Below are positions 1-64,000 of a stretch of DNA of 64,000 bases, in pieces (within the stretch, counting starts at the first letter, position 1; each line of letters begins with the position of its first letter). A program made the position numbers and the translations under genes. The notes under the pieces were generated by a model. The model made no database searches, was not told where the DNA came from, and worked only from the letters and a program-made list of their open reading frames with translations. This stretch comes from Halopelagius inordinatus (lineage in GTDB: Archaea > Halobacteriota > Halobacteria > Halobacteriales > Haloferacaceae). The stretch covers positions 62,001 through 126,000 of the forward strand of contig NZ_FOOQ01000006.1 in the NCBI RefSeq assembly GCF_900113245.1, in the 5' to 3' direction.

Positions 1-7
1 CCTCTTA

Positions 8-15
8 GAGGAGGT
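8..15 (+). promoter_or_regulatory. Strong Shine-Dalgarno site of nirA
   Basis: GAGGAGGT lies five bases before the ATG at 21 and fixes that start. Many haloarchaeal genes in this window have no such site, so this gene is probably translated from a leadered or polycistronic message that begins left of the window. Confidence 0.75.
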
Positions 16-20
16 AGATT

Positions 21-1724
21 ATGAATACTGTCGAACGCTGGAAACAGGAGAAACACCCCCTCGACGTGGTGGAAGACGTCCACGAGTACGCCGCGGAGGG
101 ACTCACGTTCGAGGAGATAGAGGAACGGGCCGGAGAGGGCGAGTGGGAGCGTCTGAAGTGGGCCGGGATGTACAGTCACGGGCGGCAGGACGGGTACTTC
201 ATGGTCCGAACGAAGGTGCCCGGCGGCCACCTCACGCCCGACCAAGCCGAGGTGATAGGCGAAGTCGCGTCGGAGTACGCCACCGCGCCGCCGGAACACG
301 GCGGGCGAGAGCAAAACGACATCTGGGGCGACGCCTTCCTCGACATCACCACGCGCCAGGATATCCAGATGCACTGGATAGAGCTAGCGGACATGCCCGA
401 GGTGTGGGAGAAGTACGACGAGGTGGGCCTGACGACGATTCAGGGATGCGGCGACGGGGCGCGAAACGTTCTCGGATGCCCCGCCGCCGGGTTGACAGAC
501 CACGAGTGTTTCGACGCCCAACCCGTCGTGGACGCCGTCTCGGACTACTTCACGGGCAACCGAGAGTACGCGAACCTCCCGCGGAAGTTCAAGATGACCG
601 TGACGGGGTGCCGCGAGGACTGCGCGCAGTCGCAGATAAACGACGTGGGCCTCACGCCGGCGCGTAAGGAGGAACCCGGAGCGAACGTCTACGGCTTTCA
701 CGTCCGGGTCGGCGGCGGCCTCTCGGACGGGCCGCGGATGGCCTCGAACCTCGACGTGTTCGTCCCGCCGGAGGACGCAGTCGAGTTCTGCCGCGCCGTC
801 GCACAGACGTTCAAAGAACTCGGCGACAGGAACAACCGCGGCGTCTGTCGGATGCGGTATCTCGTCGAACAGATGGGAGCCGATGCGTTCGAGGCGGCCG
901 TCCGCGAGCGGTGCGACGTGGAACTCCCGACGCGGGGAACCGACCTCACGCGGAGTTACACCGGCGACCACGTCGGCGTCCGAGAACAGAAACAGGACGG
1001 CCTCCGCTACGTCGGATTCAACGTCATCGGCGGCCGGATGGGCGGCGACGAGTTCGTCGAGGCCGCCCGCGCGGCCAGAGAGTACGGAACCGAAGACGCG
1101 TCGGTGCGTCTGGCGACGGACCAGAACTTCCTCGTCACGCACGTCCCGAGGGAGAACGTTTCCGACCTCCTGAACGAACCGTTCGCTCGGAAGTACGAAC
1201 ACGACCCGGGGCCGTTCGCCCGCGGCGCGGTCGGATGCACCGGATCCGAGTTCTGCAACTACGGCATCATCGAGACGAAGAACCGCGTCTACCGGTGGGC
1301 GAAAGCGTTAGACCGGCGGATAGAGACGCCCGACGACCTAGACGTCGTCCGGATGCACATGTCTGGATGTTCGGCGTCGTGCGCCCAACCGCAAATCGCG
1401 GACATCGGCTTCCGCGGGGAGACGGTGACGATGGACGACCCAGAGGGGACGACGAACGAGGAGGGAGACAATATCGTCGAGGGGATGGACTTCGGACTCG
1501 GCGGGTCTCTGGGGTCCGACAACGAGTTCCTCGATTGGGTCGAGAACGCCGTCCCCGCGAGGGCGGTGATTCCGGCCCTCGAAGAACTGTTCGCGGCGTA
1601 CGCCGACGAACGCGAGGACGGCGAACGTTTCTACGAGTGGACGCGCCGCGTCGAGAACGACCGCCTGCGAACCGTCATGCAGGGCGCGGACGCCGACGTC
1701 GCCGGAGGTGTCGCCAGTGACTGA
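21..1724 (+). CDS. nirA: Ferredoxin-type nitrite reductase (siroheme, [4Fe-4S])
   Basis: A 567-residue protein with the duplicated nitrite/sulfite reductase fold: two ferredoxin-like half domains (about residues 50-125 and 320-390), each followed by a siroheme/Fe-S half. The cluster ligands are visible as CTGSEFC (C406, C412) and GCSASC (C450, C454), and the surrounding CTGxxFCxxxIIETK and IADIGF text matches nitrite rather than sulfite reductases. By family it reduces nitrite to ammonium with six electrons in the cytoplasm. The stop overlaps the next gene by eight bases, so the two are translationally coupled and the FrhB-like neighbour is a plausible electron donor. Sulfite reductase activity cannot be excluded from sequence. 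Confidence 0.88.
   Translation: MNTVERWKQEKHPLDVVEDVHEYAAEGLTFEEIEERAGEGEWERLKWAGMYSHGRQDGYFMVRTKVPGGHLTPDQAEVIGEVASEYATAPPEHGGREQNDIWGDAFLDITTRQDIQMHWIELADMPEVWEKYDEVGLTTIQGCGDGARNVLGCPAAGLTDHECFDAQPVVDAVSDYFTGNREYANLPRKFKMTVTGCREDCAQSQINDVGLTPARKEEPGANVYGFHVRVGGGLSDGPRMASNLDVFVPPEDAVEFCRAVAQTFKELGDRNNRGVCRMRYLVEQMGADAFEAAVRERCDVELPTRGTDLTRSYTGDHVGVREQKQDGLRYVGFNVIGGRMGGDEFVEAARAAREYGTEDASVRLATDQNFLVTHVPRENVSDLLNEPFARKYEHDPGPFARGAVGCTGSEFCNYGIIETKNRVYRWAKALDRRIETPDDLDVVRMHMSGCSASCAQPQIADIGFRGETVTMDDPEGTTNEEGDNIVEGMDFGLGGSLGSDNEFLDWVENAVPARAVIPALEELFAAYADEREDGERFYEWTRRVENDRLRTVMQGADADVAGGVASD
1704..1710 (+). promoter_or_regulatory. Internal Shine-Dalgarno site deciding the start of the FrhB-like gene
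   Basis: GGAGGTG inside the end of nirA is six bases before the GTG at 1717. It favours 1717 over the GTG at 1708, which lies inside the SD itself. Confidence 0.6.
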
Positions 1725-3363
1725 CGAGAGCGAACGCGGAGGGTCCGGGCGGGAGGAACGGACCCTCCCGCGCGTTCCCGACGCGAGAGACGACGGGGAG
1801 GCGGCCGTCCCGTCGGTGGACGGGAGCGCACCCGGCCGAACGCCGGACGCGGACCCCGAGGCGAAACTCATCAAGTACCGAAAGCGACCCGCGAAGTCGC
1901 GTTCGTCGGACAGCGATTCCCCGAGTAGTTGCGGATGCGGCGGCGGATGCGCGTGCGGCCTCGCGTCCGGCGGTGGCGGAGAGAGCGAGGACAGCGAAGC
2001 GGTCGCAGACGGCGGCGCGCGCCCGACGAACGTGGACGAAGAGGGGAACCTCCGAGACTTGACCTTCACCGAACCGGCCGCGGGGAAGAGCCAAGACGTC
2101 TACGACGACGCGCCGGACAAGCGCGTGCAGGTGCCCGAGAGCGTCGAGTTGGAGACGCCGGGCTACTCCATCCGCAGCGAGATGAACGACATCGAGGAGT
2201 CCGACGACAAGACGTGGTTCATGGAACTCGACGCGGCGGTCATAGACGAGGGGCGGTGCATCCAGTGCGGCACCTGCGTCGCTTCCTGTCCCTCCGACTC
2301 CATCGGCATCGGCGACGACGGACTCCCCGAACTGGTGAAGATGTGTACGGGCTGTTCGCTCTGTTGGGATTTCTGCCCGCGCGGCGGCCTGCGGTACGAG
2401 CGCCAGTGGAAGATTACCGGCGGCGACGACAACGTGAAAGGCGCGGGCGACCCGATAACTGAGTTCTCCGCGAAAGTCGAAGAGGAGTGGCGCGAGAACT
2501 CCCAAGACGGCGGCGTCGTCACGTCCGTGCTGATACACCTGCTCGAAGCGGGCGAGATAGACGGCGCACTCGTCGCCACGGAGTCCGAAGACGAGGCGTG
2601 GAAGGCGGAGTCGTTCCTCGCGACGACGCCCGAGGAACTGATAGCGAACGCCGGGAGTTTCTACAACCAGACGATGGCGCTCGGCAACCTCGATATGGAC
2701 CAGTGGGAGGAGAAACTCCCCGACAAGCCCCCAGAAGATCTGTCTCTCGCACTCGTGGGGACGCCCTGCGAAATCGAGGGCATCCGCGCGCTACAGGACT
2801 TCGAGTGGGAGTACGCCTCCCAAGAGGACGGCGTCCGCGCGATAGACTACACTATCGCGTTGATGTGCACGAAGAACTTCAACTACCACCGCCTCGTCGG
2901 CGAGCAACTGGCCGAGAAGCGCGATTTGCCGCCGGACGACATCGGGAAACTCGACGTCCTCGACGGGAAGATGATGGCGTACGGCCACGACGGCGAGATG
3001 ATTCTGGAAGAAGACGTGGAGGCGTTCCACGACGCCGCACTCAAAGGGTGCGACGAGTGCGCGGATTTCACGGGCTACTGTGCGGACATCACCGTCGGCT
3101 CCGTCGGGTCCGCAGACGAGTATTCGAGCGTCATCGTCCGCACCGAGACGGGACTCGACGCGTGGGAACTGACAGAACCCGACCTCGACCACCACGACTT
3201 AGAGGACCGGTCGGCCGTCGGCGGCCTCCAATCGTGGGACAAAAAGAAGGCGTTCGAGTCGCTCGAACGCCCGTTCGACCCGGATGCCCCGCGGTTCATC
3301 GAGTACGCGGAACACGCCGCGAACTACGGGACGACGCTCCGCGCTCACGAATCGGACCACTGA
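1717..3363 (+). CDS. FrhB/F420H2-dehydrogenase-like iron-sulfur flavoprotein
   Basis: About 548 residues from the GTG at 1717. Order of parts: a low-complexity acidic N-terminus of roughly 140 residues holding a CxCxxxCxC cluster (C72, C74, C78, C80), then two ferredoxin-type [4Fe-4S] motifs (CIQCGTCVASCP at 181-192 and CTGCSLCWDFCP at 210-221), then the FrhB N- and C-terminal domains, with conserved CEIEG, MCTKNF and GCDECADFTGYC motifs. The family couples F420H2 or a related two-electron donor through FAD to Fe-S clusters. Overlap with nirA suggests it feeds electrons to nitrite reductase; the donor (F420H2, NADH or ferredoxin) is inference. It could also be a general ferredoxin reductase. 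Confidence 0.75.
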   Translation: MTDESERGGSGREERTLPRVPDARDDGEAAVPSVDGSAPGRTPDADPEAKLIKYRKRPAKSRSSDSDSPSSCGCGGGCACGLASGGGGESEDSEAVADGGARPTNVDEEGNLRDLTFTEPAAGKSQDVYDDAPDKRVQVPESVELETPGYSIRSEMNDIEESDDKTWFMELDAAVIDEGRCIQCGTCVASCPSDSIGIGDDGLPELVKMCTGCSLCWDFCPRGGLRYERQWKITGGDDNVKGAGDPITEFSAKVEEEWRENSQDGGVVTSVLIHLLEAGEIDGALVATESEDEAWKAESFLATTPEELIANAGSFYNQTMALGNLDMDQWEEKLPDKPPEDLSLALVGTPCEIEGIRALQDFEWEYASQEDGVRAIDYTIALMCTKNFNYHRLVGEQLAEKRDLPPDDIGKLDVLDGKMMAYGHDGEMILEEDVEAFHDAALKGCDECADFTGYCADITVGSVGSADEYSSVIVRTETGLDAWELTEPDLDHHDLEDRSAVGGLQSWDKKKAFESLERPFDPDAPRFIEYAEHAANYGTTLRAHESDH

Positions 3364-3454
3364 GTCGGCGGACACGCCGACAGAGCGGGCCGGAGGATTT
3401 CCCGTCTACTCCGCTCGGACGCGCTTCGCGCACGCGAGTCCCGCCGAACCGAAC

Positions 3455-4330
3455 TCACCTCTCGCGCCACCAGCGACGGACGCCGTCGGCCCACCCGTCC
3501 CCGAACAGGTAGGTTCTCGGGTGACGCCGCCCGTCGGGGTTCGGCGCTTCGGTCGTCCACCGCGCGACGGAGACGCTCAGGACAGCTAACCCGACGCCCG
3601 CCACGACGTCCGTCGCCCAGTGGATGCCGAGATACATCGTCGAGACGGAGATGGAGAGAGCGAGTGCGCCGGAGATGGGGAACCACCGTGGGTAGACGCG
3701 TCGGAACCGGTAGGCGAGGATGGCGACGGTGACGGACAACGAGGTGTGGAGCGACGGGAAGACGTTGGTGTTCGTGTTCACCTCCGTCGTCAGGAGTTGC
3801 GCCTCCGGCCACGTGGTGTACAGGAGCGACTCCACGAGTTCGGGCATGAAGTTCCGCGGTCCGTACGCGATGAACACGACGTAACAGACCAGTCCGACGC
3901 CGTAGTTGACGATGTACGCGACGACGAGTTCGTACAGCGAACTCGGGTCGTCGTGGAGGAGATACGCCGCGAGCGGAAACGTCAGTACGAACACGTACCC
4001 GAAGACGTAGACGAATCCGAAGTACGCGGTCAGCGCCGGCGTCGAGAGCGACTGGAGGAACGCGACGAACTCCCCCTCGACGGCGTGGATGTAGCCCGTG
4101 ATGTTGATGCCGATGAGCCACGAGAGTTCGAGTCCGACGTCTCGGACGACGCCGTTGGCCGCGAGGACGACGAGGAGAACGCCGAGGACGGGTGCGACGG
4201 TTCGGAGATTCGACCGCACCGCGTCGGCCGGGGTTCGCATGCGAGACGGGCCGACGACGACGGCGAAGCCGACGACGAAGAGGACGAGAACGCCCCCGCC
4301 GACTTGCGCGGCCACTTCGAGCAGTCCCAT
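3455..4330 (-). CDS. PAP2-superfamily membrane phosphatase/phosphotransferase
   Basis: A 291-residue protein with about six to seven hydrophobic segments. The PAP2 catalytic motifs are present in modified form: GPRN in place of RP, FPSLHTS (PSxH) and MYLGIHWATD (HxxxD), the pattern of the inositol-phosphorylceramide-synthase-like branch. Probable role: hydrolysis or transfer of lipid-linked phosphate at the membrane surface. It starts three bases after the upstream binding-protein gene stops, so the two are probably co-transcribed. The exact lipid substrate is unknown. Confidence 0.75.
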   Translation of the reverse strand: MGLLEVAAQVGGGVLVLFVVGFAVVVGPSRMRTPADAVRSNLRTVAPVLGVLLVVLAANGVVRDVGLELSWLIGINITGYIHAVEGEFVAFLQSLSTPALTAYFGFVYVFGYVFVLTFPLAAYLLHDDPSSLYELVVAYIVNYGVGLVCYVVFIAYGPRNFMPELVESLLYTTWPEAQLLTTEVNTNTNVFPSLHTSLSVTVAILAYRFRRVYPRWFPISGALALSISVSTMYLGIHWATDVVAGVGLAVLSVSVARWTTEAPNPDGRRHPRTYLFGDGWADGVRRWWRER

Positions 4331-4333
4331 CTG

Positions 4334-6196
4334 TTACCCTCCGACGAGTTTTCCGTCCTCGTACTGGAAGCCCGCGTCGCGAAACGCTTCTCTGACGCGT
4401 TCGACGTCCAGTTCGCCGTTCGTCCCGAGAAACGGCGTGACGGGGTCTTCGCCGTCCCACCGCAGGTCCGAGGGGAGCCACCGAGTCCCGTCGAGCGGGC
4501 TGGCGGCAGGTTGGGCGTACCCCTTGAACACCTCGGAGGTGAGGTGGCGTTTGTCCACGAGGTGCGCGAGGGTGTTTCGGAACCGGGGGTTCGTAAGCGG
4601 CGGGCGACGCGCGTTGTAGCCGACGAGATAGAACCACTGAGAGCGGCGGACGACCAAATCGAGGGCGCTGGCGCGGCCGATTCGCGGCACCGTGGCGGCC
4701 CCGAGGGGGGTGCCGGTCACGTCCGCGTCGTCGCTCGCGACGGTCTCTGCGGCGGTCATGTCCGACCCGACGACGCTGAAGGTGAGGCGGTCGAACGCGG
4801 GGGCGTCAGCGAGTTGCGGCGGGACGCCGTCGACGTCGTCGCGACTGAGGAAGTGGTCGTCGAACCGGTCGAGCACCAGCGTCTCTCGCGGCGTGTTCCG
4901 GACGAATTCGAGCGGACCGCTCCCCACCGGCGGGATGTTGTTCGTCACGAGGGCCTCGGTGGCACCGCCGAGTTCGATGCCGCCGACGGACGCGGCCCCC
5001 GTCCGGTCCGCCCAGACGTGACTCGGGAGCACCGGCACGGTCAACGCGCGGGTCGCCACCCGCGGTTCGCAGTCGACGAACTGGATTTCGACCGTCCGAG
5101 AATCGACCGCTCGGACGTCGGTGACGAGACTACTCCGCCCTTGGAACCGGGGCGCCGGAACGGGGCCGCTGTCGTCCTCGCCGTCTTCGGTCTCTATCGT
5201 CGATCCGAGCGACGTGTCCGCGAGGAACGAGTAGGTGAACTCGACGTCCGAGGCGGTGAGCGGTTCGCCGTCGTGCCAGACGGTATCGTCGCGGAGTTCG
5301 ATCCGAGCGACCGGTCCGTCGTCGCCCTCAGAGAACGCCCACGAGGCCGCGAGCCAGGGTTCGACCGTCACCCCGTTTCGCGAGTAGCCGAGCGAGTCGT
5401 ACAGAAGCCCCATGATGGCGCTGCTGCGGCGGAACTCGACCGCGAGCGGATTCAGATTCTGCGTCGGGCGTTCGTCGGTCGTCACGACCTCTAGGTGGGG
5501 TTCGTCGGCGTCCGACTCGTCGAGTGGGGTGTTCGACCCGTCGAGTGAGGCGTCCTCGACGTCGCCGCGTCGGTTCAGATCGAGATAGCCCATGGGCGAC
5601 TGCAGGTCGGTGTTCTGCCAGTTGGTAAAGCGGTCCGTCCGTGCGGCGCGGATGTCGTCGGGGAAGCCGACGACGGTAAACGGCTGCGTCGCGGCGACGG
5701 ATTTGAGCAGCCGTTCGACCGCGTCGCGGCGGTCGGAACCCGTCGAGCGCCGCTGTTCTTCGAGCAGGCCGTCCACGTCCAGATTGGTGTATCCGAACGG
5801 GTTCTGCCACCCTTGCCTGCCCGCGAATCGGGAGTGGAGAAGCGAGAAGAGAGCGTCGGGCGTCCCGAACTGCGCCGGCGTCGGCGCGACGAAGAGGTCG
5901 AAATCGTGGTTCAAAAGCACCTGTCTGAGTAGCTCCTCTTCGGCCATCGGCGTGACCTGCACGTCGATTCCGGCGGTTCGGAACCACTCGGCGACCTGAC
6001 GGGCGATTCTGAGAGCGTACGGGTCCGCGTCGGCCGGGGCGGTCTTGATCTGGAGGCTCACCTGGTCGGGCGACTGCCACCCCGTGGCCGCCCTCAGGCG
6101 ACTGGCACAACCGCTTCCGAGGACGGTCACGCCGCTGGCGAGCGAAGCGAGAACGGCTCGCCGACGGACGGGAGTCGAGGTGGACGGCTGTGTCAT
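4334..6196 (-). CDS. Family 5 (peptide/nickel type) ABC substrate-binding lipoprotein, orphan
   Basis: 620 residues from the ATG at 6196. That start gives a short N-terminus with a twin-arginine stretch (VRRRAVLAS) and a lipobox ending in GSGC, so the product is a Tat-exported lipoprotein; the longer upstream reading adds a non-signal extension. The body matches SBP_bac_5 proteins, including the conserved LxVxTTDxPxxLNPL-like region and a WHDGEPLTASDVEFTYSFL stretch. No permease or ATPase gene is adjacent; the neighbour is a PAP2 enzyme three bases downstream. It may serve a distant transporter or have another surface role. Confidence 0.82.
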   Translation of the reverse strand: MTQPSTSTPVRRRAVLASLASGVTVLGSGCASRLRAATGWQSPDQVSLQIKTAPADADPYALRIARQVAEWFRTAGIDVQVTPMAEEELLRQVLLNHDFDLFVAPTPAQFGTPDALFSLLHSRFAGRQGWQNPFGYTNLDVDGLLEEQRRSTGSDRRDAVERLLKSVAATQPFTVVGFPDDIRAARTDRFTNWQNTDLQSPMGYLDLNRRGDVEDASLDGSNTPLDESDADEPHLEVVTTDERPTQNLNPLAVEFRRSSAIMGLLYDSLGYSRNGVTVEPWLAASWAFSEGDDGPVARIELRDDTVWHDGEPLTASDVEFTYSFLADTSLGSTIETEDGEDDSGPVPAPRFQGRSSLVTDVRAVDSRTVEIQFVDCEPRVATRALTVPVLPSHVWADRTGAASVGGIELGGATEALVTNNIPPVGSGPLEFVRNTPRETLVLDRFDDHFLSRDDVDGVPPQLADAPAFDRLTFSVVGSDMTAAETVASDDADVTGTPLGAATVPRIGRASALDLVVRRSQWFYLVGYNARRPPLTNPRFRNTLAHLVDKRHLTSEVFKGYAQPAASPLDGTRWLPSDLRWDGEDPVTPFLGTNGELDVERVREAFRDAGFQYEDGKLVGG

Positions 6197-6428
6197 TCGG
6201 TTCGTACACCGTTGTGAATCTGGTCTAATATCTCTTCGGACTTCGCCTCGGGTGAGAGGACGTATCATATTCATGTGATATGTATATTCCCTCCCGAATG
6301 AATTACCTGAATACGCCCTGAAAAACGCCATACACCGGCTGTATCGGTCGTTTACGGAGAGTGACGCGCCCAGTCAGAGAGCGACGATAAACAGGGAGCT
6401 TATTGGCGAGCGACAAGATTGATTCGCC

Positions 6429-7820
6429 ATGGCACCCCGGAGGCGAACGGTTCGTACTGTGCTCGCTGCGCTCGTCTTTCTCTCCGCCGCGGTACTCGTG
6501 GTCGGATACGTCGACGCCGAGCGAACGAGTGACAAAGTGACCGGCGACCCGTCCGTCGAGCAGGCGTTCCAGACGGGCGACCGCTCACCGGTCGTCGGTA
6601 GTCGACCGAACGTGACCGTCGTCGCCACCGACTCGAACGCGTTCGTCGGCGACGAGGGCGACGGCCCGCGCGCCCGCGCAGAACTCGCCGCGTTCGCTCC
6701 GGACGGGAGCATCTACTACTACCAAGACAACCACACGCGCTACTGGGACGTCGACCCCGTCTCCGGAACCGAATCGACGGTCGAGTTCGTCTACGCCGAC
6801 CACCTCGGCGAGGACGTCTGCGACGAGACGGTCTGTACCCGCAACGGCGTCGAACGGGTGAACCTCACCACGGGCGAACGGACGCAGGTGTACAGTCGCG
6901 TCACGCCCGGTAAACACTCGACACGGTGGCACGACGTCGACCGAATCGACGACCACCGCCTGCTGGTCGCCGACATCGACAGAGACCGCGTGTACGTCGT
7001 CAACACGACCACCGAACTGATCGAGTGGGAGTGGGACGCCCAATCCGAGTTCGACGTCACGGAAAGCGGCGGCCCGTTCCCGAGCGACTGGACCCACCTC
7101 AACGACGTGGAACACGTCGAAATCGACGGCCGAGACGCCGCCATGGTCAGCCTCCGGAACCACGACCAAGTCGCGTTCATCGACTTCGAGCGCGGACTGA
7201 TGGAAGAGTGGACGCTCGGCGAGGACGGCGACCACGAGACGATATACGAACAGCACAACCCCGACTTCGTCCCGGCCGAACGCGGCGGACCGGCGGTGGT
7301 CGTCGCGGACTCCGAGAACGGACGCGTCGTCGAGTACCAACGCGAAGACGGCGAGTGGAACCGGACGTGGACGTGGGAAGACCAGCGCGTCCAGTGGCCG
7401 CGGGACGCCGACCGCCTCCCGAACGGCCACACCCTCGTCACCGACTCGAACGGTGACCGCGTCTTCGAGGTGAACCAGTCCGGCGACATCGTCTGGTCCG
7501 CGACGGTCGGCTTCCCCTACGAGTCCGAGCGGCTCGGAACCGGCGACGAGAGCGCGGGCGGCGAGAGCGCCGCCAGCCTCGGCCTCTCCTCGCGGGCACC
7601 GTCCGAGGAGAACCGCTCTGCCCTGACGCGGGCGCAGGCGGCACTGCCGCCGAAGGTGACGAACGCCATCTCGTACGCCTTCCCGCGGTGGGTCGGGGCC
7701 TTCGAGGCGTTCGCGGTCGTCCTGTTGGTCGCGTCGCTCCTCTGTTGGGCCGTCTTCGAGTACCGGTGGACGAACGTCACGGTCGGCGTCCGCTCGCCGT
7801 TACGTTTCGGACGCAGATGA
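6429..7820 (+). CDS. Arylsulfotransferase-like (ASST) membrane-anchored beta-propeller protein
   Basis: 463 residues with an N-terminal membrane segment (about 9-28), an extracellular domain and a C-terminal hydrophobic segment (about 420-445). The body has the repeating blade pattern of arylsulfate sulfotransferases (HDVDRIDDHRLLVADIDRDR, LPNGHTLVTDSNGDRVFEV). Several NxT/NxS sequons suggest N-glycosylation outside the cell. The stop overlaps the start of the next gene by four bases (ATGA), so the protein is probably made with the glycosyltransferase-like neighbour. Whether it transfers sulfate is not shown; a role in modifying surface glycans is inference. Confidence 0.72.
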   Translation: MAPRRRTVRTVLAALVFLSAAVLVVGYVDAERTSDKVTGDPSVEQAFQTGDRSPVVGSRPNVTVVATDSNAFVGDEGDGPRARAELAAFAPDGSIYYYQDNHTRYWDVDPVSGTESTVEFVYADHLGEDVCDETVCTRNGVERVNLTTGERTQVYSRVTPGKHSTRWHDVDRIDDHRLLVADIDRDRVYVVNTTTELIEWEWDAQSEFDVTESGGPFPSDWTHLNDVEHVEIDGRDAAMVSLRNHDQVAFIDFERGLMEEWTLGEDGDHETIYEQHNPDFVPAERGGPAVVVADSENGRVVEYQREDGEWNRTWTWEDQRVQWPRDADRLPNGHTLVTDSNGDRVFEVNQSGDIVWSATVGFPYESERLGTGDESAGGESAASLGLSSRAPSEENRSALTRAQAALPPKVTNAISYAFPRWVGAFEAFAVVLLVASLLCWAVFEYRWTNVTVGVRSPLRFGRR

Positions 7821-9394
7821 CGGTTCGAGAGCCCTCGGTCGGTCGGGTGCGCGCGAGCGCCGACCGGATTCGCCGCGTCGTTCCGCTCGAGGCGCGCGAC
7901 CGCAGGTGGCTGACGCTCGCGGTCGTTCCGAGCGTCGTCGCCGTCTTCGTCTACCTCCTGACGAACCCGTATCCGGCCTACGGCGCCGGGCTGTACGTCC
8001 AAATCGCCGAGGAGATAATTGCCGGGGGGTACGCTCCGCCGACCCGGATTCCGGGGTACACCGCCGACGGCGTCCCCTTCGCGTACCCGCCGCTACAGTT
8101 CTACGTGCTCGCCGCGCTCCTCGATTTCGGAGCCGACCCCGTCGCAGTCGCTCGGTTTCTCCCCAGCGTAGCGGTCGTCGCCGCCCAGGTTCCGGTCTAC
8201 CTCCTCGCGCGCGACTACACCGGCTCTCGCCCGACGGGGGCCGTCGCGGCGGCGATGGTGGCGCTCAACCCGCAGATACTGGAGTGGCACATCTCCGCGG
8301 GCGGCGTCGTCCGCGGGTTCGCCTTCCTCTACGCCCTGACCGCCATATACGCCGGCTACCACGTCTTCACCTCGGGCAGTCGAAGCGCCGTCCTCGCCGG
8401 ACTGCTGACGTTCGGCTTGACGCTTTTGACCCATCCGACGTACTCGCTTTTCGTCGTCGTGACGTATCTGCTCTTTTGGGCGGTTCTCGACCGCTCGCTC
8501 GGCGGGTTGGCCCGCGGTGCGGTCGTCGGACTCGGGGGAACCGCCGTGGCCGCGCCGTGGTTCGGATGGATTGCCACAGTCCACGGTATCGGGACGTTCA
8601 CCGCAGCGTCGAGCACTCACGGCGGTATCGGCGGTGGGTTGGACGCCCTGTACGGTGCCGTCTCGGTGTACACCGCCGTCCCGTTCGCGGCGGCGGCGTA
8701 CCTCCTTTTCGTCCGGCGAGAGTGGTTTCTTCCCGCCTGGTTCGTCGCCGCGGAACTGCTGTTCCAACAGCCCCGGTTCTCGTACACGGCGGGCGCGTTC
8801 GCCCTCGCCGCCACCGGACTCGACGTCGTACGACGGACGGGTGTTCTCGACCGGACCGGCGGCCGAAACGTCGACTGGCGCGCGGTGGGAGCGGCGACGC
8901 TGATACTCGTCGGCACCGTCGGCGGCGGGACGTACCTCGCCTACGAGATGTCGCTCACCACGGACCCTTCGACGCCCGAGTTCCTCGACGACGAGGCGGT
9001 GGCCGCGATGGAGTGGGCGGCCGCGGAGACGCCCGAAGACGCGACGTTCGTCGTCCTCGGCGACGCCGCCGAGTGGTTCCCCGCGTCCGCGGAGCGCACG
9101 ATACTGGTCGGTCCGTGGGGCGTCGAGTGGGAGGGCGCAGAGAGCTACGAGCCGCAACTCGACGCCTACACGGACGTCTCCCGCTGTCAGAACGTCGCCT
9201 GCGTCGAGGAAACCACCGCAACCGTCGGCGCGAATCCGGACTACGTCTACGTCCCGAAGGGCAGGTACACAGTCCGCGGCGCGGGAGTGGTGCAGTTCGG
9301 AACGCTCGACCGGTCGTTCGAGCAGTCGCCGCGGTGGGAACGGGCGTTCGAGAACGAGGGCGTCGTCATCTACCGCGCGGTGGACGCGGCGTGA
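7817..9394 (+). CDS. Multi-spanning glycosyltransferase-like membrane protein (GT39/ArnT type)
   Basis: 525 residues from the ATG at 7817, which overlaps the upstream stop as ATGA and leads into a natural N-terminus; the longer reading frame is a shadow. About ten membrane segments, beginning near residue 35, with an acidic loop after the first (PPTRIPGYTADGVPFAYPPL) and a soluble C-terminal domain of about 130 residues. This layout resembles dolichyl-phosphate-linked sugar transferases of the PMT/ArnT kind. Coupling to the ASST-like gene suggests work on cell-surface glycans. The sugar and acceptor are unknown. Confidence 0.65.
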   Translation: MTVREPSVGRVRASADRIRRVVPLEARDRRWLTLAVVPSVVAVFVYLLTNPYPAYGAGLYVQIAEEIIAGGYAPPTRIPGYTADGVPFAYPPLQFYVLAALLDFGADPVAVARFLPSVAVVAAQVPVYLLARDYTGSRPTGAVAAAMVALNPQILEWHISAGGVVRGFAFLYALTAIYAGYHVFTSGSRSAVLAGLLTFGLTLLTHPTYSLFVVVTYLLFWAVLDRSLGGLARGAVVGLGGTAVAAPWFGWIATVHGIGTFTAASSTHGGIGGGLDALYGAVSVYTAVPFAAAAYLLFVRREWFLPAWFVAAELLFQQPRFSYTAGAFALAATGLDVVRRTGVLDRTGGRNVDWRAVGAATLILVGTVGGGTYLAYEMSLTTDPSTPEFLDDEAVAAMEWAAAETPEDATFVVLGDAAEWFPASAERTILVGPWGVEWEGAESYEPQLDAYTDVSRCQNVACVEETTATVGANPDYVYVPKGRYTVRGAGVVQFGTLDRSFEQSPRWERAFENEGVVIYRAVDAA

Positions 9395-9422
9395 GAACGG
9401 GGGCGGCGCGGCCCGGGCCGTC

Positions 9423-10826
9423 TCAGACGTAGCCGAACAGCGACGCCGCGAGAGTGACGAACCACGCGCCGACGCCCAAGGCGGCGACTCGCCGGTTCTG
9501 CTGTGCGACGCCGTACGCCAGTAGCCCGAGTGCGCTCATCAGGGTGAACCGGTGCAACACCAGACTGACCGGGACCGTGGAGATTCCGACGCCGCCCAAA
9601 TCGAGCACCAACCCGGCACCCAGTCCCCCGGCGGCGACGACTGCCGTCCGGTTCGGCGGGCGTCCGCGTGCGAAAAAGACCACGAGAGCCGGAAGCCCGA
9701 ACACCAACATCGGGTAGAGTACCGCGGCGAACAGTTTGGGAGTCACCCCCGGAACGAGGTTCTCCGCGGTGATTCCGGCGGCGCGAACGCCCAAGACGAG
9801 TGCGACCAGAGACGCCGGAAGCGCGGCGTCGGAGACGTCGAACCGCCGTCGAGCGGAACCCGGGAGCGTGATACCGACCACGAGGGCGACGGACGCGAAG
9901 TCGATTATCGTCAGCCATCCGTCGCTGCCGCCGCCGCCGAGCCCGTGGTACTGACGGCTGACGCCCTCGACGAACGGTTCCTCGCGGAGGTCCTGTTCGA
10001 CGAACCGCGCGCCGGGAGCGACGCCCGTGACGGTGTGGCGCAGTCGGAACCAGTCCCAGTACTCAGTGTGGGCCTGAAACGCCGTCCAGTTGCCGAAGGG
10101 ACCGGGATACGCCCGGATGTGGGTCCGCTGCCCGAGATAGGCTCCGGTCGCCAGTTGGTATCGGGACTCTATCCACCGGCCCGAGGCGTTCGGGTCGGCG
10201 GTGACGTACGTGTAACGAGACGAACCGCGCGCCGGTTGCCACGGCGATTTGCCGACGTCGATATCGACTTGCGTATCGGTCGTAGTCGTTGTCTCCACTC
10301 CGGTCGTAGTCGTTGTCTCCACTCCGGTCGTAGTCGTTGTCTCCACTCCGGTCGTAGTCGTCGTCTCCACCCCGGTCGTAGTCGTCGTCTCCACCCCGGT
10401 CGTAGTCGTCGTCTCCACCCCGGTCGTAGTCGTCGTCTCCACCCCGGTCGTGGCCGTGGTTTCTCCCCCAGTCGTGGCCGTAGTTTCGGTCTGATTACCG
10501 GTCGCGGTCTCGGGTCCGGTCTCGGGCACGACCTCCGGTTCGTCTTCGACGACCGTCCAGTTGGCCTCCGAGCGACGTTCGAGTGCTCGGCGGATTTTGC
10601 CCCGGTCGCCGCGGATGATGACGTTGATGGCGAGCGTTCGGTCCCGGACCGAGCGGCTACGGCTGGTGTACGGCCAGATGTAACTGTTCGTCTCGTCCGG
10701 TTGATAGAGTCGCGCCTCCGGTGGCCTCTCCTGTTGGGGCGCGACGCTGCCGCCGAGGAACCCACCGGCCAAGAGACCGACGACGAGTACGGCGACGAAC
10801 AGTATTCGACGGTGACGCACGTTCAC
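9423..10826 (-). CDS. Membrane protein with Thr-rich octapeptide repeat linker
   Basis: 467 residues. An N-terminal signal anchor (about 8-28) precedes an extracellular part that contains a low-complexity run of the octapeptide GVETTTTT repeated seven times plus degenerate copies, followed by a globular section and about seven C-terminal membrane segments. The repeat region is coded by 24-bp tandem units and is rich in threonine, a likely target for O-glycosylation and an extended stalk. I do not recognise the family. The gene converges with the glycosyltransferase-like gene. Confidence 0.6.
   Translation of the reverse strand: MNVRHRRILFVAVLVVGLLAGGFLGGSVAPQQERPPEARLYQPDETNSYIWPYTSRSRSVRDRTLAINVIIRGDRGKIRRALERRSEANWTVVEDEPEVVPETGPETATGNQTETTATTGGETTATTGVETTTTTGVETTTTTGVETTTTTGVETTTTTGVETTTTTGVETTTTTGVETTTTTDTQVDIDVGKSPWQPARGSSRYTYVTADPNASGRWIESRYQLATGAYLGQRTHIRAYPGPFGNWTAFQAHTEYWDWFRLRHTVTGVAPGARFVEQDLREEPFVEGVSRQYHGLGGGGSDGWLTIIDFASVALVVGITLPGSARRRFDVSDAALPASLVALVLGVRAAGITAENLVPGVTPKLFAAVLYPMLVFGLPALVVFFARGRPPNRTAVVAAGGLGAGLVLDLGGVGISTVPVSLVLHRFTLMSALGLLAYGVAQQNRRVAALGVGAWFVTLAASLFGYV
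10278..10469 (-). repeat. 24-bp in-frame tandem repeat, eight units
   Basis: Eight consecutive 24-base units, each coding one octapeptide. The first three (by coordinate) share one sequence, the next four share another that differs at two positions, and the last is degenerate. The two homogeneous blocks point to recent unit duplication. It is coding, in frame and without spacers, so it is not a CRISPR. Confidence 0.95.
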
Positions 10827-11139
10827 CAGTCTCTTGCGTATGTACTATAGGTCTTGTCCCATTCCGAGACACTAGTCAGATAGAATATTACTTTGGAGAG
10901 TGTACCGGGAGGACGAACGAAGGGCTCGGAGAGCAGTCCGTCCCCCATCAATCTCAGAGTCATACGAATCCAGACAGTTGCTGCGGGCGCGGCGTTCCGC
11001 GACTCGGACGGCCGAATCGACGGGTGCGCGGGAAGGTACATTCAAGAACTGCGGGGGCCTACGTGACTGACGAATGACCGGCGCGTCGGCAGTCGGTCGC
11101 GGAAATCGACCCCCTCTGTCGGCACCCCCGCGTTCACTC
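10827..11139. other. Intergenic region, no gene seen
   Basis: About 310 bases between divergent genes. It contains an AT-rich stretch near 10875-10895 and a TATA-like CTATAGTACA on the minus strand at 10841-10850 that may belong to the repeat-protein gene. No ORF with haloarchaeal codon character and no structured RNA was seen. Confidence 0.5.
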
Positions 11140-11976
11140 ATGTCCGACGCACATCTCGAACCGCAAACCGCCGCCGTCTCGTGGCGGTACGACGTGACCG
11201 ATTCGCGCCTCTTACTGGCCTGTACCTACGTCCTCCCGGGGATACTCGGTGGGGGCGTTCTGCTCGCCTCTCTCTTTGTCGGAACGCTCGTCCTCGACGC
11301 TCTCAGAGCGGGCGACATCGGCCGCGCGGTCGGAGTGCTCGCCGTGCCGGTCCTGGCGCTTCTCGTTCGCCGGTACGTTCCGGCGTTGCTCGACGCCACC
11401 GACGCGTTCGACCCGACGGACCGCTACTCGCTCGGCGGACTCGCGGCCAGTAGCGTCGTCGGCGCGGCGGCCATCTTCGCGAGTCTACGGATCGACCCCG
11501 CGGCCCCGTTCGTCCTCTTTGCCGTAAGTTGGATTCCGATGGTTCTCACGGCCGGACTGCCGACCGAGGGGCACACGACACCCGAGGCGGATACGCTCGT
11601 CGTCGACGGCTCTCGGATTCCCCTCGACGCCGTGGACGGGTATCGAACCGTCGCCGTCGGCGGGGCGGGGGTCTGTTGGCTGTCGTACGCGCGCGGCGTG
11701 CCGCGGGCACCCCGAGTCGTGGTCGTTCCGAGGGCGACGCTCGATTCGGTTCGGGCGGTGCTCGAAGATGCGGAGAACCGGACCGAGGAGGGGAAATCGA
11801 CTCTCGGCGGGGCCGAACGGGCCGTCGTCGTCGCGTTCGGACTCGGGTTGGTCGCCGTCGGACCCGTCCTGTGGCTGCTCCTTCCACCCGGCGACGGTGC
11901 GCTGGTCGCCCTCTACGCCGGGAGTCTGTTCGGTCTGTTCGGACTGGTGCTTCTGTGGCACGCGGCGACGGGGTGA
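11140..11976 (+). CDS. Membrane protein of unknown function
   Basis: 278 residues from the ATG at 11140, chosen because the upstream in-frame extension is arginine- and proline-rich and untypical. About six hydrophobic segments: a pair near residues 25-75, a pair near 100-140 and a C-terminal pair after 215, separated by a soluble loop that contains EADTLVVDGSRIPLDAVDGY. The loop resembles a small beta-rich module, but I cannot name the family. No functional context is evident from the neighbours. Confidence 0.6.
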   Translation: MSDAHLEPQTAAVSWRYDVTDSRLLLACTYVLPGILGGGVLLASLFVGTLVLDALRAGDIGRAVGVLAVPVLALLVRRYVPALLDATDAFDPTDRYSLGGLAASSVVGAAAIFASLRIDPAAPFVLFAVSWIPMVLTAGLPTEGHTTPEADTLVVDGSRIPLDAVDGYRTVAVGGAGVCWLSYARGVPRAPRVVVVPRATLDSVRAVLEDAENRTEEGKSTLGGAERAVVVAFGLGLVAVGPVLWLLLPPGDGALVALYAGSLFGLFGLVLLWHAATG

Positions 11977-12002
11977 CGGAGAGACCGGGAAGGGGCGCGT
12001 CG

Positions 12003-13322
12003 CTACCCTCCCGAGAGGGCGTCGCCAACCGTCCGACTGGCCCTCGGAATCGCTTCGGCGACGTGCCGTTGGGTGACGTACGTCGAAATCTCGCGGCGAA
12101 TCCACCCGGCTCGGACCGTGCCTTCGCGCGAGGCGATGTCGTCGTCCGCTCGGGAGAGTCGCCCGACCACCGTCGGCAGTTCCGCCCGCGTCAGTCGCGG
12201 GTAGTCGTCGTCCGTTCGCGCCGCGTTCACGGCATCGACGGCGGCCTCGCGGCGAGTTTCGACGTCCTCGACGGAGGAGACGGTGAACGAGTCGCCCTCC
12301 GTGACTCTGTCTCGGAGCGTCCGAAACGCCTCGACGGCCGCGAGGAGCGAATGCATATCGAGGAGTTCGGTCGCCGGGTCGTCCCCGCCGCTCTCTCTCC
12401 CCCGGGCGTTCGCGGCCCGCCACCGAAGCCCGTCCAGCGCGGATTCCGCGGGCGTCCCCTCGATCGAGCGTCCGACTATCGCCTTCGTCTCCTCGCTCTC
12501 CGCCGGGAGGTCGGCGGACGCCTCGCGCAGTCGCCCGGCGAGCGTCTCTCCGGCCCCTGCGAAGCGACGTCGGAGATTCGTCGGGTCCGCGAGCGAATCG
12601 ACGAAGCGGTCGTATATGTGGTCGGCCGCGGCGACGTTCGTCCGCGCGGCTTCTATCGTCGCGGCCGCCTCGCCGACGGCGAGGGGGTTCTCCGGGTCGT
12701 AGCGTCTGCGTCCTCGTTCCAGTTCCGAGGAGAGGAAGCGGTCGGCCCGCCGGACGCGGGATTCGAGTTCCCCGTGAACCAACGCGGAGCGGACGGGGTC
12801 CGCGCCGAGATACGTCCAGCGGTCGGCGAACGCGGAGAGGTCGTCTCGGACGGAGGCCGCCTCCCGCACGACTGCGTTCCGGGTGAGTCCGTTCTCGATG
12901 GCCTCCCACGCGCCGAGGAGATTAGCCGCGTGTTCGCGGGCGTCGCCGAGGGCGTCGAGACGTTGGAGTTCGGATTCGGCGGCGTCCGCCCTGTCGAGTG
13001 CGTCCCGCGCCGACGCCCGTTCTCGCGACATCCGCTCTCGGATGGCTCCGTTCGGAACGTCCTCGGAATCTAGCGGTGCGGGAACGCCGTCGAGGGCGAT
13101 TCGGGGCCACGATTCTCGGTCACCGAGGAAGGCAGGCGATATCTCCACCGGGAGCGTCCGGGGGAGAGAGGGGAGAGACCCCTCCGTCACCTCCCGTAGC
13201 GCCGACGCGCCCAGTTCCGGCCCGTCGTTGCCCGACTGGATGCCGAGACCGGAACACCCCGCGAGGAGGGAACTTCCGAGTAACGCGAGCGCTCCTCGCC
13301 GGGTCGTCGGGGGGCCCGTCAC
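12003..13322 (-). CDS. Lipoprotein of unknown function, helical and acidic
   Basis: 439 residues. TTRRGALALLGSSLLAGC gives a probable Tat signal with a lipobox cysteine, so the product is likely anchored outside the membrane. The rest is rich in Ala, Glu, Asp and Arg, with long predicted helices and coiled-coil-like spacing and no cysteine-rich or catalytic signature that I recognise. Its start overlaps the stop of the upstream lipoprotein gene by four bases (ATGA), so the two are translated together. Confidence 0.65.
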   Translation of the reverse strand: MTGPPTTRRGALALLGSSLLAGCSGLGIQSGNDGPELGASALREVTEGSLPSLPRTLPVEISPAFLGDRESWPRIALDGVPAPLDSEDVPNGAIRERMSRERASARDALDRADAAESELQRLDALGDAREHAANLLGAWEAIENGLTRNAVVREAASVRDDLSAFADRWTYLGADPVRSALVHGELESRVRRADRFLSSELERGRRRYDPENPLAVGEAAATIEAARTNVAAADHIYDRFVDSLADPTNLRRRFAGAGETLAGRLREASADLPAESEETKAIVGRSIEGTPAESALDGLRWRAANARGRESGGDDPATELLDMHSLLAAVEAFRTLRDRVTEGDSFTVSSVEDVETRREAAVDAVNAARTDDDYPRLTRAELPTVVGRLSRADDDIASREGTVRAGWIRREISTYVTQRHVAEAIPRASRTVGDALSGG

Positions 13323-14014
13323 CGCTCCGCCTCCGCGGGTGCGACGGGCCGCACGGCGGAGGCGGCCGTACCGGCGGTGTCCGCCGAATCACCGTCTTCG
13401 CGACCGTCGACCCGTCGCTCGCCCGGGGGACGACAGCCGTCGCTTCCGTACCGAGAGCCGTACCCGTCTATCGCGTCGGGGTCTATAGTGTCGGGGACGC
13501 GTATGAACCACGCCACCGTGTCTCTCGCATCCGTTTCGCAGGACGCGTCTACGTCGCGGAAGCGCCGCGCGTACCGCGTGCGTATCTCCGTGTCGGTCCA
13601 TCGAACCGAACAGAGCTCTCTGCGGAAACACTCTCCGACCGCGGTCTGTTCGACGTACACCGTCTCCGCGTCGTAATCTGTCGAATCGAGGAACGACCGC
13701 GCCTCCGCGACGTTCTCTGCGTCGGCCGCAAACGAGAGAGAGTCGGCCGCCCGGGCGTCGGTGAGGAACTCGTTGCCGAGTCGGGTACGTCGGGGGTTCT
13801 CGTCGGTTCCCTCCGCCTCCCGCCAGACGGCGGACTCCTCGCCGGACAGTCGAACGACGGCGGCGTCGGGGTCGGTCACCGTCTCGGCGTTCGGACGAGA
13901 CGTGGTGGGCCAGGCGGACGCTCCGCCGTTGCTGTCTTCACCGGAACACCCCGCGAGAAAAGCGAGGGACCCGACGACTCCGCGGAGGGCACGCCGTCGT
14001 GTGAGGGGACACAT
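13319..14014 (-). CDS. Small lipoprotein of unknown function
   Basis: 231 residues from the ATG at 14014. That start opens directly on a Tat-like lipoprotein signal (TRRRALRGVVGSLAFLAGC); the longer reading frame lacks a signal. The mature part is polar and acidic, with four cysteines (two in GECFRRELCS, one in ASCETD, one in SDGCRPP) that could form disulfides outside the cell. It overlaps the downstream lipoprotein gene, suggesting a two-subunit surface complex. I do not recognise the family. Confidence 0.6.
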   Translation of the reverse strand: MCPLTRRRALRGVVGSLAFLAGCSGEDSNGGASAWPTTSRPNAETVTDPDAAVVRLSGEESAVWREAEGTDENPRRTRLGNEFLTDARAADSLSFAADAENVAEARSFLDSTDYDAETVYVEQTAVGECFRRELCSVRWTDTEIRTRYARRFRDVDASCETDARDTVAWFIRVPDTIDPDAIDGYGSRYGSDGCRPPGERRVDGREDGDSADTAGTAASAVRPVAPAEAER

Positions 14015-14143
14015 ATCACTCGTAGTGTACGTCCTGGTAGGGAATGTGTTTCGGAATCGACGCGTCGCGGAATCGCCGTCGTCCGCCGAGAGACCACCGC
14101 ACCGATTGAAGTGTCCGCGTTCGAATTGGTCGGCCGGACACCG

Positions 14144-14905
14144 ATGCAGACGAGATTCCCCGCGGCCGTCGTCGCCCTCCTCCTCGTCCTCTCGGGGTGC
14201 GTCGCGCTTCCCGGCGGCCAACCGCCGAGCGACGAACGCGCGGTGGACGAACGAGAGCGGGTGACGTCGGCGCTCGACTCGGTTTCGACGTACCGATTCA
14301 CAGTGGACGGCACCGTCTCGGCGTCGGACGGCGACCGAACGCGCATCGTGGACGTGAGCGGTGAGGGTGTCGTAGACAGGAGACGGCAGCGAATGCTGTC
14401 GAACGCGACGGCCGACGGAACGACCCGGTCGAGGTATCTCGACGGATACACGAGTTACGCGGAGTGTCCCGAGTGGGGCGGGTGGGGCGTCGACAACGCG
14501 AGCGAATCGACGGCGTGGTTCTACCTGACCCCCCTCGGTCGGCAGGTGACGCTCGTCCGAGAGAGCAACGTCTACTGGGGCGGAAACGAGACGCTCGACG
14601 GGACCCGAACGTCCGTCCTCGTCGCCCACCCCTCGAAGGAGACGCTCACGTCGCTTCCCGATATCGGGCGGACGACGCAGACCGACCTCTCGCGGGCGAG
14701 TATCGAGAACGCCACGGTCAGACTCTGGGTCGATTCGGAGACGGCACGACCTGTCAAGTCCGACCTTCGCATCGACCTCTCGACGGGAGAGGCGTCAGGA
14801 ACGGTGGAAGTGACCGTCCGCTACCACTCGTACGACGAACCGGCGACGGTCTCTCTTCCGGCATCTACGCGGACGGACCGGTACGAACTGGGCTGTCCCG
14901 GCTAG
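14144..14905 (+). CDS. Lipoprotein, LolA/DUF6612-like sorting or carrier fold
   Basis: 253 residues from the ATG at 14144. The N-terminus is a Sec-type lipoprotein signal (VVALLLVLSGC). The mature part has the pattern SALDSVSTYRFTVDGTVS followed by alternating strands and repeated threonine/valine-rich beta segments, as in haloarchaeal outer-lipoprotein-carrier-like proteins. It diverges from the two minus-strand lipoprotein genes. The ligand is unknown. Confidence 0.6.
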   Translation: MQTRFPAAVVALLLVLSGCVALPGGQPPSDERAVDERERVTSALDSVSTYRFTVDGTVSASDGDRTRIVDVSGEGVVDRRRQRMLSNATADGTTRSRYLDGYTSYAECPEWGGWGVDNASESTAWFYLTPLGRQVTLVRESNVYWGGNETLDGTRTSVLVAHPSKETLTSLPDIGRTTQTDLSRASIENATVRLWVDSETARPVKSDLRIDLSTGEASGTVEVTVRYHSYDEPATVSLPASTRTDRYELGCPG

Positions 14906-14926
14906 TCGGAGAGCGCGGCCGCGTCT

Positions 14927-15937
14927 CTACTCGGAGACCCGGACGACCTGTTTTCCGATGTTGTCCCCGGAGAACAGTCCGAGGAACGCGTCGGGCGCGT
15001 TCTCCAACCCCTCGACGACAGTCTCGCGGTGTTCGAGGGTACCGGTCGCCACCCACTCGCCGAGTTGTTCGCTCGCCTCTCCGAAGCGCGTCGCGTAGTC
15101 GCCGACGAGAAGCCCCTGGACTTTCGCTCGCGGCGCGATGAGCATCGGGAGTTTCCGCGGGCCCGTCGGGACGCCCTCGTCGTTGTAGTGCGCTATCTGC
15201 CCGCAGACCGCCACGCGCGCGTCCACGTTGAGTTTCGTGAACACCGCGTCCGTGATCGGTCCGCCGACGTTATCGAAGTAGACGTCCACGCCGTCCGGCG
15301 CGGCGTCGTCCAAAGCCGCGGAGTAGTCGTCGGTCGTCTTGTAGTTGACCGCCGCGTCGAACCCGAGGTCGTCGGTGAGCCAGTCCGTCTTCTCGTCGGA
15401 CCCGGCGAACCCGACGACGCGACAGCCGTTCAGCTTCGCTATCTGTCCGACGACCGACCCGACCGCCCCCGCCGCGCCCGAGACTACGACCGTATCGCCG
15501 GGCTTCGGTTCGCCGGCGTCGAGCAGTCCGAAGTACGCCGTCCGTCCCGGCATCCCGAGTACGCCGAGATACGCCGGCAGTCCGGCTATCTCGGGGTCGA
15601 CGGGCGCGACGTCGTCGGCGTCTAAGACGGTGTAGTCGGCCCACGTGCCCTCGCCGGTGACGAAGTCGCCGCTCTCGTAGCGGTCGCTCTCGCTCGCTAC
15701 GACTTCCCCGACGATACCGCCTTTCAGCGCGTCGCCGACGTCCCACGGTTCCGCGTACGACTCGGTGTCCCGCATTCGGCCGCGCATGTAGGGGTCGACC
15801 GAAAGGTAGCGGACGCGAACGAGAATCTCGCCGTGTCTCGGTTCGGGTTTCTCCCCCTCTCGCAACTCGAAACAGTCCAGATTCGGTTCGCCTTCGGGTC
15901 GCTCTGCGAAATACCACTCGCGATTTGAGTCTCGCAC
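14927..15937 (-). CDS. NADP-dependent zinc-independent MDR oxidoreductase
   Basis: 336 residues, the normal length for the leukotriene-B4-dehydrogenase/CurA branch of medium-chain reductases. Visible features are the N-terminal SVDPYMRGRM motif, GKLxx-free start typical of quinone/enone reductases, a nucleotide-binding glycine motif (VVVSGAAGAVGSVVGQIAK) and the conserved VDVYFDNVGG. No zinc ligands are present. Likely reaction: NAD(P)H-dependent reduction of an activated double bond. The substrate is unknown; the gene is monocistronic. Confidence 0.85.
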   Translation of the reverse strand: MRDSNREWYFAERPEGEPNLDCFELREGEKPEPRHGEILVRVRYLSVDPYMRGRMRDTESYAEPWDVGDALKGGIVGEVVASESDRYESGDFVTGEGTWADYTVLDADDVAPVDPEIAGLPAYLGVLGMPGRTAYFGLLDAGEPKPGDTVVVSGAAGAVGSVVGQIAKLNGCRVVGFAGSDEKTDWLTDDLGFDAAVNYKTTDDYSAALDDAAPDGVDVYFDNVGGPITDAVFTKLNVDARVAVCGQIAHYNDEGVPTGPRKLPMLIAPRAKVQGLLVGDYATRFGEASEQLGEWVATGTLEHRETVVEGLENAPDAFLGLFSGDNIGKQVVRVSE

Positions 15938-16051
15938 ACCGACGTTTCGGTCTCGGCCCGAAGATGTCTTGCGGTCGCGGAACCCGCCCGAACCGGTCGG
16001 AACCCGACTCCGGAACGGTCGGCCCGAACCGGCGGTTCGGCGACGCGTCCC

Positions 16052-16492
16052 TCAGAGGTCGTACCCCCACTCGCGGAGGACGTCTTCTGCGTCTCCGAGG
16101 TGGCGCATCCCGGCCAGATAGATGGCCTCCCGCGCGTCAGTTCGCGACAGTCCCTCGCCGAGTCGCTTCTCTAACGCTCGTTCGGCGTCCACCGCCGCCT
16201 CGTGGGTCTCTCGCTGCACGAACAGTTGGTGAACCTCCGGGCGTTCGTCTTTGACCTTGTCGCGGCGGAGAATCAACGGGAGTTCGTCGCGGGACAGTCT
16301 GTCGCCGTCGCCGGGTCCGTCGCCGTCGTCGTCCGTCTCGGAACCCGACTCGTCGGACCCCGGCGCAGACGGGTTCGTCTCGTCCGCCCGCACCTCGGAC
16401 GTGCGAGTCTCCGTCTCCCGCGTCTCGTCGGACTCGGTCTCGTCTGTCTCATCGCCGTCGTCCGCGAACGGGTCCGAAGCACCGGATTTCAT
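16052..16492 (-). CDS. Probable ribbon-helix-helix DNA-binding partner of ParA
   Basis: 146 residues from the ATG at 16492, which overlaps the ParA stop as ATGA. The first 70 residues are an acidic, disordered tail. The C-terminal 75 residues read as strand-helix-helix (VHQLFVQRE, then AAVDAERALEKRL, then SRTDAREAIYLAGMRHL), the ribbon-helix-helix order. By analogy with ParF/ParG and archaeal SegA/SegB pairs, it would bind centromere repeats and stimulate the ATPase. The RHH assignment is my inference from pattern, not a database match. An alternative is a non-DNA-binding ParA adaptor. Confidence 0.55.
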   Translation of the reverse strand: MKSGASDPFADDGDETDETESDETRETETRTSEVRADETNPSAPGSDESGSETDDDGDGPGDGDRLSRDELPLILRRDKVKDERPEVHQLFVQRETHEAAVDAERALEKRLGEGLSRTDAREAIYLAGMRHLGDAEDVLREWGYDL

Positions 16493-17370
16493 GCGACCAC
16501 CTCGCGTTCGTCGGCCGAGAGGTCCGCTTCCGTGAGTTCGACCCCGTACTGCGCGGAGACGAACCGGGCGAGTTCGTCGAACGCTCGGAGCGTGTCGTGC
16601 TCTCGGTCCGCGCGTTTGTTGTTCGAGACGAAGTCGAACGCCGTCGTTCGGGCGTCCCACGCGCCGTTCAGCATCGCCTCGCGGACGGGTATCATCACCG
16701 GCGAGACGGGGTAGTCGAGTTCGTTCAACGCCGCCTCGTACTTGTCGCGAACCCGCGTTCGGCGAACCTTGTTCGGCACGACGGCGACGACGCCGACTTC
16801 GGTTTCGACTTCGGCTTCGAGGTTCGAGACGGTGTCTTCGAGGCCGTACAGCGACTGTTCGCCTTTCGGCGAGAGTTCGAGCGGGATGACGACGTTTCCG
16901 GTGGCCGCGACGGCGTTGTAGACGTGTTGCCCGCCGGTCGCAGGCGGGTCCACGACGACGACGTCGTACTCCTCCGGGACGCCCGCGTCGCCGAGGACGC
17001 GTCGGAGTTGCAGTTCCTTCACGAAGCGACCCCCCATATCCTGTTCCATCTCTTGGGCCCGTTGGAGGTTCGTCTCCAGACTGTCGAGCATGTTGTGGCT
17101 CGGGACCACGTGCAGACCGTGCGTCGTCTCGCGGACGAGGTCCGAAAAGTCGCCTTTCGGCCGGTCGATGAGGTGGCGTACGAGATTGTCCACCTCGGGG
17201 TCGGCCCGTTCGTCGTCGACGCCGAGGTGGTGACTCGCACCGCCGTTCTGCGGGTCGAGGTCCACGAGGAGCGTCTTCTGTCCGTGCCGTCGGTGCGCCG
17301 CGGCGAGGTTCACCGCCAACGCGGTTTTCCCCACCCCGCCCGCCTCACTCCAGAGCGCGTACGATATCAT
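16489..17370 (-). CDS. parA: ParA/Soj family partition ATPase
   Basis: 293 residues from the ATG at 17370. That start sits about 30 bases from a TATA-like box at 17396-17405, whereas the GTG at 17388 is too close to it. The Walker A reads SEAGGVGKTA (K15, T16): the signature lysine of the usual KGGVGKT is replaced by alanine. Switch/Walker B text YDVVVVDPPATGG is intact, and LVDLDPQNGG is the ParA A-prime motif. The family forms ATP dimers that move DNA cargo on the nucleoid. It is coupled to the small downstream gene, with palindromic repeats just upstream. Confidence 0.85.
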   Translation of the reverse strand: MISYALWSEAGGVGKTALAVNLAAAHRRHGQKTLLVDLDPQNGGASHHLGVDDERADPEVDNLVRHLIDRPKGDFSDLVRETTHGLHVVPSHNMLDSLETNLQRAQEMEQDMGGRFVKELQLRRVLGDAGVPEEYDVVVVDPPATGGQHVYNAVAATGNVVIPLELSPKGEQSLYGLEDTVSNLEAEVETEVGVVAVVPNKVRRTRVRDKYEAALNELDYPVSPVMIPVREAMLNGAWDARTTAFDFVSNNKRADREHDTLRAFDELARFVSAQYGVELTEADLSADEREVVA

Positions 17371-17395
17371 TCGACCGTCTGCAGACACCGGCTGT

Positions 17396-17405
17396 TCATA
17401 AATCT
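17396..17405 (-). promoter_or_regulatory. TATA-like box of the parA operon
   Basis: On the minus strand this reads AGATTTATGA, centred about 30 bases before the ATG at 17370, the spacing of a leaderless haloarchaeal promoter. It supports the shorter ParA start. Confidence 0.45.
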
Positions 17406-17415
17406 TGACCGAACT

Positions 17416-17456
17416 GAGCAGTAATACTGCTCAATAATACTGACTAGTACTACTGA
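17416..17456. repeat. TACTG palindrome cluster, proximal (candidate centromere/operator)
   Basis: Opens with a near-perfect 17-base palindrome (17416-17432, arms GAGCAGTA and TACTGCTC around one base), followed by AATAATACTG and TAGTACTACTGAA. It is strikingly AT-rich against its surroundings and lies directly upstream of the parA promoter. Confidence 0.75.
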
Positions 17457-17577
17457 AAAGGCAGACTAATTAGGCGGCCGGATGACTCGCGATACGCGTT
17501 TCCTGACGCAGAGTCGCTCGAGCGGTCGAAAGATGAAAACGAGCGGCTAAGCGAGGTTACCAACCGACGGAATCTAA

Positions 17578-17640
17578 GTACACTGATAGCTGTTACTGTT
17601 TAGTAGTACTGTCCAGTAATAGTATGTAATAATACTGAAT
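17578..17640. repeat. TACTG palindrome cluster, distal arm
   Basis: Repeated half-sites GTTACTG, TAGTACTG, CAGTAATA and AATACTG. The 18-base unit at 17604-17621 (TAGTACTG, two bases, CAGTAATA) recurs at 20877-20894 with only the two central bases changed. The rest of the 17371-17777 gap holds no gene. Confidence 0.75.
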
Positions 17641-17777
17641 AGGAAGTTAGAGTCGGACACCCATCCGTCGTTCGGGGAGATACTGCGGCGCAAAACGAGG
17701 GCGTCCGGTTCGGTCGGACGCATCCCGCGGCCGCGAGAGCAGTCACGGTGAAGGGCTCGGGGAACCGCATTGGAGAT

Positions 17778-18605
17778 ATGGCGAACAACACGCTCGACGA
17801 ACGCGATAGAGTCGTTCTCGAATCGCTCCACGAGGGGGGCGAAGACACGGAGTCGCTAGCCGACAGCGTAACCGAGTCGGCGGAGTCGCTTCGAGAGAGA
17901 CTCGCCGAACTCGCGGACGACGGCTTGGTCGAATCGACCGATAGCGGTGGATACGCACTCACGGCGAACGGACAGCGAGTCATCGCCGCCTCTGGAGACG
18001 GGGCCACGGACAACCGCATCGACACGCCGCCGGAAGTCGAACGAGAGATAGAGTCGTTCGACCTCTCCCCGGACGAGACGGAGGCGGTTCGCGACGCCTT
18101 CGCGTTCCTCCACTACTGGGGAACGGCGTCGGCGGGCGAGATTATCGACGGGGTGTTCAGCGAGACCCCCGCCGCCTTCGAGTCGGGGACAGAGTGGTGG
18201 ACAGAGTTGGTCCGAGACCGTCTCGGGAGCCTCCCGTCGGTCGAACCGCCGAAGAGGACCGACCGCGAGTGGCGGTACTCCGGGACGCCGACCGTCGAAG
18301 AGCCCAACGAAGACGGTCGAATCGTCGTTTCCGACGACGAGGGAGCACAGAGCAGCGTCAAGTACGCCCTCGAACGACTGTCGCTGGACGACGACGAACG
18401 GGACGCCGTTCGCGCGGCCTTCGACCTTCTCGTGCGAGAGGGAGAACTGCGCGCGACGGAGATTCGCGACCGCGTCTATCCCGACCACGCCGCGGGATAC
18501 GAGTCGCCGTCGGAGTGGTGGAACGACTGCGTCCGAGGCGCGTTCGAGTCGTTACCCGGCGTCGAGTGCCGGGACGCGACCGACGACGTCTGGGAGTATC
18601 GATAG
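17778..18605 (+). CDS. Winged-helix protein with a duplicated C-terminal domain
   Basis: 275 residues from the ATG at 17778; a GTG at 17748 is a possible longer start. Residues 5-72 form a winged-helix DNA-binding domain (LDERDRVVLESL, SLRERLAELADDGLVE). Two copies of a domain of about 72 residues follow (96-167 and 201-274), aligned over DETEAVRDAFAFL/DERDAVRAAFDLL, FESGTEWW/YESPSEWW and a final WRY/WEY. I do not recognise this domain; its EWW box is invariant between the copies. The TACTG repeats lie between it and parA, so it could regulate or belong to that locus. Confidence 0.65.
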   Translation: MANNTLDERDRVVLESLHEGGEDTESLADSVTESAESLRERLAELADDGLVESTDSGGYALTANGQRVIAASGDGATDNRIDTPPEVEREIESFDLSPDETEAVRDAFAFLHYWGTASAGEIIDGVFSETPAAFESGTEWWTELVRDRLGSLPSVEPPKRTDREWRYSGTPTVEEPNEDGRIVVSDDEGAQSSVKYALERLSLDDDERDAVRAAFDLLVREGELRATEIRDRVYPDHAAGYESPSEWWNDCVRGAFESLPGVECRDATDDVWEYR

Positions 18606-18774
18606 ACCGAAGCGGTGACTGACGGGACTGAGAGGGACGCACGGCGAACTCGACGATACGGTATCGTCGGCATCGACGCAGTCGTCCGGGGTGGTCTCTC
18701 GGGTGCACACGCCGGTGACCGAGGTGGTCCAGTCAGAAGAGACAGTACCTCCGCCACAGAAGGGGAAGACGACG

Positions 18775-19548
18775 ATGGGAACGCTCGAACAGATTGCGGT
18801 GTATCCGGTGAAAGGACTCGGGAGAGTACTCGTCGACGAGGCTCGGGTGTTGGAGGGTGGAACGCTCGAATACGACAGGGAGTTCGCGCTTTTCGACGAA
18901 GACGGCGACGTGGTGAACGGAAAGCGGACGGCCCGCGTCCACGACGTCGAGACGGCGTTCGACGCGGAGACGGGGGTGTTGACAGTGCGCCCCGACGACG
19001 GAGAGGCGCGCGAGTTCGACCTCGACGCCGAACGGGACCGGGCCTCGGAGTGGTTCAGCGCGTTCTTCGACGCGGAGTTGACGCTGGAACGGGACCGAAC
19101 GCTCGGGTTCGTCGACCGGCGCGAGATGGGGCCGTCCGTGATAAGCACAGCGACCCTTCGAGAAGTCGCCTCGTGGTTCGACGGAGCGACGGTGGAGGGA
19201 ATGCGGCGTCGCCTCCGGGCGAACGTCGAAGTCAGCGGCGTGCCGGCGTTCTGGGAGGACCGGTTCGTCGGCCCGGACGCGCCGTCGTTCGTCGCCGGAG
19301 ACGTTCGGTTCGACGGCGTCACGCCCTGCGGTCGGTGCGTCGTCCCGGGACGAAATCCCGACACCGGAGACCCGACGCCCGGATTCCGCGAACGGTTCGT
19401 CGAACGGCGACGGGAGACGTTTCCCGAGTGGGCCGACGAGACGGCGTTCGATCACTTCTACACGCTGATGGTGATCACGACGGTTCCCGAACGGTACCGC
19501 GGAGCGACGGTCCGCGTCGGCGACTCGGTCCGATCCGTCGAAGAGTGA
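18775..19548 (+). CDS. MOSC-domain protein (YcbX/mARC-like)
   Basis: 257 residues from the ATG at 18775; the in-frame extension before it is not conserved-looking. The N-terminal MOSC beta-barrel (IAVYPVKGLGRVLVDEARV) is followed by the MOSC core with its conserved cysteine in TPCGRCVVPGRNPDTG. Family members bind a molybdenum cofactor or transfer sulfur, often reducing N-hydroxylated compounds. No 2Fe-2S domain is fused here, so a separate electron donor would be needed. Confidence 0.8.
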   Translation: MGTLEQIAVYPVKGLGRVLVDEARVLEGGTLEYDREFALFDEDGDVVNGKRTARVHDVETAFDAETGVLTVRPDDGEAREFDLDAERDRASEWFSAFFDAELTLERDRTLGFVDRREMGPSVISTATLREVASWFDGATVEGMRRRLRANVEVSGVPAFWEDRFVGPDAPSFVAGDVRFDGVTPCGRCVVPGRNPDTGDPTPGFRERFVERRRETFPEWADETAFDHFYTLMVITTVPERYRGATVRVGDSVRSVEE

Positions 19549-19778
19549 AGTCGAGGCAAGCACCGCCGTGGTCGCGAGCGTCCGAGGTCGAACGGTGCGG
19601 AGTCCGACGGAGAGAATCGGCGGCGGATACGCCCGGTATTTATTTGCGAAGTCGCCGCGTAGGTTCACCAGTTATCGATGCCCGGCCTCCACGGGAGAGA
19701 CGACCGCGAGACGACGAATCGATATCGAGACGAGGCAGTCGGAGCGTCCCCGCGGACGGGTCGAAGACCCGAAAAGAG

Positions 19779-20747
19779 ATGACAGACCAGAACACGACTC
19801 GCGGCGACTCGGACAGGTCGAAGACAGACGACGAGAACCACGACCGGTGGCACGTCATTCTCAACCCGGTGAGCGGAACCGGCGACCACGGAGCGGAGGT
19901 CCACTCGCTGGCGTCAGAGCGGGGGTACATCGTCAAAGAGACCGAATCGGAAGGTGACGCGGCCGCTCTCGCGAAAGAGGCCGCAGAGGACGGCGTGCAG
20001 CGAATCGCCGCCTGCGGCGGCGACGGGACGATACATCAGGTCCTCGTCGGAATCGACAGAGCGGACGCGCTCGACGAGGTTACGTTCGGCGTCATCCCCG
20101 GCGGGACGGGGAACAACTTCGCGGGTAACGTTGGCGTGCGGAGCATCGAACATGCTTTCGAACTCCTCGACGGCGGCGAACGACGGCGAATCGATTTGGG
20201 CGAAGCCGACGGCGAACCGTTCGTCAACTCCTGTATCGCCGGACTGACGTCGAAGACGAGTTCTGATACGAGTTCGGAGTTGAAAGAGCGAGTCGGCACC
20301 CTCGCGTACGTGATAAACGGGATACAGAAAGCGGCCACCTTCGAGCCGCTTCACGTCGCAATCGACATCGAGGAGGGTCAAGGCGGGAACTCGACGACGT
20401 GGGAAGGCGACGCGCTCTGTCTCCTCGTCGGGAACGCGCGTCGCTTCACCACGGGAAGCCAAGCGCACGTGGAGGACGGTTTGTTCGAGGTGACCATCGT
20501 AGAGGAGATGCCGACGACGGAGATGCTCACCGAGGCGGCGGCACAGCGACTGTTCGGACAGGAGACGGAACACGTCACCCAACTGGCCGCCGAACGACTC
20601 GACATCACCCACAAACAGGGCGACGGGGTCGAGTTCAGTTTAGACGGGGAGATGCGGACCCACGAACAGTTGACGCTCGACGTCCGACCGGGCGATTTGG
20701 AGGTAGTCGTGGGTCCGGAGTACGACCCGGTACCGATAGAAGGCTGA
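19779..20747 (+). CDS. Diacylglycerol/lipid kinase family protein (YegS-like)
   Basis: 322 residues from the ATG at 19779. After a 25-residue acidic tail come the DAGK signatures: ILNPVSGTGDHG, the nucleotide loop AACGGDGTIHQV and VIPGGTGNNFAGNV. The C-terminal domain ends with the usual SLDGEMRTHEQLTLDVRPG. The family phosphorylates a lipid hydroxyl with ATP at the membrane surface; in archaea the lipid would be archaeol-based. The gene converges with the DUF2071 gene across a repeat-rich gap. Confidence 0.85.
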   Translation: MTDQNTTRGDSDRSKTDDENHDRWHVILNPVSGTGDHGAEVHSLASERGYIVKETESEGDAAALAKEAAEDGVQRIAACGGDGTIHQVLVGIDRADALDEVTFGVIPGGTGNNFAGNVGVRSIEHAFELLDGGERRRIDLGEADGEPFVNSCIAGLTSKTSSDTSSELKERVGTLAYVINGIQKAATFEPLHVAIDIEEGQGGNSTTWEGDALCLLVGNARRFTTGSQAHVEDGLFEVTIVEEMPTTEMLTEAAAQRLFGQETEHVTQLAAERLDITHKQGDGVEFSLDGEMRTHEQLTLDVRPGDLEVVVGPEYDPVPIEG

Positions 20748-21139
20748 AATCCGGGCTCTCTCGTCCGCCGAGTTTCTCGCCGAAGAGCCGTCGTACCCCG
20801 CGGTCGGGGAAGTTTTCGGAGTGTCATCTGTAGGGACTTCGAAGACGTGAATCGAGTGTTCGGTAGCCACGTCTGATAGTACTGGGCAGTAATACTGATT
20901 TGTAATATTACACAGTATTACTAAACAATATTACTAATAGAAACGGGTGACGGCGATTCCGGGAAGTAGTACTGAACACCGATACGCGGAGAGGTCGAAT
21001 TACGCGGCAATCGAGAGGTAGCAGACGCCTCCTGGGGGAGAAAGAACAGAGTAGTCACCGAATCGGTCGGGCCGGAGGACGGTGCGGCGCAGTCGGATTC
21101 GACTCCTGGAGTGTCGAGACGGTGCCCGCTTTCGAAGGC
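20748..21139. other. Convergent intergenic region carrying TACTG repeats
   Basis: About 390 bases between two genes that point towards each other, so no promoter is expected. The only notable content is the palindrome cluster at 20877-20976. No ORF or RNA gene was seen. Confidence 0.6.
20877..20976. repeat. Second TACTG palindrome cluster, 3.3 kb from the first
   Basis: Holds TAGTACTG-GG-CAGTAATA (20877-20894), CAGTAATACTG (20887-20897), the perfect 10-base palindrome GTAATATTAC (20902-20911), CAGTATTACTA (20913-20923), AATATTACTAATA (20928-20940) and AGTAGTACTGAA (20965-20976). The composition is strongly AT-rich in a GC-rich genome. It matches the cluster upstream of parA and lies between convergent genes. 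Confidence 0.75.
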
Positions 21140-21835
21140 TCACTCGGCGCGCCACCGCTTGCTTCGAGAGGTGACAACGTCGGTTCTCGGACTGTAGTAG
21201 AGCACTGGTTCCCCTTCGGGGTGGTCGAACCCGTTGGCCTCGAACAGCGTGTTCTCGTCGACGGACCACTCCGCCGAGTAGAGCGTCCACGGGTCGTGGG
21301 AGACGTCGGTGTACCGAATCGACCCCGTCGAGTCCTGCGTGTACAGTCGCGTCCGGTCGGTCAGAAACGCCGCCATCGACCCGGGTTCGGCCTCGAACAA
21401 CTCGCCCGTCGGTCCGTAGGACGCCGAAAAACGGACCGGTCGGTCGCCGGGGTGGCGCCGCCTGCTCTCGAACCGAACGCGGCCGTCGTCGCCCGTCATC
21501 CGCATTCGAGCGTAGTAGTACGGGAGTCGATGCGTCACGCGGGCACCGAGCACCGCGAAGAGACTGTTCGCGTCCAGATTGAAGAAGTAGACGCCCGGTT
21601 CGCCGTCGCAGGTGACGTACGTCCGGAGGTTCAACTCCGGAAGCGGGATTCCCACCGACGCCGGGAGTCCACGCGGGCGGACCTTCACGTTCCGGAACGG
21701 AACGACGGAGAGCCATCCGTCCCCGTCGTATTCCTGCACGGAGAGGGCCTCGGGAAGGTGGGCGTCTACGACGTCCGCCTCGACGCGCCAGTTCGCGAAC
21801 AGAACGTGCTCCCAACCGAACGCCATCGGAACCAT
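21140..21835 (-). CDS. DUF2071 (YqjF-like) protein
   Basis: 231 residues from the ATG at 21835 (a second ATG lies three codons in). The family text is clear: MAFGWEHVLFANWRVEADVVDAHLPEAL at the start, WLSVVPFRNVKVRPRG, LNLRTYV and GVYFFNLDANSLFAV. DUF2071 proteins have an acetoacetate-decarboxylase-like fold, and their function is unsettled. The longer reading frame adds an arginine-rich shadow. It stands alone between the repeat region and the LarA-like gene. Confidence 0.8.
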   Translation of the reverse strand: MVPMAFGWEHVLFANWRVEADVVDAHLPEALSVQEYDGDGWLSVVPFRNVKVRPRGLPASVGIPLPELNLRTYVTCDGEPGVYFFNLDANSLFAVLGARVTHRLPYYYARMRMTGDDGRVRFESRRRHPGDRPVRFSASYGPTGELFEAEPGSMAAFLTDRTRLYTQDSTGSIRYTDVSHDPWTLYSAEWSVDENTLFEANGFDHPEGEPVLYYSPRTDVVTSRSKRWRAE

Positions 21836-21955
21836 ACCGGACAGAGGCGGCGGGGGAGCATCAACCCCCCGTCGTCTCGGACGACGGCGATTCCTTGTGG
21901 CGATATCCACTAGTCGGGACGCGCGCCCCGCGGATAAGCCGAGTTCGTCGAGCAG

Positions 21956-23293
21956 TCACTCCGTCGCGTGCGGCGTCGGCGCGGCGAACTGCCCGTCTTC
22001 GAACCGTATCGGTTCCGGTTCCGCGAGGACGCGCAGGTCGTCTCTGTCGCGTGCCTCCTCTACGAGCGCTTTCGAGGCGTACGTCCGGTCTAATCGCATC
22101 GTGTCGGTCGCTCTGAGGACCCGAGCGTCGTCCGGTCCGACGACGCCCAGCGTCGAAAGCGCGGCCACGAGGCCCGCGCGGTCGGTTTCGACCACCGGCG
22201 GGAGTCGGACGCCCCGAGTCGTACTCGCCGTGATGGCGTTTATCAGGGTCGTCGAACTATCGAGTTCGGCGGCGACGTCGCGGTGAACGAAGTCCGCAGA
22301 ACCCATCCCCATGGCGTTTCCGTGCGTCGTCTCGGTGAGACGTCGCGTGTAGATGCGCTTTATCTCCGGTTTGTCCGGACCGGGTTCGTTGATGGCGAAC
22401 GGCCGTCGGCCGATGACGTTCGTGTCCATCCCCTGTCCGCTGACGTCCTTTCCCTGCCTATCGACGACGAGGACGTCCAGTTTCTCGTACGGAATCTTCG
22501 GCATGATGTCGTACGCCGTCTCCAACAGTTCGGCTTCCCTGTCGAGGAACCCCCCGGGGGGGACGCCCTCGATGTGGTCCGTATCGTCGTGTTGGTCCTC
22601 GACGATGGCGACGCCGCCGACGACGGGCAGTTCGTCGAGCAACTGCTCCGTTATCTCCGGAATCATGTTGCGGAAACTCCAATCGACGGCCCACTCGTGG
22701 GCGATTTTTGCGCCGCGCTGTTTGCCCATCCCGATGACGAGCATCTTCGAGAGGCCGCTTTCGACCGTTCCGTCGAAGTCTGTGTGCGGCTTGACTCGGT
22801 TGACGGGGAGAATCGCGTCGGCGGCGGCGGCGTTCGCGTCGGCCACGACGGGCACCTCTCGTTCCGGCGTCGTACCTATCTGGACGACGTCCATGCTCGA
22901 CCGGATTTCGCACCCGATGGTGCGTTCGTCCACGCCCAGTTCCGCGAGCATCTCCGCTTGCCCCTCGGCCGTCGCGCCGCCGTGACTGCCCATCGCCGGG
23001 AACACGAACGGTTCGTACCCCCGCGATTGGAGTTCCTCGACCACGCCGCCGACGATGGTCGAGAGGTTCGCGATACCGCGACTGCCCGCGCCGACGGCCA
23101 CCTCTCCGCCGTCGGGGATGCGGTCGAGTGGGAGGTCAGAGACGGCGTCGGCCGCCCGCCGCGCGATTTCGCCCTCCGGAATCGGGTCCGTCTCCCAGAC
23201 CTGCTCTACGAGTCCCATCTCGGGTAACGTTACCTCGCCGCAGGCTTCGAGAACAGTCTCCTCGCCGACGACGAGGTCCGACAGTGAGTTCAT
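21956..23293 (-). CDS. LarA-like (lactate racemase N-terminal domain) protein
   Basis: 445 residues. The Lar_N/DUF2088 signature is visible in VAVGAGSRGI, FPAMGSHGGATAEGQAEML (the conserved histidine loop) and the NRVKPHTDF segment. True lactate racemases use a nickel-pincer cofactor made by LarB, LarC and LarE, none of which is in the window, so the substrate may be another 2-hydroxyacid or the protein may act differently. Its length is close to the family norm. No operon partner is evident. Confidence 0.72.
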   Translation of the reverse strand: MNSLSDLVVGEETVLEACGEVTLPEMGLVEQVWETDPIPEGEIARRAADAVSDLPLDRIPDGGEVAVGAGSRGIANLSTIVGGVVEELQSRGYEPFVFPAMGSHGGATAEGQAEMLAELGVDERTIGCEIRSSMDVVQIGTTPEREVPVVADANAAAADAILPVNRVKPHTDFDGTVESGLSKMLVIGMGKQRGAKIAHEWAVDWSFRNMIPEITEQLLDELPVVGGVAIVEDQHDDTDHIEGVPPGGFLDREAELLETAYDIMPKIPYEKLDVLVVDRQGKDVSGQGMDTNVIGRRPFAINEPGPDKPEIKRIYTRRLTETTHGNAMGMGSADFVHRDVAAELDSSTTLINAITASTTRGVRLPPVVETDRAGLVAALSTLGVVGPDDARVLRATDTMRLDRTYASKALVEEARDRDDLRVLAEPEPIRFEDGQFAAPTPHATE

Positions 23294-23401
23294 AGTGGAC
23301 CTAGACGGTCGTTCGACATAAACGTGGATGCCGCCGAGAATCGGCGAGAAATCGGATTCCGGAAGCGAGAGCGGATAGCGAGCAGTCGCCGTCCGACCGA
23401 A

Positions 23402-24064
23402 TCACTGTCCGGGTTGTCGTTCCTCGTACGGTTGGATGACGACGAATCCGCCCTCCTCCGCGAAGTGAAGTTGGTACGTCTCGCCGGAGGACCGGCCGAG
23501 GACGCTCTTGAGGTTGATGTCGCGCTTCGAGGAGGGTGAGACGTTGCTGCTCCACGCGACTGTCGCGTTCGGGTCGGTGCTGACGGGTGTCGGGACGACG
23601 AGCGGTTTTCCGTGGGTGGTGACGGCGACGCGTCCCGGTCCGCGGAGGAAAACGTTGAACAGTCCGCCGGTGGAGGCACCGGCGATACTGCTCAGCATCT
23701 TGATGTCCCAGTCGATGCCGTTTTCGAAAGCCAACACGTCGTTGCCGTTGACGCTTATCTCGTCGTCCGCGTCGAGTTCCAGTATCTGGACTTCCTTTCC
23801 TTGGTCCGCGAGGTAGAGGTGGCCCGTCCCCGTCGCTTCCATCATCACGGCGCCCTCGCCGGTGGCTTTCTTCTTCAACATCCCCGTCAATCCGCCGGAG
23901 GATTTGCGCTCGAACGAGATGTCGCCGGTGTATCCCGTCATGGACCCCGCTTTGGCCATGACGCTGCCGTCGAGGGAGATATCCAGCAGTTTGGAGTTCT
24001 CCAGTTCGAAGGCCTGTCCGTTCTCTGTCGGTGCGTGCGAATCGACGAAGTCGTCTAAGTTCAT
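23402..24064 (-). CDS. AIM24 family protein
   Basis: 220 residues from the ATG at 24064, which removes an atypical 37-residue extension. The beta-rich AIM24/TIGR00266 pattern is clear: LLDISLDGSVMAKAGSM near the start, GEGAVMMEATGTGHLYLA, LAFENGIDWDIKML and GLFNVFLRGPGRVAVTTHG. The function of the family in prokaryotes is unknown. A single ORB-type element lies about 100 bases upstream, between this gene and orc1. Confidence 0.82.
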   Translation of the reverse strand: MNLDDFVDSHAPTENGQAFELENSKLLDISLDGSVMAKAGSMTGYTGDISFERKSSGGLTGMLKKKATGEGAVMMEATGTGHLYLADQGKEVQILELDADDEISVNGNDVLAFENGIDWDIKMLSSIAGASTGGLFNVFLRGPGRVAVTTHGKPLVVPTPVSTDPNATVAWSSNVSPSSKRDINLKSVLGRSSGETYQLHFAEEGGFVVIQPYEERQPGQ

Positions 24065-24164
24065 GATGGGGCTTCGAGTCGCGCGGGGCGACGTCGGATA
24101 GAAGAATGTAATCGAAGCGAGATAAACATATCCGAACGACTGTTCTGCGGTCGCAGAGTCGGAG

Positions 24165-24188
24165 ACACCCCTCATTCAGAGTGAAAAC
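24165..24188 (-). repeat. Solitary ORB-like element between AIM24 and orc1
   Basis: ACACCCCTCATTCAGAGTG followed by AAAAC, a close match to the origin repeats. It lies just past the 3' end of orc1 and upstream of the AIM24 gene. Confidence 0.7.
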
Positions 24189-24208
24189 GTCGGGCGGAGG
24201 CCGCCGCG

Positions 24209-25504
24209 TTATCGATTCGTTCCGAGCGTCGACTGCGACCCGTTTCGGGTCCCCTCCATAGAGGAGAGTTCCTCTACGGTCGGCAAGTCGTCAAGACTGG
24301 CGTCGCGGCGGACTGCCTTGACGATGTGGCGGGGGTCGGTGACGAGTCGGTGGAGGAGGTAACTCCCCTGTGACCGTCCGCCGCCGGTCTTGTTCGACTC
24401 GATGACGCCGAGGAACGCCTGTTCTTTCAACTGCTTGTACAGGCCGTTCTCGGTGACCGGTTCGAAGCCCGCGACACCGCACATCTGTTCGTACCGTTCG
24501 TATATCTGCCTCGTCGAGTGCGTACCGTCCTCGCCGACGATGACGAGACTCGACAGGGCGTACAGCGCGAGTTTCGCGTGGATGGTGCCGCCACTCGTCA
24601 GTTCCTCGACGCGGTTGATTTCGGCGATATCTTGGGCCTGCCGGATGTGTTCTTTCGTGACGGTGCCGTCGTCGTTCCGCCGGGCGAGTTCCCCCGCCTC
24701 TTTCAGGATGTCGATGGCCTTTCGGGCGTCGCCGTGTTTCTTCGCCGCGAGGGCCGCACAGAGTTGGATGGTTCCGCTGGCGAGGACGCCCCGTTGGAAG
24801 GCGTCTTCACGGTTGCGCATGATTTCGCGGAGTTGGTCGGCGTCGTAGGGGTGAAAGAACAGTTCTCGGTGACCGAAACTCGAGTCGATACGTTCGTCGA
24901 GAGACTCCCTGTACTGTATCTTGTTGCTGATGCCGACGACGCCGATGTAACTTCCCGTTTTGTTGGCTTCGCGGGCGCGAGAGAGTTGCATCAGGATGTT
25001 CGAGTTCGTGAGTTTGTCTATCTCGTCGAGGATGACGACGAGTGCGTCGTAGTGGTCGTCGAGGATGCGCCAGACGTGTCGGTAGTACTCCATGGTCCCG
25101 ACGCCTCGGGTGGGTATCTCTCGTTCGTACTCCGTCGCTCGCTTCAGTTCCATGGCGAGTTTCCGAGTCGCTCTCGTCTCCGTGTCCGCCTCCGAACAGT
25201 CGACGTAGACGACGCCGCAGGCGATGCCGTTGGCCTCCGCGGCGTTCTGTGCGCGACTCGCGACGTGGCGGGAGACGAGACTCTTTCCCGTTCCCGTCTT
25301 CCCGTAGATCATCACGTTGTTCGGCGGGTCCCCGCGGACGATGGCACCGATCTCGTCGGCGACGCTCTGTATCTCCTCGTCGCGGCCGACGATTCGGTTC
25401 TCTTCCGGAACGTGGCCGACGTGGAGGAGTTCCTTCCTCGCGAAGATGGGATCCTGGTCGGCGAACAGCGGATCACCCACCTCTTCTCCCTCCTCCTCTG
25501 ACAT
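24209..25504 (-). CDS. orc1: Orc1/Cdc6 replication initiator
   Basis: 431 residues. The AAA+ domain has Walker A GKTGTGKS, Walker B LVVILDEID and a sensor-type VVGISNK segment; the C-terminal third (about 320-420) is the winged-helix domain that contacts ORB DNA. The start at 25504 follows a TATA-like box by about 25 bases. The gene is transcribed away from a region with six ORB-like elements, the standard haloarchaeal initiator-origin arrangement, so it very likely binds this origin and loads the MCM helicase. Other Orc paralogues presumably exist elsewhere in the genome. Confidence 0.95.
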   Translation of the reverse strand: MSEEEGEEVGDPLFADQDPIFARKELLHVGHVPEENRIVGRDEEIQSVADEIGAIVRGDPPNNVMIYGKTGTGKSLVSRHVASRAQNAAEANGIACGVVYVDCSEADTETRATRKLAMELKRATEYEREIPTRGVGTMEYYRHVWRILDDHYDALVVILDEIDKLTNSNILMQLSRAREANKTGSYIGVVGISNKIQYRESLDERIDSSFGHRELFFHPYDADQLREIMRNREDAFQRGVLASGTIQLCAALAAKKHGDARKAIDILKEAGELARRNDDGTVTKEHIRQAQDIAEINRVEELTSGGTIHAKLALYALSSLVIVGEDGTHSTRQIYERYEQMCGVAGFEPVTENGLYKQLKEQAFLGVIESNKTGGGRSQGSYLLHRLVTDPRHIVKAVRRDASLDDLPTVEELSSMEGTRNGSQSTLGTNR

Positions 25505-25524
25505 ACAACACCAACCACACTAGA

Positions 25525-25535
25525 TGATAATAAAC
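25525..25535 (-). promoter_or_regulatory. TATA-like box of orc1
   Basis: GTTTATTATC on the minus strand, 21-31 bases before the ATG at 25504, fits leaderless transcription of orc1. Confidence 0.55.
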
Positions 25536-25664
25536 CTATGGAACCTCACTCAGAGTGATAGTGTAGTACTAGAAGACGCATACAATAGAGTAAGGGAACA
25601 ACGAGTCCGGTCGGTGCACTATCTGTGGTCAGAGTGAATCTCGTCTCAGTTCGGTGGGGGGACT

Positions 25665-25690
25665 CCCCCACCCCTCGTTCAGACTGTAAC
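25665..25690 (-). repeat. ORB element, left 1
   Basis: CCCCCACCCCTCGTTCAGAC then TGTAAC; one mismatch (AGACTG for AGAGTG) in the core. Confidence 0.8.
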
Positions 25691-25720
25691 GGCTATACGA
25701 GAGACTAGGGGGAATTTCGG

Positions 25721-25746
25721 ACACACCCCCGATTCAGAGTGATAAT
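25721..25746 (-). repeat. ORB element, left 2
   Basis: ACACACCCCCGATTCAGAGT then GATAAT; the left repeat nearest the spacer. Confidence 0.8.
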
Positions 25747-25878
25747 ACGCCGATAAAACGTCTGTACGCTACGATAACGGATGATAACCCGTCTAACGGC
25801 AACGACATTCGTTCGGCTCGGGCCGTTCGTTTCACTATCATCTGATCCATCCAAAACCATATCCCTCCCCTCTCACGG

Positions 25879-25908
25879 TTTTCACTCTGAACGAGGGGTG
25901 GGGGTGTT
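25879..25908 (+). repeat. ORB element, right 1
   Basis: TTTTCACTCTGAACGAGGGG with the extended tail TGGGGGTGTT; the most complete copy. Confidence 0.9.
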
Positions 25909-25984
25909 ACCCCCGATTTCGTGCCACCGAGTACCACAGGAGGAGCGACGACATTCAGCAACGACCCCTCCCGACAGTCGGGAA

Positions 25985-26013
25985 TACACTCTGAACGAGG
26001 GGTGGGGGTGTCC
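25985..26013 (+). repeat. ORB element, right 2
   Basis: TACACTCTGAACGAGGGGTG with the extended G-rich tail, in the same orientation as right 1, about 105 bases away. Confidence 0.9.
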
Positions 26014-26044
26014 GTGGTCGCCGCCGGTCGTCGTTCCCGTCGAG

Positions 26045-26069
26045 TTACACTCTGAACGAGGGGTCTCGG
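26045..26069 (+). repeat. ORB element, right 3
   Basis: TTACACTCTGAACGAGGGGT without the G-rich tail; the core is intact and 60 bases from right 2. Confidence 0.85.
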
Positions 26070-26420
26070 CCGCACCGACGACCCGGAGTCGGGCCGAGTC
26101 TGATTGTCGTCCGCGAGAACGGTTCTGTACCCTCCGTCGAGACGGAGACGGTCGCCGTCGACAGGCGTGAGGTCATCAAGTGTCCGCACTGCCGGTTGTC
26201 CCTTCGAATCGAACGTCTCAGAGATATTTCCAGGAGCAACGTCTCTCGTGGCTATTGCAGGGACAACGTACAAACGCGGCGCACTGGTTGTCCGTACCGT
26301 GAACGTCTCTCCGACAACCGACAACTACCGTCTGGAATCCGGCCGTGACCCCAACGTCGGGTCGGCCGAACACCCGGCCGAGGAACCGTTCGCCGACAGC
26401 CGAAACGCGAGTGAGAACGG

Positions 26421-27521
26421 ATGAGCGTGGACCTGAAACACGTCGAGGACCAGGTCGTCGTGATAACCGGCGCGTCCTCCGGCATCGGTCTGACGACGGC
26501 GCGGATGGCCGCAGAACGGGGAGCGAAACTCGTGCTCGCCGCCCGGAGCGAAGACGCGTTGCGGGAGTTGACGGCGGAGATAACCGAAAACGGCGGGGAA
26601 GCCGAGTACGTCGTCGCCGACGTGAGCGACCGAGACGACGTCCGCAAAATCGCAGAGACGGCGCGGGAGTCGTTCGGCGGGTTCGACACGTGGGTCAACA
26701 ACGCGGGTGCGTTCATCTACGGAAGGCTCCAAGACGTCCCCGTCGAAGACATGCGCGACCTGTTCGAGACGAACTACTGGGGTGTCGTCTACGGGTCGTT
26801 GGAAGCCGCCGAGCATCTCAAACAGGACGGCGGCGCGATAATCAACGTCGGGAGCGTCGTCTCGGACCGCTCTCTCGTCTTGCAAGGCAGTTACTCTGCG
26901 TCGAAGCACGCGGTCAAGGGATTCACCGACGCCCTCCGCATGGAACTCCACGAAGAGGGTGCACCCGTCTCCGTCACGCTCGTCAAACCGAGCCCGATAG
27001 ACACGCCGTATCCGAGGCACGCGAAGAACCACATGGACGAGGCGGCGCGACTCCCGCCGCCCATCTACGCGCCCGACACGGTGGCGCGGGCGATTCTCTA
27101 CTGCGCCGAACACCCGAAACGCGACGTGTTCGTCGGGTCCGGCGGCAAGAGCCTGTCCGTACTCGGCTACTACGCGTCGGGTCTCGTGGACCGGATCATG
27201 GAGACGGTGTTCTTTCGCGCCCAACGCAAGGACAGTCCGTCGCTCCCCGACGCGGAGAACGTCATCGACGGACCGGTCGGAGAGTTAGAGGAACGAGGCG
27301 ACCACGAGGGATACGTCGCAGAGCGGAGCCTCTACACGGAGGCTTCGCTCCGGTCGGCGGTGCCCGGTGCGGCCCTCGCCGGACTCGGACTGACCGCCGC
27401 CGCGTTGTACGTCCGCGACAGACTGACGCGCCGTTCGGAGGAGTCGGGGCGCGGCCGACGCGAGGCGCGCGAGGGCGGCGACGACTCCGACGAGACTAGC
27501 TTCGGACTGCCGCGTCTCTGA
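26421..27521 (+). CDS. Short-chain dehydrogenase/reductase with C-terminal membrane tail
   Basis: 366 residues. The Rossmann motif TGASSGIG (14-21), the NNAG motif and the catalytic YSASK are all present, with a serine in NVGSVVSD; these define a classical SDR using NAD(P)H. The catalytic domain ends near residue 250, and the remaining 115 residues include a hydrophobic segment (AALAGLGLTAAALYV) followed by a basic stretch, suggesting a tail-anchored enzyme acting on a lipid-like substrate. The gene is transcribed away from the origin. Confidence 0.88.
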   Translation: MSVDLKHVEDQVVVITGASSGIGLTTARMAAERGAKLVLAARSEDALRELTAEITENGGEAEYVVADVSDRDDVRKIAETARESFGGFDTWVNNAGAFIYGRLQDVPVEDMRDLFETNYWGVVYGSLEAAEHLKQDGGAIINVGSVVSDRSLVLQGSYSASKHAVKGFTDALRMELHEEGAPVSVTLVKPSPIDTPYPRHAKNHMDEAARLPPPIYAPDTVARAILYCAEHPKRDVFVGSGGKSLSVLGYYASGLVDRIMETVFFRAQRKDSPSLPDAENVIDGPVGELEERGDHEGYVAERSLYTEASLRSAVPGAALAGLGLTAAALYVRDRLTRRSEESGRGRREAREGGDDSDETSFGLPRL

Positions 27522-27545
27522 GGCTCTCACTCCGTCTCTCTCGTC

Positions 27546-28403
27546 TCACGAGAGCCAACCGGGGATATCGACCCGTCGAAGCCCGTACTCGGTTCCCGCG
27601 ACCACGAGAATCACCGCGAGGAAGACGAACCACGCGCCGAAGTAGAAGGCGTGCGGGTCCTCGACGCCGGCGGTGAACTCGCTCCGTACGTCCGAGAGGA
27701 CGAAGAAGACGAGCGTGAGAGCCGGACCCACGATTCGACGGCGAACGAGCAGGTACACCGGTACTGCAGCGAGGAGCCACATCCCGGCAGTGCCGAACAG
27801 ATACAGCGCCGACGCACCGCCGCCGGAAACTGACACACCGAGTCGGGAGGCGAACCACGCCATGACTCCGGCGTGTAGCAGTCCGCAGCCCGTCGCAACG
27901 GCGGCGGCGCGCCTCCGCGACGCCGGTATCGGGAGCCATCGAGGCGGGTCGCGGACTGGCGGAAGCGCCTCCCACGCGGTCCGAACGGCGTACTCCACGA
28001 CGCCGAGAAGGAGGAATCCGACCGTCCACACCGACGCGTTGATCATGTACCGGACGACGTAGAGTCCGTTTTCGACCACGGTTATCCCGGTCGGCCCTTC
28101 GACGGAGGGTTCGAGTTCGGCGACGTCGCGGAAGGTGGGTCCCGGCGGCGTCAGTTCCATCCCGAGCACGTATCCGGTCGTCAAAAGCAGGGCGGCGAGT
28201 GGGGCGACGATTCGATGCCGCACCGCGAGTGCGACCGGAACCGCGGCCACGACGACGAGGCCGGTGTACCGCCACGCGGCGCCGACGGCCGTGTATCGAC
28301 CCGGACCGACCGAGTAGCCGAAATGCGTCGCGACGGCGAGAAGGGTCGCCGCGTGGACGATACCGACGAGAACGGAGAGGAGGACGGTACGGAGGGAGAG
28401 CAC
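27546..28403 (-). CDS. Multi-spanning membrane protein of unknown function
   Basis: About 285 residues from a GTG at 28403. That start is chosen because it opens a hydrophobic N-terminus and leaves a normal divergent promoter gap before the regulator gene at 28515; the longer reading frame would run through that gene. About eight membrane segments, arranged as two similar halves of four (VHAATLLAVATHFGYSVGPG near the start, LLHAGVMAWFASRLGVSVSG in the middle), which suggests internal duplication. The family is not recognised. Confidence 0.55.
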   Translation of the reverse strand: MLSLRTVLLSVLVGIVHAATLLAVATHFGYSVGPGRYTAVGAAWRYTGLVVVAAVPVALAVRHRIVAPLAALLLTTGYVLGMELTPPGPTFRDVAELEPSVEGPTGITVVENGLYVVRYMINASVWTVGFLLLGVVEYAVRTAWEALPPVRDPPRWLPIPASRRRAAAVATGCGLLHAGVMAWFASRLGVSVSGGGASALYLFGTAGMWLLAAVPVYLLVRRRIVGPALTLVFFVLSDVRSEFTAGVEDPHAFYFGAWFVFLAVILVVAGTEYGLRRVDIPGWLS

Positions 28404-28514
28404 GACTGCAAGCGAGTTCGCGGCGGACGCCCTTAGTTCCGACTTCGGTACCGGGTCCGAGCCTTCGGCATCGGGGTCCGAGCTATTTTCTCCGAGCGAA
28501 TCGTAGGGGAGCGT

Positions 28515-29318
28515 ATGCCTTCGGACGACGCAGCGCAGTTTCTCGCGGGGACGCCCGACAGACGGCGTCTGTTGGCGCGTCTCGCCCGAGAGTCGGCCGC
28601 GCCGGCGGCACTCGCCGACGAACTCGACCTCCCGAGACGGAGCGTGCAACGCCACCTCGGGAAGTTCGTCGACCGAGGCTGGGCCGAGTCGTCGGGCGGC
28701 ACCTACCGTCTCACCGTGACGGGCGAACTCGTCGTCGAGGAGCACGCGACGTATCTCGACGCCTTAGACCGCATCGGCGCGTTCGACCCCTTGTTCCGTC
28801 ACCTTCCCGACCGAACGCACGCGCCGGACCCGCGGTGGCTCGAAGACGCGACGCTCACGGCGGCGAGTCCGGAGAACCCGCAGGCGCCCGTCAGACAGTA
28901 CATCGACAGCGTTCGGACGTTCGATACGGAGCGCATCCGTATGCTCTCGCCCGTCCTCAGCCGACTGTTCCACGACGCGCACGCCGAACTCGCAGTCGCG
29001 GGCGTCCACACGGAACTTGTCCTCTCCGCGGCCACGATACGGCGGGCGCGGGAGTTGAACCCCGCCGAATTCGCGGTCGTCGTGAGCGTCGGCGTCCTCG
29101 ACCTCTACCGGCATCCCGAGGACCTCGGCTTCGGGCTGACGGTCGGCGACGACCGGGTACTGATGGGCGCGTACGACGACGAGGGGCAACTCAAAGCGTG
29201 CGTCGAGTCCGAACACCCCGAGTTCGTCCGGTGGGCCGGGGAGTTGTTCGAACGGTACCGGGACCGGTCGGACGCGGTGACTCCGTCTCTATCGCTTCCG
29301 TTCGACCTGCGGGACTGA
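28515..29318 (+). CDS. FilR1-like HTH transcriptional regulator
   Basis: 267 residues. Residues 1-80 are a winged helix (PDRRRLLARLARESAAPAAL, RRSVQRHLGKFVDRGWAE). The remainder has the FilR1-type ligand-binding layout, with HAELAVAGVHTELVLSAATI, a central beta strand VVVSVGVLDLY and GFGLTVGDDRVLMGAYDDEG near the end. Such regulators are common in haloarchaea; effectors are mostly unknown. It is divergent from the membrane protein gene, which is the simplest candidate target. Confidence 0.8.
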   Translation: MPSDDAAQFLAGTPDRRRLLARLARESAAPAALADELDLPRRSVQRHLGKFVDRGWAESSGGTYRLTVTGELVVEEHATYLDALDRIGAFDPLFRHLPDRTHAPDPRWLEDATLTAASPENPQAPVRQYIDSVRTFDTERIRMLSPVLSRLFHDAHAELAVAGVHTELVLSAATIRRARELNPAEFAVVVSVGVLDLYRHPEDLGFGLTVGDDRVLMGAYDDEGQLKACVESEHPEFVRWAGELFERYRDRSDAVTPSLSLPFDLRD

Positions 29319-29392
29319 GTTCGCGCGGCCGCTTTTCGGACCTCGTCCTGTCGTCGGGGCGGTCTGGGCCGTCCGCGAGACGGTCCCCGCGA

Positions 29393-30166
29393 CTACCCGT
29401 CGAGCGTCTCGGCCGAGTTATCGCGGGGTTCGTAGCCGAGAGCCTGCATCGTCTCGGTAATCGAGTGAAACCGGTCGTCGTTCCGCGACACCGCGTTGAC
29501 CGTCACCGGACTCTCCAGAAGGTCGGCGAGCGCTGCCTTTCGGTGAACGTCCCGGCAGTCGTGCGGGCTGAGCCACGTCGCACGCGCGAACCGCGCGTTC
29601 CCCGGTTTCACGTCCTCGCCGGTGTTCTCTTCGAGGCGGTCTTCGCTCATGTACCACCCGATACGGAGGTTGACGACTTCGATGCCGTGCCGGGAGGCGT
29701 AAAAATCAGTCAGCCCTTCGCAGGCGACCTTACTCACGCCGTAGAACGAGTCCGGGCGCGTCGGCGCGTCGCCTCGGACGGGTCGCGTGTCGCTCAGCGT
29801 CATGCTCTCTGGGTCGTTCTCGTCGGCGGCGTTGTAGGTCCCGACCGCGTGATTCGAACTCGCAAACACCAGTCGGCCGATTCCGTTTTCGACCATCGCG
29901 TCGAGGACGTTTTTCGTCCCCTCGATGTTCGTCTCGGAGACGGTCTCCCACTCCGAATCCGGCGACGACGCCCCCGCGAGGTGAATCACGACGTCGGCGT
30001 CGTCGATTTTGGCTGCGACGTCGTCCGGGTCGGTCACGTCTACGAGTTCGCTGTCTACTCCGTCGGTCTCCGAGTGAGTGAACGGAACGACGTCGTGGTC
30101 GTCGAAGGCCCCGAGGACTTCTCGGCCCACGCTGCCACCCGCGCCCGTGAGTGCGATGCGTGCCAT
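29393..30166 (-). CDS. NAD-dependent epimerase/dehydratase family enzyme, Azf-like
   Basis: 257 residues from the ATG at 30166. Extended-SDR features: TGAGGSVG nucleotide loop, IHLAG, FASSNHAVG and the catalytic YGVSK. Length and the sequence around SSNHAVGTY and GWYMSE resemble uronate dehydrogenases and the haloarchaeal NAD-dependent glucose-6-phosphate dehydrogenase Azf, so oxidation of a sugar phosphate or uronate is likely. It follows a disulfide reductase gene in the same direction with a 95-base gap and may supply it with reducing power. The precise substrate is not decided by sequence. Confidence 0.72.
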   Translation of the reverse strand: MARIALTGAGGSVGREVLGAFDDHDVVPFTHSETDGVDSELVDVTDPDDVAAKIDDADVVIHLAGASSPDSEWETVSETNIEGTKNVLDAMVENGIGRLVFASSNHAVGTYNAADENDPESMTLSDTRPVRGDAPTRPDSFYGVSKVACEGLTDFYASRHGIEVVNLRIGWYMSEDRLEENTGEDVKPGNARFARATWLSPHDCRDVHRKAALADLLESPVTVNAVSRNDDRFHSITETMQALGYEPRDNSAETLDG

Positions 30167-30261
30167 CTCTCGTCTACGACGAGAGAGCAGACTCGAAAAA
30201 CCGTTGTGGCCTCCGCAGCGGTTCTCTCGTGAACGACCCGGAGAACGGGGCGTTCGGAGCC

Positions 30262-31662
30262 TCAGATTCCGGACGCGGACGGACCGGCGACTCGGCGGAA
30301 CGCGGCCTGAACCACCTCCGACAGCGCCGGGTGGACGTGGATGGTCTCGGCGAGAGTCGTCGCGTCCGCCCCTGCGGCGACGGCGGTGCTGACTTCGTGA
30401 ATCAGCACAGACGCCTCCGGGCCGACGACGTGGACACCCAGTATCTCTCCGTCCTCGGCAACGATTGCCTTCGCGAACCCGCCCTTGTCGTCGAGTGCGC
30501 CTCCGAGTGCGTGGTCGTCGTAGGCGAACGTTCCGACTTCGTACTCGGTATCGTCGGCTATCTCGTCTTCCGTCTTTCCCAGGCTTCCCACCTCCGGCGA
30601 CCCGAATATCGCGTGGGCCATCCCCGGATACGACACCGCTCTTTCGTTGCCTCGGACCGCGTTCTCGACGGCGTACTCGGCCTCCTTGTCGCCGGAGTGT
30701 TTGAACATGTAGTTGCCGGCGATGTCGCCGATAGCCCAGACCCCCTCCGCCGTGGTCCGCAGGTACTCGTCCGTCTTCACGAACCCCTTCTCGTCGGTTT
30801 CGATGCCGGCGGTCGAGACGTTCCATCGGTCCGCGTTCGGCTTTCGTCCGGTCGCGACGAGGAGTTGGTCGCCCCTGACGGCTATCTCGTCGCCTTCCTC
30901 CGATTCGGCCGTGACGCGCTTTTCCCCGTCGTCGTCGGCTATCTCGGTCACGCTGTACCCCAGACGGAGGTCGTGTTCCTCCCGGTACGCGTCGGTGACC
31001 TGTCGGGAGATATCCGCGTCTTCGCGGTCGACGAGCGTTTCGCCGCGGCCGACGACGGTCACGTCCGAGCCCATCTGCGAGAAGAAGTGGCTCATCTCGA
31101 CGGCGATGTATCCGCCGCCGACCACCACCAGTCGGTCGGGGAGTCCGTCGATATCTCCCGTCAGCACCTCGGCGCTGGTGAGGAAATCGACCCGGTCGGT
31201 TCCGTCGATGGAGTCGGGGACCGTCGGTCGGGACCCGCCCGCGAGGACGATACGGTCCGCGGAAATCCGCTCGTCGGTGCCGTCGTCACCCCTCACATCG
31301 ACTGTGCGTTCGTCGACGAAGCGCCCCTCGGAGCGATACCACGTGAGGCGGTCGTTCTCGCGGGCGCGTTCGGCCTTCGACTCCGCTTTCTCGGCCATCG
31401 TCTCCGCGACGCCGGATACGACGTCCGAGAACGCCACGTCGTCTATCGAGGCGTCGACGCCGAACCGGTCGGCGTGTCTGACGGTCTCTGCGACGTTCGC
31501 GCTGTGAATCAGTCGCTTCGACGGGTTACACCCGCGGTTGAGACAGGTCCCGCCGAGTCTTCCCCGTTCGACCAACGCGACGCGCAGTCCCTCTCGCGTC
31601 GCTTCCGACGCGACGATGTTTCCGGTTCCCCCGCCCAGAACGATCAGATCGTACTCCTCCAT
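30262..31662 (-). CDS. Class I pyridine nucleotide-disulfide oxidoreductase
   Basis: 466 residues from the ATG at 31662. FAD-binding GGGTGN, the redox-active disulfide CLNRGCNPSK, NAD(P)-binding VVGGGYIAVE, the second FAD motif VWAIGDIAG and the C-terminal HPALSE base are all intact, so it is a working disulfide reductase. Candidate roles are dihydrolipoyl dehydrogenase, mycothione-reductase-like or the haloarchaeal bis-gamma-glutamylcystine reductase. No 2-oxoacid dehydrogenase genes are near, which argues mildly for the low-molecular-weight thiol role. Confidence 0.82.
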   Translation of the reverse strand: MEEYDLIVLGGGTGNIVASEATREGLRVALVERGRLGGTCLNRGCNPSKRLIHSANVAETVRHADRFGVDASIDDVAFSDVVSGVAETMAEKAESKAERARENDRLTWYRSEGRFVDERTVDVRGDDGTDERISADRIVLAGGSRPTVPDSIDGTDRVDFLTSAEVLTGDIDGLPDRLVVVGGGYIAVEMSHFFSQMGSDVTVVGRGETLVDREDADISRQVTDAYREEHDLRLGYSVTEIADDDGEKRVTAESEEGDEIAVRGDQLLVATGRKPNADRWNVSTAGIETDEKGFVKTDEYLRTTAEGVWAIGDIAGNYMFKHSGDKEAEYAVENAVRGNERAVSYPGMAHAIFGSPEVGSLGKTEDEIADDTEYEVGTFAYDDHALGGALDDKGGFAKAIVAEDGEILGVHVVGPEASVLIHEVSTAVAAGADATTLAETIHVHPALSEVVQAAFRRVAGPSASGI

Positions 31663-31844
31663 AGTATTCGGTGTGGATACCCTCCACCGCCACTTCTGCA
31701 TTTGGGCGGTCCGTCCGAGGGAGAAACGCGCGTCTCGGCGACCGCGAGTCGGTCCGCGCCGCGGACGCGACGCGGCGACTGTGTCACTCGCCGTCAGATG
31801 TGACCGGCGGTGACGTAATACCCGTTCGCGCCCTATCGACGCCT

Positions 31845-32777
31845 ATGAACGTCCTCGTCGTCGGCGGATCCGGATTCGTCGGAACCGAACTCTGCGCCGA
31901 ACTGGTCGAACGCGGACACGCCGTCACCGTCCTCTCTCGGTCCCCGGAACTCGACGTCGAAGGCGACGTCCGGACCGTGAGCGGTGACGTGACCGACTAC
32001 GACTCCGTGGAACCCGCGTTCGAGGGTCAGGACGCCGTCGTGAACCTCGTCGCCCTCTCGCCGTTGTTCAAACCCGACGGCGGCGACGAGATGCACGACA
32101 GGGTCCACCGCGGCGGCACCGAGAACGTCGTCGCCGCGGCGGAGGCACATGGCGTCGAGAGAGTCGTCCAGATGAGCGCACTCGGTGCCGACGCCGACGG
32201 TCCGACCGCCTACATCCGCGCGAAAGGCGACGCCGAACGGGCGGTCAGAGAGTCGTCGCTGGAGTGGGTCATCGTCCGCCCGTCGGTCGTGTTCGGCGAG
32301 GGCGGCGAGTTCGTCTCCTTCACGAAGATGCTCACGACGCCGTACGTGACCGGACTCCCCGGCGGCGGGGAGACGCGGTTCCAACCGATATGGGTCGGTG
32401 ACCTCGCTCCGATGCTCGCGGACTGCGTCGAACGCGACGAACACGCCGGGCAGACGTACGAACTCGGGGGGCCGGAGGTTCTCACCCTCGCCGACGTCGC
32501 GAAACTCGTCTACCGCGCCGAGGGGAAGTCGCTTCGCGTCCTCCCGATTCCGATGTCGATGGCCCGTCTCGGTCTGACCGTCGGCGGGGCGGTTCCGAAG
32601 TTCCCGATGGGAGCCGACCAGTACCGGTCGCTCCAGTTCGACAACACGGTCACCGAGAACGACGTTCGCGCGTTCGGCGTCGACCCGACCGACCTCCGAA
32701 CGCTCTCTGAGTATCTCGGCATCGGAGACGAGGTATCCGAGTCAGGACCCTCTCGGTCCGTCGAGAGCGCAGCGTAG
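31845..32777 (+). CDS. NAD(P)-binding complex I NDUFA9-like protein
   Basis: 310 residues from the ATG at 31845. Atypical SDR with GGSGFVG nucleotide loop, AVVNLVAL, and RVVQMSALGAD in place of a catalytic YxxxK, as in NDUFA9-like and NmrA-like members that bind rather than turn over NAD(P)H. WVIVRPSVVFGEGGEF and YELGGPEVLT are typical of the group. Its stop abuts the ATG of the next gene with no gap, so the two are co-translated. Confidence 0.82.
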   Translation: MNVLVVGGSGFVGTELCAELVERGHAVTVLSRSPELDVEGDVRTVSGDVTDYDSVEPAFEGQDAVVNLVALSPLFKPDGGDEMHDRVHRGGTENVVAAAEAHGVERVVQMSALGADADGPTAYIRAKGDAERAVRESSLEWVIVRPSVVFGEGGEFVSFTKMLTTPYVTGLPGGGETRFQPIWVGDLAPMLADCVERDEHAGQTYELGGPEVLTLADVAKLVYRAEGKSLRVLPIPMSMARLGLTVGGAVPKFPMGADQYRSLQFDNTVTENDVRAFGVDPTDLRTLSEYLGIGDEVSESGPSRSVESAA

Positions 32778-33233
32778 ATGGTCGCGACGCCGTCGCTTCG
32801 GGCCGTCGCCCGCGGGGCCGCCGGACTCGCCGGTGCGACCGGCGCGGCCGGGTTCCTCCACCTGATGGGCGCGTTCGGTCCGGTCACCTGTTGGACCGGG
32901 CGGTCCCAGACCGGCGACGGCGAGGTGACCGTCACGCGCGGTTGCTCGGCGGGTATCGACTATCTGTTCGGAAGCGGCGGAAACGCCCCGGTGTTGTTCT
33001 TCTGGGCGGTCGTTCTGCTCGTCGTCGTCGCTCTCGGCACCGCCGCGGTGTGGACGGGTCGTCGCCGGGCCGCGTGGGTGACCGTCGTCGTCGGCGTCGT
33101 CGTCTCCATCATCGGGGTGATGAGCATCGGGTGGTACTTCGTGCTCCCGACGCTCTGTCTCTCGGCCGCCGCGACGGCCCTCTCGGTCGACGCCCGCCGA
33201 AGCGGCGACGGCGGCGGCGAGGCGACGACCTGA
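32778..33233 (+). CDS. Small four-helix membrane protein
   Basis: 151 residues, starting on the base after the upstream stop. Predicted membrane segments lie near 8-30, 72-90, 98-118 and 118-138, with two cysteines (TCWTG, RGCSAG) in the first outer loop that could pair. The C-terminus is a short charged tail. Family unknown; coupling to the NDUFA9-like gene suggests a shared membrane-associated role. Confidence 0.65.
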   Translation: MVATPSLRAVARGAAGLAGATGAAGFLHLMGAFGPVTCWTGRSQTGDGEVTVTRGCSAGIDYLFGSGGNAPVLFFWAVVLLVVVALGTAAVWTGRRRAAWVTVVVGVVVSIIGVMSIGWYFVLPTLCLSAAATALSVDARRSGDGGGEATT

Positions 33234-33343
33234 GCGGCCGGAACCGGTCGCAGAGACGGACGACCGCCGCCGGTTCGTCGTCGCCGACCGTCTGCGAACC
33301 GAAGATGACGGAGTTTATGTCGGTGCTGACCCGACGCCCGACC

Positions 33344-33817
33344 ATGGCTATCGAACCGGGCGACCGCGTCACAATCGAGTACGTGGGTCGCTTCGAGGAC
33401 GGCAGCGTCTTCGACACGTCGGACTACGAAGTCGCAGAGGAGTCGGGTCTGTTGGGTGCGCGAGGCGAGGACCGTACCGACTACGCGCCGCTTTCGTTCA
33501 CCGTCGGGGACGGGACGGTCATCGAGGGCTTGGCGGAGGGTCTCGTCGGATTGGACGCCGGAGCGGAGACCACCGTCTCCGTCCCGCCCGAGAAGGCCTA
33601 CGGCGAGTTCGACGCCGACCGAGTTCGGACGTACGACGCGGAGTCGTTCGAGGGGATGGTCGGCCAGTCGCCCGAGGTCGGACTGCACGTCCACGCCGAG
33701 AACGGACTCCACGGCGACGTGACCGCCGTCCGCGACGACGCCGTCGAAGTCGATTTCAACCACGAACTCGCGGGGAAGACGCTCGTCTTCGACGTGGAAA
33801 TCGTCGAGGTTCGGTGA
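33344..33817 (+). CDS. FKBP-type peptidyl-prolyl isomerase (SlyD-like)
   Basis: 157 residues from the ATG at 33344. Split FKBP domain (GDRVTIEYVGRFEDGSVFD; FTVGDGTVIEGLAEGLVGLDAG; FNHELAGKTLVFDVEIVEV) with the SlyD-type insert-in-flap domain between about residues 80 and 125. Acts as a cytoplasmic folding catalyst and chaperone. The upstream in-frame extension is a shadow. It follows the small membrane protein by 110 bases. Confidence 0.88.
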   Translation: MAIEPGDRVTIEYVGRFEDGSVFDTSDYEVAEESGLLGARGEDRTDYAPLSFTVGDGTVIEGLAEGLVGLDAGAETTVSVPPEKAYGEFDADRVRTYDAESFEGMVGQSPEVGLHVHAENGLHGDVTAVRDDAVEVDFNHELAGKTLVFDVEIVEVR

Positions 33818-33835
33818 CCGAAAGGGCAACCGAAT

Positions 33836-33849
33836 TATATAATTATATA
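33836..33849. promoter_or_regulatory. 14-base AT-only palindrome upstream of the CPBP-like gene
   Basis: TATATAATTATATA is a perfect palindrome 44 bases before the ATG at 33893, with a further GATAAATAC box at 33863-33871. It may be a strong TATA region or an operator. Confidence 0.5.
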
Positions 33850-33892
33850 CTATCGGGAAAACTGATAAATACTCCGGCCGTCTGCTCGGACC

Positions 33893-34810
33893 ATGGCTCT
33901 CCGAAGCGGTCGTTCCTCCCTCCTCCACCCGATTGCGGCGGAGTTCGCCCTCGTCACCGCCGCGTTGGTCGGATTCGTGCTGTGGCGACGCGTCGTGACG
34001 GCGTCTCTGTCGGCGGCGTTCGGCACACCCCCTGCACCGGGCGGACTCTTACTGTACGGGTTGGGATACGGCGGCCTCCTCGTCGCGGGACTCGCGGCGT
34101 TCGCCGGGGCGTACGCCGCCGTCCGCGACATCCCCCTCGGACTATCGTTCCCATCGCGTGCCGACCGGAGAGTGGTCGGAGCGACTGTCGCGGTCCCCCT
34201 CGTCCTCGTCGGAGTCACCAAACTCGTCGGGGTTCTCACGGACGTTCCCTACGGCTCTTTGACCAAGAGTTCCTACGCCGTCGACGCGCCGTTAGCCCCG
34301 GTCTTGCTCGTCGCCGGTCTGGGTCTCCTCGTCGGCGTCCCCGTCCTCGTGGTGGTCGGTCAGGTAGTCGTGCAAGGAAGCTTCGAACGGGCCGTCGGAC
34401 GCAGTCAAGCCGTCGTCTGGACGACGCTCGTGACCGGGTTCGCGATGACGAGTTCCGACGGACTGACGACGGCTCCCGGAACCGGGAAACTCGTCGGGAT
34501 CGCACTGTTCTCGTTGGCACTCGCCGTCGCCCTGTACGCGGCCGGACACGTCGCGCGTGCCGGACTTCGATATCTGGCGTACGCGCCCGTTCTGCTGTTC
34601 GTGGCACTCGTCGTCGCCTCGGGCGTCGCAGAAATCGACTCCGTTGCCGAGACTCTGTTCGCGGCGACGCATCTCGCGGTACTCGGTATCGCCGCCCACG
34701 CGTACGAACGAACCGACTCGCTCCTGCCGCCGGCACTCGCGTACGCCTCCCTGTCTCTGGCAAACGGGTTCGTCGTCTTCGCCTTCGAGGCCGGTCTGCG
34801 GTCGTGGTGA
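33893..34810 (+). CDS. CPBP-like membrane protein, catalytic motifs degenerate
   Basis: 305 residues, about eight membrane segments. The C-terminal pattern YERTDSLLPPALAYASLSLANG follows the CPBP (Rce1/CAAX protease-like) YxRTxSLxxPxxxHxxxN layout, but the histidine is gone, and the expected EExxxR glutamates are replaced (VVVQGSFERA). It is therefore probably an inactive relative, perhaps a binding or regulatory protein. An unrelated polytopic protein is the alternative. Confidence 0.5.
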   Translation: MALRSGRSSLLHPIAAEFALVTAALVGFVLWRRVVTASLSAAFGTPPAPGGLLLYGLGYGGLLVAGLAAFAGAYAAVRDIPLGLSFPSRADRRVVGATVAVPLVLVGVTKLVGVLTDVPYGSLTKSSYAVDAPLAPVLLVAGLGLLVGVPVLVVVGQVVVQGSFERAVGRSQAVVWTTLVTGFAMTSSDGLTTAPGTGKLVGIALFSLALAVALYAAGHVARAGLRYLAYAPVLLFVALVVASGVAEIDSVAETLFAATHLAVLGIAAHAYERTDSLLPPALAYASLSLANGFVVFAFEAGLRSW

Positions 34811-34926
34811 CGGTCGGACGAATCTAGACGTCGAGAAGACAGACGAGATAGGGTAGTGCGAGGACGCCCCCCGACCGGAGCAGTATCGGCGTCCGTCGCG
34901 GGTCTCCGCTTTCCGTTCGGCGCGCT

Positions 34927-36405
34927 TCAGTCGCCGGAGACCGGTTCGGGGCGGTACGAGCGACTGATCGCTTTCCAGTGTCCGGCGGCGAACCGGTAGT
35001 AGGTGATGACCGCGGGAACGAACGTCTCCAGTATCAATCCCGCGTACAGCGCGCCGATTCCCAACGGGGCCACGGCGCCCAGATACGGGATGGAGACGGA
35101 GGCGGCGCCGAGGTAGGTGACGGGAAGCGCGAACACGTAGAGGCCGAGCACCTGCCCGTAGAACGGCCAACTGGTGTCACCGCTGGCTCTGAGGGGTCCG
35201 GTCGCCCCGCCGCTTACCCCGCGGAACACGACACTGACGCAGGCGACGACGACGAACGTCGTCACGAGGGGGAGAATCGTCGGGTCGCTCACGAAGACGC
35301 TCCCGACCTGTTCGGCGAAGACGAGCACCGACGCCGCGACCAGGACGTAGACGGCGGTTCCGAACCGGATGACGTCGTGACCGTACGCGTCGGCACCCTG
35401 TTCGTCACCGGTGCCGAGTTCCTGTCCGACGAGGCTGCTCGACGCCATCGAGAACCCCCATCCGGGGGTGTCCATCAGGTCGCGGACGCGGCGGGAGACG
35501 ACGTACGCGGCGACGACGTTCGGACCGAACATCGCGACGATGGCGAGCATCGGGAACTGTGCCGCCCGGCGGGCGACGTTCGTGAACACGAGGGGAGCCC
35601 CGATGGTCAGGATGTCGCGGACTTCGCCGAGCGTCGTGTACGGCCGCCCGACGTCTACGGTCAGTGGGAACTCGCCCAACACCGGAAGCGTCCGACCGAA
35701 CAACCCGGCGGCGAACACGGAGAGAGCGAGGACGTTCGCGACGACGGTTCCGATAGCCGCGCCGACGACGCCCATCTCGAAGCCGAATATCAGCACGACG
35801 TTGATGCCGATGTTGACGACGGCGCCGCCCGCGCGGACCATCATCGGCGTCCACGCGTCGTCGGCACCGACGAGTGCGCGACTCGCGACGAGGTTGAGAG
35901 CGGCGAACGGGACGCCGAACGCGACGACGCGGAGGTAGTCCGCGCCGTAGGCCAGTGACGCGCCGTCGCCACCGACGAGTCCGATCAGCGTCTCCGGAAC
36001 CGCCCAATAGACGGCGACCAGCGGAAGCGTGAGAGCGACGACGACGATACCGCTCGTCGCCACCGCCATGGAGAGTGCGTCTTTGGCACCGGCCCCGTAG
36101 CGCTGCGAGACGAGGCTGATCGTCGCACCGGCGATACCGCTCCCGGCGGCGAACACGAGGCCCCAAAACGGCGTCGCGAACCCGACGCCGGCGATGGCGG
36201 CGGGTCCGAGTGCGATGCCGACCATCGCCACGTCCGCCGCGGACTTCGACATCCGGGTGATTCCCGTGACGATTCGCGGCCACGCTAGATCTGTCGTCTG
36301 TTCGACTCGCCGACGGTCCAAGAGCCCGAACTTCGCGAGTAGATAGCCGATGGAGAGCAGAATCCAACGGAACGGATTCGGTAATCGTCTTCCTGAAACT
36401 GCCAC
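34927..36405 (-). CDS. MATE family efflux transporter
   Basis: 492 residues with twelve hydrophobic segments in two halves. Family text includes SKSAADVAMVGIALGPAAIAG near the N-terminus and SSSLVGQELGTGDEQGA at the start of the second half. MATE pumps expel drugs or metabolites by Na+ or H+ antiport. The N-terminal extension of about 40 residues precedes the first conserved helix. The gene converges with the CPBP-like gene; no regulator is adjacent. Confidence 0.87.
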   Translation of the reverse strand: MAVSGRRLPNPFRWILLSIGYLLAKFGLLDRRRVEQTTDLAWPRIVTGITRMSKSAADVAMVGIALGPAAIAGVGFATPFWGLVFAAGSGIAGATISLVSQRYGAGAKDALSMAVATSGIVVVALTLPLVAVYWAVPETLIGLVGGDGASLAYGADYLRVVAFGVPFAALNLVASRALVGADDAWTPMMVRAGGAVVNIGINVVLIFGFEMGVVGAAIGTVVANVLALSVFAAGLFGRTLPVLGEFPLTVDVGRPYTTLGEVRDILTIGAPLVFTNVARRAAQFPMLAIVAMFGPNVVAAYVVSRRVRDLMDTPGWGFSMASSSLVGQELGTGDEQGADAYGHDVIRFGTAVYVLVAASVLVFAEQVGSVFVSDPTILPLVTTFVVVACVSVVFRGVSGGATGPLRASGDTSWPFYGQVLGLYVFALPVTYLGAASVSIPYLGAVAPLGIGALYAGLILETFVPAVITYYRFAAGHWKAISRSYRPEPVSGD

Positions 36406-36553
36406 GCTTGCGACTCGGAACTGCGGCGGTAAAGGGCTTCATATCTCGCCGGTATTTCAGGAACTATACGGATGTTTTAGGCGCCATCGACGCCTCTGAG
36501 GCCGAGATAGGGTTTGACACACAGTGGAAAAATCGGGCGGACTCAGACGGGTC

Positions 36554-37633
36554 TCACTGGGGGGACGGACCGACTGCGTCGGCGGCCGTTCGAAGTCCGA
36601 ACGCGGCTAGCGCGGCCACCCACGGAAGCGAGTACAGCCAATACGTGTCGTACGGCCTGACGAACAGAAACGCGCCGAACAGACACGCGGAACCGAGGAC
36701 GAGTCGCTGAAGCGCGCGCCGTTCGCCGTCTCGTTTCGAGGGTGGTACGCATCGAGCGAGAACCGCCGCCGCTCCGCCGGCCGAGAGAAGCAAGAGCGGT
36801 GACAGACGGGTCACGAGTTCGAGAGTGTACACCCTCCACGCGCGGACCCCCACCCAAACGGAGGGGCCGTAGGCGGTGAAGTAGTTCTGCGCGAGGCCGG
36901 TACTCCAGTAGACGCTCCCGACGAACGACGGCACCCCCCACAGCACCAAGACGGCACCGTAGGTAACGAGGACGAGACTCCCGCCCGCGACAGCGAACCT
37001 GACGAACCACGTTCGGACCGAACGTCTCTGCTGTCTCCGGTGCAATCCGTACCAGACGACGACGGGGACGCCGAAGACGAGGTACTGCGAGAAGAGTATC
37101 GACGCGGCGGCCGCGGCCCCGCGGAGTCCGGGACGTCGGAGCGTCAACGCGACGAAGAACGCGCAGACGGCGAACGACCTGACGTTGATGGCGTGTCCCT
37201 TCACCAACGGGAGGGCCAGAAGGAACGCGCCGGCGGCGACTGCGCCGGTCGTCCGCATCGAACTGCGGGCGAACAGGCGATAGAGGAGCACCGCGCTGAG
37301 TCCGTTCGCGAGTGCGACGCACGAGAGGAACGCGAACTGGTAGGCGTCCGTGGTCGCCAAGAGGACGTTGAGAAACTCGAACAACGGGGGTTTGTTGTCC
37401 GTCGCCGGTTCGACGTACAACGGCGCGCCGTCGAGGACGGCCTTCGCAACGGGTCGCCAGACGAGGGCGGCGTCCGGGTGAGGGTCCACACTCCCGACGA
37501 GGAGGCGGAAGTACCGCACGCTCGCTTGCGTCAGCGTCGCCGCGAGGAAGGAGACGCCGAGCACTACGTCCCGGAGGGGGACGTCGTGGGCGTGTCCCGG
37601 AAGCGTCGGCGCGGAAGTCGAGTCCGAGGGCAC
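36554..37633 (-). CDS. Glycosyltransferase-like membrane protein (GT39/DUF2029 type)
   Basis: 359 residues and about eight to nine membrane segments. After the first segment comes an acidic outer loop with DPHPDAALVWRPVAKAVLDG and DNKPPLFEF, the layout of dolichyl-phosphate-mannose or arabinose transferases (DNKPPL is a common motif in that group). Likely adds a sugar from a polyprenyl carrier to a surface acceptor. It stands alone, with no sugar nucleotide genes beside it. Confidence 0.68.
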   Translation of the reverse strand: MPSDSTSAPTLPGHAHDVPLRDVVLGVSFLAATLTQASVRYFRLLVGSVDPHPDAALVWRPVAKAVLDGAPLYVEPATDNKPPLFEFLNVLLATTDAYQFAFLSCVALANGLSAVLLYRLFARSSMRTTGAVAAGAFLLALPLVKGHAINVRSFAVCAFFVALTLRRPGLRGAAAAASILFSQYLVFGVPVVVWYGLHRRQQRRSVRTWFVRFAVAGGSLVLVTYGAVLVLWGVPSFVGSVYWSTGLAQNYFTAYGPSVWVGVRAWRVYTLELVTRLSPLLLLSAGGAAAVLARCVPPSKRDGERRALQRLVLGSACLFGAFLFVRPYDTYWLYSLPWVAALAAFGLRTAADAVGPSPQ

Positions 37634-37687
37634 CGCTCGAATATCTAACGGCTGACACTAAACTGTTCGCGATCGAGCGACGACTCC

Positions 37688-38176
37688 TCACCCGGCCTCG
37701 GTGGACGGTGCGACGACTTCGATGGTGCCCGTCGCCCCGACGGTCTCGTGAGGTGCGCAGTGGAACCGGTACGTCCCCGGGACGGTGAACGTGTGTTCGT
37801 GCCGGTACCCCTCGTCGTAGGCCTCTTCCCGGCCGTCCGGCGTCCCCCGCCAGTCGGCGCCGTCGGGCTGTTTCTCGACGACGATGTTGTGCGAGTTCGT
37901 CTTCCAGACGAAGACGACGGTGGTGTCCGCGTCGATTCGGAGGGGTGAATCCGTCCCGGGGACGAACCCGAACGTCCCCTCGGGTCCGACTGCGACCGTC
38001 ACTCGTTCGGACCGACCGGCGGTCGCCGTCGGCGACTCCGTCTCGTCGCGTCGGTCGGCGGCTTTCTCTATCCTCCGTCGGAGACATCCCGAGACGGCAA
38101 TCGTCCCGACGGCGGCGCGGAGAAATCGGCGGCGCGGCCGCGTCCCGTCCCCCCGTCCGCGCCTGCGGTCGTCCAT
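37688..38176 (-). CDS. Halocyanin-like cupredoxin lipoprotein, axial Met missing
   Basis: 162 residues. RRRFLRAAVGTIAVSGC gives a Tat-type lipoprotein signal with the lipid cysteine at 31. The cupredoxin domain keeps H96 (SHNIV), C140 and H143 (HCAPH), but the residue that is normally the axial methionine in CxxHxxxGM is alanine (A148, GATG). Halocyanins carry electrons at the membrane surface. Loss of the axial ligand should raise the copper potential or change the site type, if copper is bound at all. Confidence 0.82.
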   Translation of the reverse strand: MDDRRRGRGDGTRPRRRFLRAAVGTIAVSGCLRRRIEKAADRRDETESPTATAGRSERVTVAVGPEGTFGFVPGTDSPLRIDADTTVVFVWKTNSHNIVVEKQPDGADWRGTPDGREEAYDEGYRHEHTFTVPGTYRFHCAPHETVGATGTIEVVAPSTEAG

Positions 38177-38252
38177 GAGTCGGACGAGGGTACGCCCCCG
38201 CCGGGAATATCTGTTTGGTCGCGTCGGCGGCGAACCGCCACGCCTCCACCCG

Positions 38253-39188
38253 TCACTCGTCGTCCGAGTCGTCGGCGACTCCCGTCCTCGACAGCGACAC
38301 CCTCTCCACCGACCCGTCTACCCCCCGGACCAGAGCGTCGATGGACGATTCGGTCGCCACCGTTATCGATTCCCCGCCGGACCCGTCGAGGTTCACGCGG
38401 ATGGTGTTCACGTTGACGACGTTCCCTCGCCGCACGGGGCGTTCGGTTCGGGTGTGCCCGATCACCTGCGCCGGGGCGTCGTCGTCCATGTACTGAAAGT
38501 CCATCCACAGGAGACCGGCACCCGGCCCCCTGACGGCGTCGGACCCCGACGACCCCATGCCGACGATTTCCTCTGCGACGTCGTACGCCTCTTCTTGGGC
38601 GTCGAACCACCCGTTCGGACCCCCTTCGAGTCCGCGCTTCAGTATCTCGCCCGCCTCGCGGAGCGTCGCGTTCACCTCCGAAATCGAGAACGGACGGTTC
38701 GACCCCGCGTGGACGTACGTCCGACCGTACGCCTCGAACGCGGCGCTGAGTCGCCCGGCGGCGACGTCGTCGACGAGTCGTCGCAGGATATCGTCCGGCG
38801 GGTCGGCGGAGTACCAGTGCGACCAGTGGTAGACGTACGGAAAGAGGGCGTTCGCCTCGTGGTTGCCCAGTAGGTGGACGACGTGGCCGTCGGGGGCCTC
38901 GTCGCGGAGTCGCCAGACCGTCTCCAACGTCTCCGTGTTCGAGGGGCCGCGGTCGATGGTGTCGCCGAGGAACACGAGGACGTACTCGTCGCCGCCCGCC
39001 CAGTGGAGTCGCCCCTCGTCGTCCGCCTCGACGAGTGGCCGGTCGAACGCCTCGCCGACGAGTTCGAGTGCGGACCGCGCGTCCGAGAGATAGCCGTGGA
39101 TGTCGGAGAGAGACACCACCGTCGGCGCGTCCGCGTCGATGTCGGAAAGCGACTCGGGGGCGCGCCCCTCCGGTTCGTCGGGCGTCAT
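38253..39188 (-). CDS. PPP-type metallophosphatase (calcineurin-like)
   Basis: 311 residues from the ATG at 39188. The metal-binding signatures are complete: SLSDIHGY, FLGDTIDRGP, LLGNHEAN and a late VIGHTRTE. These define the PPP/ApaH branch, acting on phosphoproteins or dinucleoside polyphosphates with two metal ions. The acidic C-terminus (DDSDDE) is typical of halophilic proteins. No kinase or partner is adjacent. Confidence 0.85.
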   Translation of the reverse strand: MTPDEPEGRAPESLSDIDADAPTVVSLSDIHGYLSDARSALELVGEAFDRPLVEADDEGRLHWAGGDEYVLVFLGDTIDRGPSNTETLETVWRLRDEAPDGHVVHLLGNHEANALFPYVYHWSHWYSADPPDDILRRLVDDVAAGRLSAAFEAYGRTYVHAGSNRPFSISEVNATLREAGEILKRGLEGGPNGWFDAQEEAYDVAEEIVGMGSSGSDAVRGPGAGLLWMDFQYMDDDAPAQVIGHTRTERPVRRGNVVNVNTIRVNLDGSGGESITVATESSIDALVRGVDGSVERVSLSRTGVADDSDDE

Positions 39189-39374
39189 CGCGTCCCCACC
39201 CCCGAGGTGGCCGCCCGACGCCGGCGGGGCGGGCGCAAAACGCCTCTCGCCTCGCCCGTCGCGGAGTCGTCGATTCGGCCCTGTTCGCTCCCGAAGCGAC
39301 CGACGCCAACGCTGTCTGGTCCGAGTTCCATACACCGACCGACCGCGAGAGGCAACATAATCGCTCGGGTAGCG

Positions 39375-40061
39375 TCACGCTCGGCGACGCCCGCCGCCGG
39401 ACTCTCGCTCGGCGTACGCCGTTATCAACCGCCGTTCGATGCGCTGGAGTCGGTCGCTCACCGTCCCGGCCGCGAGGCCGAGTTCGTCGGCGAGTTCCCG
39501 GTGCGTCGTCTCTCGCGGTACCTCGTAGTATCCCGCTCGAACCGCGAGTTCGAGGAGACGCATCTGCCCGTCGGTCAACTCGGCGAGTCGTCCCGTGTCC
39601 GGGTCGTACGTTCCGATCTGTTCGAGTTCGAACTCGACGGCTCCCGGGAGGTCGGAAACCGCCCGCTGGATGCCGTCGTTCGTCCCGATGACGGTCAGGC
39701 GGTAGCTCTGTCTTCCGTCCACGAGTCGGTGCTCTATCGGCCATTCGAGGACGATGTCGTGCGCGTAGAGAATCGGGAGCAGTTCGCCGATGAGTCCGAT
39801 GCTCCGACAGTGGAGGTACGCGACGCCGCTTTCGTCCGTCCCCGTCACGTCGAACCTGACGACTTCCTCCGAGGCGGCCAACAGGTCCGCCGCAGCGGAG
39901 AGGTCGCCCTCCACGTCGACGAGTCCGATGTACTGACCGTCCTCTATGGGTCCCATGTGCCGGGTCGATTCGATAGCCACGCGGTCGGAGCGAGCGAAGC
40001 GGTCGAGAACCGGCGCTATCTGTACGTCCCCTTCGGTCAGCGTGAGTGTGGCGTATCTCAT
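39375..40061 (-). CDS. Bat-type HTH regulator
   Basis: 228 residues from the ATG at 40061. The N-terminal 150 residues are the sensory domain common to haloarchaeal bacterio-opsin-activator-like proteins; the C-terminal HTH_10 is clear in TDGQMRLLELAVRAGYYEVPRETTHRELADELGLAAGTVSDRLQRIE (about 170-215). It is divergent from a P450 gene across 110 bases that contain two TCCTAGGA sites, so P450 is the likely target. Confidence 0.88.
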   Translation of the reverse strand: MRYATLTLTEGDVQIAPVLDRFARSDRVAIESTRHMGPIEDGQYIGLVDVEGDLSAAADLLAASEEVVRFDVTGTDESGVAYLHCRSIGLIGELLPILYAHDIVLEWPIEHRLVDGRQSYRLTVIGTNDGIQRAVSDLPGAVEFELEQIGTYDPDTGRLAELTDGQMRLLELAVRAGYYEVPRETTHRELADELGLAAGTVSDRLQRIERRLITAYAERESGGGRRRA

Positions 40062-40126
40062 CGGTCGGCGAGTTCCCTCGCTCGTCCGGTCGTTCGCCTC
40101 GGCCCGATGTAAAACTGTTTCTAGCA

Positions 40127-40164
40127 TCCTAGGAAGTAGGCCCAAACGGACCCCACTCCTAGGA
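40127..40164. promoter_or_regulatory. Paired TCCTAGGA palindromes in the bat/P450 divergent promoter
   Basis: Two identical 8-base palindromes at 40127-40134 and 40157-40164, thirty bases apart (about three helical turns), with similar flanks (CATCCTAGGAAGTAGG and CACTCCTAGGACTACT). The second ends eight bases before the P450 ATG, a position suited to repression or start control. Confidence 0.55.
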
Positions 40165-40171
40165 CTACTCG

Positions 40172-41518
40172 ATGAGAAACGAGACTACGTCGGGCGAGAC
40201 ACCGCCCGGTCCCCGGGGACTCCCGGTTCTCGGGGCCGACCCCGCGATGATTCGCGGCGGTTTGGATTTCACGTCGCGAATGGCCCACGAGTACGGCGAC
40301 GTCGTCCACTGGGACGGCATCCGCGGGGACGTCTACCAACTCAACCACCCCGACGACATCGAACGCGTTCTCGTTCAGAACAACCAAAACTACGTGAAGG
40401 GCGAGAGCTTCCAGAAGATTCTCGGCCCGTTGACCGGAAACGGCATCCTCAACAGCGAAGGCGAGGAGTGGCGGCGGAACCGTCACCTCGTCCAACCGGC
40501 GTTCCACCCGGACCGTATCCGGGCGTACGCCGAGATGATGACCGACTTCACCGAGGAGATGTGTCGGTCGTGGTCCGACGGCGAGACGCTGTCGATTCAC
40601 GACGACATGATGGAGTTGACCCTCCGCATCGTCGCGAAGGCGCTGTTCGGCGTCGACGTCGAGGACCGATTCGACGAGATAAGTGCGGCGATAGATACGT
40701 TCCTCCCCGCCACGTCGAGTCTCCCGAACGTGCTTCTCCCCGAGGAGGTTCCGCTCCCCTCGCGCAGAAAAATGCGCGACGCGCGACAGACGCTCGACGA
40801 CGTGGTTTCGGAGATAATCCGCGAACGTCGCGCCGACCCCGGCGAGGACGTCGTCTCGATGCTGCTCTCGGCGGCCGACGACGAGGGGAACACGCTCGGA
40901 GACGATCAGATTCACGACGAGATAATCACGCTCCTCACCGCGGGCCACGAGACGACGGCCGTTTCGATGACGTACACGGCGTATCTCCTCTCGCAGCATC
41001 CGAAGGTCGAACAGCGACTCGTCGAGGAACTCGACGAGGTTCTCGGCGGACGGACGCCGGAGATGACCGACCTCTCGGACCTGACGTACACGGAACAGGT
41101 GATCAAAGAGTCGATGCGCCTCTACCCCCCGGTCCCCCGCATCGTCCGCGAAGCGGTCGAACCCGACACACTCGGCGGGTACGACGTCCCCGCCGGAGCG
41201 ACCATCCAGATGAGTCAGTGGGTCGTCCACCGCGACTCGCGGTGGTACGACGACGCTCTCTCTTTCGAGCCCGAACGCTGGACGGACGAGTTGGAGTCGT
41301 CGCTCCCTCGAATGGGCTACTTCCCCTTCGGGGCCGGTCCGCGCCGGTGCATCGGCGACCGGTTCGCCATGCTCGAAGCGAGACTCTTGCTCGCGACCAT
41401 CTACCAGAACTACCACCTCGAACTGGTTTCCGACCGGAATCTCGAAGTGATACCGACGGTGACCTCGCGACCCAAAGAGGACGTCGTGATGGTCGCCCAC
41501 GAGCGTTCGGCCGACTGA
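40172..41518 (+). CDS. Cytochrome P450
   Basis: 448 residues, a soluble P450. I-helix AGHETT (257-262), K-helix ESMR (313-316), and the haem loop FPFGAGPRRCIG with the ligand cysteine at 393. It resembles the CYP102/CYP4-like fatty-acid hydroxylase branch of prokaryotes. It would need a ferredoxin and reductase from elsewhere. There is no membrane anchor. Regulation by the divergent bat-type gene is suggested by the paired palindromes between them. Confidence 0.95.
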   Translation: MRNETTSGETPPGPRGLPVLGADPAMIRGGLDFTSRMAHEYGDVVHWDGIRGDVYQLNHPDDIERVLVQNNQNYVKGESFQKILGPLTGNGILNSEGEEWRRNRHLVQPAFHPDRIRAYAEMMTDFTEEMCRSWSDGETLSIHDDMMELTLRIVAKALFGVDVEDRFDEISAAIDTFLPATSSLPNVLLPEEVPLPSRRKMRDARQTLDDVVSEIIRERRADPGEDVVSMLLSAADDEGNTLGDDQIHDEIITLLTAGHETTAVSMTYTAYLLSQHPKVEQRLVEELDEVLGGRTPEMTDLSDLTYTEQVIKESMRLYPPVPRIVREAVEPDTLGGYDVPAGATIQMSQWVVHRDSRWYDDALSFEPERWTDELESSLPRMGYFPFGAGPRRCIGDRFAMLEARLLLATIYQNYHLELVSDRNLEVIPTVTSRPKEDVVMVAHERSAD

Positions 41519-41565
41519 GTTCGGCCTGCAAGAACGTATATCCGTCTCTGTACCCCCGTATCGGT

Positions 41566-42999
41566 ATGGCCGCGTACCAGTGCTCCGCGTGCGGAGAGAC
41601 GGTTCCGAGGGCGAGGCGATGCGTCGAGTGCGGCGACGACACCGGTTTCGACTGCGCTCCGTCGGCGGACGCGTACTTGGACGGGTTGACGAGACGACTC
41701 AGCGAGCAAGCGGCCGCGGCGAGTCACGATAGCCTCTCGTTCGACGCCCTCCGCTCGGATTACGACGCGTACGACAGACCGCTCGGCGGGTATCTGTACC
41801 CCGGCGAACAGCCGGTGGCGGTGTTCCGACTGGGCAAGACCGAAATCGCGGGTCACGCGTCGGATTCGTGGACGGTGACGGCGGGACTCTTGAAGTCTGG
41901 CCACCTCCTCGTGACCGAAGACCGCCTCCTCTCCGTGACGCCGGACACCCCCGCGACGCAACTCGTCCCCGTCGATTTCGCCGACGTGGTGGCCGTCGAG
42001 CGAGAGTCCACGTGGCTCGACTCCGTGCTCTCCGTCGAACTCGCCGACGGCTACGCCTACGAGTACCACCTCGAACGGACCCCCGACGAAGAGATGGACT
42101 CGGCGCTGACGTTGCTTCGAGAACTGAGCGACGAGCGGAGTTCCGCGGACTCGCGGGCCGCCCGGTTCCTTCGAGACGCGGACGACGTCGTCGCGGAGGG
42201 CGACTCCGCCGAGGCCGTCCTTCGCGACGTCGCCGCCCTGTTCGCCGAACGTGACGAGGAGACCGTATTCGACCGTCACGTCGCCGAATCGGACTCCGTC
42301 GACGAACTGTTCGCCGCCATCTCGAACTCGCCGGGCGTGGCCTCGCCGAAGGACGGGGAGGCGAGCGACGCCGAAGGCGGACTTCCCGTTCGCCGCCCGC
42401 GGTTCTCGGCCCTGCGACACAGAGTCGCGTACACCGCACAGAACGCGGACCCCGCCGAGGTGGGCAAGTACACGCTCGCCGCCGGACTCGGGTTCGGCGC
42501 GGCCGCCGTCTCGGCCCCTATCTCCACGACGGTCGGTCTCGCGGCCATCGCGGCGGGCGGGGCCGCGACGGGAGCGTACGCGAGCGCTCACCCGGAGTCG
42601 TTGGCCGCCCGAATCGACCCTATCGCGCTCGCACTCAGCGCGAAAACCACCGGTCGGCGCTGGGACGCGAGTTCGCTTCCCGCCGGTGCGGGTACCGGTG
42701 CCGCCGTCGGCGCACTCGAACACCTCGGAGACGAGTCGGTCCCGCCCGAGTACGCTCGCTGGTTCGCGGATGCGGACTTCGATGCCATCGTCGAGGGCGC
42801 CGAGTTGGCGGCGCGGGAAGCCTCTCGCTCTGAGGCGCACGGCAGTCCGAACCGCGCGGCGATGCTCGGCGGTGGCATCGGACTCGCGTCCGGATACGTC
42901 GACGACGCCACCCTGGAAGAACTCCGAGAACTCCTCGACGACGACCTGTACGAAGCGTTACTGCCCGCAGACGAGAGCGGAGAGACGGAGACCGAGTGA
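41566..42999 (+). CDS. Zinc-ribbon protein with PH-like domain and glycine-rich hydrophobic segment
   Basis: 477 residues from the ATG at 41566. An N-terminal zinc ribbon (C6, C9, C19, C22) is followed by an acidic linker, a bacterial-PH-like beta domain (about 75-175, with GHLLVTEDRLLSVTPDTPATQLVPVDF), a helical acidic part, and a hydrophobic glycine/alanine zipper (about 305-345: AAGLGFGAAAVSAP, AAIAAGGAATGAYASA) that may insert in the membrane. Function unknown. The combination suggests a membrane-stress or envelope-associated protein; this is inference. Confidence 0.6.
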   Translation: MAAYQCSACGETVPRARRCVECGDDTGFDCAPSADAYLDGLTRRLSEQAAAASHDSLSFDALRSDYDAYDRPLGGYLYPGEQPVAVFRLGKTEIAGHASDSWTVTAGLLKSGHLLVTEDRLLSVTPDTPATQLVPVDFADVVAVERESTWLDSVLSVELADGYAYEYHLERTPDEEMDSALTLLRELSDERSSADSRAARFLRDADDVVAEGDSAEAVLRDVAALFAERDEETVFDRHVAESDSVDELFAAISNSPGVASPKDGEASDAEGGLPVRRPRFSALRHRVAYTAQNADPAEVGKYTLAAGLGFGAAAVSAPISTTVGLAAIAAGGAATGAYASAHPESLAARIDPIALALSAKTTGRRWDASSLPAGAGTGAAVGALEHLGDESVPPEYARWFADADFDAIVEGAELAAREASRSEAHGSPNRAAMLGGGIGLASGYVDDATLEELRELLDDDLYEALLPADESGETETE

Positions 43000-43265
43000 G
43001 GGGTCGACCGACGCGGGCCGAGGCGCGATTCGCGTTCGCGTCGGTGGTGGCAGAATTCACCGTTATCTGCGACCCACGACTCGCGCGAGACGGGCCTCCG
43101 GTGAGTTCGAGTGCGAGGATTCTCCCGGCGCGGACGATCAACCGTCCGTTCGCCGCCCTCGCCCCGGCGCCCGCCCTCTGTTTCCGAAACCACGCCGCGT
43201 CGTAGTTGCCCACAAATATGGGTCGGACGCGAGGGAGTTTGGGTGTCGGATTCGTTCCGTCTCGT

Positions 43266-44528
43266 ATGAGTTCTGCAGTCGGATCACTGTGGCGGCGGTA
43301 TCGGTCGGTACCGCTGATCTATCGTATCGCTCTCGCCTTTGTCCTCGGTTCCGCGGCCGGAATCGCGTTCGGCGACCGAATGACCGTCGTCCGACCGTTC
43401 GGCGACCTCTTCTTGCGACTGCTCAACATGTTGGTGATTCCGATCATCGTCTTCACGCTTCTCACCGGGATTCGCCAACTCTCTCCGGCGCGACTCGGAC
43501 GGATCGGAGGCGCTACGGTCGGTCTTTACGCCGCGACGACCACCATCGCGGGTATCGTCGGCCTCGCCGTCGCGAACGTCCTCCAACCGGGACGCGGCGT
43601 CGAGTTCGCCGGCGGCGCGGCCGAATCGCAGGCACCGCCCTCGCTCACGGAGGTGGTCTTGGGAATCGTCCCGAGCAACCCGGTGGCGGCGATGGCCGAA
43701 GGGAACCTGCTCGCGACCGTTTTCTTCGTCATCGTCTTCGGAATCGCTCTCACCTACGTGCGCGCTCGACAGGACGCGTATTCCGACTCCGTCGACGCCG
43801 TCTTCGAGGCGTTCGAAGTCGGCGCGGAGGCGATGTTCGTCGTCGTCCGCGGCGTACTCGAGTACGGCGTCGTCGGCGTGTTCGCCCTCATGGCCGCTGG
43901 AATCGGCAGCGAGGGAATCGGCGTGTTCTCGTCGCTCGGCGAACTCGTACTGGCGGTCGCCGTCGCAGTCGTCGTCCACATCTCCTTTACGTACCTGTTC
44001 GTCCTCGTGGGACTGGTGGTAGACGCGTCACCGCTCGCGTTCCTCGCGGGCGCGAAAGACGCGATGCTGACGGCCTTCGCCACGCGTTCGTCGAGCGGAA
44101 CGCTCCCGGTGACGATGACCAACGCGGAGGAGGACCTCCGAATCGCAGAGCGAGTGTACTCGTTCGCGCTCCCGGTCGGCGCCACCGCGAACATGGACGG
44201 TGCGGCGATCAGACAGGCGATAACCGTCGTGTTCGCCGCGAACGTCGTGGGACAACCGCTCGTACTCTCCGAGCAGGTTCTGGTCTTGATCGTCGCCGTC
44301 CTGATAAGCATCGGCACCGCCGGTGTCCCCGGTGCCGGAATCGTCATGCTCACTGTCGTCCTCAACCAGGTCGGCCTTCCCCTCGCAGTCGTCGGCTTCG
44401 TCGCCGGGGTCGACCCGATTCTCGGCCGCATCGCGACGATGAACAACGTCACCGGCGATTTGGCGGTCGCGACCGTCGTGGGAAAGTGGAACGACGCGAT
44501 AGACTTCGACGGCGGTGCGTGGACGTGA
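43266..44528 (+). CDS. Dicarboxylate/amino acid:cation symporter (DAACS)
   Basis: 420 residues from the ATG at 43266. The GltP/DctA fold is clear: LNMLVIPIIVFTLLTGI, a serine-rich reentrant loop (AFATRSSSGTLPVTM), the NMDGAAI motif and AGVPGAGIVML. Imports glutamate, aspartate or C4-dicarboxylates with Na+ or H+. The NMDG motif keeps its sodium-site residues. The gene is monocistronic. Confidence 0.92.
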   Translation: MSSAVGSLWRRYRSVPLIYRIALAFVLGSAAGIAFGDRMTVVRPFGDLFLRLLNMLVIPIIVFTLLTGIRQLSPARLGRIGGATVGLYAATTTIAGIVGLAVANVLQPGRGVEFAGGAAESQAPPSLTEVVLGIVPSNPVAAMAEGNLLATVFFVIVFGIALTYVRARQDAYSDSVDAVFEAFEVGAEAMFVVVRGVLEYGVVGVFALMAAGIGSEGIGVFSSLGELVLAVAVAVVVHISFTYLFVLVGLVVDASPLAFLAGAKDAMLTAFATRSSSGTLPVTMTNAEEDLRIAERVYSFALPVGATANMDGAAIRQAITVVFAANVVGQPLVLSEQVLVLIVAVLISIGTAGVPGAGIVMLTVVLNQVGLPLAVVGFVAGVDPILGRIATMNNVTGDLAVATVVGKWNDAIDFDGGAWT

Positions 44529-44547
44529 CTCTCCGCTGACCGGCGAT

Positions 44548-44579
44548 TCGGCGTCACGAGGGGAGTCGGCGTCACGAGG
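44548..44579. repeat. 14-base direct repeat after the symporter gene
   Basis: TCGGCGTCACGAGG occurs at 44548-44561 and 44566-44579, a period of 18 bases, in a convergent gap. No function is evident. Confidence 0.6.
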
Positions 44580-44606
44580 CGATACGTCGCACGGTACCGG
44601 CCCTCG

Positions 44607-45296
44607 TCAGTCGTTGAGGTGCGCTCTCTCGAAGCGGTCGGCGGGGAGTTTGAGTTCGTCGAGGTTCGGGAGGTGTTTGACGTTGTAGACGACTTTCATC
44701 TCGTCGGTGATCGGCGCGTTGAGACACGAGAGCCGGATTCCGTCCTCTATCATCTCGGCGGGGAGGATGTGGTTCGACGACATCTCCATCTCGCCTTCTA
44801 CCACCGCGACTGCGCAGTTCGCGCACGCTCCGCCCCGGCAGGCGTACGGCCACGCGAACCCGCGGGCCTCGGCCGCCTCGAGAAGCGACTGCCCCGGTTC
44901 GACCAGAATCTTCCCGTAGTCCACCGGGTCGAGTCCGGACTCGGACGCCTTCTCGAACAGGTCGTCGTCTTCGAGTTCCCACCCGTGGTCGTCGAGAACC
45001 TCGTAGTTGAGATACTCCACCCGCGACTCGTCGGATTCGTCCTCGGCCGCTCCGTTCTCTCGCTTCGCGACGGTCCGTCCGCTTCCGTCCTCCTCGCCGC
45101 TTTCGCTGCCCTCGTATCCGTCGAGAATCTGCCTGTACGCTTCGTACACCGCCTGAAACTCTCTCGCGGATCCTCCGTGGTCCGGATGGGATTCTTTCAC
45201 CCGTCGCCGGTAGGCGCGTTCGATTTCCGCGTCGTCCGCATCCGAATCGATTCCTAAAACATCGAACGGGGAGTCCACATTCACAGATGGGGTCAT
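44607..45296 (-). CDS. J-domain / 2Fe-2S ferredoxin fusion
   Basis: 229 residues from the ATG at 45296; an ATG at 45305 is equally possible. Residues 9-58 are a J domain with the HPD triad (37-39); an acidic linker follows, then a plant-type [2Fe-2S] ferredoxin with C153, C158, C161 and C191 (YACRGGACANC), with the extra acidic helix before it seen in haloarchaeal ferredoxins. The J domain should recruit a DnaK chaperone, perhaps for cluster insertion. Upstream lie two ORB-like elements in inverted orientation. Confidence 0.88.
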   Translation of the reverse strand: MTPSVNVDSPFDVLGIDSDADDAEIERAYRRRVKESHPDHGGSAREFQAVYEAYRQILDGYEGSESGEEDGSGRTVAKRENGAAEDESDESRVEYLNYEVLDDHGWELEDDDLFEKASESGLDPVDYGKILVEPGQSLLEAAEARGFAWPYACRGGACANCAVAVVEGEMEMSSNHILPAEMIEDGIRLSCLNAPITDEMKVVYNVKHLPNLDELKLPADRFERAHLND

Positions 45297-45361
45297 GAGA
45301 ATCATAAATCCTCCCCTCCCCGACCGATTCCGACGAGTCCCGCCCGGTACTCTCCCCTTCT

Positions 45362-45385
45362 GCACCCCTCGTTCAGAGTGAAAAC
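45362..45385 (-). repeat. ORB-like element away from orc1 (left)
   Basis: GCACCCCTCGTTCAGAGTGA then AAAC, a perfect core match to the origin repeats 20 kb away. Confidence 0.8.
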
Positions 45386-45512
45386 CCGACGGAAGCCGCG
45401 CACGTGACGGGCGGCGACTTGCTCGCGGTGAAACGGAGCGAGAGACGGGTAGAGAGTCGCTTCCGCCCGGCAAACTCGCAGCGACGACCGGGCTCTACTC
45501 TTCTCGGACCGA

Positions 45513-45547
45513 GTTTACACCCTGAACGGGGGGTGTCCGGGGGGTTC
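45513..45547 (+). repeat. ORB-like element away from orc1 (right)
   Basis: GTTTACACCCTGAACGGGGG then GTGTCC and a further G-run; the core has CACCCTGAACGGGG for CACTCTGAACGAGGGG, with the extended G-rich tail. Confidence 0.75.
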
Positions 45548-45640
45548 CGTTGCGGCCCGGTTTCGCGCCGCGGTTCGAAGACGCAGGACGCCTCCGGGAG
45601 TTCGGCCGAACGACCGCGAGAACGGTCGGACGGGTGAGCG

Positions 45641-46036
45641 TTACGCCCGCGCTTCTCGCAGGAGGACGAGCGCAGCGCCGAAAAGAGAGAGGTTCTTCAT
45701 GAACGCTATCTTCTGGGAACTGCGCTCTTCCTCGTCGGCGTTCCAGTAGTCGTGCATCACCGGCGTGACGCCCGCGAGGAACGTCGCCACCGCGCCCGCA
45801 GAGAGCGTCGGGAGTCGCCAGAGGGCGATGCCCAAACTCCCGAGTCCGAGCATCCCCCCGGTGAACGGAACCATCGTCTCGGCGTTCGGCACGCCCTTGG
45901 ACTCGGCGTACGCGATTTGCCCCTCCAGATTGCGGAACGTGTCGGCGGCGAGAGCGCCCACTCCGACCGCGAACAACAGACGGCCGACTGCGGACGGCGC
46001 ACCGGTTCCCTCTCCCTTCGTCGTATCGCTTGCCAT
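45641..46036 (-). CDS. DoxX family membrane protein
   Basis: 131 residues, four hydrophobic segments with the DoxX layout (GRLLFAVGVGALAADTFRNLEG; ETMVPFTGGMLGLGSLGIAL; HDYWN before the last two helices). Family members are linked to quinone-related redox or detoxification at the membrane. The conserved HDYWN loop is intact. Its substrate is unknown. Confidence 0.8.
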   Translation of the reverse strand: MASDTTKGEGTGAPSAVGRLLFAVGVGALAADTFRNLEGQIAYAESKGVPNAETMVPFTGGMLGLGSLGIALWRLPTLSAGAVATFLAGVTPVMHDYWNADEEERSSQKIAFMKNLSLFGAALVLLREARA

Positions 46037-46084
46037 GCTATCGCGTATCGTGCGGGGTTCGCTTGAATCCTGCGGGTCCGCCGG

Positions 46085-46834
46085 TTACAGCGACGATTCG
46101 ACGAACCGCCGGACGATGAGGTCCTCTGCGGTTCTCAGACGGTACTGAACGGTCGAACGGGGGGCGTCCAGCAGTTCGGCGATGTCGGCGACGGTCACCT
46201 CTCTCGGACGGGCGTAGTAGCCGCGTTCAACGGCCGTCTCCAACGTCTCCCAGTGGGCGGGCGACAGTTCGGCGGCGACCTGCGATTCGGCGTCCCAGTT
46301 GCCCGCACGGCCGAGGTGCGACACCGTGAGGTGGAGTCCCGCACGCAACCGGTCTTCGATGGCCGAGTACATCTCGCCGATCGGTTGGTCGCCGGGGTAG
46401 AGAACTCGCCACCGGTACTCCCGTCCGGCGCGCCGCGACTCGAAGACGACGCCGTCGCCGACGTGGTCGACGACGTGGTGCGGAATCGAGTGACAGCGAT
46501 GGACCTCCTCGCGGTACGTGTACACCGTCCGCGAGTTGGCCTTCCGGTCGAGGACGTGGTACTCGCGGTGCGTGTGACAGTTCGGCGCGTCGAGACACTC
46601 GTTGCACCGCGACTCGTCGAGGAATATCTCGTCGAACCGGTCGAGTGCCTCGCCGGGCCCTCGCACGTGGTCGATGCGCCACATCGTGCGTTCGGTCGAG
46701 GTACAGACCGACGACCGCATCGTCAGCGTCGGATACTCGGAGAAGAGGTCCATCAGGTCGTCGCTCCCCTCCTCGAAGTGGACGACGAACTCGAACTCTC
46801 GCATCCGACTCTGGGGTTGGTTTTCGGGCGGCAT
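46085..46834 (-). CDS. Bat-type HTH regulator with Cys/His-rich sensor
   Basis: 249 residues (ATG at 46834; MREFEF at 46804 is an alternative). The sensor part carries a cluster CNECLDAPNCHTHREYH (about 97-113) that could bind metal or sense redox. The C-terminal HTH_10 is clear in LSPAHWETLETAVERGYYARPREVTVADIAELLDAPRSTVQYRLRTAED. It is divergent from RidA across 300 bases that contain a 14-base palindrome. Targets are probably adjacent genes or itself. Confidence 0.85.
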   Translation of the reverse strand: MPPENQPQSRMREFEFVVHFEEGSDDLMDLFSEYPTLTMRSSVCTSTERTMWRIDHVRGPGEALDRFDEIFLDESRCNECLDAPNCHTHREYHVLDRKANSRTVYTYREEVHRCHSIPHHVVDHVGDGVVFESRRAGREYRWRVLYPGDQPIGEMYSAIEDRLRAGLHLTVSHLGRAGNWDAESQVAAELSPAHWETLETAVERGYYARPREVTVADIAELLDAPRSTVQYRLRTAEDLIVRRFVESSL

Positions 46835-47134
46835 CTGGCTTCTGCTAACTCCGGGAACGAACCGTACCGGGGTAAAAAGAGCGCTTCTGACGTTTCGTAC
46901 CGCCTCCGAAACTAAACTTGTCTATAGACAAAGTCACTGACAAGCCCCCGACTCCCGTACGGAGAGACGGACGGACCGCGACTCTCTCGGCCGCCGGTCG
47001 ACGGGTCTGCGGTCTCCGGCCGTCCGCCGGCGGGCGATGCGTCGTCCGCGTCGTCTCTGGCGTCGGTAGCGGGGGCACTGGCTCTCGCGAACGACGAACG
47101 ACCGACGACCGACGGACACTCGAACACTCATCCC
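46835..47134. other. Divergent intergenic region with a palindrome
   Basis: Exactly 300 bases without a gene. The main feature is the palindrome at 46918-46931; no further ORF or RNA was seen. Confidence 0.6.
46918..46931. promoter_or_regulatory. Perfect 14-base palindrome TTGTCTATAGACAA
   Basis: Lies 84-97 bases before the bat-type gene start, with a partial copy (TGACAAG) a few bases away. A plausible operator for that regulator. Confidence 0.5.
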
Positions 47135-47512
47135 ATGCACGACAACGTAACCCGACACGAAAGCGATAGGCTGAACGCCCTCGGCGGATACGGCGTCCAA
47201 AAACGCGGACTCCAACTCGTCTTCTTCGACGGACAGACGCCGGACGAACGAACGGCGCTGAAACGCGGCGTGAAAGAACAGACGGCGGCGGCCCTCGAAC
47301 GCGTCACGACGGTCGCCGCCGAGTCCGACGTCGGCACCGACGACATCATGCGAACCACCGTCTACCTCACGGAGATGGACCGACTGCCGGAGGTCCGGTC
47401 GGCGTACGACGACTTCTTCGACGGGCGGCGGCCGTCGATGACCGTCGTCGGCGTCGACGCACTCCCGAACGACGCCGCCGTCCAAATCGAAGCGACGGGA
47501 GTGGACAGGTGA
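47135..47512 (+). CDS. RidA family enamine/imine deaminase
   Basis: 125 residues, the normal length. VFFDGQTP and MRTTVYLTEMD follow the family pattern, and the usual late arginine segment appears as FDGRRPSMTVVGVDALPNDAAVQIEATG. The canonical catalytic arginine of the IRARV motif is not present in that form, so it belongs to a divergent subgroup. By family it clears reactive enamines; activity is uncertain. Confidence 0.78.
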   Translation: MHDNVTRHESDRLNALGGYGVQKRGLQLVFFDGQTPDERTALKRGVKEQTAAALERVTTVAAESDVGTDDIMRTTVYLTEMDRLPEVRSAYDDFFDGRRPSMTVVGVDALPNDAAVQIEATGVDR

Positions 47513-48161
47513 GCGAAAGCGACGACTCGAACACCGACGCGCCGTAATTACAACTACTTCTAATAACTCATCCGAGCGCCAGTCGGCGGGTCGATGCGTC
47601 GAACGTCCGCAAGCGCGTCTCGGTACCACACCTCCCGGTACCGAGAGAACCGACGACCCGTCCACGGCGACTACCATCCGGCGACGACGCGTCTCGAATC
47701 CGAGCGTTTCGCGGACGGAAGTCGAACGTTCGGTATCGACCCCACGTCCGACGCGAGTTCCGCACACCGCGTCTCCTGTACTCGCTCTGCGGCGCGTCTA
47801 TCGCGGACGAATCCCGCCCCGCGCCCCTCGCGTGTAGATACCGACGACCGGTCGGGTCGGCCGATCGGCGGTCCTCCGACGGCGACGTCATCGAGTCGTC
47901 GCCGAATGTGGGCTTCCACGGTCAGTTCGGGGTTCAACTCGAGGGAGACGCGACTCTTCGACCGGTGGCGAACTGCGGCCTCCTCGGGGAGAGGACGACG
48001 GATTTCCGTGCGTTCTCACTCGGCCCGCGATCTGTCTCGATGCGGATATAAAAAATTGCACACAGCGGCCGGTCGAATATCGCGGCGTCGGGGGGACTCG
48101 ACGAGTCGGCGGGTGACGATAGCGCGCGGATTTATGTGCGGCGACCGAAGACGTTCGAACC
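47513..48161. other. Long intergenic region, no convincing gene
   Basis: About 650 bases. It holds an AT-rich run near 47535-47565 and a TATA-like TATAAAAAATTGC at 48046-48058. A minus-strand stretch (about 47671-48000) reads as a G/C-third-position peptide (ELNPELTVEAHIRRRLDDVAVGG) but has no good start and turns arginine-rich; it may be a decayed gene. Only the promoter of the SMP-30 gene is supported. Confidence 0.45.
48131..48136 (+). promoter_or_regulatory. TATA-like box of the SMP-30 gene
   Basis: TTTATG 26-31 bases before the ATG at 48162, standard leaderless spacing. Confidence 0.5.
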
Positions 48162-49019
48162 ATGTCATGGCAGTTCGAGCGGGTTTCCGGTCCGCGGGAG
48201 GCCACGGAGGGTCCAATCTGGACGGACTCGGTGGTCAGGTTCACCGAGATACGCGAGAATCAGGTCCTCGAATACGACCCCGAGACCGGTGCAACGCGCG
48301 TCTACGTCGAAGAGACGGCGGGAGCGGTCGGCCTCCACGGGGGACGCGACGGAAGGCTCTACGCCTGCGAGGCCGAGAAGCACCGAATCGCGGCGCTCTC
48401 GCCGGACGAACCGACGACTGTGGTCGTCGACGAGTTCGAGGGGACGCCGCTCAACGGACCGAACGACCTGGAGATAGATTCCGAGGGGAACGTCTGGTTC
48501 ACGGACCCGGACGACATGGACCGCGGCGAACTCGGTCACACGTCGGTCTACCGGGCCGAACGGACGGGTTCGGGGTGGGACCTCGTCCACCTGACCGACG
48601 GGATGGACCGACCGAACGGCATCCTTCTCTCGCCCGACGAATCGAGACTCTACGTCGCAGAGTGCACGTACGAACCGGACCGAGACTGCGACCTGCGGGC
48701 GTACGAGGTTCTCGCGGACGGATCACTCGGCGAGTACGAGGTACTGCACGACTTCGGCGACCACCGCGGTATCGACGGGATGACGCTCACGGACGAGGGG
48801 GACATCGTCGCCTGTGCCGGATGGGAGGAGAGCGGACCCGGTCCGTCGGTCTACGTTTTCTCGCCTTCCGGGGCGGTTCTCGCGCGTCACCCGTTTCCCG
48901 AGAACCGACCGACGAACTGCGCGTTCGGCGGGCCCGACCGCTCTACTCTCTACGCGGCCGACCTGACTGGGAGTCTCCACCGCGCGGAGACCGATCTGAC
49001 GGGGTTCGACCGGTTCTGA
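48162..49019 (+). CDS. SMP-30/gluconolactonase/LRE family sugar lactonase
   Basis: 285 residues, a six-bladed propeller. The metal-site residues are placed as in the family: the glutamate of ATEGPIWTD near residue 15, the asparagine in GPNDLEIDSEGNVWFTDP and the aspartate in GIDGMTLTDEGDIVACAGW. It hydrolyses a sugar acid lactone with a divalent metal. It opens a 16-kb cluster of polysaccharide and sugar-acid genes, so an aldonolactone or uronolactone from that pathway is the probable substrate. Confidence 0.88.
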   Translation: MSWQFERVSGPREATEGPIWTDSVVRFTEIRENQVLEYDPETGATRVYVEETAGAVGLHGGRDGRLYACEAEKHRIAALSPDEPTTVVVDEFEGTPLNGPNDLEIDSEGNVWFTDPDDMDRGELGHTSVYRAERTGSGWDLVHLTDGMDRPNGILLSPDESRLYVAECTYEPDRDCDLRAYEVLADGSLGEYEVLHDFGDHRGIDGMTLTDEGDIVACAGWEESGPGPSVYVFSPSGAVLARHPFPENRPTNCAFGGPDRSTLYAADLTGSLHRAETDLTGFDRF

Positions 49020-49096
49020 GACGGCGCGAAAAGACAGACCGGATTCTGAGCGATGCGACTGGCCCGGACGGCGTTCGGCCCGTTCCGTTCGCTCGA

Positions 49097-49504
49097 TTAC
49101 TGGAACGCGTCGAGTCCGGCTTTCGATATCTCCATGTCTTCCGAGACGTCCGCACCGCTTGCGCCGATCGCACCGACCACGTCGCCGTCGCGTTCGACGG
49201 GGAACCCGCCGCCGAAGACGACGACGCGTCCGTTGTCGGTGGTGTTGAGACCGTACACGTCGCCGCCGGGTTCGGCTCCCTCTTTCAGGTCGTGCGTCGG
49301 TTTCTTCACCGCCGCGGCGGTGTACGCCTTGTTCTGTGCGATGTTGGCGGCGACGAGTTTCGCGCCGTCCATCCGGCGGAACGCGAGGAGGTTGCCCTCG
49401 CTGTTGGTCACCGCGAGGTTCATCTTCAGATCCATCTCTTCTGCTTTCGACTCCGCCGCGTCGAGCATCGACTTGGCCTCTGCTAACGTGACTTCGTTCA
49501 CCAT
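49097..49504 (-). CDS. GlcG/HbpS family haem-binding-like protein
   Basis: 135 residues from the ATG at 49504. Conserved text: VTLAEAKSMLDAAESKAEEM, NSEGNLLAFRRMDGAKLVA and FGGGFPVERDGDVVGAIGASG. GlcG/HbpS proteins bind haem or cobalamin in some cases and are often found beside sugar-acid catabolism genes, with unknown role. It follows the GH28 gene in the same direction, 120 bases apart. Confidence 0.87.
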   Translation of the reverse strand: MVNEVTLAEAKSMLDAAESKAEEMDLKMNLAVTNSEGNLLAFRRMDGAKLVAANIAQNKAYTAAAVKKPTHDLKEGAEPGGDVYGLNTTDNGRVVVFGGGFPVERDGDVVGAIGASGADVSEDMEISKAGLDAFQ

Positions 49505-49624
49505 CGATCGTATCTCACCGTAGCGCGGCAAAAAACCACCGCTCCGCCGGACGTCGCCTCCGGTGCGGACGACTGTCCGTCGTTGGCCGTCGGCGGTCCA
49601 TCGGAGTGGGTCGGTGTTCGGCCC

Positions 49625-51238
49625 TCAAAGCGAGGGCGCGTTGCCCGACTTCTCGAAGGAGTCCACGTCGCCGGGGTCCTCGGCGTCGAGCAGGTCGTTG
49701 TTCGTCAGGAGGCGTTCGTCGTCGGTGTCTTCGAGGGCGAGAAAGGTCGCCGTTCCCTCTGCGGCGCGCGAGTCGCGGACGGTGATGTCGCGGGTGTCCG
49801 AGAGTCGGATGGCCGCGTCGTCGCCGCCTCGGTGGGCCTGCCTGCCGACGAATCCGTCCACGAGCAACCCATCGACGTTCGAACAGGCCAGTCCGTTCCG
49901 GTAGTAGTCGGGCAACTCCTCGTCGGCCCACGCGAGTTCCACGTCGCGAACCGCGACGTTGCGGGCGTTCTCGACGTGGACGCCCGCGATGTCGCTCTCG
50001 AAGATGGGCGGTATCACGGACGTGGGCTGTAGGTCGAAGTTCCCGCCCACCAACTCGGCGTTCTCGCTTCCCGTGAGTTCGATACGCACGTCGTCGAACG
50101 TCACGTTCTCTATCTCGGAGCCTTCGGCCCCGTAGACGAGTGCGCCGTTCTCGCTTCTGGCGACGACGTTCTCGAATCGGACGTTCCGAACCGCGCCGAG
50201 GTCGGTGTCCTCGTCGCGGGGGACCGAGGAGACGTGAATCGGTTCGCCTTTCCCCCACCACGGGCCGGGGAGCATGTTCGAGTCGATGACGATGTCGGTG
50301 AAAAGCACGTTCTCCAGGTCGCCCTCGTCGCGGTGTTGAATGCCGAGTCCGCGGTTCGACTCCTGAATCACAATGTTCTGGAACGTGCAGTCGCGGATGG
50401 TGTCGTCGGTTCCGGAGCCGAACTTGATGGCGCAGGCGCTAGAGGAGAGCGTGCAGTTCGTGACGGTGACGCCCTCACAGGTCGTCTCCACGTCGGGCCG
50501 CGCGCCGAACGTGATGCTGTCGTCGCACGAACGGATGGTGCAGTCGGAGATGTGGACGTTCCGACTGTCGCCGATGTGGATGCCGTCGCAGTTCGGGATG
50601 AGCATGTGGTTGAGGATGTCCACGCCGAGTACGTCCACCTCCTCTGACCCGTGCAGACTCAGCGTCCACGCGGGCATGTCTCGAAGCGTCACGTCGCGGA
50701 CGGTGACGTCCGTACAGTGGTTGAACCGGAACATCGGCCCCGGCCTGAAGTCGGGTTTCGCGACGGGCCACCCGTCGGTGCCGTCGCTTCGGGCGAGATA
50801 TCGCTGTCCCTGTCGCGCCTCGTGCGGGCCGTTCGAGACGAGGGGGTGACTCGTGCTCTCGTTCGAGTGACCTTGAATCGGCGTGTCCATCCGCATGAAC
50901 TCCGTGCCGCGCCCGTCGAACTCGCCGTCGCCGGAGATGGTGACGTTCTCTGCGCCCTCCGCGAGGAGGAACACTCGCTCGTTGTCGGGACCGATGTACT
51001 TCGAGGTGAACGCGGACTCGTCCATCGCCGGATACACCACCGCACCGGCCTCCAAGTGAAGCGTCACGTCGCTTCTGAGGTGAATCGTCCCCGTCGTGTA
51101 CTCACCGCTCGGGACGACGACGGTTCCGCCTCCGGCGTCCGCGCAGGCGTCTATCGCGCCTCGGAACGCATCCGTGTGAAGGCCGTCGTCGGGTTCGCCG
51201 TACTCTGTAACGTCGTACGCACTCGCTGCGGGCGCCAT
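49625..51238 (-). CDS. Glycoside hydrolase family 28 (polygalacturonase-like)
   Basis: 537 residues from the ATG at 51238. Right-handed beta-helix with repeated V-T-I/V-R-D coils. Catalytic-type aspartates lie in NCDGIHIGD (D218) and CDDSI (D239, D240); the usual GHG histidine motif is replaced by SSSACA, so the active site is atypical. No signal peptide is visible, suggesting cytoplasmic action on imported oligomers. It is divergent from the sulfatase with 57 bases between them. Exo-acting galacturonidase is the likely class; a related uronidase is possible. Confidence 0.82.
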   Translation of the reverse strand: MAPAASAYDVTEYGEPDDGLHTDAFRGAIDACADAGGGTVVVPSGEYTTGTIHLRSDVTLHLEAGAVVYPAMDESAFTSKYIGPDNERVFLLAEGAENVTISGDGEFDGRGTEFMRMDTPIQGHSNESTSHPLVSNGPHEARQGQRYLARSDGTDGWPVAKPDFRPGPMFRFNHCTDVTVRDVTLRDMPAWTLSLHGSEEVDVLGVDILNHMLIPNCDGIHIGDSRNVHISDCTIRSCDDSITFGARPDVETTCEGVTVTNCTLSSSACAIKFGSGTDDTIRDCTFQNIVIQESNRGLGIQHRDEGDLENVLFTDIVIDSNMLPGPWWGKGEPIHVSSVPRDEDTDLGAVRNVRFENVVARSENGALVYGAEGSEIENVTFDDVRIELTGSENAELVGGNFDLQPTSVIPPIFESDIAGVHVENARNVAVRDVELAWADEELPDYYRNGLACSNVDGLLVDGFVGRQAHRGGDDAAIRLSDTRDITVRDSRAAEGTATFLALEDTDDERLLTNNDLLDAEDPGDVDSFEKSGNAPSL

Positions 51239-51265
51239 GTACTCGTTGACACACTCGGACGTGTC

Positions 51266-51275
51266 TTTATAATAT
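51266..51275. promoter_or_regulatory. Shared TATA box of the GH28/sulfatase divergent pair
   Basis: TTTATAATAT is centred about 26 bases before the sulfatase ATG and about 32 before the GH28 ATG; on the minus strand it reads TATTATAAAG. One AT-rich box can serve both directions in a 57-base gap. Confidence 0.55.
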
Positions 51276-51295
51276 CGGTGATCGAACTGATTCGG

Positions 51296-52717
51296 ATGCC
51301 CGCCACCAAGCCGAACGTCCTCTTCGTGATGACGGACCAGCAGCGATGCGACACCGTCCGCGCGTTGGGGAACGCGCGAATCCACACGCCGAACATCGAC
51401 CGTCTGGTCGAACGCGGCGTCTCCTTCACCAACGCCTACTCGCCGGACCCCATCTGCATCCCCGCAAGACACACCGTCCGGACGGGGTGTGAGGCGACGA
51501 CGACGGGGTTCCTCGGAAACGAAAAGCGAGACGCGAGCCACCTCGAAGACCGGTGCGGTCCGTTTCTCGCCCGGGCGATGCGCGAACGGGGCTACCGGAC
51601 GTTCCTCGTCGGGAAGTACCACGCCCATCCCCGCGATATCGACTTGGGGTACGACACTCGCCTCAGCGCCGAAGCGTACCGCGAAGACACGGGTCACGAA
51701 GTCAAGACCACCGCCCGCGAGGGCGCGATGGTCCATCTCCCCCAACAGAACCACCTCCCGCCGGAGTCGAACTACGAGGCGTGGATAACCGACAACGCCG
51801 TCGAACTCATAGGCGACGACGGGCCGTTCTTCGGCCTCGTCTCGTACGAACCGCCGCACTCGCCGTTCGCGCCGTCGCCGCCGTTCGACCGCATGTACGA
51901 CCCCGACCGACTGCCCGGTCCGATCCGCGGCGACCGCGCGGTGGACCACGCCGACGAGAAGATTCCCGCGCAAAACTACCACTTCTGGAAGGCGCGCGAG
52001 GGCGGCGTCGACGAGACGACCGTCCGGACCGTCAAGGCGCACTACTATGGACTGATTTCCGAGGTGGACCGCCGCATCGGACGACTGTTAGACGCGGTCG
52101 AGTCCCGAGAGGACGCCGAAAACACGGTGATCTGTTTCTTCTCGGACCACGGCGAACTCCTCGGCGACCACCACGGGTGGGAGAAGTCGTCGTTCTTCGA
52201 GTCGTCCTGTCGGGTTCCGTTCCTCCTCAGTTGGCCTGCCGAGGTGCCGCAGGGGACGCGAAACGAGGAACTCGTCTCTCTGACGGACCTGTTCGGCGTC
52301 GCCACGACGGCGGCCGGAGACCCGGACCTGCGGGAAGGAACCGACCTCGTCGGGATGGTGAACGGCGACGCGGCCCCCCGAGAACGGCTGTACGGCTACC
52401 ACGAGACGCCCGGACTCGCACCGAACTTCACGGCGATGGTCCGAGAGGGCGACTGGAAGTACGTGTTCATGCAGAACGGCGGACGCGAGCAACTGTTCGA
52501 CCTCTCGGACGACCCCCACGAACTGACGGACCTCTCGGACGACCGCCCGGAGACGACGGCTCACCTCCGCGAGGCGGCGGCGCGGAAACTCGACGCCGAG
52601 GGTCGAACCGACTTCGCGGAGAACGGCAGTCTTCGGCGGTACCCCTACCGACGAATCGACATGGGCCGTCTCGTCCGCGAACCGTACCCCGAATCGCCCG
52701 GCGACGTTCTCGATTGA
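51296..52717 (+). CDS. Sulfatase (type I, cysteine-type)
   Basis: 473 residues from the ATG at 51296. N-terminal PNVLFVMTDQQR supplies metal ligands; C54 in DPICIPAR (CxPxR) is the residue oxidised to formylglycine; FFSDHGELLGDH is the second metal motif, and the C-terminal sulfatase subdomain is present. There is no signal peptide, so desulfation would be in the cytoplasm. The maturation enzyme is not in the window. Placement between GH28 and an enolase-superfamily gene points to a sulfated uronate-containing polysaccharide. Confidence 0.92.
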   Translation: MPATKPNVLFVMTDQQRCDTVRALGNARIHTPNIDRLVERGVSFTNAYSPDPICIPARHTVRTGCEATTTGFLGNEKRDASHLEDRCGPFLARAMRERGYRTFLVGKYHAHPRDIDLGYDTRLSAEAYREDTGHEVKTTAREGAMVHLPQQNHLPPESNYEAWITDNAVELIGDDGPFFGLVSYEPPHSPFAPSPPFDRMYDPDRLPGPIRGDRAVDHADEKIPAQNYHFWKAREGGVDETTVRTVKAHYYGLISEVDRRIGRLLDAVESREDAENTVICFFSDHGELLGDHHGWEKSSFFESSCRVPFLLSWPAEVPQGTRNEELVSLTDLFGVATTAAGDPDLREGTDLVGMVNGDAAPRERLYGYHETPGLAPNFTAMVREGDWKYVFMQNGGREQLFDLSDDPHELTDLSDDRPETTAHLREAAARKLDAEGRTDFAENGSLRRYPYRRIDMGRLVREPYPESPGDVLD

Positions 52718-52751
52718 CCGCGCGGTCGATCCCCTCGCCGCCCTTCCTGCG

Positions 52752-52762
52752 TAATTTTATTA
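52752..52762 (+). promoter_or_regulatory. TATA-like box deciding the enolase-superfamily start
   Basis: TAATTTTATTA, centred 33 bases before the ATG at 52790 but only about 12-18 before the GTG/ATG at 52769 and 52775, so the third start is favoured for a leaderless transcript. Confidence 0.5.
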
Positions 52763-52789
52763 CCGCCGGTGCAGATGCTCACGCCACCG

Positions 52790-53920
52790 ATGGAAATCAC
52801 GGACATCCGCACCATTCGGTTTAGCTGTACCTCTCACGTCGAGGCCGACGAGAAGGGCCACGGCCACCCGGGCCCTCCGACGGAGACGACGAAGACGATA
52901 ACGCACGTCGTCGTAGAGGGCGGCCCCGACGGCTACTGCCGCGGCGGTCACCCCGAGGCAAACGAGTTCGCAAAGCGCCACCTCGTCGGAGAGAACCCGC
53001 TCTACCGCGAGGAACTGTGGCAGCGACTCTGCCGCGCCGAACGACTGAACAAGGGGCTTCTCACCGACAAGCGCGTGGCGGCCATCGACTGCGCTCTGTG
53101 GGACGTGGCGGGCAAACACGCCGACCTACCGGTCTACCAACTCGTCGGCGCGGCGCGCGACGAAGTTCCGGCCTACGGGAGTACGATGGTCGGCGACGGC
53201 GACCCGGAGGGACTCGGAACCCCGGAGGCGTACGCCGACTTCGCGGAGGAACTCGTCTCGGAGGGGTATCGGGCGGTCAAACTCCACACGTGGATGCCGC
53301 CGTTCGGCGAGAGTCCGCAACGGGACATCGAAGCCTGCCGCGCCGTCCGCGAACGCGTCGGCGACGACGTCGACCTGATGCTCGACGCGCACCACTTCTA
53401 CAGTCGGTCGGAGGCCAAGAAGATAGGCAGAGCCCTCGAAGAACTCGACTTCCGGTGGATAGAGGAACCGATGGACGAGCACTCCATGTCCTCGTACGAG
53501 TGGTTGTCGAACGAACTCGACATCGCCGTCGTCGGCCCCGAGACGGCCGAGGGGCGCATGCACACCCGCGCCGAGTGGATAAAGCGAGATATCGCCGACG
53601 TCGTCCGCGTCGGCGTCTTCGACACCGGCGGTATCACCCCCGCGCTGAAAGCTATCGGCCTCTGTGAGTCGTTCAACGTCGAGTGCGAGATACACGGCCG
53701 CGACGCGCCGAACCTCCAACTGTTGGGGACGATGGCGTTTCCCGGCCGGTACTACGAACGGGGACTGCTCCACCCGAAACACGACTACGCGACGTACTTC
53801 CCCGAACTGAAGCGACTCCCCGACGAGATAGACGACGACGGCGTCGTCGAGATACCGCAGTCTCCCGGCCTCGGCTACGAGTTCGACTGGGAGTTCGTCG
53901 AAGAGAACCGACTGGACTGA
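52790..53920 (+). CDS. Mandelate racemase/muconate lactonizing family (sugar acid dehydratase-like)
   Basis: 376 residues from the ATG at 52790. The enolase-superfamily barrel shows K164-x-H (VKLHTW), metal ligands near D199 (DAHH), the EEP pair at 225-226 and E251 (GPET), and H302 in the seventh strand (CEIHG). This arrangement is typical of acid-sugar dehydratases. In a cluster with GH28, a lactonase and GH105, dehydration of a hexonate or uronate-derived acid is the best guess. The exact sugar acid is unknown. Confidence 0.86.
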   Translation: MEITDIRTIRFSCTSHVEADEKGHGHPGPPTETTKTITHVVVEGGPDGYCRGGHPEANEFAKRHLVGENPLYREELWQRLCRAERLNKGLLTDKRVAAIDCALWDVAGKHADLPVYQLVGAARDEVPAYGSTMVGDGDPEGLGTPEAYADFAEELVSEGYRAVKLHTWMPPFGESPQRDIEACRAVRERVGDDVDLMLDAHHFYSRSEAKKIGRALEELDFRWIEEPMDEHSMSSYEWLSNELDIAVVGPETAEGRMHTRAEWIKRDIADVVRVGVFDTGGITPALKAIGLCESFNVECEIHGRDAPNLQLLGTMAFPGRYYERGLLHPKHDYATYFPELKRLPDEIDDDGVVEIPQSPGLGYEFDWEFVEENRLD

Positions 53921-53980
53921 CGGGGCGACGGTTCCGCGGACGCGATTCCTTTCGAGCGCTCGAATCTTCTCCGACTCCCG

Positions 53981-54202
53981 TCAGCGGTTGTACGCGCCCC
54001 ACGCCCGCAGAAAGAGGTGAGAGCCGACGCTTATCAGGACGAGCGAAATCCCCCACACGCCGAACATCCCCGCGATGACGCCCTCCAACACGAAGCGAGC
54101 GAGTAGAATCATCAGGACGCCGGCGGCGATTGCTCCGACGAGTAGTTTGTGATCCGACAGTGCGGCCACCGGTCGCGACGTGCGGGATGTCTCGACAGCC
54201 AT
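53981..54202 (-). CDS. Small two-helix membrane protein
   Basis: 73 residues with two hydrophobic segments (about 22-44 and 46-66) after a polar N-terminus. It lies just upstream, in reading direction towards lower coordinates, of the enolase-superfamily gene end. It is not recognised. Codon character is haloarchaeal, and it fills a gap otherwise left between two operons, so it is probably real. Confidence 0.55.
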   Translation of the reverse strand: MAVETSRTSRPVAALSDHKLLVGAIAAGVLMILLARFVLEGVIAGMFGVWGISLVLISVGSHLFLRAWGAYNR

Positions 54203-54251
54203 GTTGGTACGTTTGTTAGACAGCCACTCACAAATAGATGTTGTTCCGATC

Positions 54252-55328
54252 CTACCCGAGTTCGCCCTCGTCGTCGACGATGCTCGGACTGTCCCAGTAC
54301 TCGTGGGACTCGTCCGCGCGGTAACACCGCGCGCCGTGACCGCCGTCCGTGGTGATGAGGTTCGGGTCCTGCGTGCGACAGACCTCTCGCGCCTCCGGGC
54401 ACCGCGGATGGAAGTGACATCCGGACGGTCGGTTGACGGGGTCGGGGATGTCTATCTCGCGGACCGGTAGCGTCTCGTCGCCGTCGTCGCCGTACAGGTT
54501 CGGCGTCGCCCACTTCAGCGCCTTGGTGTAGGGGTGCTGGGGGTTCTCTATCACCTGCTCTATCGGCCCGACTTCGACTATCTTCCCGAGGTACATCACG
54601 GCGATTCGCCCGCCCGATTTCTCGGCGATGTACCGCGCGTTCGAGAGGTCGTGACTGATGAACAGATACGAGGTGCCGAAAAGATCCTGCAGTTCGAGCA
54701 TCAGGTCCATCATCTCCACGCGCAGGGAGACGTCGAGGGCGCTTATCGCCTCGTCCGCGAGAATCAGGTCCGGGTTCAAAAGCAGCGACCGGACGAGAAC
54801 GACTCGCTGTTGTTCGCCGCCGCTCAGTTGGTGCGGGAAGCGGTTGACGAAGTCCTCCGCGGGCGAGAGACCGACTTTCTCCAAGAGCGCGAAGATGCGT
54901 TCCTTGCGGCGTTCGCGGCCCAAATCGGGGTTCCACTTCTTCATCGGGAGCATCAGGGTGGTCAACAGCCGCTGATTCGGGTTCAACGCGCTTCCGGGGT
55001 CTTGGTGGATCATCTGGAGCGACCGCCTGATATCGGAGAACGGTATCTCCGGGTTGCGCTCGCTTTTGGCCTCCCAGATGTCCTGTCCGCGGTATTTGAT
55101 CGACCCGGAGGTGGGTTTCTGTGCGCCGATTATCGTCTTCCCGAGCGTCGACTTCCCGCATCCGCTCTCGCCGATGAGGGTGACGACGTCGTTCTCGCCG
55201 ATGTCGAGCGAGATACCGTCGACAGCGCGGACCGTCTCGTCCTCCGAGAAGAGGTCGAAGAGTCCGCCGCTATCGGAGAAGTGGACGGAGACGTCGTCGA
55301 CGGAGATGACGGGCGAGTCAGAACTCAT
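54252..55328 (-). CDS. ABC importer ATPase, oligopeptide/oligosaccharide type (DppF-like)
   Basis: 358 residues from the ATG at 55328, overlapping the upstream stop as ATGA. Walker A GESGCGKST, signature LSGGEQQRV, Walker B LILADEAIS, and the OppF/DppF C-terminal extension with a CxxHPRCPEAREVC cysteine region. Last gene of a five-gene importer operon reading from 60336 to 54252. In haloarchaea such systems often carry oligosaccharides rather than peptides; the local cluster supports that. Confidence 0.93.
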   Translation of the reverse strand: MSSDSPVISVDDVSVHFSDSGGLFDLFSEDETVRAVDGISLDIGENDVVTLIGESGCGKSTLGKTIIGAQKPTSGSIKYRGQDIWEAKSERNPEIPFSDIRRSLQMIHQDPGSALNPNQRLLTTLMLPMKKWNPDLGRERRKERIFALLEKVGLSPAEDFVNRFPHQLSGGEQQRVVLVRSLLLNPDLILADEAISALDVSLRVEMMDLMLELQDLFGTSYLFISHDLSNARYIAEKSGGRIAVMYLGKIVEVGPIEQVIENPQHPYTKALKWATPNLYGDDGDETLPVREIDIPDPVNRPSGCHFHPRCPEAREVCRTQDPNLITTDGGHGARCYRADESHEYWDSPSIVDDEGELG

Positions 55329-56398
55329 TGCCCGCCCTCCCCGTCGCTGCGAAGCGGCATCTCCTCGTCGACGTCGTCGTGATAGAAGCACGCGGTTTCG
55401 TGAGTCGGCGACCGAGTCGCCATCGGCGGCTCCTCTCGCTTGCAGGATTCGTCGGCCATGGGACAGCGCGGATGGTACGAACAGCCCGGAATTCTGATGA
55501 CCGGGTCCGGCTTGTTCCCCTCGACGGACCGCATCTCGTCTACGGGGACGTTCAGGTCCGGCGTCGCCTGCAGGAGCATCCGCGTGTACGGATGCGCCGC
55601 GTCGTACAGTATCTCCTCCGTCTCGCCGATTTCCACGACGTCGAAGGCGTACATCACCACGAGTCGGTTCGCGAGTTTGGTCAAGAGCGGCAGGTCGTGC
55701 GTGATGAAGATGATCGTGAGGTCGTACTCCTCTTTGAGGTCGCGGAGCAGAGAGACGATAGACCGCTGCATCAGTAAGTCGAGCGCCGCCGTCGGTTCGT
55801 CCATCACCAACACCTCCGGTTCGAGAACGAGCGACAGAGCGATGAGCGCTCTCTGTTTCATTCCGCCGGAGAGTTCGTACGGGTACGAACCGAGGACGCG
55901 GTCCGGGTCGAGATAGAGGTCTTCGAGAATCCCCCGCGCTCGCTCCATTCCGGCGTCGATGTCGCGGTTGTGGTCTTCGAGCGTCTCCTCGAAGTGGCCC
56001 CGAACCCGCTTGACCGGGTTGAACGAACTCATCGCGCCCTGAAATACCATCGCGACCTCCTCCCAGCGGAACTTCTTGAGCTCTTTCTCGGAGAGGTCCA
56101 GAACCGATATCGGCTCTCGGTCGTCGGGCGGGTAGTACGTCACCTCACCGCTCGTCTGGCCGGGTTCGACGACGGCGTTGAGCAGCGTCGAGGACAGCAT
56201 CGACTTGCCGCTTCCGCTCTCGCCGACGATTCCGAGCGTCTCGTTGCGGTAGATGTCCAAATCGACGTCGCGGACTACCTTCGACTCGCCTCGGTTGGTC
56301 CCGAAGGTGACTTCGAGATTCCGCATCTCGAACACCACGTCCGATTCGTCCCGCGTGTCGTCGTCCATCCGTGCTTCCGTATCGAGTGTCGAGTTCAT
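55325..56398 (-). CDS. ABC importer ATPase (DppD-like)
   Basis: 357 residues. Walker A GESGSGKSM, signature LSGGMKQRA, Walker B VLVMDEPTAALD and the C-terminal CSYHPRCPMADESC motif of the OppD/DppD group, which may bind an Fe-S cluster. A second ATG at residue 11 is a possible start. Pairs with the DppF-like ATPase to power the two permeases upstream. Confidence 0.93.
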   Translation of the reverse strand: MNSTLDTEARMDDDTRDESDVVFEMRNLEVTFGTNRGESKVVRDVDLDIYRNETLGIVGESGSGKSMLSSTLLNAVVEPGQTSGEVTYYPPDDREPISVLDLSEKELKKFRWEEVAMVFQGAMSSFNPVKRVRGHFEETLEDHNRDIDAGMERARGILEDLYLDPDRVLGSYPYELSGGMKQRALIALSLVLEPEVLVMDEPTAALDLLMQRSIVSLLRDLKEEYDLTIIFITHDLPLLTKLANRLVVMYAFDVVEIGETEEILYDAAHPYTRMLLQATPDLNVPVDEMRSVEGNKPDPVIRIPGCSYHPRCPMADESCKREEPPMATRSPTHETACFYHDDVDEEMPLRSDGEGGQ

Positions 56399-56414
56399 AG
56401 TGTTTCCTTCTCCG

Positions 56415-57422
56415 TCAGTCGCTTTGGCTGGCGCGCGATGCGTCCTTTTTCGTCGTGTTCGCGTGCCGGGCGCGGAGGCGGACGTTGAACAGGCTGTCGA
56501 GTCCCTGCGAGAGGAGGACGAGGCTGAACGAAAGCAGGAAGATGCAGAGCATCGGGAACACCATCCAGTGTATCATATCGGGCCTCGTCAGCGCGTTGCC
56601 CTCGTACGCCAGGTTCATCATCACGCCCCAGTTGAACGTCGTGAAGGGCAGGATGCCGAGGAAGTACAGACCGACCGACTCGAAGATGATGCGCCGCGAC
56701 GTGAGCGCGCCGTTTATCATCACGTACGGCATGAGTTGCGAGAGGATGTCGCGGCGGAGAATCGACGAGAGCGGAATCCCCATGATCTCCGACGCCTCGA
56801 CGTAGGACTCCTCGCGGATACTGAGAACCTGCGACCGGACCGTCCGAGCGAGTCCGGGCCAGTTGTCGATGCCGAGGAAGATACCGACGAGGTAGGGGTT
56901 CTCAGGTTGGAAAATCGCCGTGATGACGATGATGAGCGGCAGTCCGGGAATCGTGATGACGACGTCGGTGAGCGTCATCAGTACCGTGTCGATGCGGTCG
57001 CCGTGCTTGAATCCGGAGACGACGCCGACGATCGCCGCGAACCCGACGCTGACGACGGCACCGGCGAATATCATCTTGAAGATGCCGGGCGTCGCGTGGA
57101 TGAGTTGGGAGTGAATCGGCTGGCCGAACACGTCCGTCCCGAGGGGGTACGCCAGTTCCTCGAACGGTCCCGCGAGGACGGGCGCGTCGCCGCTCGTCGG
57201 TTTGTCCACGAGGACGACGCCGACGGTTCCCATGAGGACGAACAGACCGAGGATGGCACCGCCGAGGAGGGCGCGCCAGTCGTCGGCGGCCACGCGGGCG
57301 GGCGCCAACACGTTCAGGTCTATCGCTCGTCTGAGGCGGACGCGCCGGGACTCGGGTTCGGGTTCGATGCTCTCGTCGTAGATGCTCTGTAGGTCGAAGG
57401 TGTCAGTCTCGGGGTTACTCAT
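56415..57422 (-). CDS. ABC importer permease (DppC-like)
   Basis: 335 residues with an N-terminal cytoplasmic tail, a first helix near 55-75 and five more. The coupling EAA-type loop EASEIMGIPLSSILRRDILSQLMPY is present. Its start overlaps the previous permease stop as ATGA, indicating coupled translation. Confidence 0.92.
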   Translation of the reverse strand: MSNPETDTFDLQSIYDESIEPEPESRRVRLRRAIDLNVLAPARVAADDWRALLGGAILGLFVLMGTVGVVLVDKPTSGDAPVLAGPFEELAYPLGTDVFGQPIHSQLIHATPGIFKMIFAGAVVSVGFAAIVGVVSGFKHGDRIDTVLMTLTDVVITIPGLPLIIVITAIFQPENPYLVGIFLGIDNWPGLARTVRSQVLSIREESYVEASEIMGIPLSSILRRDILSQLMPYVMINGALTSRRIIFESVGLYFLGILPFTTFNWGVMMNLAYEGNALTRPDMIHWMVFPMLCIFLLSFSLVLLSQGLDSLFNVRLRARHANTTKKDASRASQSD

Positions 57423-58426
57423 GACTCGTCCACCGAAATCCGCGGGTCTATGAGGCTGTACGTGAGGTCGGCGACGAAGATGGCCGTGAGCGAGATGGCC
57501 GTGAAGACGATGAGCGTCCCCATCAGGAGCGGGTAGTCTTGCGTCTTCACCGCCTCGAACATCAAGAGTCCCATGCCGGGGTACGCGAACACCTCTTCGA
57601 CGATGACGGCGCTACTGAACACGCCCGCGATACCGATCATGAACTGCGTGTACATCGGCAGTATCGCGTTGTGTCCGAGGTACTGCGTCGCGATTCGCGT
57701 GTCGCGAAGCCCGCGGAGTTGTGCGACGCGGACGTAGTCTTCGCCGAGGATGCGTATCGCGTTCCCGCGCATCGAGAGGGCGGCGGACGTCGCGAGGACG
57801 CCCATAGAGAGCGCCGGAAGCGCGGCGTGCTTGACGATACTTATCATGAACTCCGGATTGTACCCGACGGGGATGCCCGACCCGAGTCGGCCTCCGACGG
57901 GGAAGTACGACTGCTTGATGGCGAGAAAGTAGATGAGAACGACGCCCACGATGTAGTACGGGACGGAGTTGAGGGCGATGACCACGGAGGAGACGCCGGA
58001 GTCGAACCGCGACTTCTCCTTGTACGCCGTCAGGACGCCGAGGATGATACTGAGCGAGTACCCGAGGGCGAACGCGTACAGACTGATGAACATAGACCAC
58101 GGCAGACGCTGGAGGATGAGCGTCGTGACCGCTTCGTTCTTGAAGAAGGACCGCCCGAGGTCCTGGTACAGTACCACGTCTCTGAGGTAGTTCAGGTACT
58201 GCACGTAGACCGGTTGGTCCGGGTTCACGTTGGTGTACAACTGGATCAGCGTGTTCAGGCGGTCGATGTCGATGCTCGTCGATCCGCTCTGTGAGAGGAT
58301 GACGCTCCGCATCGCCTCTACGGGGCCGCCCGGCATCGCCTGATACAGTACGAACGATACCGTGATGGTGACGAAGAACGTCAACAGCGCTTGCCCGAAT
58401 CGTTTCAACAGGTATCGTGGAGTCAT
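57419..58426 (-). CDS. ABC importer permease (DppB-like)
   Basis: 335 residues, six membrane helices, with the DppB N-terminus YLLKRFGQALLTFFVTITVSFVL and the coupling loop YVRVAQLRGLRDTRIATQYLGHNAILP. It follows the binding-protein gene by 68 bases, the only sizable gap in the operon, which may hold a secondary promoter or processing site. Confidence 0.92.
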   Translation of the reverse strand: MTPRYLLKRFGQALLTFFVTITVSFVLYQAMPGGPVEAMRSVILSQSGSTSIDIDRLNTLIQLYTNVNPDQPVYVQYLNYLRDVVLYQDLGRSFFKNEAVTTLILQRLPWSMFISLYAFALGYSLSIILGVLTAYKEKSRFDSGVSSVVIALNSVPYYIVGVVLIYFLAIKQSYFPVGGRLGSGIPVGYNPEFMISIVKHAALPALSMGVLATSAALSMRGNAIRILGEDYVRVAQLRGLRDTRIATQYLGHNAILPMYTQFMIGIAGVFSSAVIVEEVFAYPGMGLLMFEAVKTQDYPLLMGTLIVFTAISLTAIFVADLTYSLIDPRISVDES

Positions 58427-58494
58427 GAGTTAACTTGTCCCGTACAGTGTCATAAACGTTTAGTTGTGATCTGTGGTCGGTCGTTCTCGACGGC

Positions 58495-60336
58495 TCACTT
58501 CGAGCTGATCCACCCCTTCTTGAAGGAGAACTGACCGGGCCGGTTCGTGTTGAGTTCCTGGTCGCCCTCGGCCGGCATCGAGAAGTCACCGACGTCGCCC
58601 CAGTATCCGGAGTCCTCCTCGACGAACACGAGGTCCGGAAGCGCGTAGTTGAACCACCGCACGAGCGTTCGCGTCCGCTCTTTGACCTGCTCTTCGGACT
58701 CCGAAGAGGGCAGTTCGTTCATCAGCGTCGCAGGCTGAATCTCCTGTCCGCTGCCTTGGACCTCTTTTGCGCCGACTTCGCTCGGGATGGTCGTCGTGAA
58801 CGGCTTGCCGGTCGGACCGGTGTCTCCGCTGGACGGGTCGCCGACTTCGACGCCGTAGAAGTTGTTCGAGTAGTACGCCGTCGGGTGCCACAGAGCCTTC
58901 GCGACGTGCCAGATCCAGAAGATGTCCGCCTCGTAGGTCTGGAGACGCTGGTAGTAGTCCGATGAACTGACGGTGCTTATCTCCGTCTGGATGCCGAAGG
59001 CGTTCAACTGGTCGTTGAACACCTTCGTCGCCTGCACCTGCGTGTTGTTGTTCTGCGTGAGGACGGTGAGCGTGAACTTCTCGCCGTCGGGGTCCACCCA
59101 CGTCCCGTTCTCCTTCGTGTACCCGGCCTGTTCCATCAGTCCGGCCGCACCCTCCTCGTCTTTCGATGTGGGGTAGTCGATGAGACTGTCGACGAAATCC
59201 GAGCCGAGGTATTTCTCGTGGATGGTCGACCGAAGCGCGGTCTGTTTCTCGGGCGGACTGCCGACGGTTCCGGCCTGTCGCATCGCGGCGACCATCGATT
59301 CGAGGTCCACCGCGTGGGCGATGGCCCGACGGACGGGGAGTCTCGCGAGATGCTCGTTCTTGAAGTTGAACGTGAATTTCTGTGTTCGGAACCAGTTGAG
59401 GCGGTAGACGTTCTGGAGGTTATCGGGGTAGGAACTCCGCTGGGACTCGGACATGAGGACGTCGGGGTTCATGTCGAGTTTGTTGTTCACCGCGAGCGAA
59501 TCCACGTCGGCGGTCGTCTCGGGGACGATTCTCGCCTTCGGGACGTCGGTTCGGTCCGCGTACGGGTGGTCCTCGAACTTCTCCAGCGTCGTCTCCGAGG
59601 AGTTGAACCCGGTGACTTCGTAGAGGCCGTTCCCGAGGCCGTCGTCTATCAACTGCTGGGTCGTTATCTTCATGTTCAGCAGTTCCTCGGTCACAGACTC
59701 CCGGTCGCTCTGGCTCGACGCGTCTTGGAGTTTCGTGAGGTACTCCCGGTAGACGGACCGAGGGGTGTTGACGAACGTCTCCGCGACGTCGGCCTTCATC
59801 AGGTTCGGCGCGACGGCGGTCTTGAACGTTCGCTCGATGGTGTAGTCGTCGACCAGCGTGTTGCTCTCGATGTTGGACTCTTCGGGTTGCTGGAGTCGGT
59901 CGATTTCGAGGCCGACGTAGTAGTCTTCGGCCGTCACGTCGTCGCCGTTCCACCACTTGAAGTTCTCCGGGAACGTCAGCGTCAGCGTCTTCCCGTCGAC
60001 GGTGAGTTCCTCGAGGAGGTCCGGCCGCACCGTCCCGTCGGCGTACCCTCTCGCGACTTGCTCGAACAGTTGATCCTGTAGCGTGTGAGCGTAGTTCCCG
60101 AGACTGTACCGGTTGAACTGGACCTCCGTCGCAGGCCGCCCTGCGGGGTAGTCGAGCGTATCGTCGGCTAGCCCGCTTCCGCCCCCGTCGGTACCGGTGC
60201 TGCCCGCCCCGTTTTCGTTGCCCGTCGCCGTGGTTTCGGAATCACTGAAACAACCCGCCAACCCGGCGCTGCCCGCCACGGCGCCGTACTTGACAAAGTC
60301 TCGCCTGCTCCAACGGTTTGAACTCTCTTTCGCCAT
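58495..60336 (-). CDS. ABC substrate-binding lipoprotein of the importer operon
   Basis: 613 residues. WSRRDFVKYGAVAGSAGLAGC is a Tat signal ending in a lipobox, followed by a Gly/Ser/Thr linker. The body is SBP_bac_5 type, with MNPDVLMSESQRS and LARLPVRRAIAHAVDLESM. As the first gene of the importer operon, it captures the substrate outside the cell. The nearby GH28, GH105 and sulfatase genes suggest an oligouronide ligand. Confidence 0.92.
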   Translation of the reverse strand: MAKESSNRWSRRDFVKYGAVAGSAGLAGCFSDSETTATGNENGAGSTGTDGGGSGLADDTLDYPAGRPATEVQFNRYSLGNYAHTLQDQLFEQVARGYADGTVRPDLLEELTVDGKTLTLTFPENFKWWNGDDVTAEDYYVGLEIDRLQQPEESNIESNTLVDDYTIERTFKTAVAPNLMKADVAETFVNTPRSVYREYLTKLQDASSQSDRESVTEELLNMKITTQQLIDDGLGNGLYEVTGFNSSETTLEKFEDHPYADRTDVPKARIVPETTADVDSLAVNNKLDMNPDVLMSESQRSSYPDNLQNVYRLNWFRTQKFTFNFKNEHLARLPVRRAIAHAVDLESMVAAMRQAGTVGSPPEKQTALRSTIHEKYLGSDFVDSLIDYPTSKDEEGAAGLMEQAGYTKENGTWVDPDGEKFTLTVLTQNNNTQVQATKVFNDQLNAFGIQTEISTVSSSDYYQRLQTYEADIFWIWHVAKALWHPTAYYSNNFYGVEVGDPSSGDTGPTGKPFTTTIPSEVGAKEVQGSGQEIQPATLMNELPSSESEEQVKERTRTLVRWFNYALPDLVFVEEDSGYWGDVGDFSMPAEGDQELNTNRPGQFSFKKGWISSK

Positions 60337-60367
60337 GCGTCATCATTTATCATACCATTCACTCTAT

Positions 60368-60380
60368 AAATATGTGTCGA
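60368..60380 (-). promoter_or_regulatory. Promoter TATA of the importer operon
   Basis: On the minus strand ATATTTATAGAG lies about 33-44 bases before the ATG at 60336, with additional AT-rich bases between; a strong haloarchaeal promoter for the five-gene operon. Confidence 0.5.
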
Positions 60381-60434
60381 TACCTGTCTATTTCGAGTCA
60401 CGAATCCGGTCGGCGGACGCGGAACGGCGGCGAC

Positions 60435-60653
60435 TCACCCGCGGCGCGTCGTCCACAGCAGAACGACCATGCCGACGAACAGAACGGCGAACGTCGCGAG
60501 TTGGACCAACGCGAGGACGTGCGTGCTCGTTCCGGGTTCGATGGCCGTCAGCGACACCAAGAGAAGCAGGATGGACACCGCCGAGATGACGAGCACGAGT
60601 TTCATCTTCGTCGTGTAGTCCCGGAGGACGTCGGCGAGGCGCGTCTCGGACAT
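60435..60653 (-). CDS. Small two-helix membrane protein
   Basis: 72 residues with two hydrophobic segments (about 18-38 and 46-66). Polar ends and haloarchaeal codon use support a real gene. It sits upstream of the importer operon in the same direction. Function unknown. Confidence 0.6.
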   Translation of the reverse strand: MSETRLADVLRDYTTKMKLVLVISAVSILLLLVSLTAIEPGTSTHVLALVQLATFAVLFVGMVVLLWTTRRG

Positions 60654-60752
60654 AGCGGGTAGTCACGCCGGGCGTATTTGATTGTGTTGTCCCGCGAGGG
60701 GCGCGCCGTCTCCGTCGATAGAGTTAGATAACGAGAGTCACATGCCTACCGT

Positions 60753-61211
60753 ATGGACCGAGGATTAGTCCTCTTAGACGACACGGAGACGCACAGAGAA
60801 CTCCTGCAGGAAGCCAAAGAACACGCCATCGGGGCCGACGCCGACCTCGTCCTGTTGGTGACGCTCACCGAGGACGAGTACGAGGAGACCCAAGAGATGT
60901 TAGACGCCATCGGGAGCGTCGAGAACACGTCGTACACCGACGACCAAGTCCTCACCGCGGCGACGAACATCGCAGAGGAGTTGGCGCGCGACGTTCTCGC
61001 GGACGACGCCGTCTCGTACGAAGTCGCTCCGCGCATCGCCGACGAGGACGAACGGGCCGAGGCGGTCATCGACACCGCAGCAGAGACCGAGAGCGACCAC
61101 GTGTTCGTCCTCGGACGGAAGCGGTCGCCGACCGGGAAAGCGCTGTTCGGTGACCTCGCACAGTACGTCGTCCTCAACTTCGACGGGTTCGTCACGCTTC
61201 ACGCCGAGTGA
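60753..61211 (+). CDS. Universal stress protein (UspA family)
   Basis: 152 residues. The fold is read from an N-terminal beta strand (GLVLLDDTETHRELLQEAKEHA), an alternating alpha/beta body and a late VFVLGRKRSPTGKALFGDLAQYVVLN motif that corresponds to the G-rich nucleotide-binding loop (Gx2Gx9GS/T), here somewhat modified. Role in stress adaptation is general. Not obviously tied to the sugar cluster around it. Confidence 0.82.
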   Translation: MDRGLVLLDDTETHRELLQEAKEHAIGADADLVLLVTLTEDEYEETQEMLDAIGSVENTSYTDDQVLTAATNIAEELARDVLADDAVSYEVAPRIADEDERAEAVIDTAAETESDHVFVLGRKRSPTGKALFGDLAQYVVLNFDGFVTLHAE

Positions 61212-61257
61212 GGCGGTCACGCCGCGATTTCTGCGGCGCTCCCGGGCAGTCCGGGGC

Positions 61258-61265
61258 TTTATTAT
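61258..61265 (+). promoter_or_regulatory. TATA-like box of the GH105 gene
   Basis: TTTATTAT, 30-37 bases before the ATG at 61295. Confidence 0.45.
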
Positions 61266-61294
61266 CTCTCTCGGTGAGTGTCGGGTGATACGCG

Positions 61295-62365
61295 ATGCAC
61301 GAGACAGACCTATCCGACGCGGCCACTCGGGCGGCGGAGTACCTGCAGTCCTCGGACCTCGACGGGAAGTCGTGGATAACCGGCGTAGCCATCAACGGAC
61401 TCGTCTCGACGGGCGAGTCGGAGTTCGTCGATACCGCCCGCGGACTCGTGGACACGGCCGTCGCCACGCAGGCGGACGCCGGCCAACTCGGCTACGGGCC
61501 GAGCTACCCCATCGAGATATTCAGCCACGGGCGCGAGTACGACACCAGTTGGGAACTGACAGTCAACAAATGTCTCAACACGAACAACACGACGGCCATC
61601 GGTCACGGCGTCCTCGACTTCTACGGCCGCACCGGCGAGGACCGCTATCTGGAGGCCGCCCGGCGGGCAAAAGAGAGTCTCCTCTCTTTCGAACGAACCG
61701 ACGACGGCGGCATCCCGCACCACGACCCCGAACAGGCCGGGATGAAGTCGCTCTGGATAGACTCGGTCTACATGATGTGCCCGTTTCTCGCGCGACTCGG
61801 CGTCCTCGACGGCGACGAGGAGGCGTTCGACGAGGCGGCGACGCAACTGCTCGTCCACGCGAAGCACCTTCAGGACCCTCACACGGACCTGTTCCGGCAC
61901 ATCTGGGTCGAGTCGCCGAACCACTACCCGCAGGGGACGTTCTGGGCGCGCGGTAACGGGTGGGCCGCCACCTCCCTCGTCGAAGTGCTCGAACGACTTC
62001 CCGAGGACCATCCCGACCGAGACGCTCTCCTCGACGTTCTCGAAACGTTGAGCGAGGCGCTTCTCGACCGGCAGGACGGGAGCGGTTTCTGGCACAACCT
62101 CGTCGACGACCCGAACACGCCGCTGGAAACGTCGGGCACGACCATGTTCGCCTACGCGTTCACCAAAGCCGTAGACCTCGGCCTCTTGGAGGGCCACGAG
62201 TACCGCGAGGCCGCGGAACGGGCGATGGAGGCGTCGGTTCGCGTCGTCTCCGACGACGGGGCGGTGCGACGCGTCGCGGGGCCGCCGGGCGGCCCGGAAG
62301 CGCCCCTCACGGACACGCCGTACGGACAGGGGTGGTTCCTGATGGCCGCCCACGAGTTCCTGTAG
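61295..62365 (+). CDS. GH88/GH105 unsaturated glucuronyl/rhamnogalacturonyl hydrolase
   Basis: 356 residues, an alpha/alpha barrel. The family aspartate sits in LWIDSVYMMCPFLARLG, and the GTFWARGNGWAA motif is characteristic. These enzymes hydrate the 4,5-unsaturated uronate made by polysaccharide lyases and release it. The lack of a signal peptide places it in the cytoplasm, after import. Its presence implies that a lyase acts upstream; the secreted beta-helix protein next to it is a candidate. Confidence 0.88.
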   Translation: MHETDLSDAATRAAEYLQSSDLDGKSWITGVAINGLVSTGESEFVDTARGLVDTAVATQADAGQLGYGPSYPIEIFSHGREYDTSWELTVNKCLNTNNTTAIGHGVLDFYGRTGEDRYLEAARRAKESLLSFERTDDGGIPHHDPEQAGMKSLWIDSVYMMCPFLARLGVLDGDEEAFDEAATQLLVHAKHLQDPHTDLFRHIWVESPNHYPQGTFWARGNGWAATSLVEVLERLPEDHPDRDALLDVLETLSEALLDRQDGSGFWHNLVDDPNTPLETSGTTMFAYAFTKAVDLGLLEGHEYREAAERAMEASVRVVSDDGAVRRVAGPPGGPEAPLTDTPYGQGWFLMAAHEFL

Positions 62366-62394
62366 AGCCGATCGTCCGAGGTCGTTTTCCCGAC

Positions 62395-64000
62395 TCAGCG
62401 CGTCTTATCGACCACGTAGTCGAGTTCGAGGTCCGTTCCGGGGTCGGTCCGCCACTCGAACACGAGGTCCCACGCGCCGTCGTCGCCGTCCCACTCGAAG
62501 TAACTCTCCCACGAGTAGGTCGCCGACGAACCGCCCGCGGCGGGTTTCGCGCGCAGGTCGAGCGCCGACAGTTCGAAGTCCTGTGGTTCTTCGACGCTTC
62601 CGGGGACCGAGGCGTAGTCGGAACTGCTGACGCCCTCGACGCGCGCGGCGGGCGAGTCGCCCGACGAGAGGGTGACGGTCCCGGAGGCGAACCCGCCGCC
62701 GACGTTGTCGCGGACGACGGTGGTGTTCGAGAACGTCCGGATATCTGTCTCCGTTCCCGCGCCGCGGACGTCGTTGCCGACGATGCGGTTGGTGTTCGTG
62801 GCCGGCCCCGTCTCCAGAATCCCCCACGGTTGCTTCGGGTCGTCTCTGTCGTCGTAGATTCGGAGGTTGGTTATCGAGACACCCTCGGCGGGAATCTGCT
62901 CGCCGTCGTCGCGCGAGTCGATGCGGACGCCGTCGCCGTCGCAGTTCTTGACGACGCCGCCTTGCACGGCGAAGTCCTGACAGTTCTGAACGAGGATGCC
63001 TTGGTCCGACGCTCCCTCGATGTTCACCTCGCCGACGGTCACGTCGTAACACTCCGAGACGCCGAAGACGCCGCGTGCCCCGCCGCGACTCACCACTTCG
63101 CCGACGGTGATGTCGTGTGCCCCGTTGGCGACGCGGAACGTCGCGTACCCGTCGGGGACGCCGGGTTCCTTCCCGACGATGCTGTTGACCGTCGCGTCCG
63201 CGGTGTCGTTGAGGAGGACGACGCAACTGGCGGGGTCGACGCCGATTATCTGGTCCACCTGCAGGCGGTCGACGCCGTACGTCTCGAAGGCGTGGTGGTC
63301 GTTCTTCTCGACGTACACCCGTTCGACCTGGATATCCGTGGACCGCGGGGCGTCGCCCCGTCCGTCGATGCGGACGCCGTCGCTTCGTACGCCGGCGATC
63401 CGCAGGTCGCCGAGGCGAACCTCCGAGCAACTCGTCAGTCGGACGCCCATCGCCGCCGGTCCCTCGACGGTCAGCGACTCGACTTCGATTCGCTCCGCGC
63501 CCTCGGCCCGCACGACTGGCGGCACCTCTTCGCCGTCGGGCACAGAGAGCGTCACCGGCACGTCGAGTGCGGTGTAACTCGGCAGTTCGATGGACCCGTC
63601 GCCCTCGCGTATCTCGCCCGGCGAGGCGACGACCACCTTCTCCACCGACGTTCGGCCGTCCGTGAGGCCCTCGATTGCCGCGCGGGTGACCGAGACGACG
63701 GCCTCGCCGTTCGCGATTTCGCCGTCCGGTCCGTCGGCGTGGAAGACGCCGTCGCCGTCCTTCCAGACGACGACGTCCGCCTCCCGTGCGGAGGTGTAGA
63801 CGTGTCGTACGCCGAGTTCCCCGAGATTCGAGAGGGAGTGGCCGTTCGCGTTCACGTCTCGGTTCCACGGCTTTCCTTCTTTGCCGCCGCCCGTCTCACC
63901 CTCTGTCGTCTCCTCCGCGGCGGCCGCGTTGCCTGCGAGTGCGGAGACGCTTCCGACGCCGAGAAGCGCCATCGCCGTCCGGCGGGTGTACGTCAGAGCG
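62395..64000 (-). CDS. Secreted right-handed beta-helix protein (partial, 5' end beyond window)
   Basis: At least 535 residues. The frame stays open to the window edge, and the upstream codons read YTRRTAMALLGVGSVSALAG, a Tat signal, so the true start lies beyond 64000 and the ATG at 63972 is internal. After an acidic linker come parallel beta-helix coils of the pectate-lyase/NosD-like type (repeated V-x-V-x-x-V patterns with DAVNSIVGKE, GVRIDS and GILVQNC), then a beta-sandwich-like C-terminal domain. Candidate polysaccharide lyase or binding protein for the cluster; catalytic residues are not identified. Confidence 0.75.
   Translation of the reverse strand, partial: ALTYTRRTAMALLGVGSVSALAGNAAAAEETTEGETGGGKEGKPWNRDVNANGHSLSNLGELGVRHVYTSAREADVVVWKDGDGVFHADGPDGEIANGEAVVSVTRAAIEGLTDGRTSVEKVVVASPGEIREGDGSIELPSYTALDVPVTLSVPDGEEVPPVVRAEGAERIEVESLTVEGPAAMGVRLTSCSEVRLGDLRIAGVRSDGVRIDGRGDAPRSTDIQVERVYVEKNDHHAFETYGVDRLQVDQIIGVDPASCVVLLNDTADATVNSIVGKEPGVPDGYATFRVANGAHDITVGEVVSRGGARGVFGVSECYDVTVGEVNIEGASDQGILVQNCQDFAVQGGVVKNCDGDGVRIDSRDDGEQIPAEGVSITNLRIYDDRDDPKQPWGILETGPATNTNRIVGNDVRGAGTETDIRTFSNTTVVRDNVGGGFASGTVTLSSGDSPAARVEGVSSSDYASVPGSVEEPQDFELSALDLRAKPAAGGSSATYSWESYFEWDGDDGAWDLVFEWRTDPGTDLELDYVVDKTR

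Follow-up and report, generated by a model that had tools for sequence, protein, structure and literature searches.

The window, meaning the whole 64-kb stretch of DNA analysed here, covers bases 62001-126000 of contig C6 (170,577 bp) in an assembly of 3.53 Mb. It holds a gene for a ParA-family ATPase, a small gene joined to its end, three arrays of short repeats and an Orc1/Cdc6 gene:

16052-16492, minus strand: partner protein of 146 aa, a putative centromere-binding protein; N-terminal MKSGASDPF motif, then an acidic variable linker, then a C-terminal domain (predicted strand at about residues 87-93, predicted helices 94-111, 117-127 and 132-141)
16489-17370, minus strand: ATPase of the ParA family; 293 aa if read from the ATG at 17370, with a GTG at 17388 as a possible alternative start
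17397-17403, minus strand: TATA-like element (TTTATG) of the parA promoter, recognized by sequence, just downstream of array A
17415-17456: array A, three 13-bp units at 17418, 17431 and 17444, abutting the parA promoter
17600-17638: array B, three 13-bp units at 17600, 17613 and 17626
20873-20975: array C, 13-bp-phased units at 20873, 20886, 20912 and 20925, plus one at 20963
24209-25504: Orc1/Cdc6 gene, about 8 kb from parA

The ParA reading frame as opened runs from 16489 to 17388 (minus strand), but the alignment of relatives begins only at residue 7, which makes the ATG at 17370 the probable start. The protein is a Walker-type ParA ATPase by its domain matches (AAA_31, PF13614, 1e-22; CbiA, 2e-15) and by its best matches in the PDB, which are Soj/ParA chains. 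An ATGA overlap joins its stop to the start of the partner gene, bearing out the translational coupling claimed in an earlier, sequence-only reading of this DNA.

The repeats and the replicon that carries them

That reading had also reported two clusters of half-sites upstream of parA, one of them with a 17-base palindrome. The clusters are arrays A and B, both built of CAGTANTACTG units in 13-bp phase, with array B placed between parA and a divergent gene (17748-18605). The palindrome in array A is perfect, TGAGCAGTA-A-TACTGCTCA, but it extends over 19 bases (17415-17433), and a third cluster, array C, had been missed. Array C lies 3.4 kb from parA, flanked by the convergent 3' ends of a lipid-kinase-like gene (19707-20747, plus strand) and a DUF2071 gene (21140-21910, minus strand), and is therefore no obvious promoter operator.

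With at most one mismatch allowed, the window has seven copies of CAGTANTACTG where 0.09 are expected, and none of 100 shuffled sequences had as many. A position-weight model of the repeat finds 14 sites above 7 bits, 11 of them in clusters A, B and C and the remaining three isolated; the model was trained on the upstream DNA of 41 loci, the window's parA upstream region among them, so arrays A and B are not scored independently, and array C lay outside the training set. Throughout the genome, repeat sites cluster only at arrays A, B and C and are otherwise isolated.

A second genome of the genus (G295) encodes a ParA 94% identical and a partner 60% identical to those of the window, and it has arrays at places matching A, B and C. 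Between the two species the units of arrays A and B correspond one to one, most of the spacer does not align, and array C keeps its 13-bp phase. In G295 array C lies 13 kb from parA, and its neighbours are again the lipid kinase and DUF2071 genes, together with an Orc1/Cdc6 gene 97% identical to the window's. All three arrays are thus conserved between two species while the surrounding sequence diverged. Conservation in relatives had been suggested as a check on the repeats; the arrays recur in this sister species, and a 13-bp period recurs across the family (below).

An origin had been placed within 8 kb, and the Orc1/Cdc6 gene at 24209-25504 agrees with this. A close relative of that gene occurs in four of 60 genomes of the taxonomic family, this one included. 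The window contains no tRNA gene, and the nearest cassettes whose replicon is known are on named plasmids. The likelier reading of these sequences is that contig C6 is a secondary replicon. As to its form, the only similarity between the ends of the contig (L052, 121-475, and L053, 19646-20000) is an inverted match of 355 bp at 99.4% identity, which does not demonstrate a circle, and circularity was not adopted. Elsewhere in the window, a tandem-repeat stretch at 10249-10494 lies inside a reading frame (9423-10826, minus strand) whose predicted protein repeats GVETTTTT, and a gene for a nickel-pincer cofactor-dependent isomerase (group 22) is found at 21956-23293 (minus strand), with similar DNA on several haloarchaeal plasmids.

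The ATPase, its partner and their relatives

The partner is found in 167 of the 293 genomes of the order. It is also found on 107 PLSDB plasmid records, all haloarchaeal among the matches listed, where it is mostly annotated as a hypothetical protein next to ParA. Every relative with a name in the collection of genomes is haloarchaeal. Viral contigs gave no relatives of the partner, and a viral origin was rejected on that account. ParA lies directly upstream of, and coupled to, the partner gene in 226 of 230 loci (223 plus L031, L068 and L125), a count in which some cassettes appear under two locus ids, so that the loci are not 230 independent cassettes. Two of the exceptions are cut by contig ends (L040, L044), one has no ParA that could be found (L098) and one is out of frame (L131). 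The two genes overlap by four bases in 189 loci and by one base in 27, mostly as ATGA. A basic-x-G motif (K/R-x-G) is present at the N-terminus of 187 of 189 distinct partner proteins, the acidic linker varies from about 16 to 167 residues, and the C-terminal domain is conserved. No description of the partner family or its repeats was found in the open-access literature, the scope of a search that left aside subscription journals and bioRxiv. The window cassette is very probably one member of a large haloarchaeal family, without a name until now, in which repeat and partner change together. Some members of the family may be chromosomal, given chromosome-sized contigs: a class beginning MTKDDRYG, with PVYVRP or PVYVQD, lies on contigs of 3.0-3.8 Mb in several genomes (L205, L216, L220, L221, L227).

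The ATPase departs from its relatives elsewhere in one respect. Its Walker A motif, SEAGGVGKT, has alanine at the position of the signature lysine and so does not conform to the deviant signature KGGxxK[ST]. Among 221 aligned ParA proteins of the family this position is A in 180, S in 39 and never K, the two left over (L150, L223) being mis-started or broken reads. All the other core motifs are conserved, including the Walker A lysine K15, the switch D39-P-Q and the Walker B D141. KGG stands in the other P-loops of ParA-like genes that were read in this genome. In the ParA of pNOB8 the signature lysine reaches into the active site of the neighbouring subunit (PMC5393062). K169 and R230 are invariant in 221 of 221 family proteins, and one or the other perhaps replaces it.

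The partner had been assigned a strand-helix-helix C-terminus of the ribbon-helix-helix (RHH) type. AlphaFold2 models of 26 sequences predict an extended stretch followed by helices at 94-111, 117-127 and 132-141, so strand and helices are there in prediction, with three helices rather than two; a model of the C-terminal domain by itself adds, less confidently, short strands at 74-77 and 89-92. The order of strand and helices would be that of RHH proteins, but the third helix and the second strand, 74-77 beside 89-92, would not, and the usual RHH first helix is shorter than the one predicted for the partner. Sequence searches of Pfam, NCBIfam, PHROG and the PDB found no match to the partner, a profile of the family and scans with its individual members found nothing convincing among solved or curated families, Foldseek found nothing significant for the models among PDB or viral models, and an hhalign comparison with seven RHH_1 proteins from this genome gave a probability of 0.5%. 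The assignment to RHH is thus not confirmed. Since it takes a dimer to form the RHH sheet, the models neither prove nor exclude that fold, and a DNA-reading strand followed by helices would fit it.

Known systems resemble the cassette in part. The delta/omega/parS system of pSM19035 has ParApSM, the RHH protein ParBpSM, and short repeats set end to end at a number of sites, of which some overlap promoters (PMC9499535). A small partner of ParA and contiguous short repeats at several sites are common to both, but the repeats of pSM19035 are of 7 bp and those of the haloarchaeal cassette of 13 bp, its ParB is an RHH protein where the haloarchaeal partner has no RHH match, and the haloarchaeal ParA has no signature lysine. 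In SegAB of the Sulfolobales, a ParA-type gene overlaps that of a downstream DNA-binding partner, and palindromes lie upstream of the cassette (PMC5120986, PMC12284271). The overlapping ParA-type gene, the archaeal partner and the upstream palindromes are shared with the haloarchaeal cassette; the SegB motif, however, is a 13-bp palindrome scattered over the chromosome, in place of phased arrays. A profile of the partner family run against all PDB chains (E up to 10) found no SegB chain, and the window's ParA weakly matches the archaeal Soj chain 7dut, in my reading SegA. In ParF/ParG of TP228, a basic residue in the N-terminal region of ParG is thought to act on ParA (PMC12462528). The small partner with a basic residue in its N-terminal region is similar, but the partner does not match ParG, the P-loops differ, and ParG is an RHH protein. 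With no ParG or SegB chain found by the profile and no signature lysine in ParA, the proposed membership in ParF/ParG or SegA/SegB is not supported.

McdA, which positions type 1 carboxysomes, is a ParA-type ATPase also devoid of the signature lysine (SGGQGKT), and the partner that stimulates it is no relative of ParB (PMC8262871, PMC9178275, PMC6328274). What it positions is the carboxysome rather than DNA bearing a repeated site, and the top PDB match of the window's ParA is a chain other than McdA. The haloarchaeal partner, whose profile matches no solved or curated family and whose context is that of haloarchaeal plasmids, is not of McdB type with a carboxysome cargo. Lastly, halovirus PhiCh1 encodes a haloarchaeal ParA-type protein, but it is 32% identical over half the length, and the viral contigs gave no relative of the partner.

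A possible repeat code and the company that cassettes keep

The upstream DNA of 192 loci, those with distinct sequence there, was examined for period and repeat class. These loci were drawn by similarity to the window's cassette and are an uneven sample. For each, the lag from 7 to 24 with the best local self-match was recorded. The best lag is 13 in 166 of the 192 loci and 12 in 15 more; in shuffled sequences it is 13 in 16 of 192. Lag 13 is best in every class but one, and that class is a single locus. Control genes of the window give widely spread lags (the divergent control at 17748 shares the arrays upstream). Upstream of four further ParA-like genes in this genome (L002-L005) lie repeats that differ from those of the window cassette, with best lags of 18, 9, 19 and 9. 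The repeats of L005, AACGAA-type with a best lag of 9, may mark a second kind of partition locus in this genome.

Clustering the loci by repeat sequence alone, on the 5-mers of the 13-spaced units and with no protein data, recovers the classes of the partner's predicted strand. VHQLFV pairs with CAGTAWTACTG, PLFLQ with TGTTCATTA, VQLHLQ with TATCTNAGATA, Q[YF][FY]L with a TAGTCTAACTA-like repeat, P[YF]FLR and PIFIR with TATAGCTATA, RLEIHVR with a TTACAGAT-like repeat, and RLTFFVH with one further type. For the PVYV group the clustering picked up promoter sequence rather than a clear repeat, and there are mismatches: four EHVAFLR loci grouped with PLFLQ despite their different strand, and two NLFLR loci with VHQLFV. 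Over 14,560 pairs of partners less than 45% identical, 7-column windows of the alignment were tried as predictors of repeat similarity, corrected for the rest of the domain. The best is 86-92 (partial r of 0.17, against 0.01 for the median window), the best single column is F91, and none of 500 permutations reaches the value observed for residues 87-93. Repeat class is associated with partner strand, then, by a small effect with small partial correlations, and since the two are inherited together, their association is inflated.

Cassettes of one class also seldom share a genome. There are 58 genomes with at least two cassettes, giving 146 cassettes and 135 co-resident pairs, of which just one pair is of the same strand class, against 14.8 expected by permutation of labels (19.6 if permuted within family, 20.1 within genus). 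With one genome per genus, one pair in 81 is of the same class against 9.0 expected. In each of these strand-class tests, 0 of 5000 permutations were as low as observed. The strand classes were drawn after the sequences had been seen; clustering by DNA, which is independent of them, gives 0 of 89 same-cluster pairs against 11.3 expected. Identical partners within one genome were counted once, which may remove same-class duplicate pairs in two cases. These are G194:C1 (L220, L221) and G124:C7 (L036, L169), each with identical partners twice on one contig, possibly from duplication or assembly redundancy. The sole same-class pair is in G069, a fragmented assembly of about 200 contigs, and one genome carries seven different classes. 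As read from these sequences, exclusion is the pattern expected of partition-based incompatibility; it could partly reflect ancient single-copy orthologue groups.

Probable partition, its rivals and possible incompatibility

The observations from which a model may start are the order and coupling of the genes, the 13-bp arrays, the association of repeat class with strand, the conservation of the arrays in two species, the exclusion of co-resident cassettes and the loss of the signature lysine. I propose, with considerable confidence though from sequence, that the window locus is a ParABS-type (class I-like) partition cassette of a secondary replicon, its arrays serving as the centromere. A repeated cis-acting site of centromere-like kind is what the 13-bp arrays would provide, in the window and family-wide. 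The partner would bind the 13-bp-spaced arrays, probably one dimer per 11-bp palindrome, with arrays A, B and C together acting as centromere and array A also as operator of the parA operon. The N-terminal basic motif of the partner (MK-x-GA-x-DPF) would contact ParA and stimulate hydrolysis of ATP, and nucleoid-bound ParA would then move or space the replicons. If the predicted strand sets repeat specificity, cassettes of the same class should compete and so exclude each other. DNA binding, dimerisation, ParA activation and replicon movement are the parts of the model that I infer. Of the earlier proposal, what is supported is a partition cassette with upstream palindromic repeats beside an Orc1-type gene; the RHH fold is not confirmed, and membership in ParF/ParG or SegA/SegB is not supported.

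Might the arrays be operators only, the partner an autorepressor of the parA operon and its neighbours, and the pair segregate no DNA? Array A does abut the TATA-like element of parA, and the arrays of relatives lie just upstream of a conserved TATA-like sequence (TCTGACGAGTATTTTTATA-like, at the place of the window's element). That view is nonetheless quite unlikely: array C lies between convergent 3' ends, in the same place in G295 at 13 kb from parA, relatives' arrays can hold many units, more than an operator needs, and exclusion of co-resident cassettes is given no reason. Even less probable is that the arrays are replication iterons or origin elements bound by Orc1/Cdc6, with ParA and its partner as passengers near an origin. 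The Orc1/Cdc6 gene 8 kb away and the linkage of array C to orc1 in both species of the genus would be accounted for, but arrays sit at parA in 192 relatives, their sequence follows the strand of the partner, and pHOS100 has no annotated orc1 within the 40 kb read around its cassette.

A further alternative opposes incompatibility and leaves partition function untouched. Each class might be an old group of single-copy orthologues of a housekeeping ParA, in which case pairs of the same class are missing by orthology. For some classes, such as B and L in g5, hardly any sampled species of the genus is without a copy, and contigs of 3.0-3.8 Mb carry some of the class L copies. Set against these are class contents that are patchy among species of one genus (g37, g44, g35), the many cassettes on plasmid-size contigs and named plasmids, the genome with seven different classes, and the permutation within genus, still 0 of 5000. 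I regard this alternative as unlikely, less so than the two before it.

There is also a broader proposal, whose chances of being right or wrong I judge to be equal. There would be a haloarchaeal lineage of partition systems in which ParA lost its signature lysine, K169 or R230 perhaps replacing it, and in which the unnamed partner family falls into seven or more specificity classes, every class having a 13-bp-phased centromere repeat of its own. The classes would be incompatibility groups, by which up to seven or more secondary replicons are kept apart in one haloarchaeon.

Little is known of how a haloarchaeal cell sorts its many large replicons. The cassette offers a candidate centromere that can be tested, a candidate protein to bind it, and a readable repeat code with a predicted reading strand. 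The classes of repeat and strand offer, besides, a means to type the incompatibility of haloarchaeal plasmids from their sequences.
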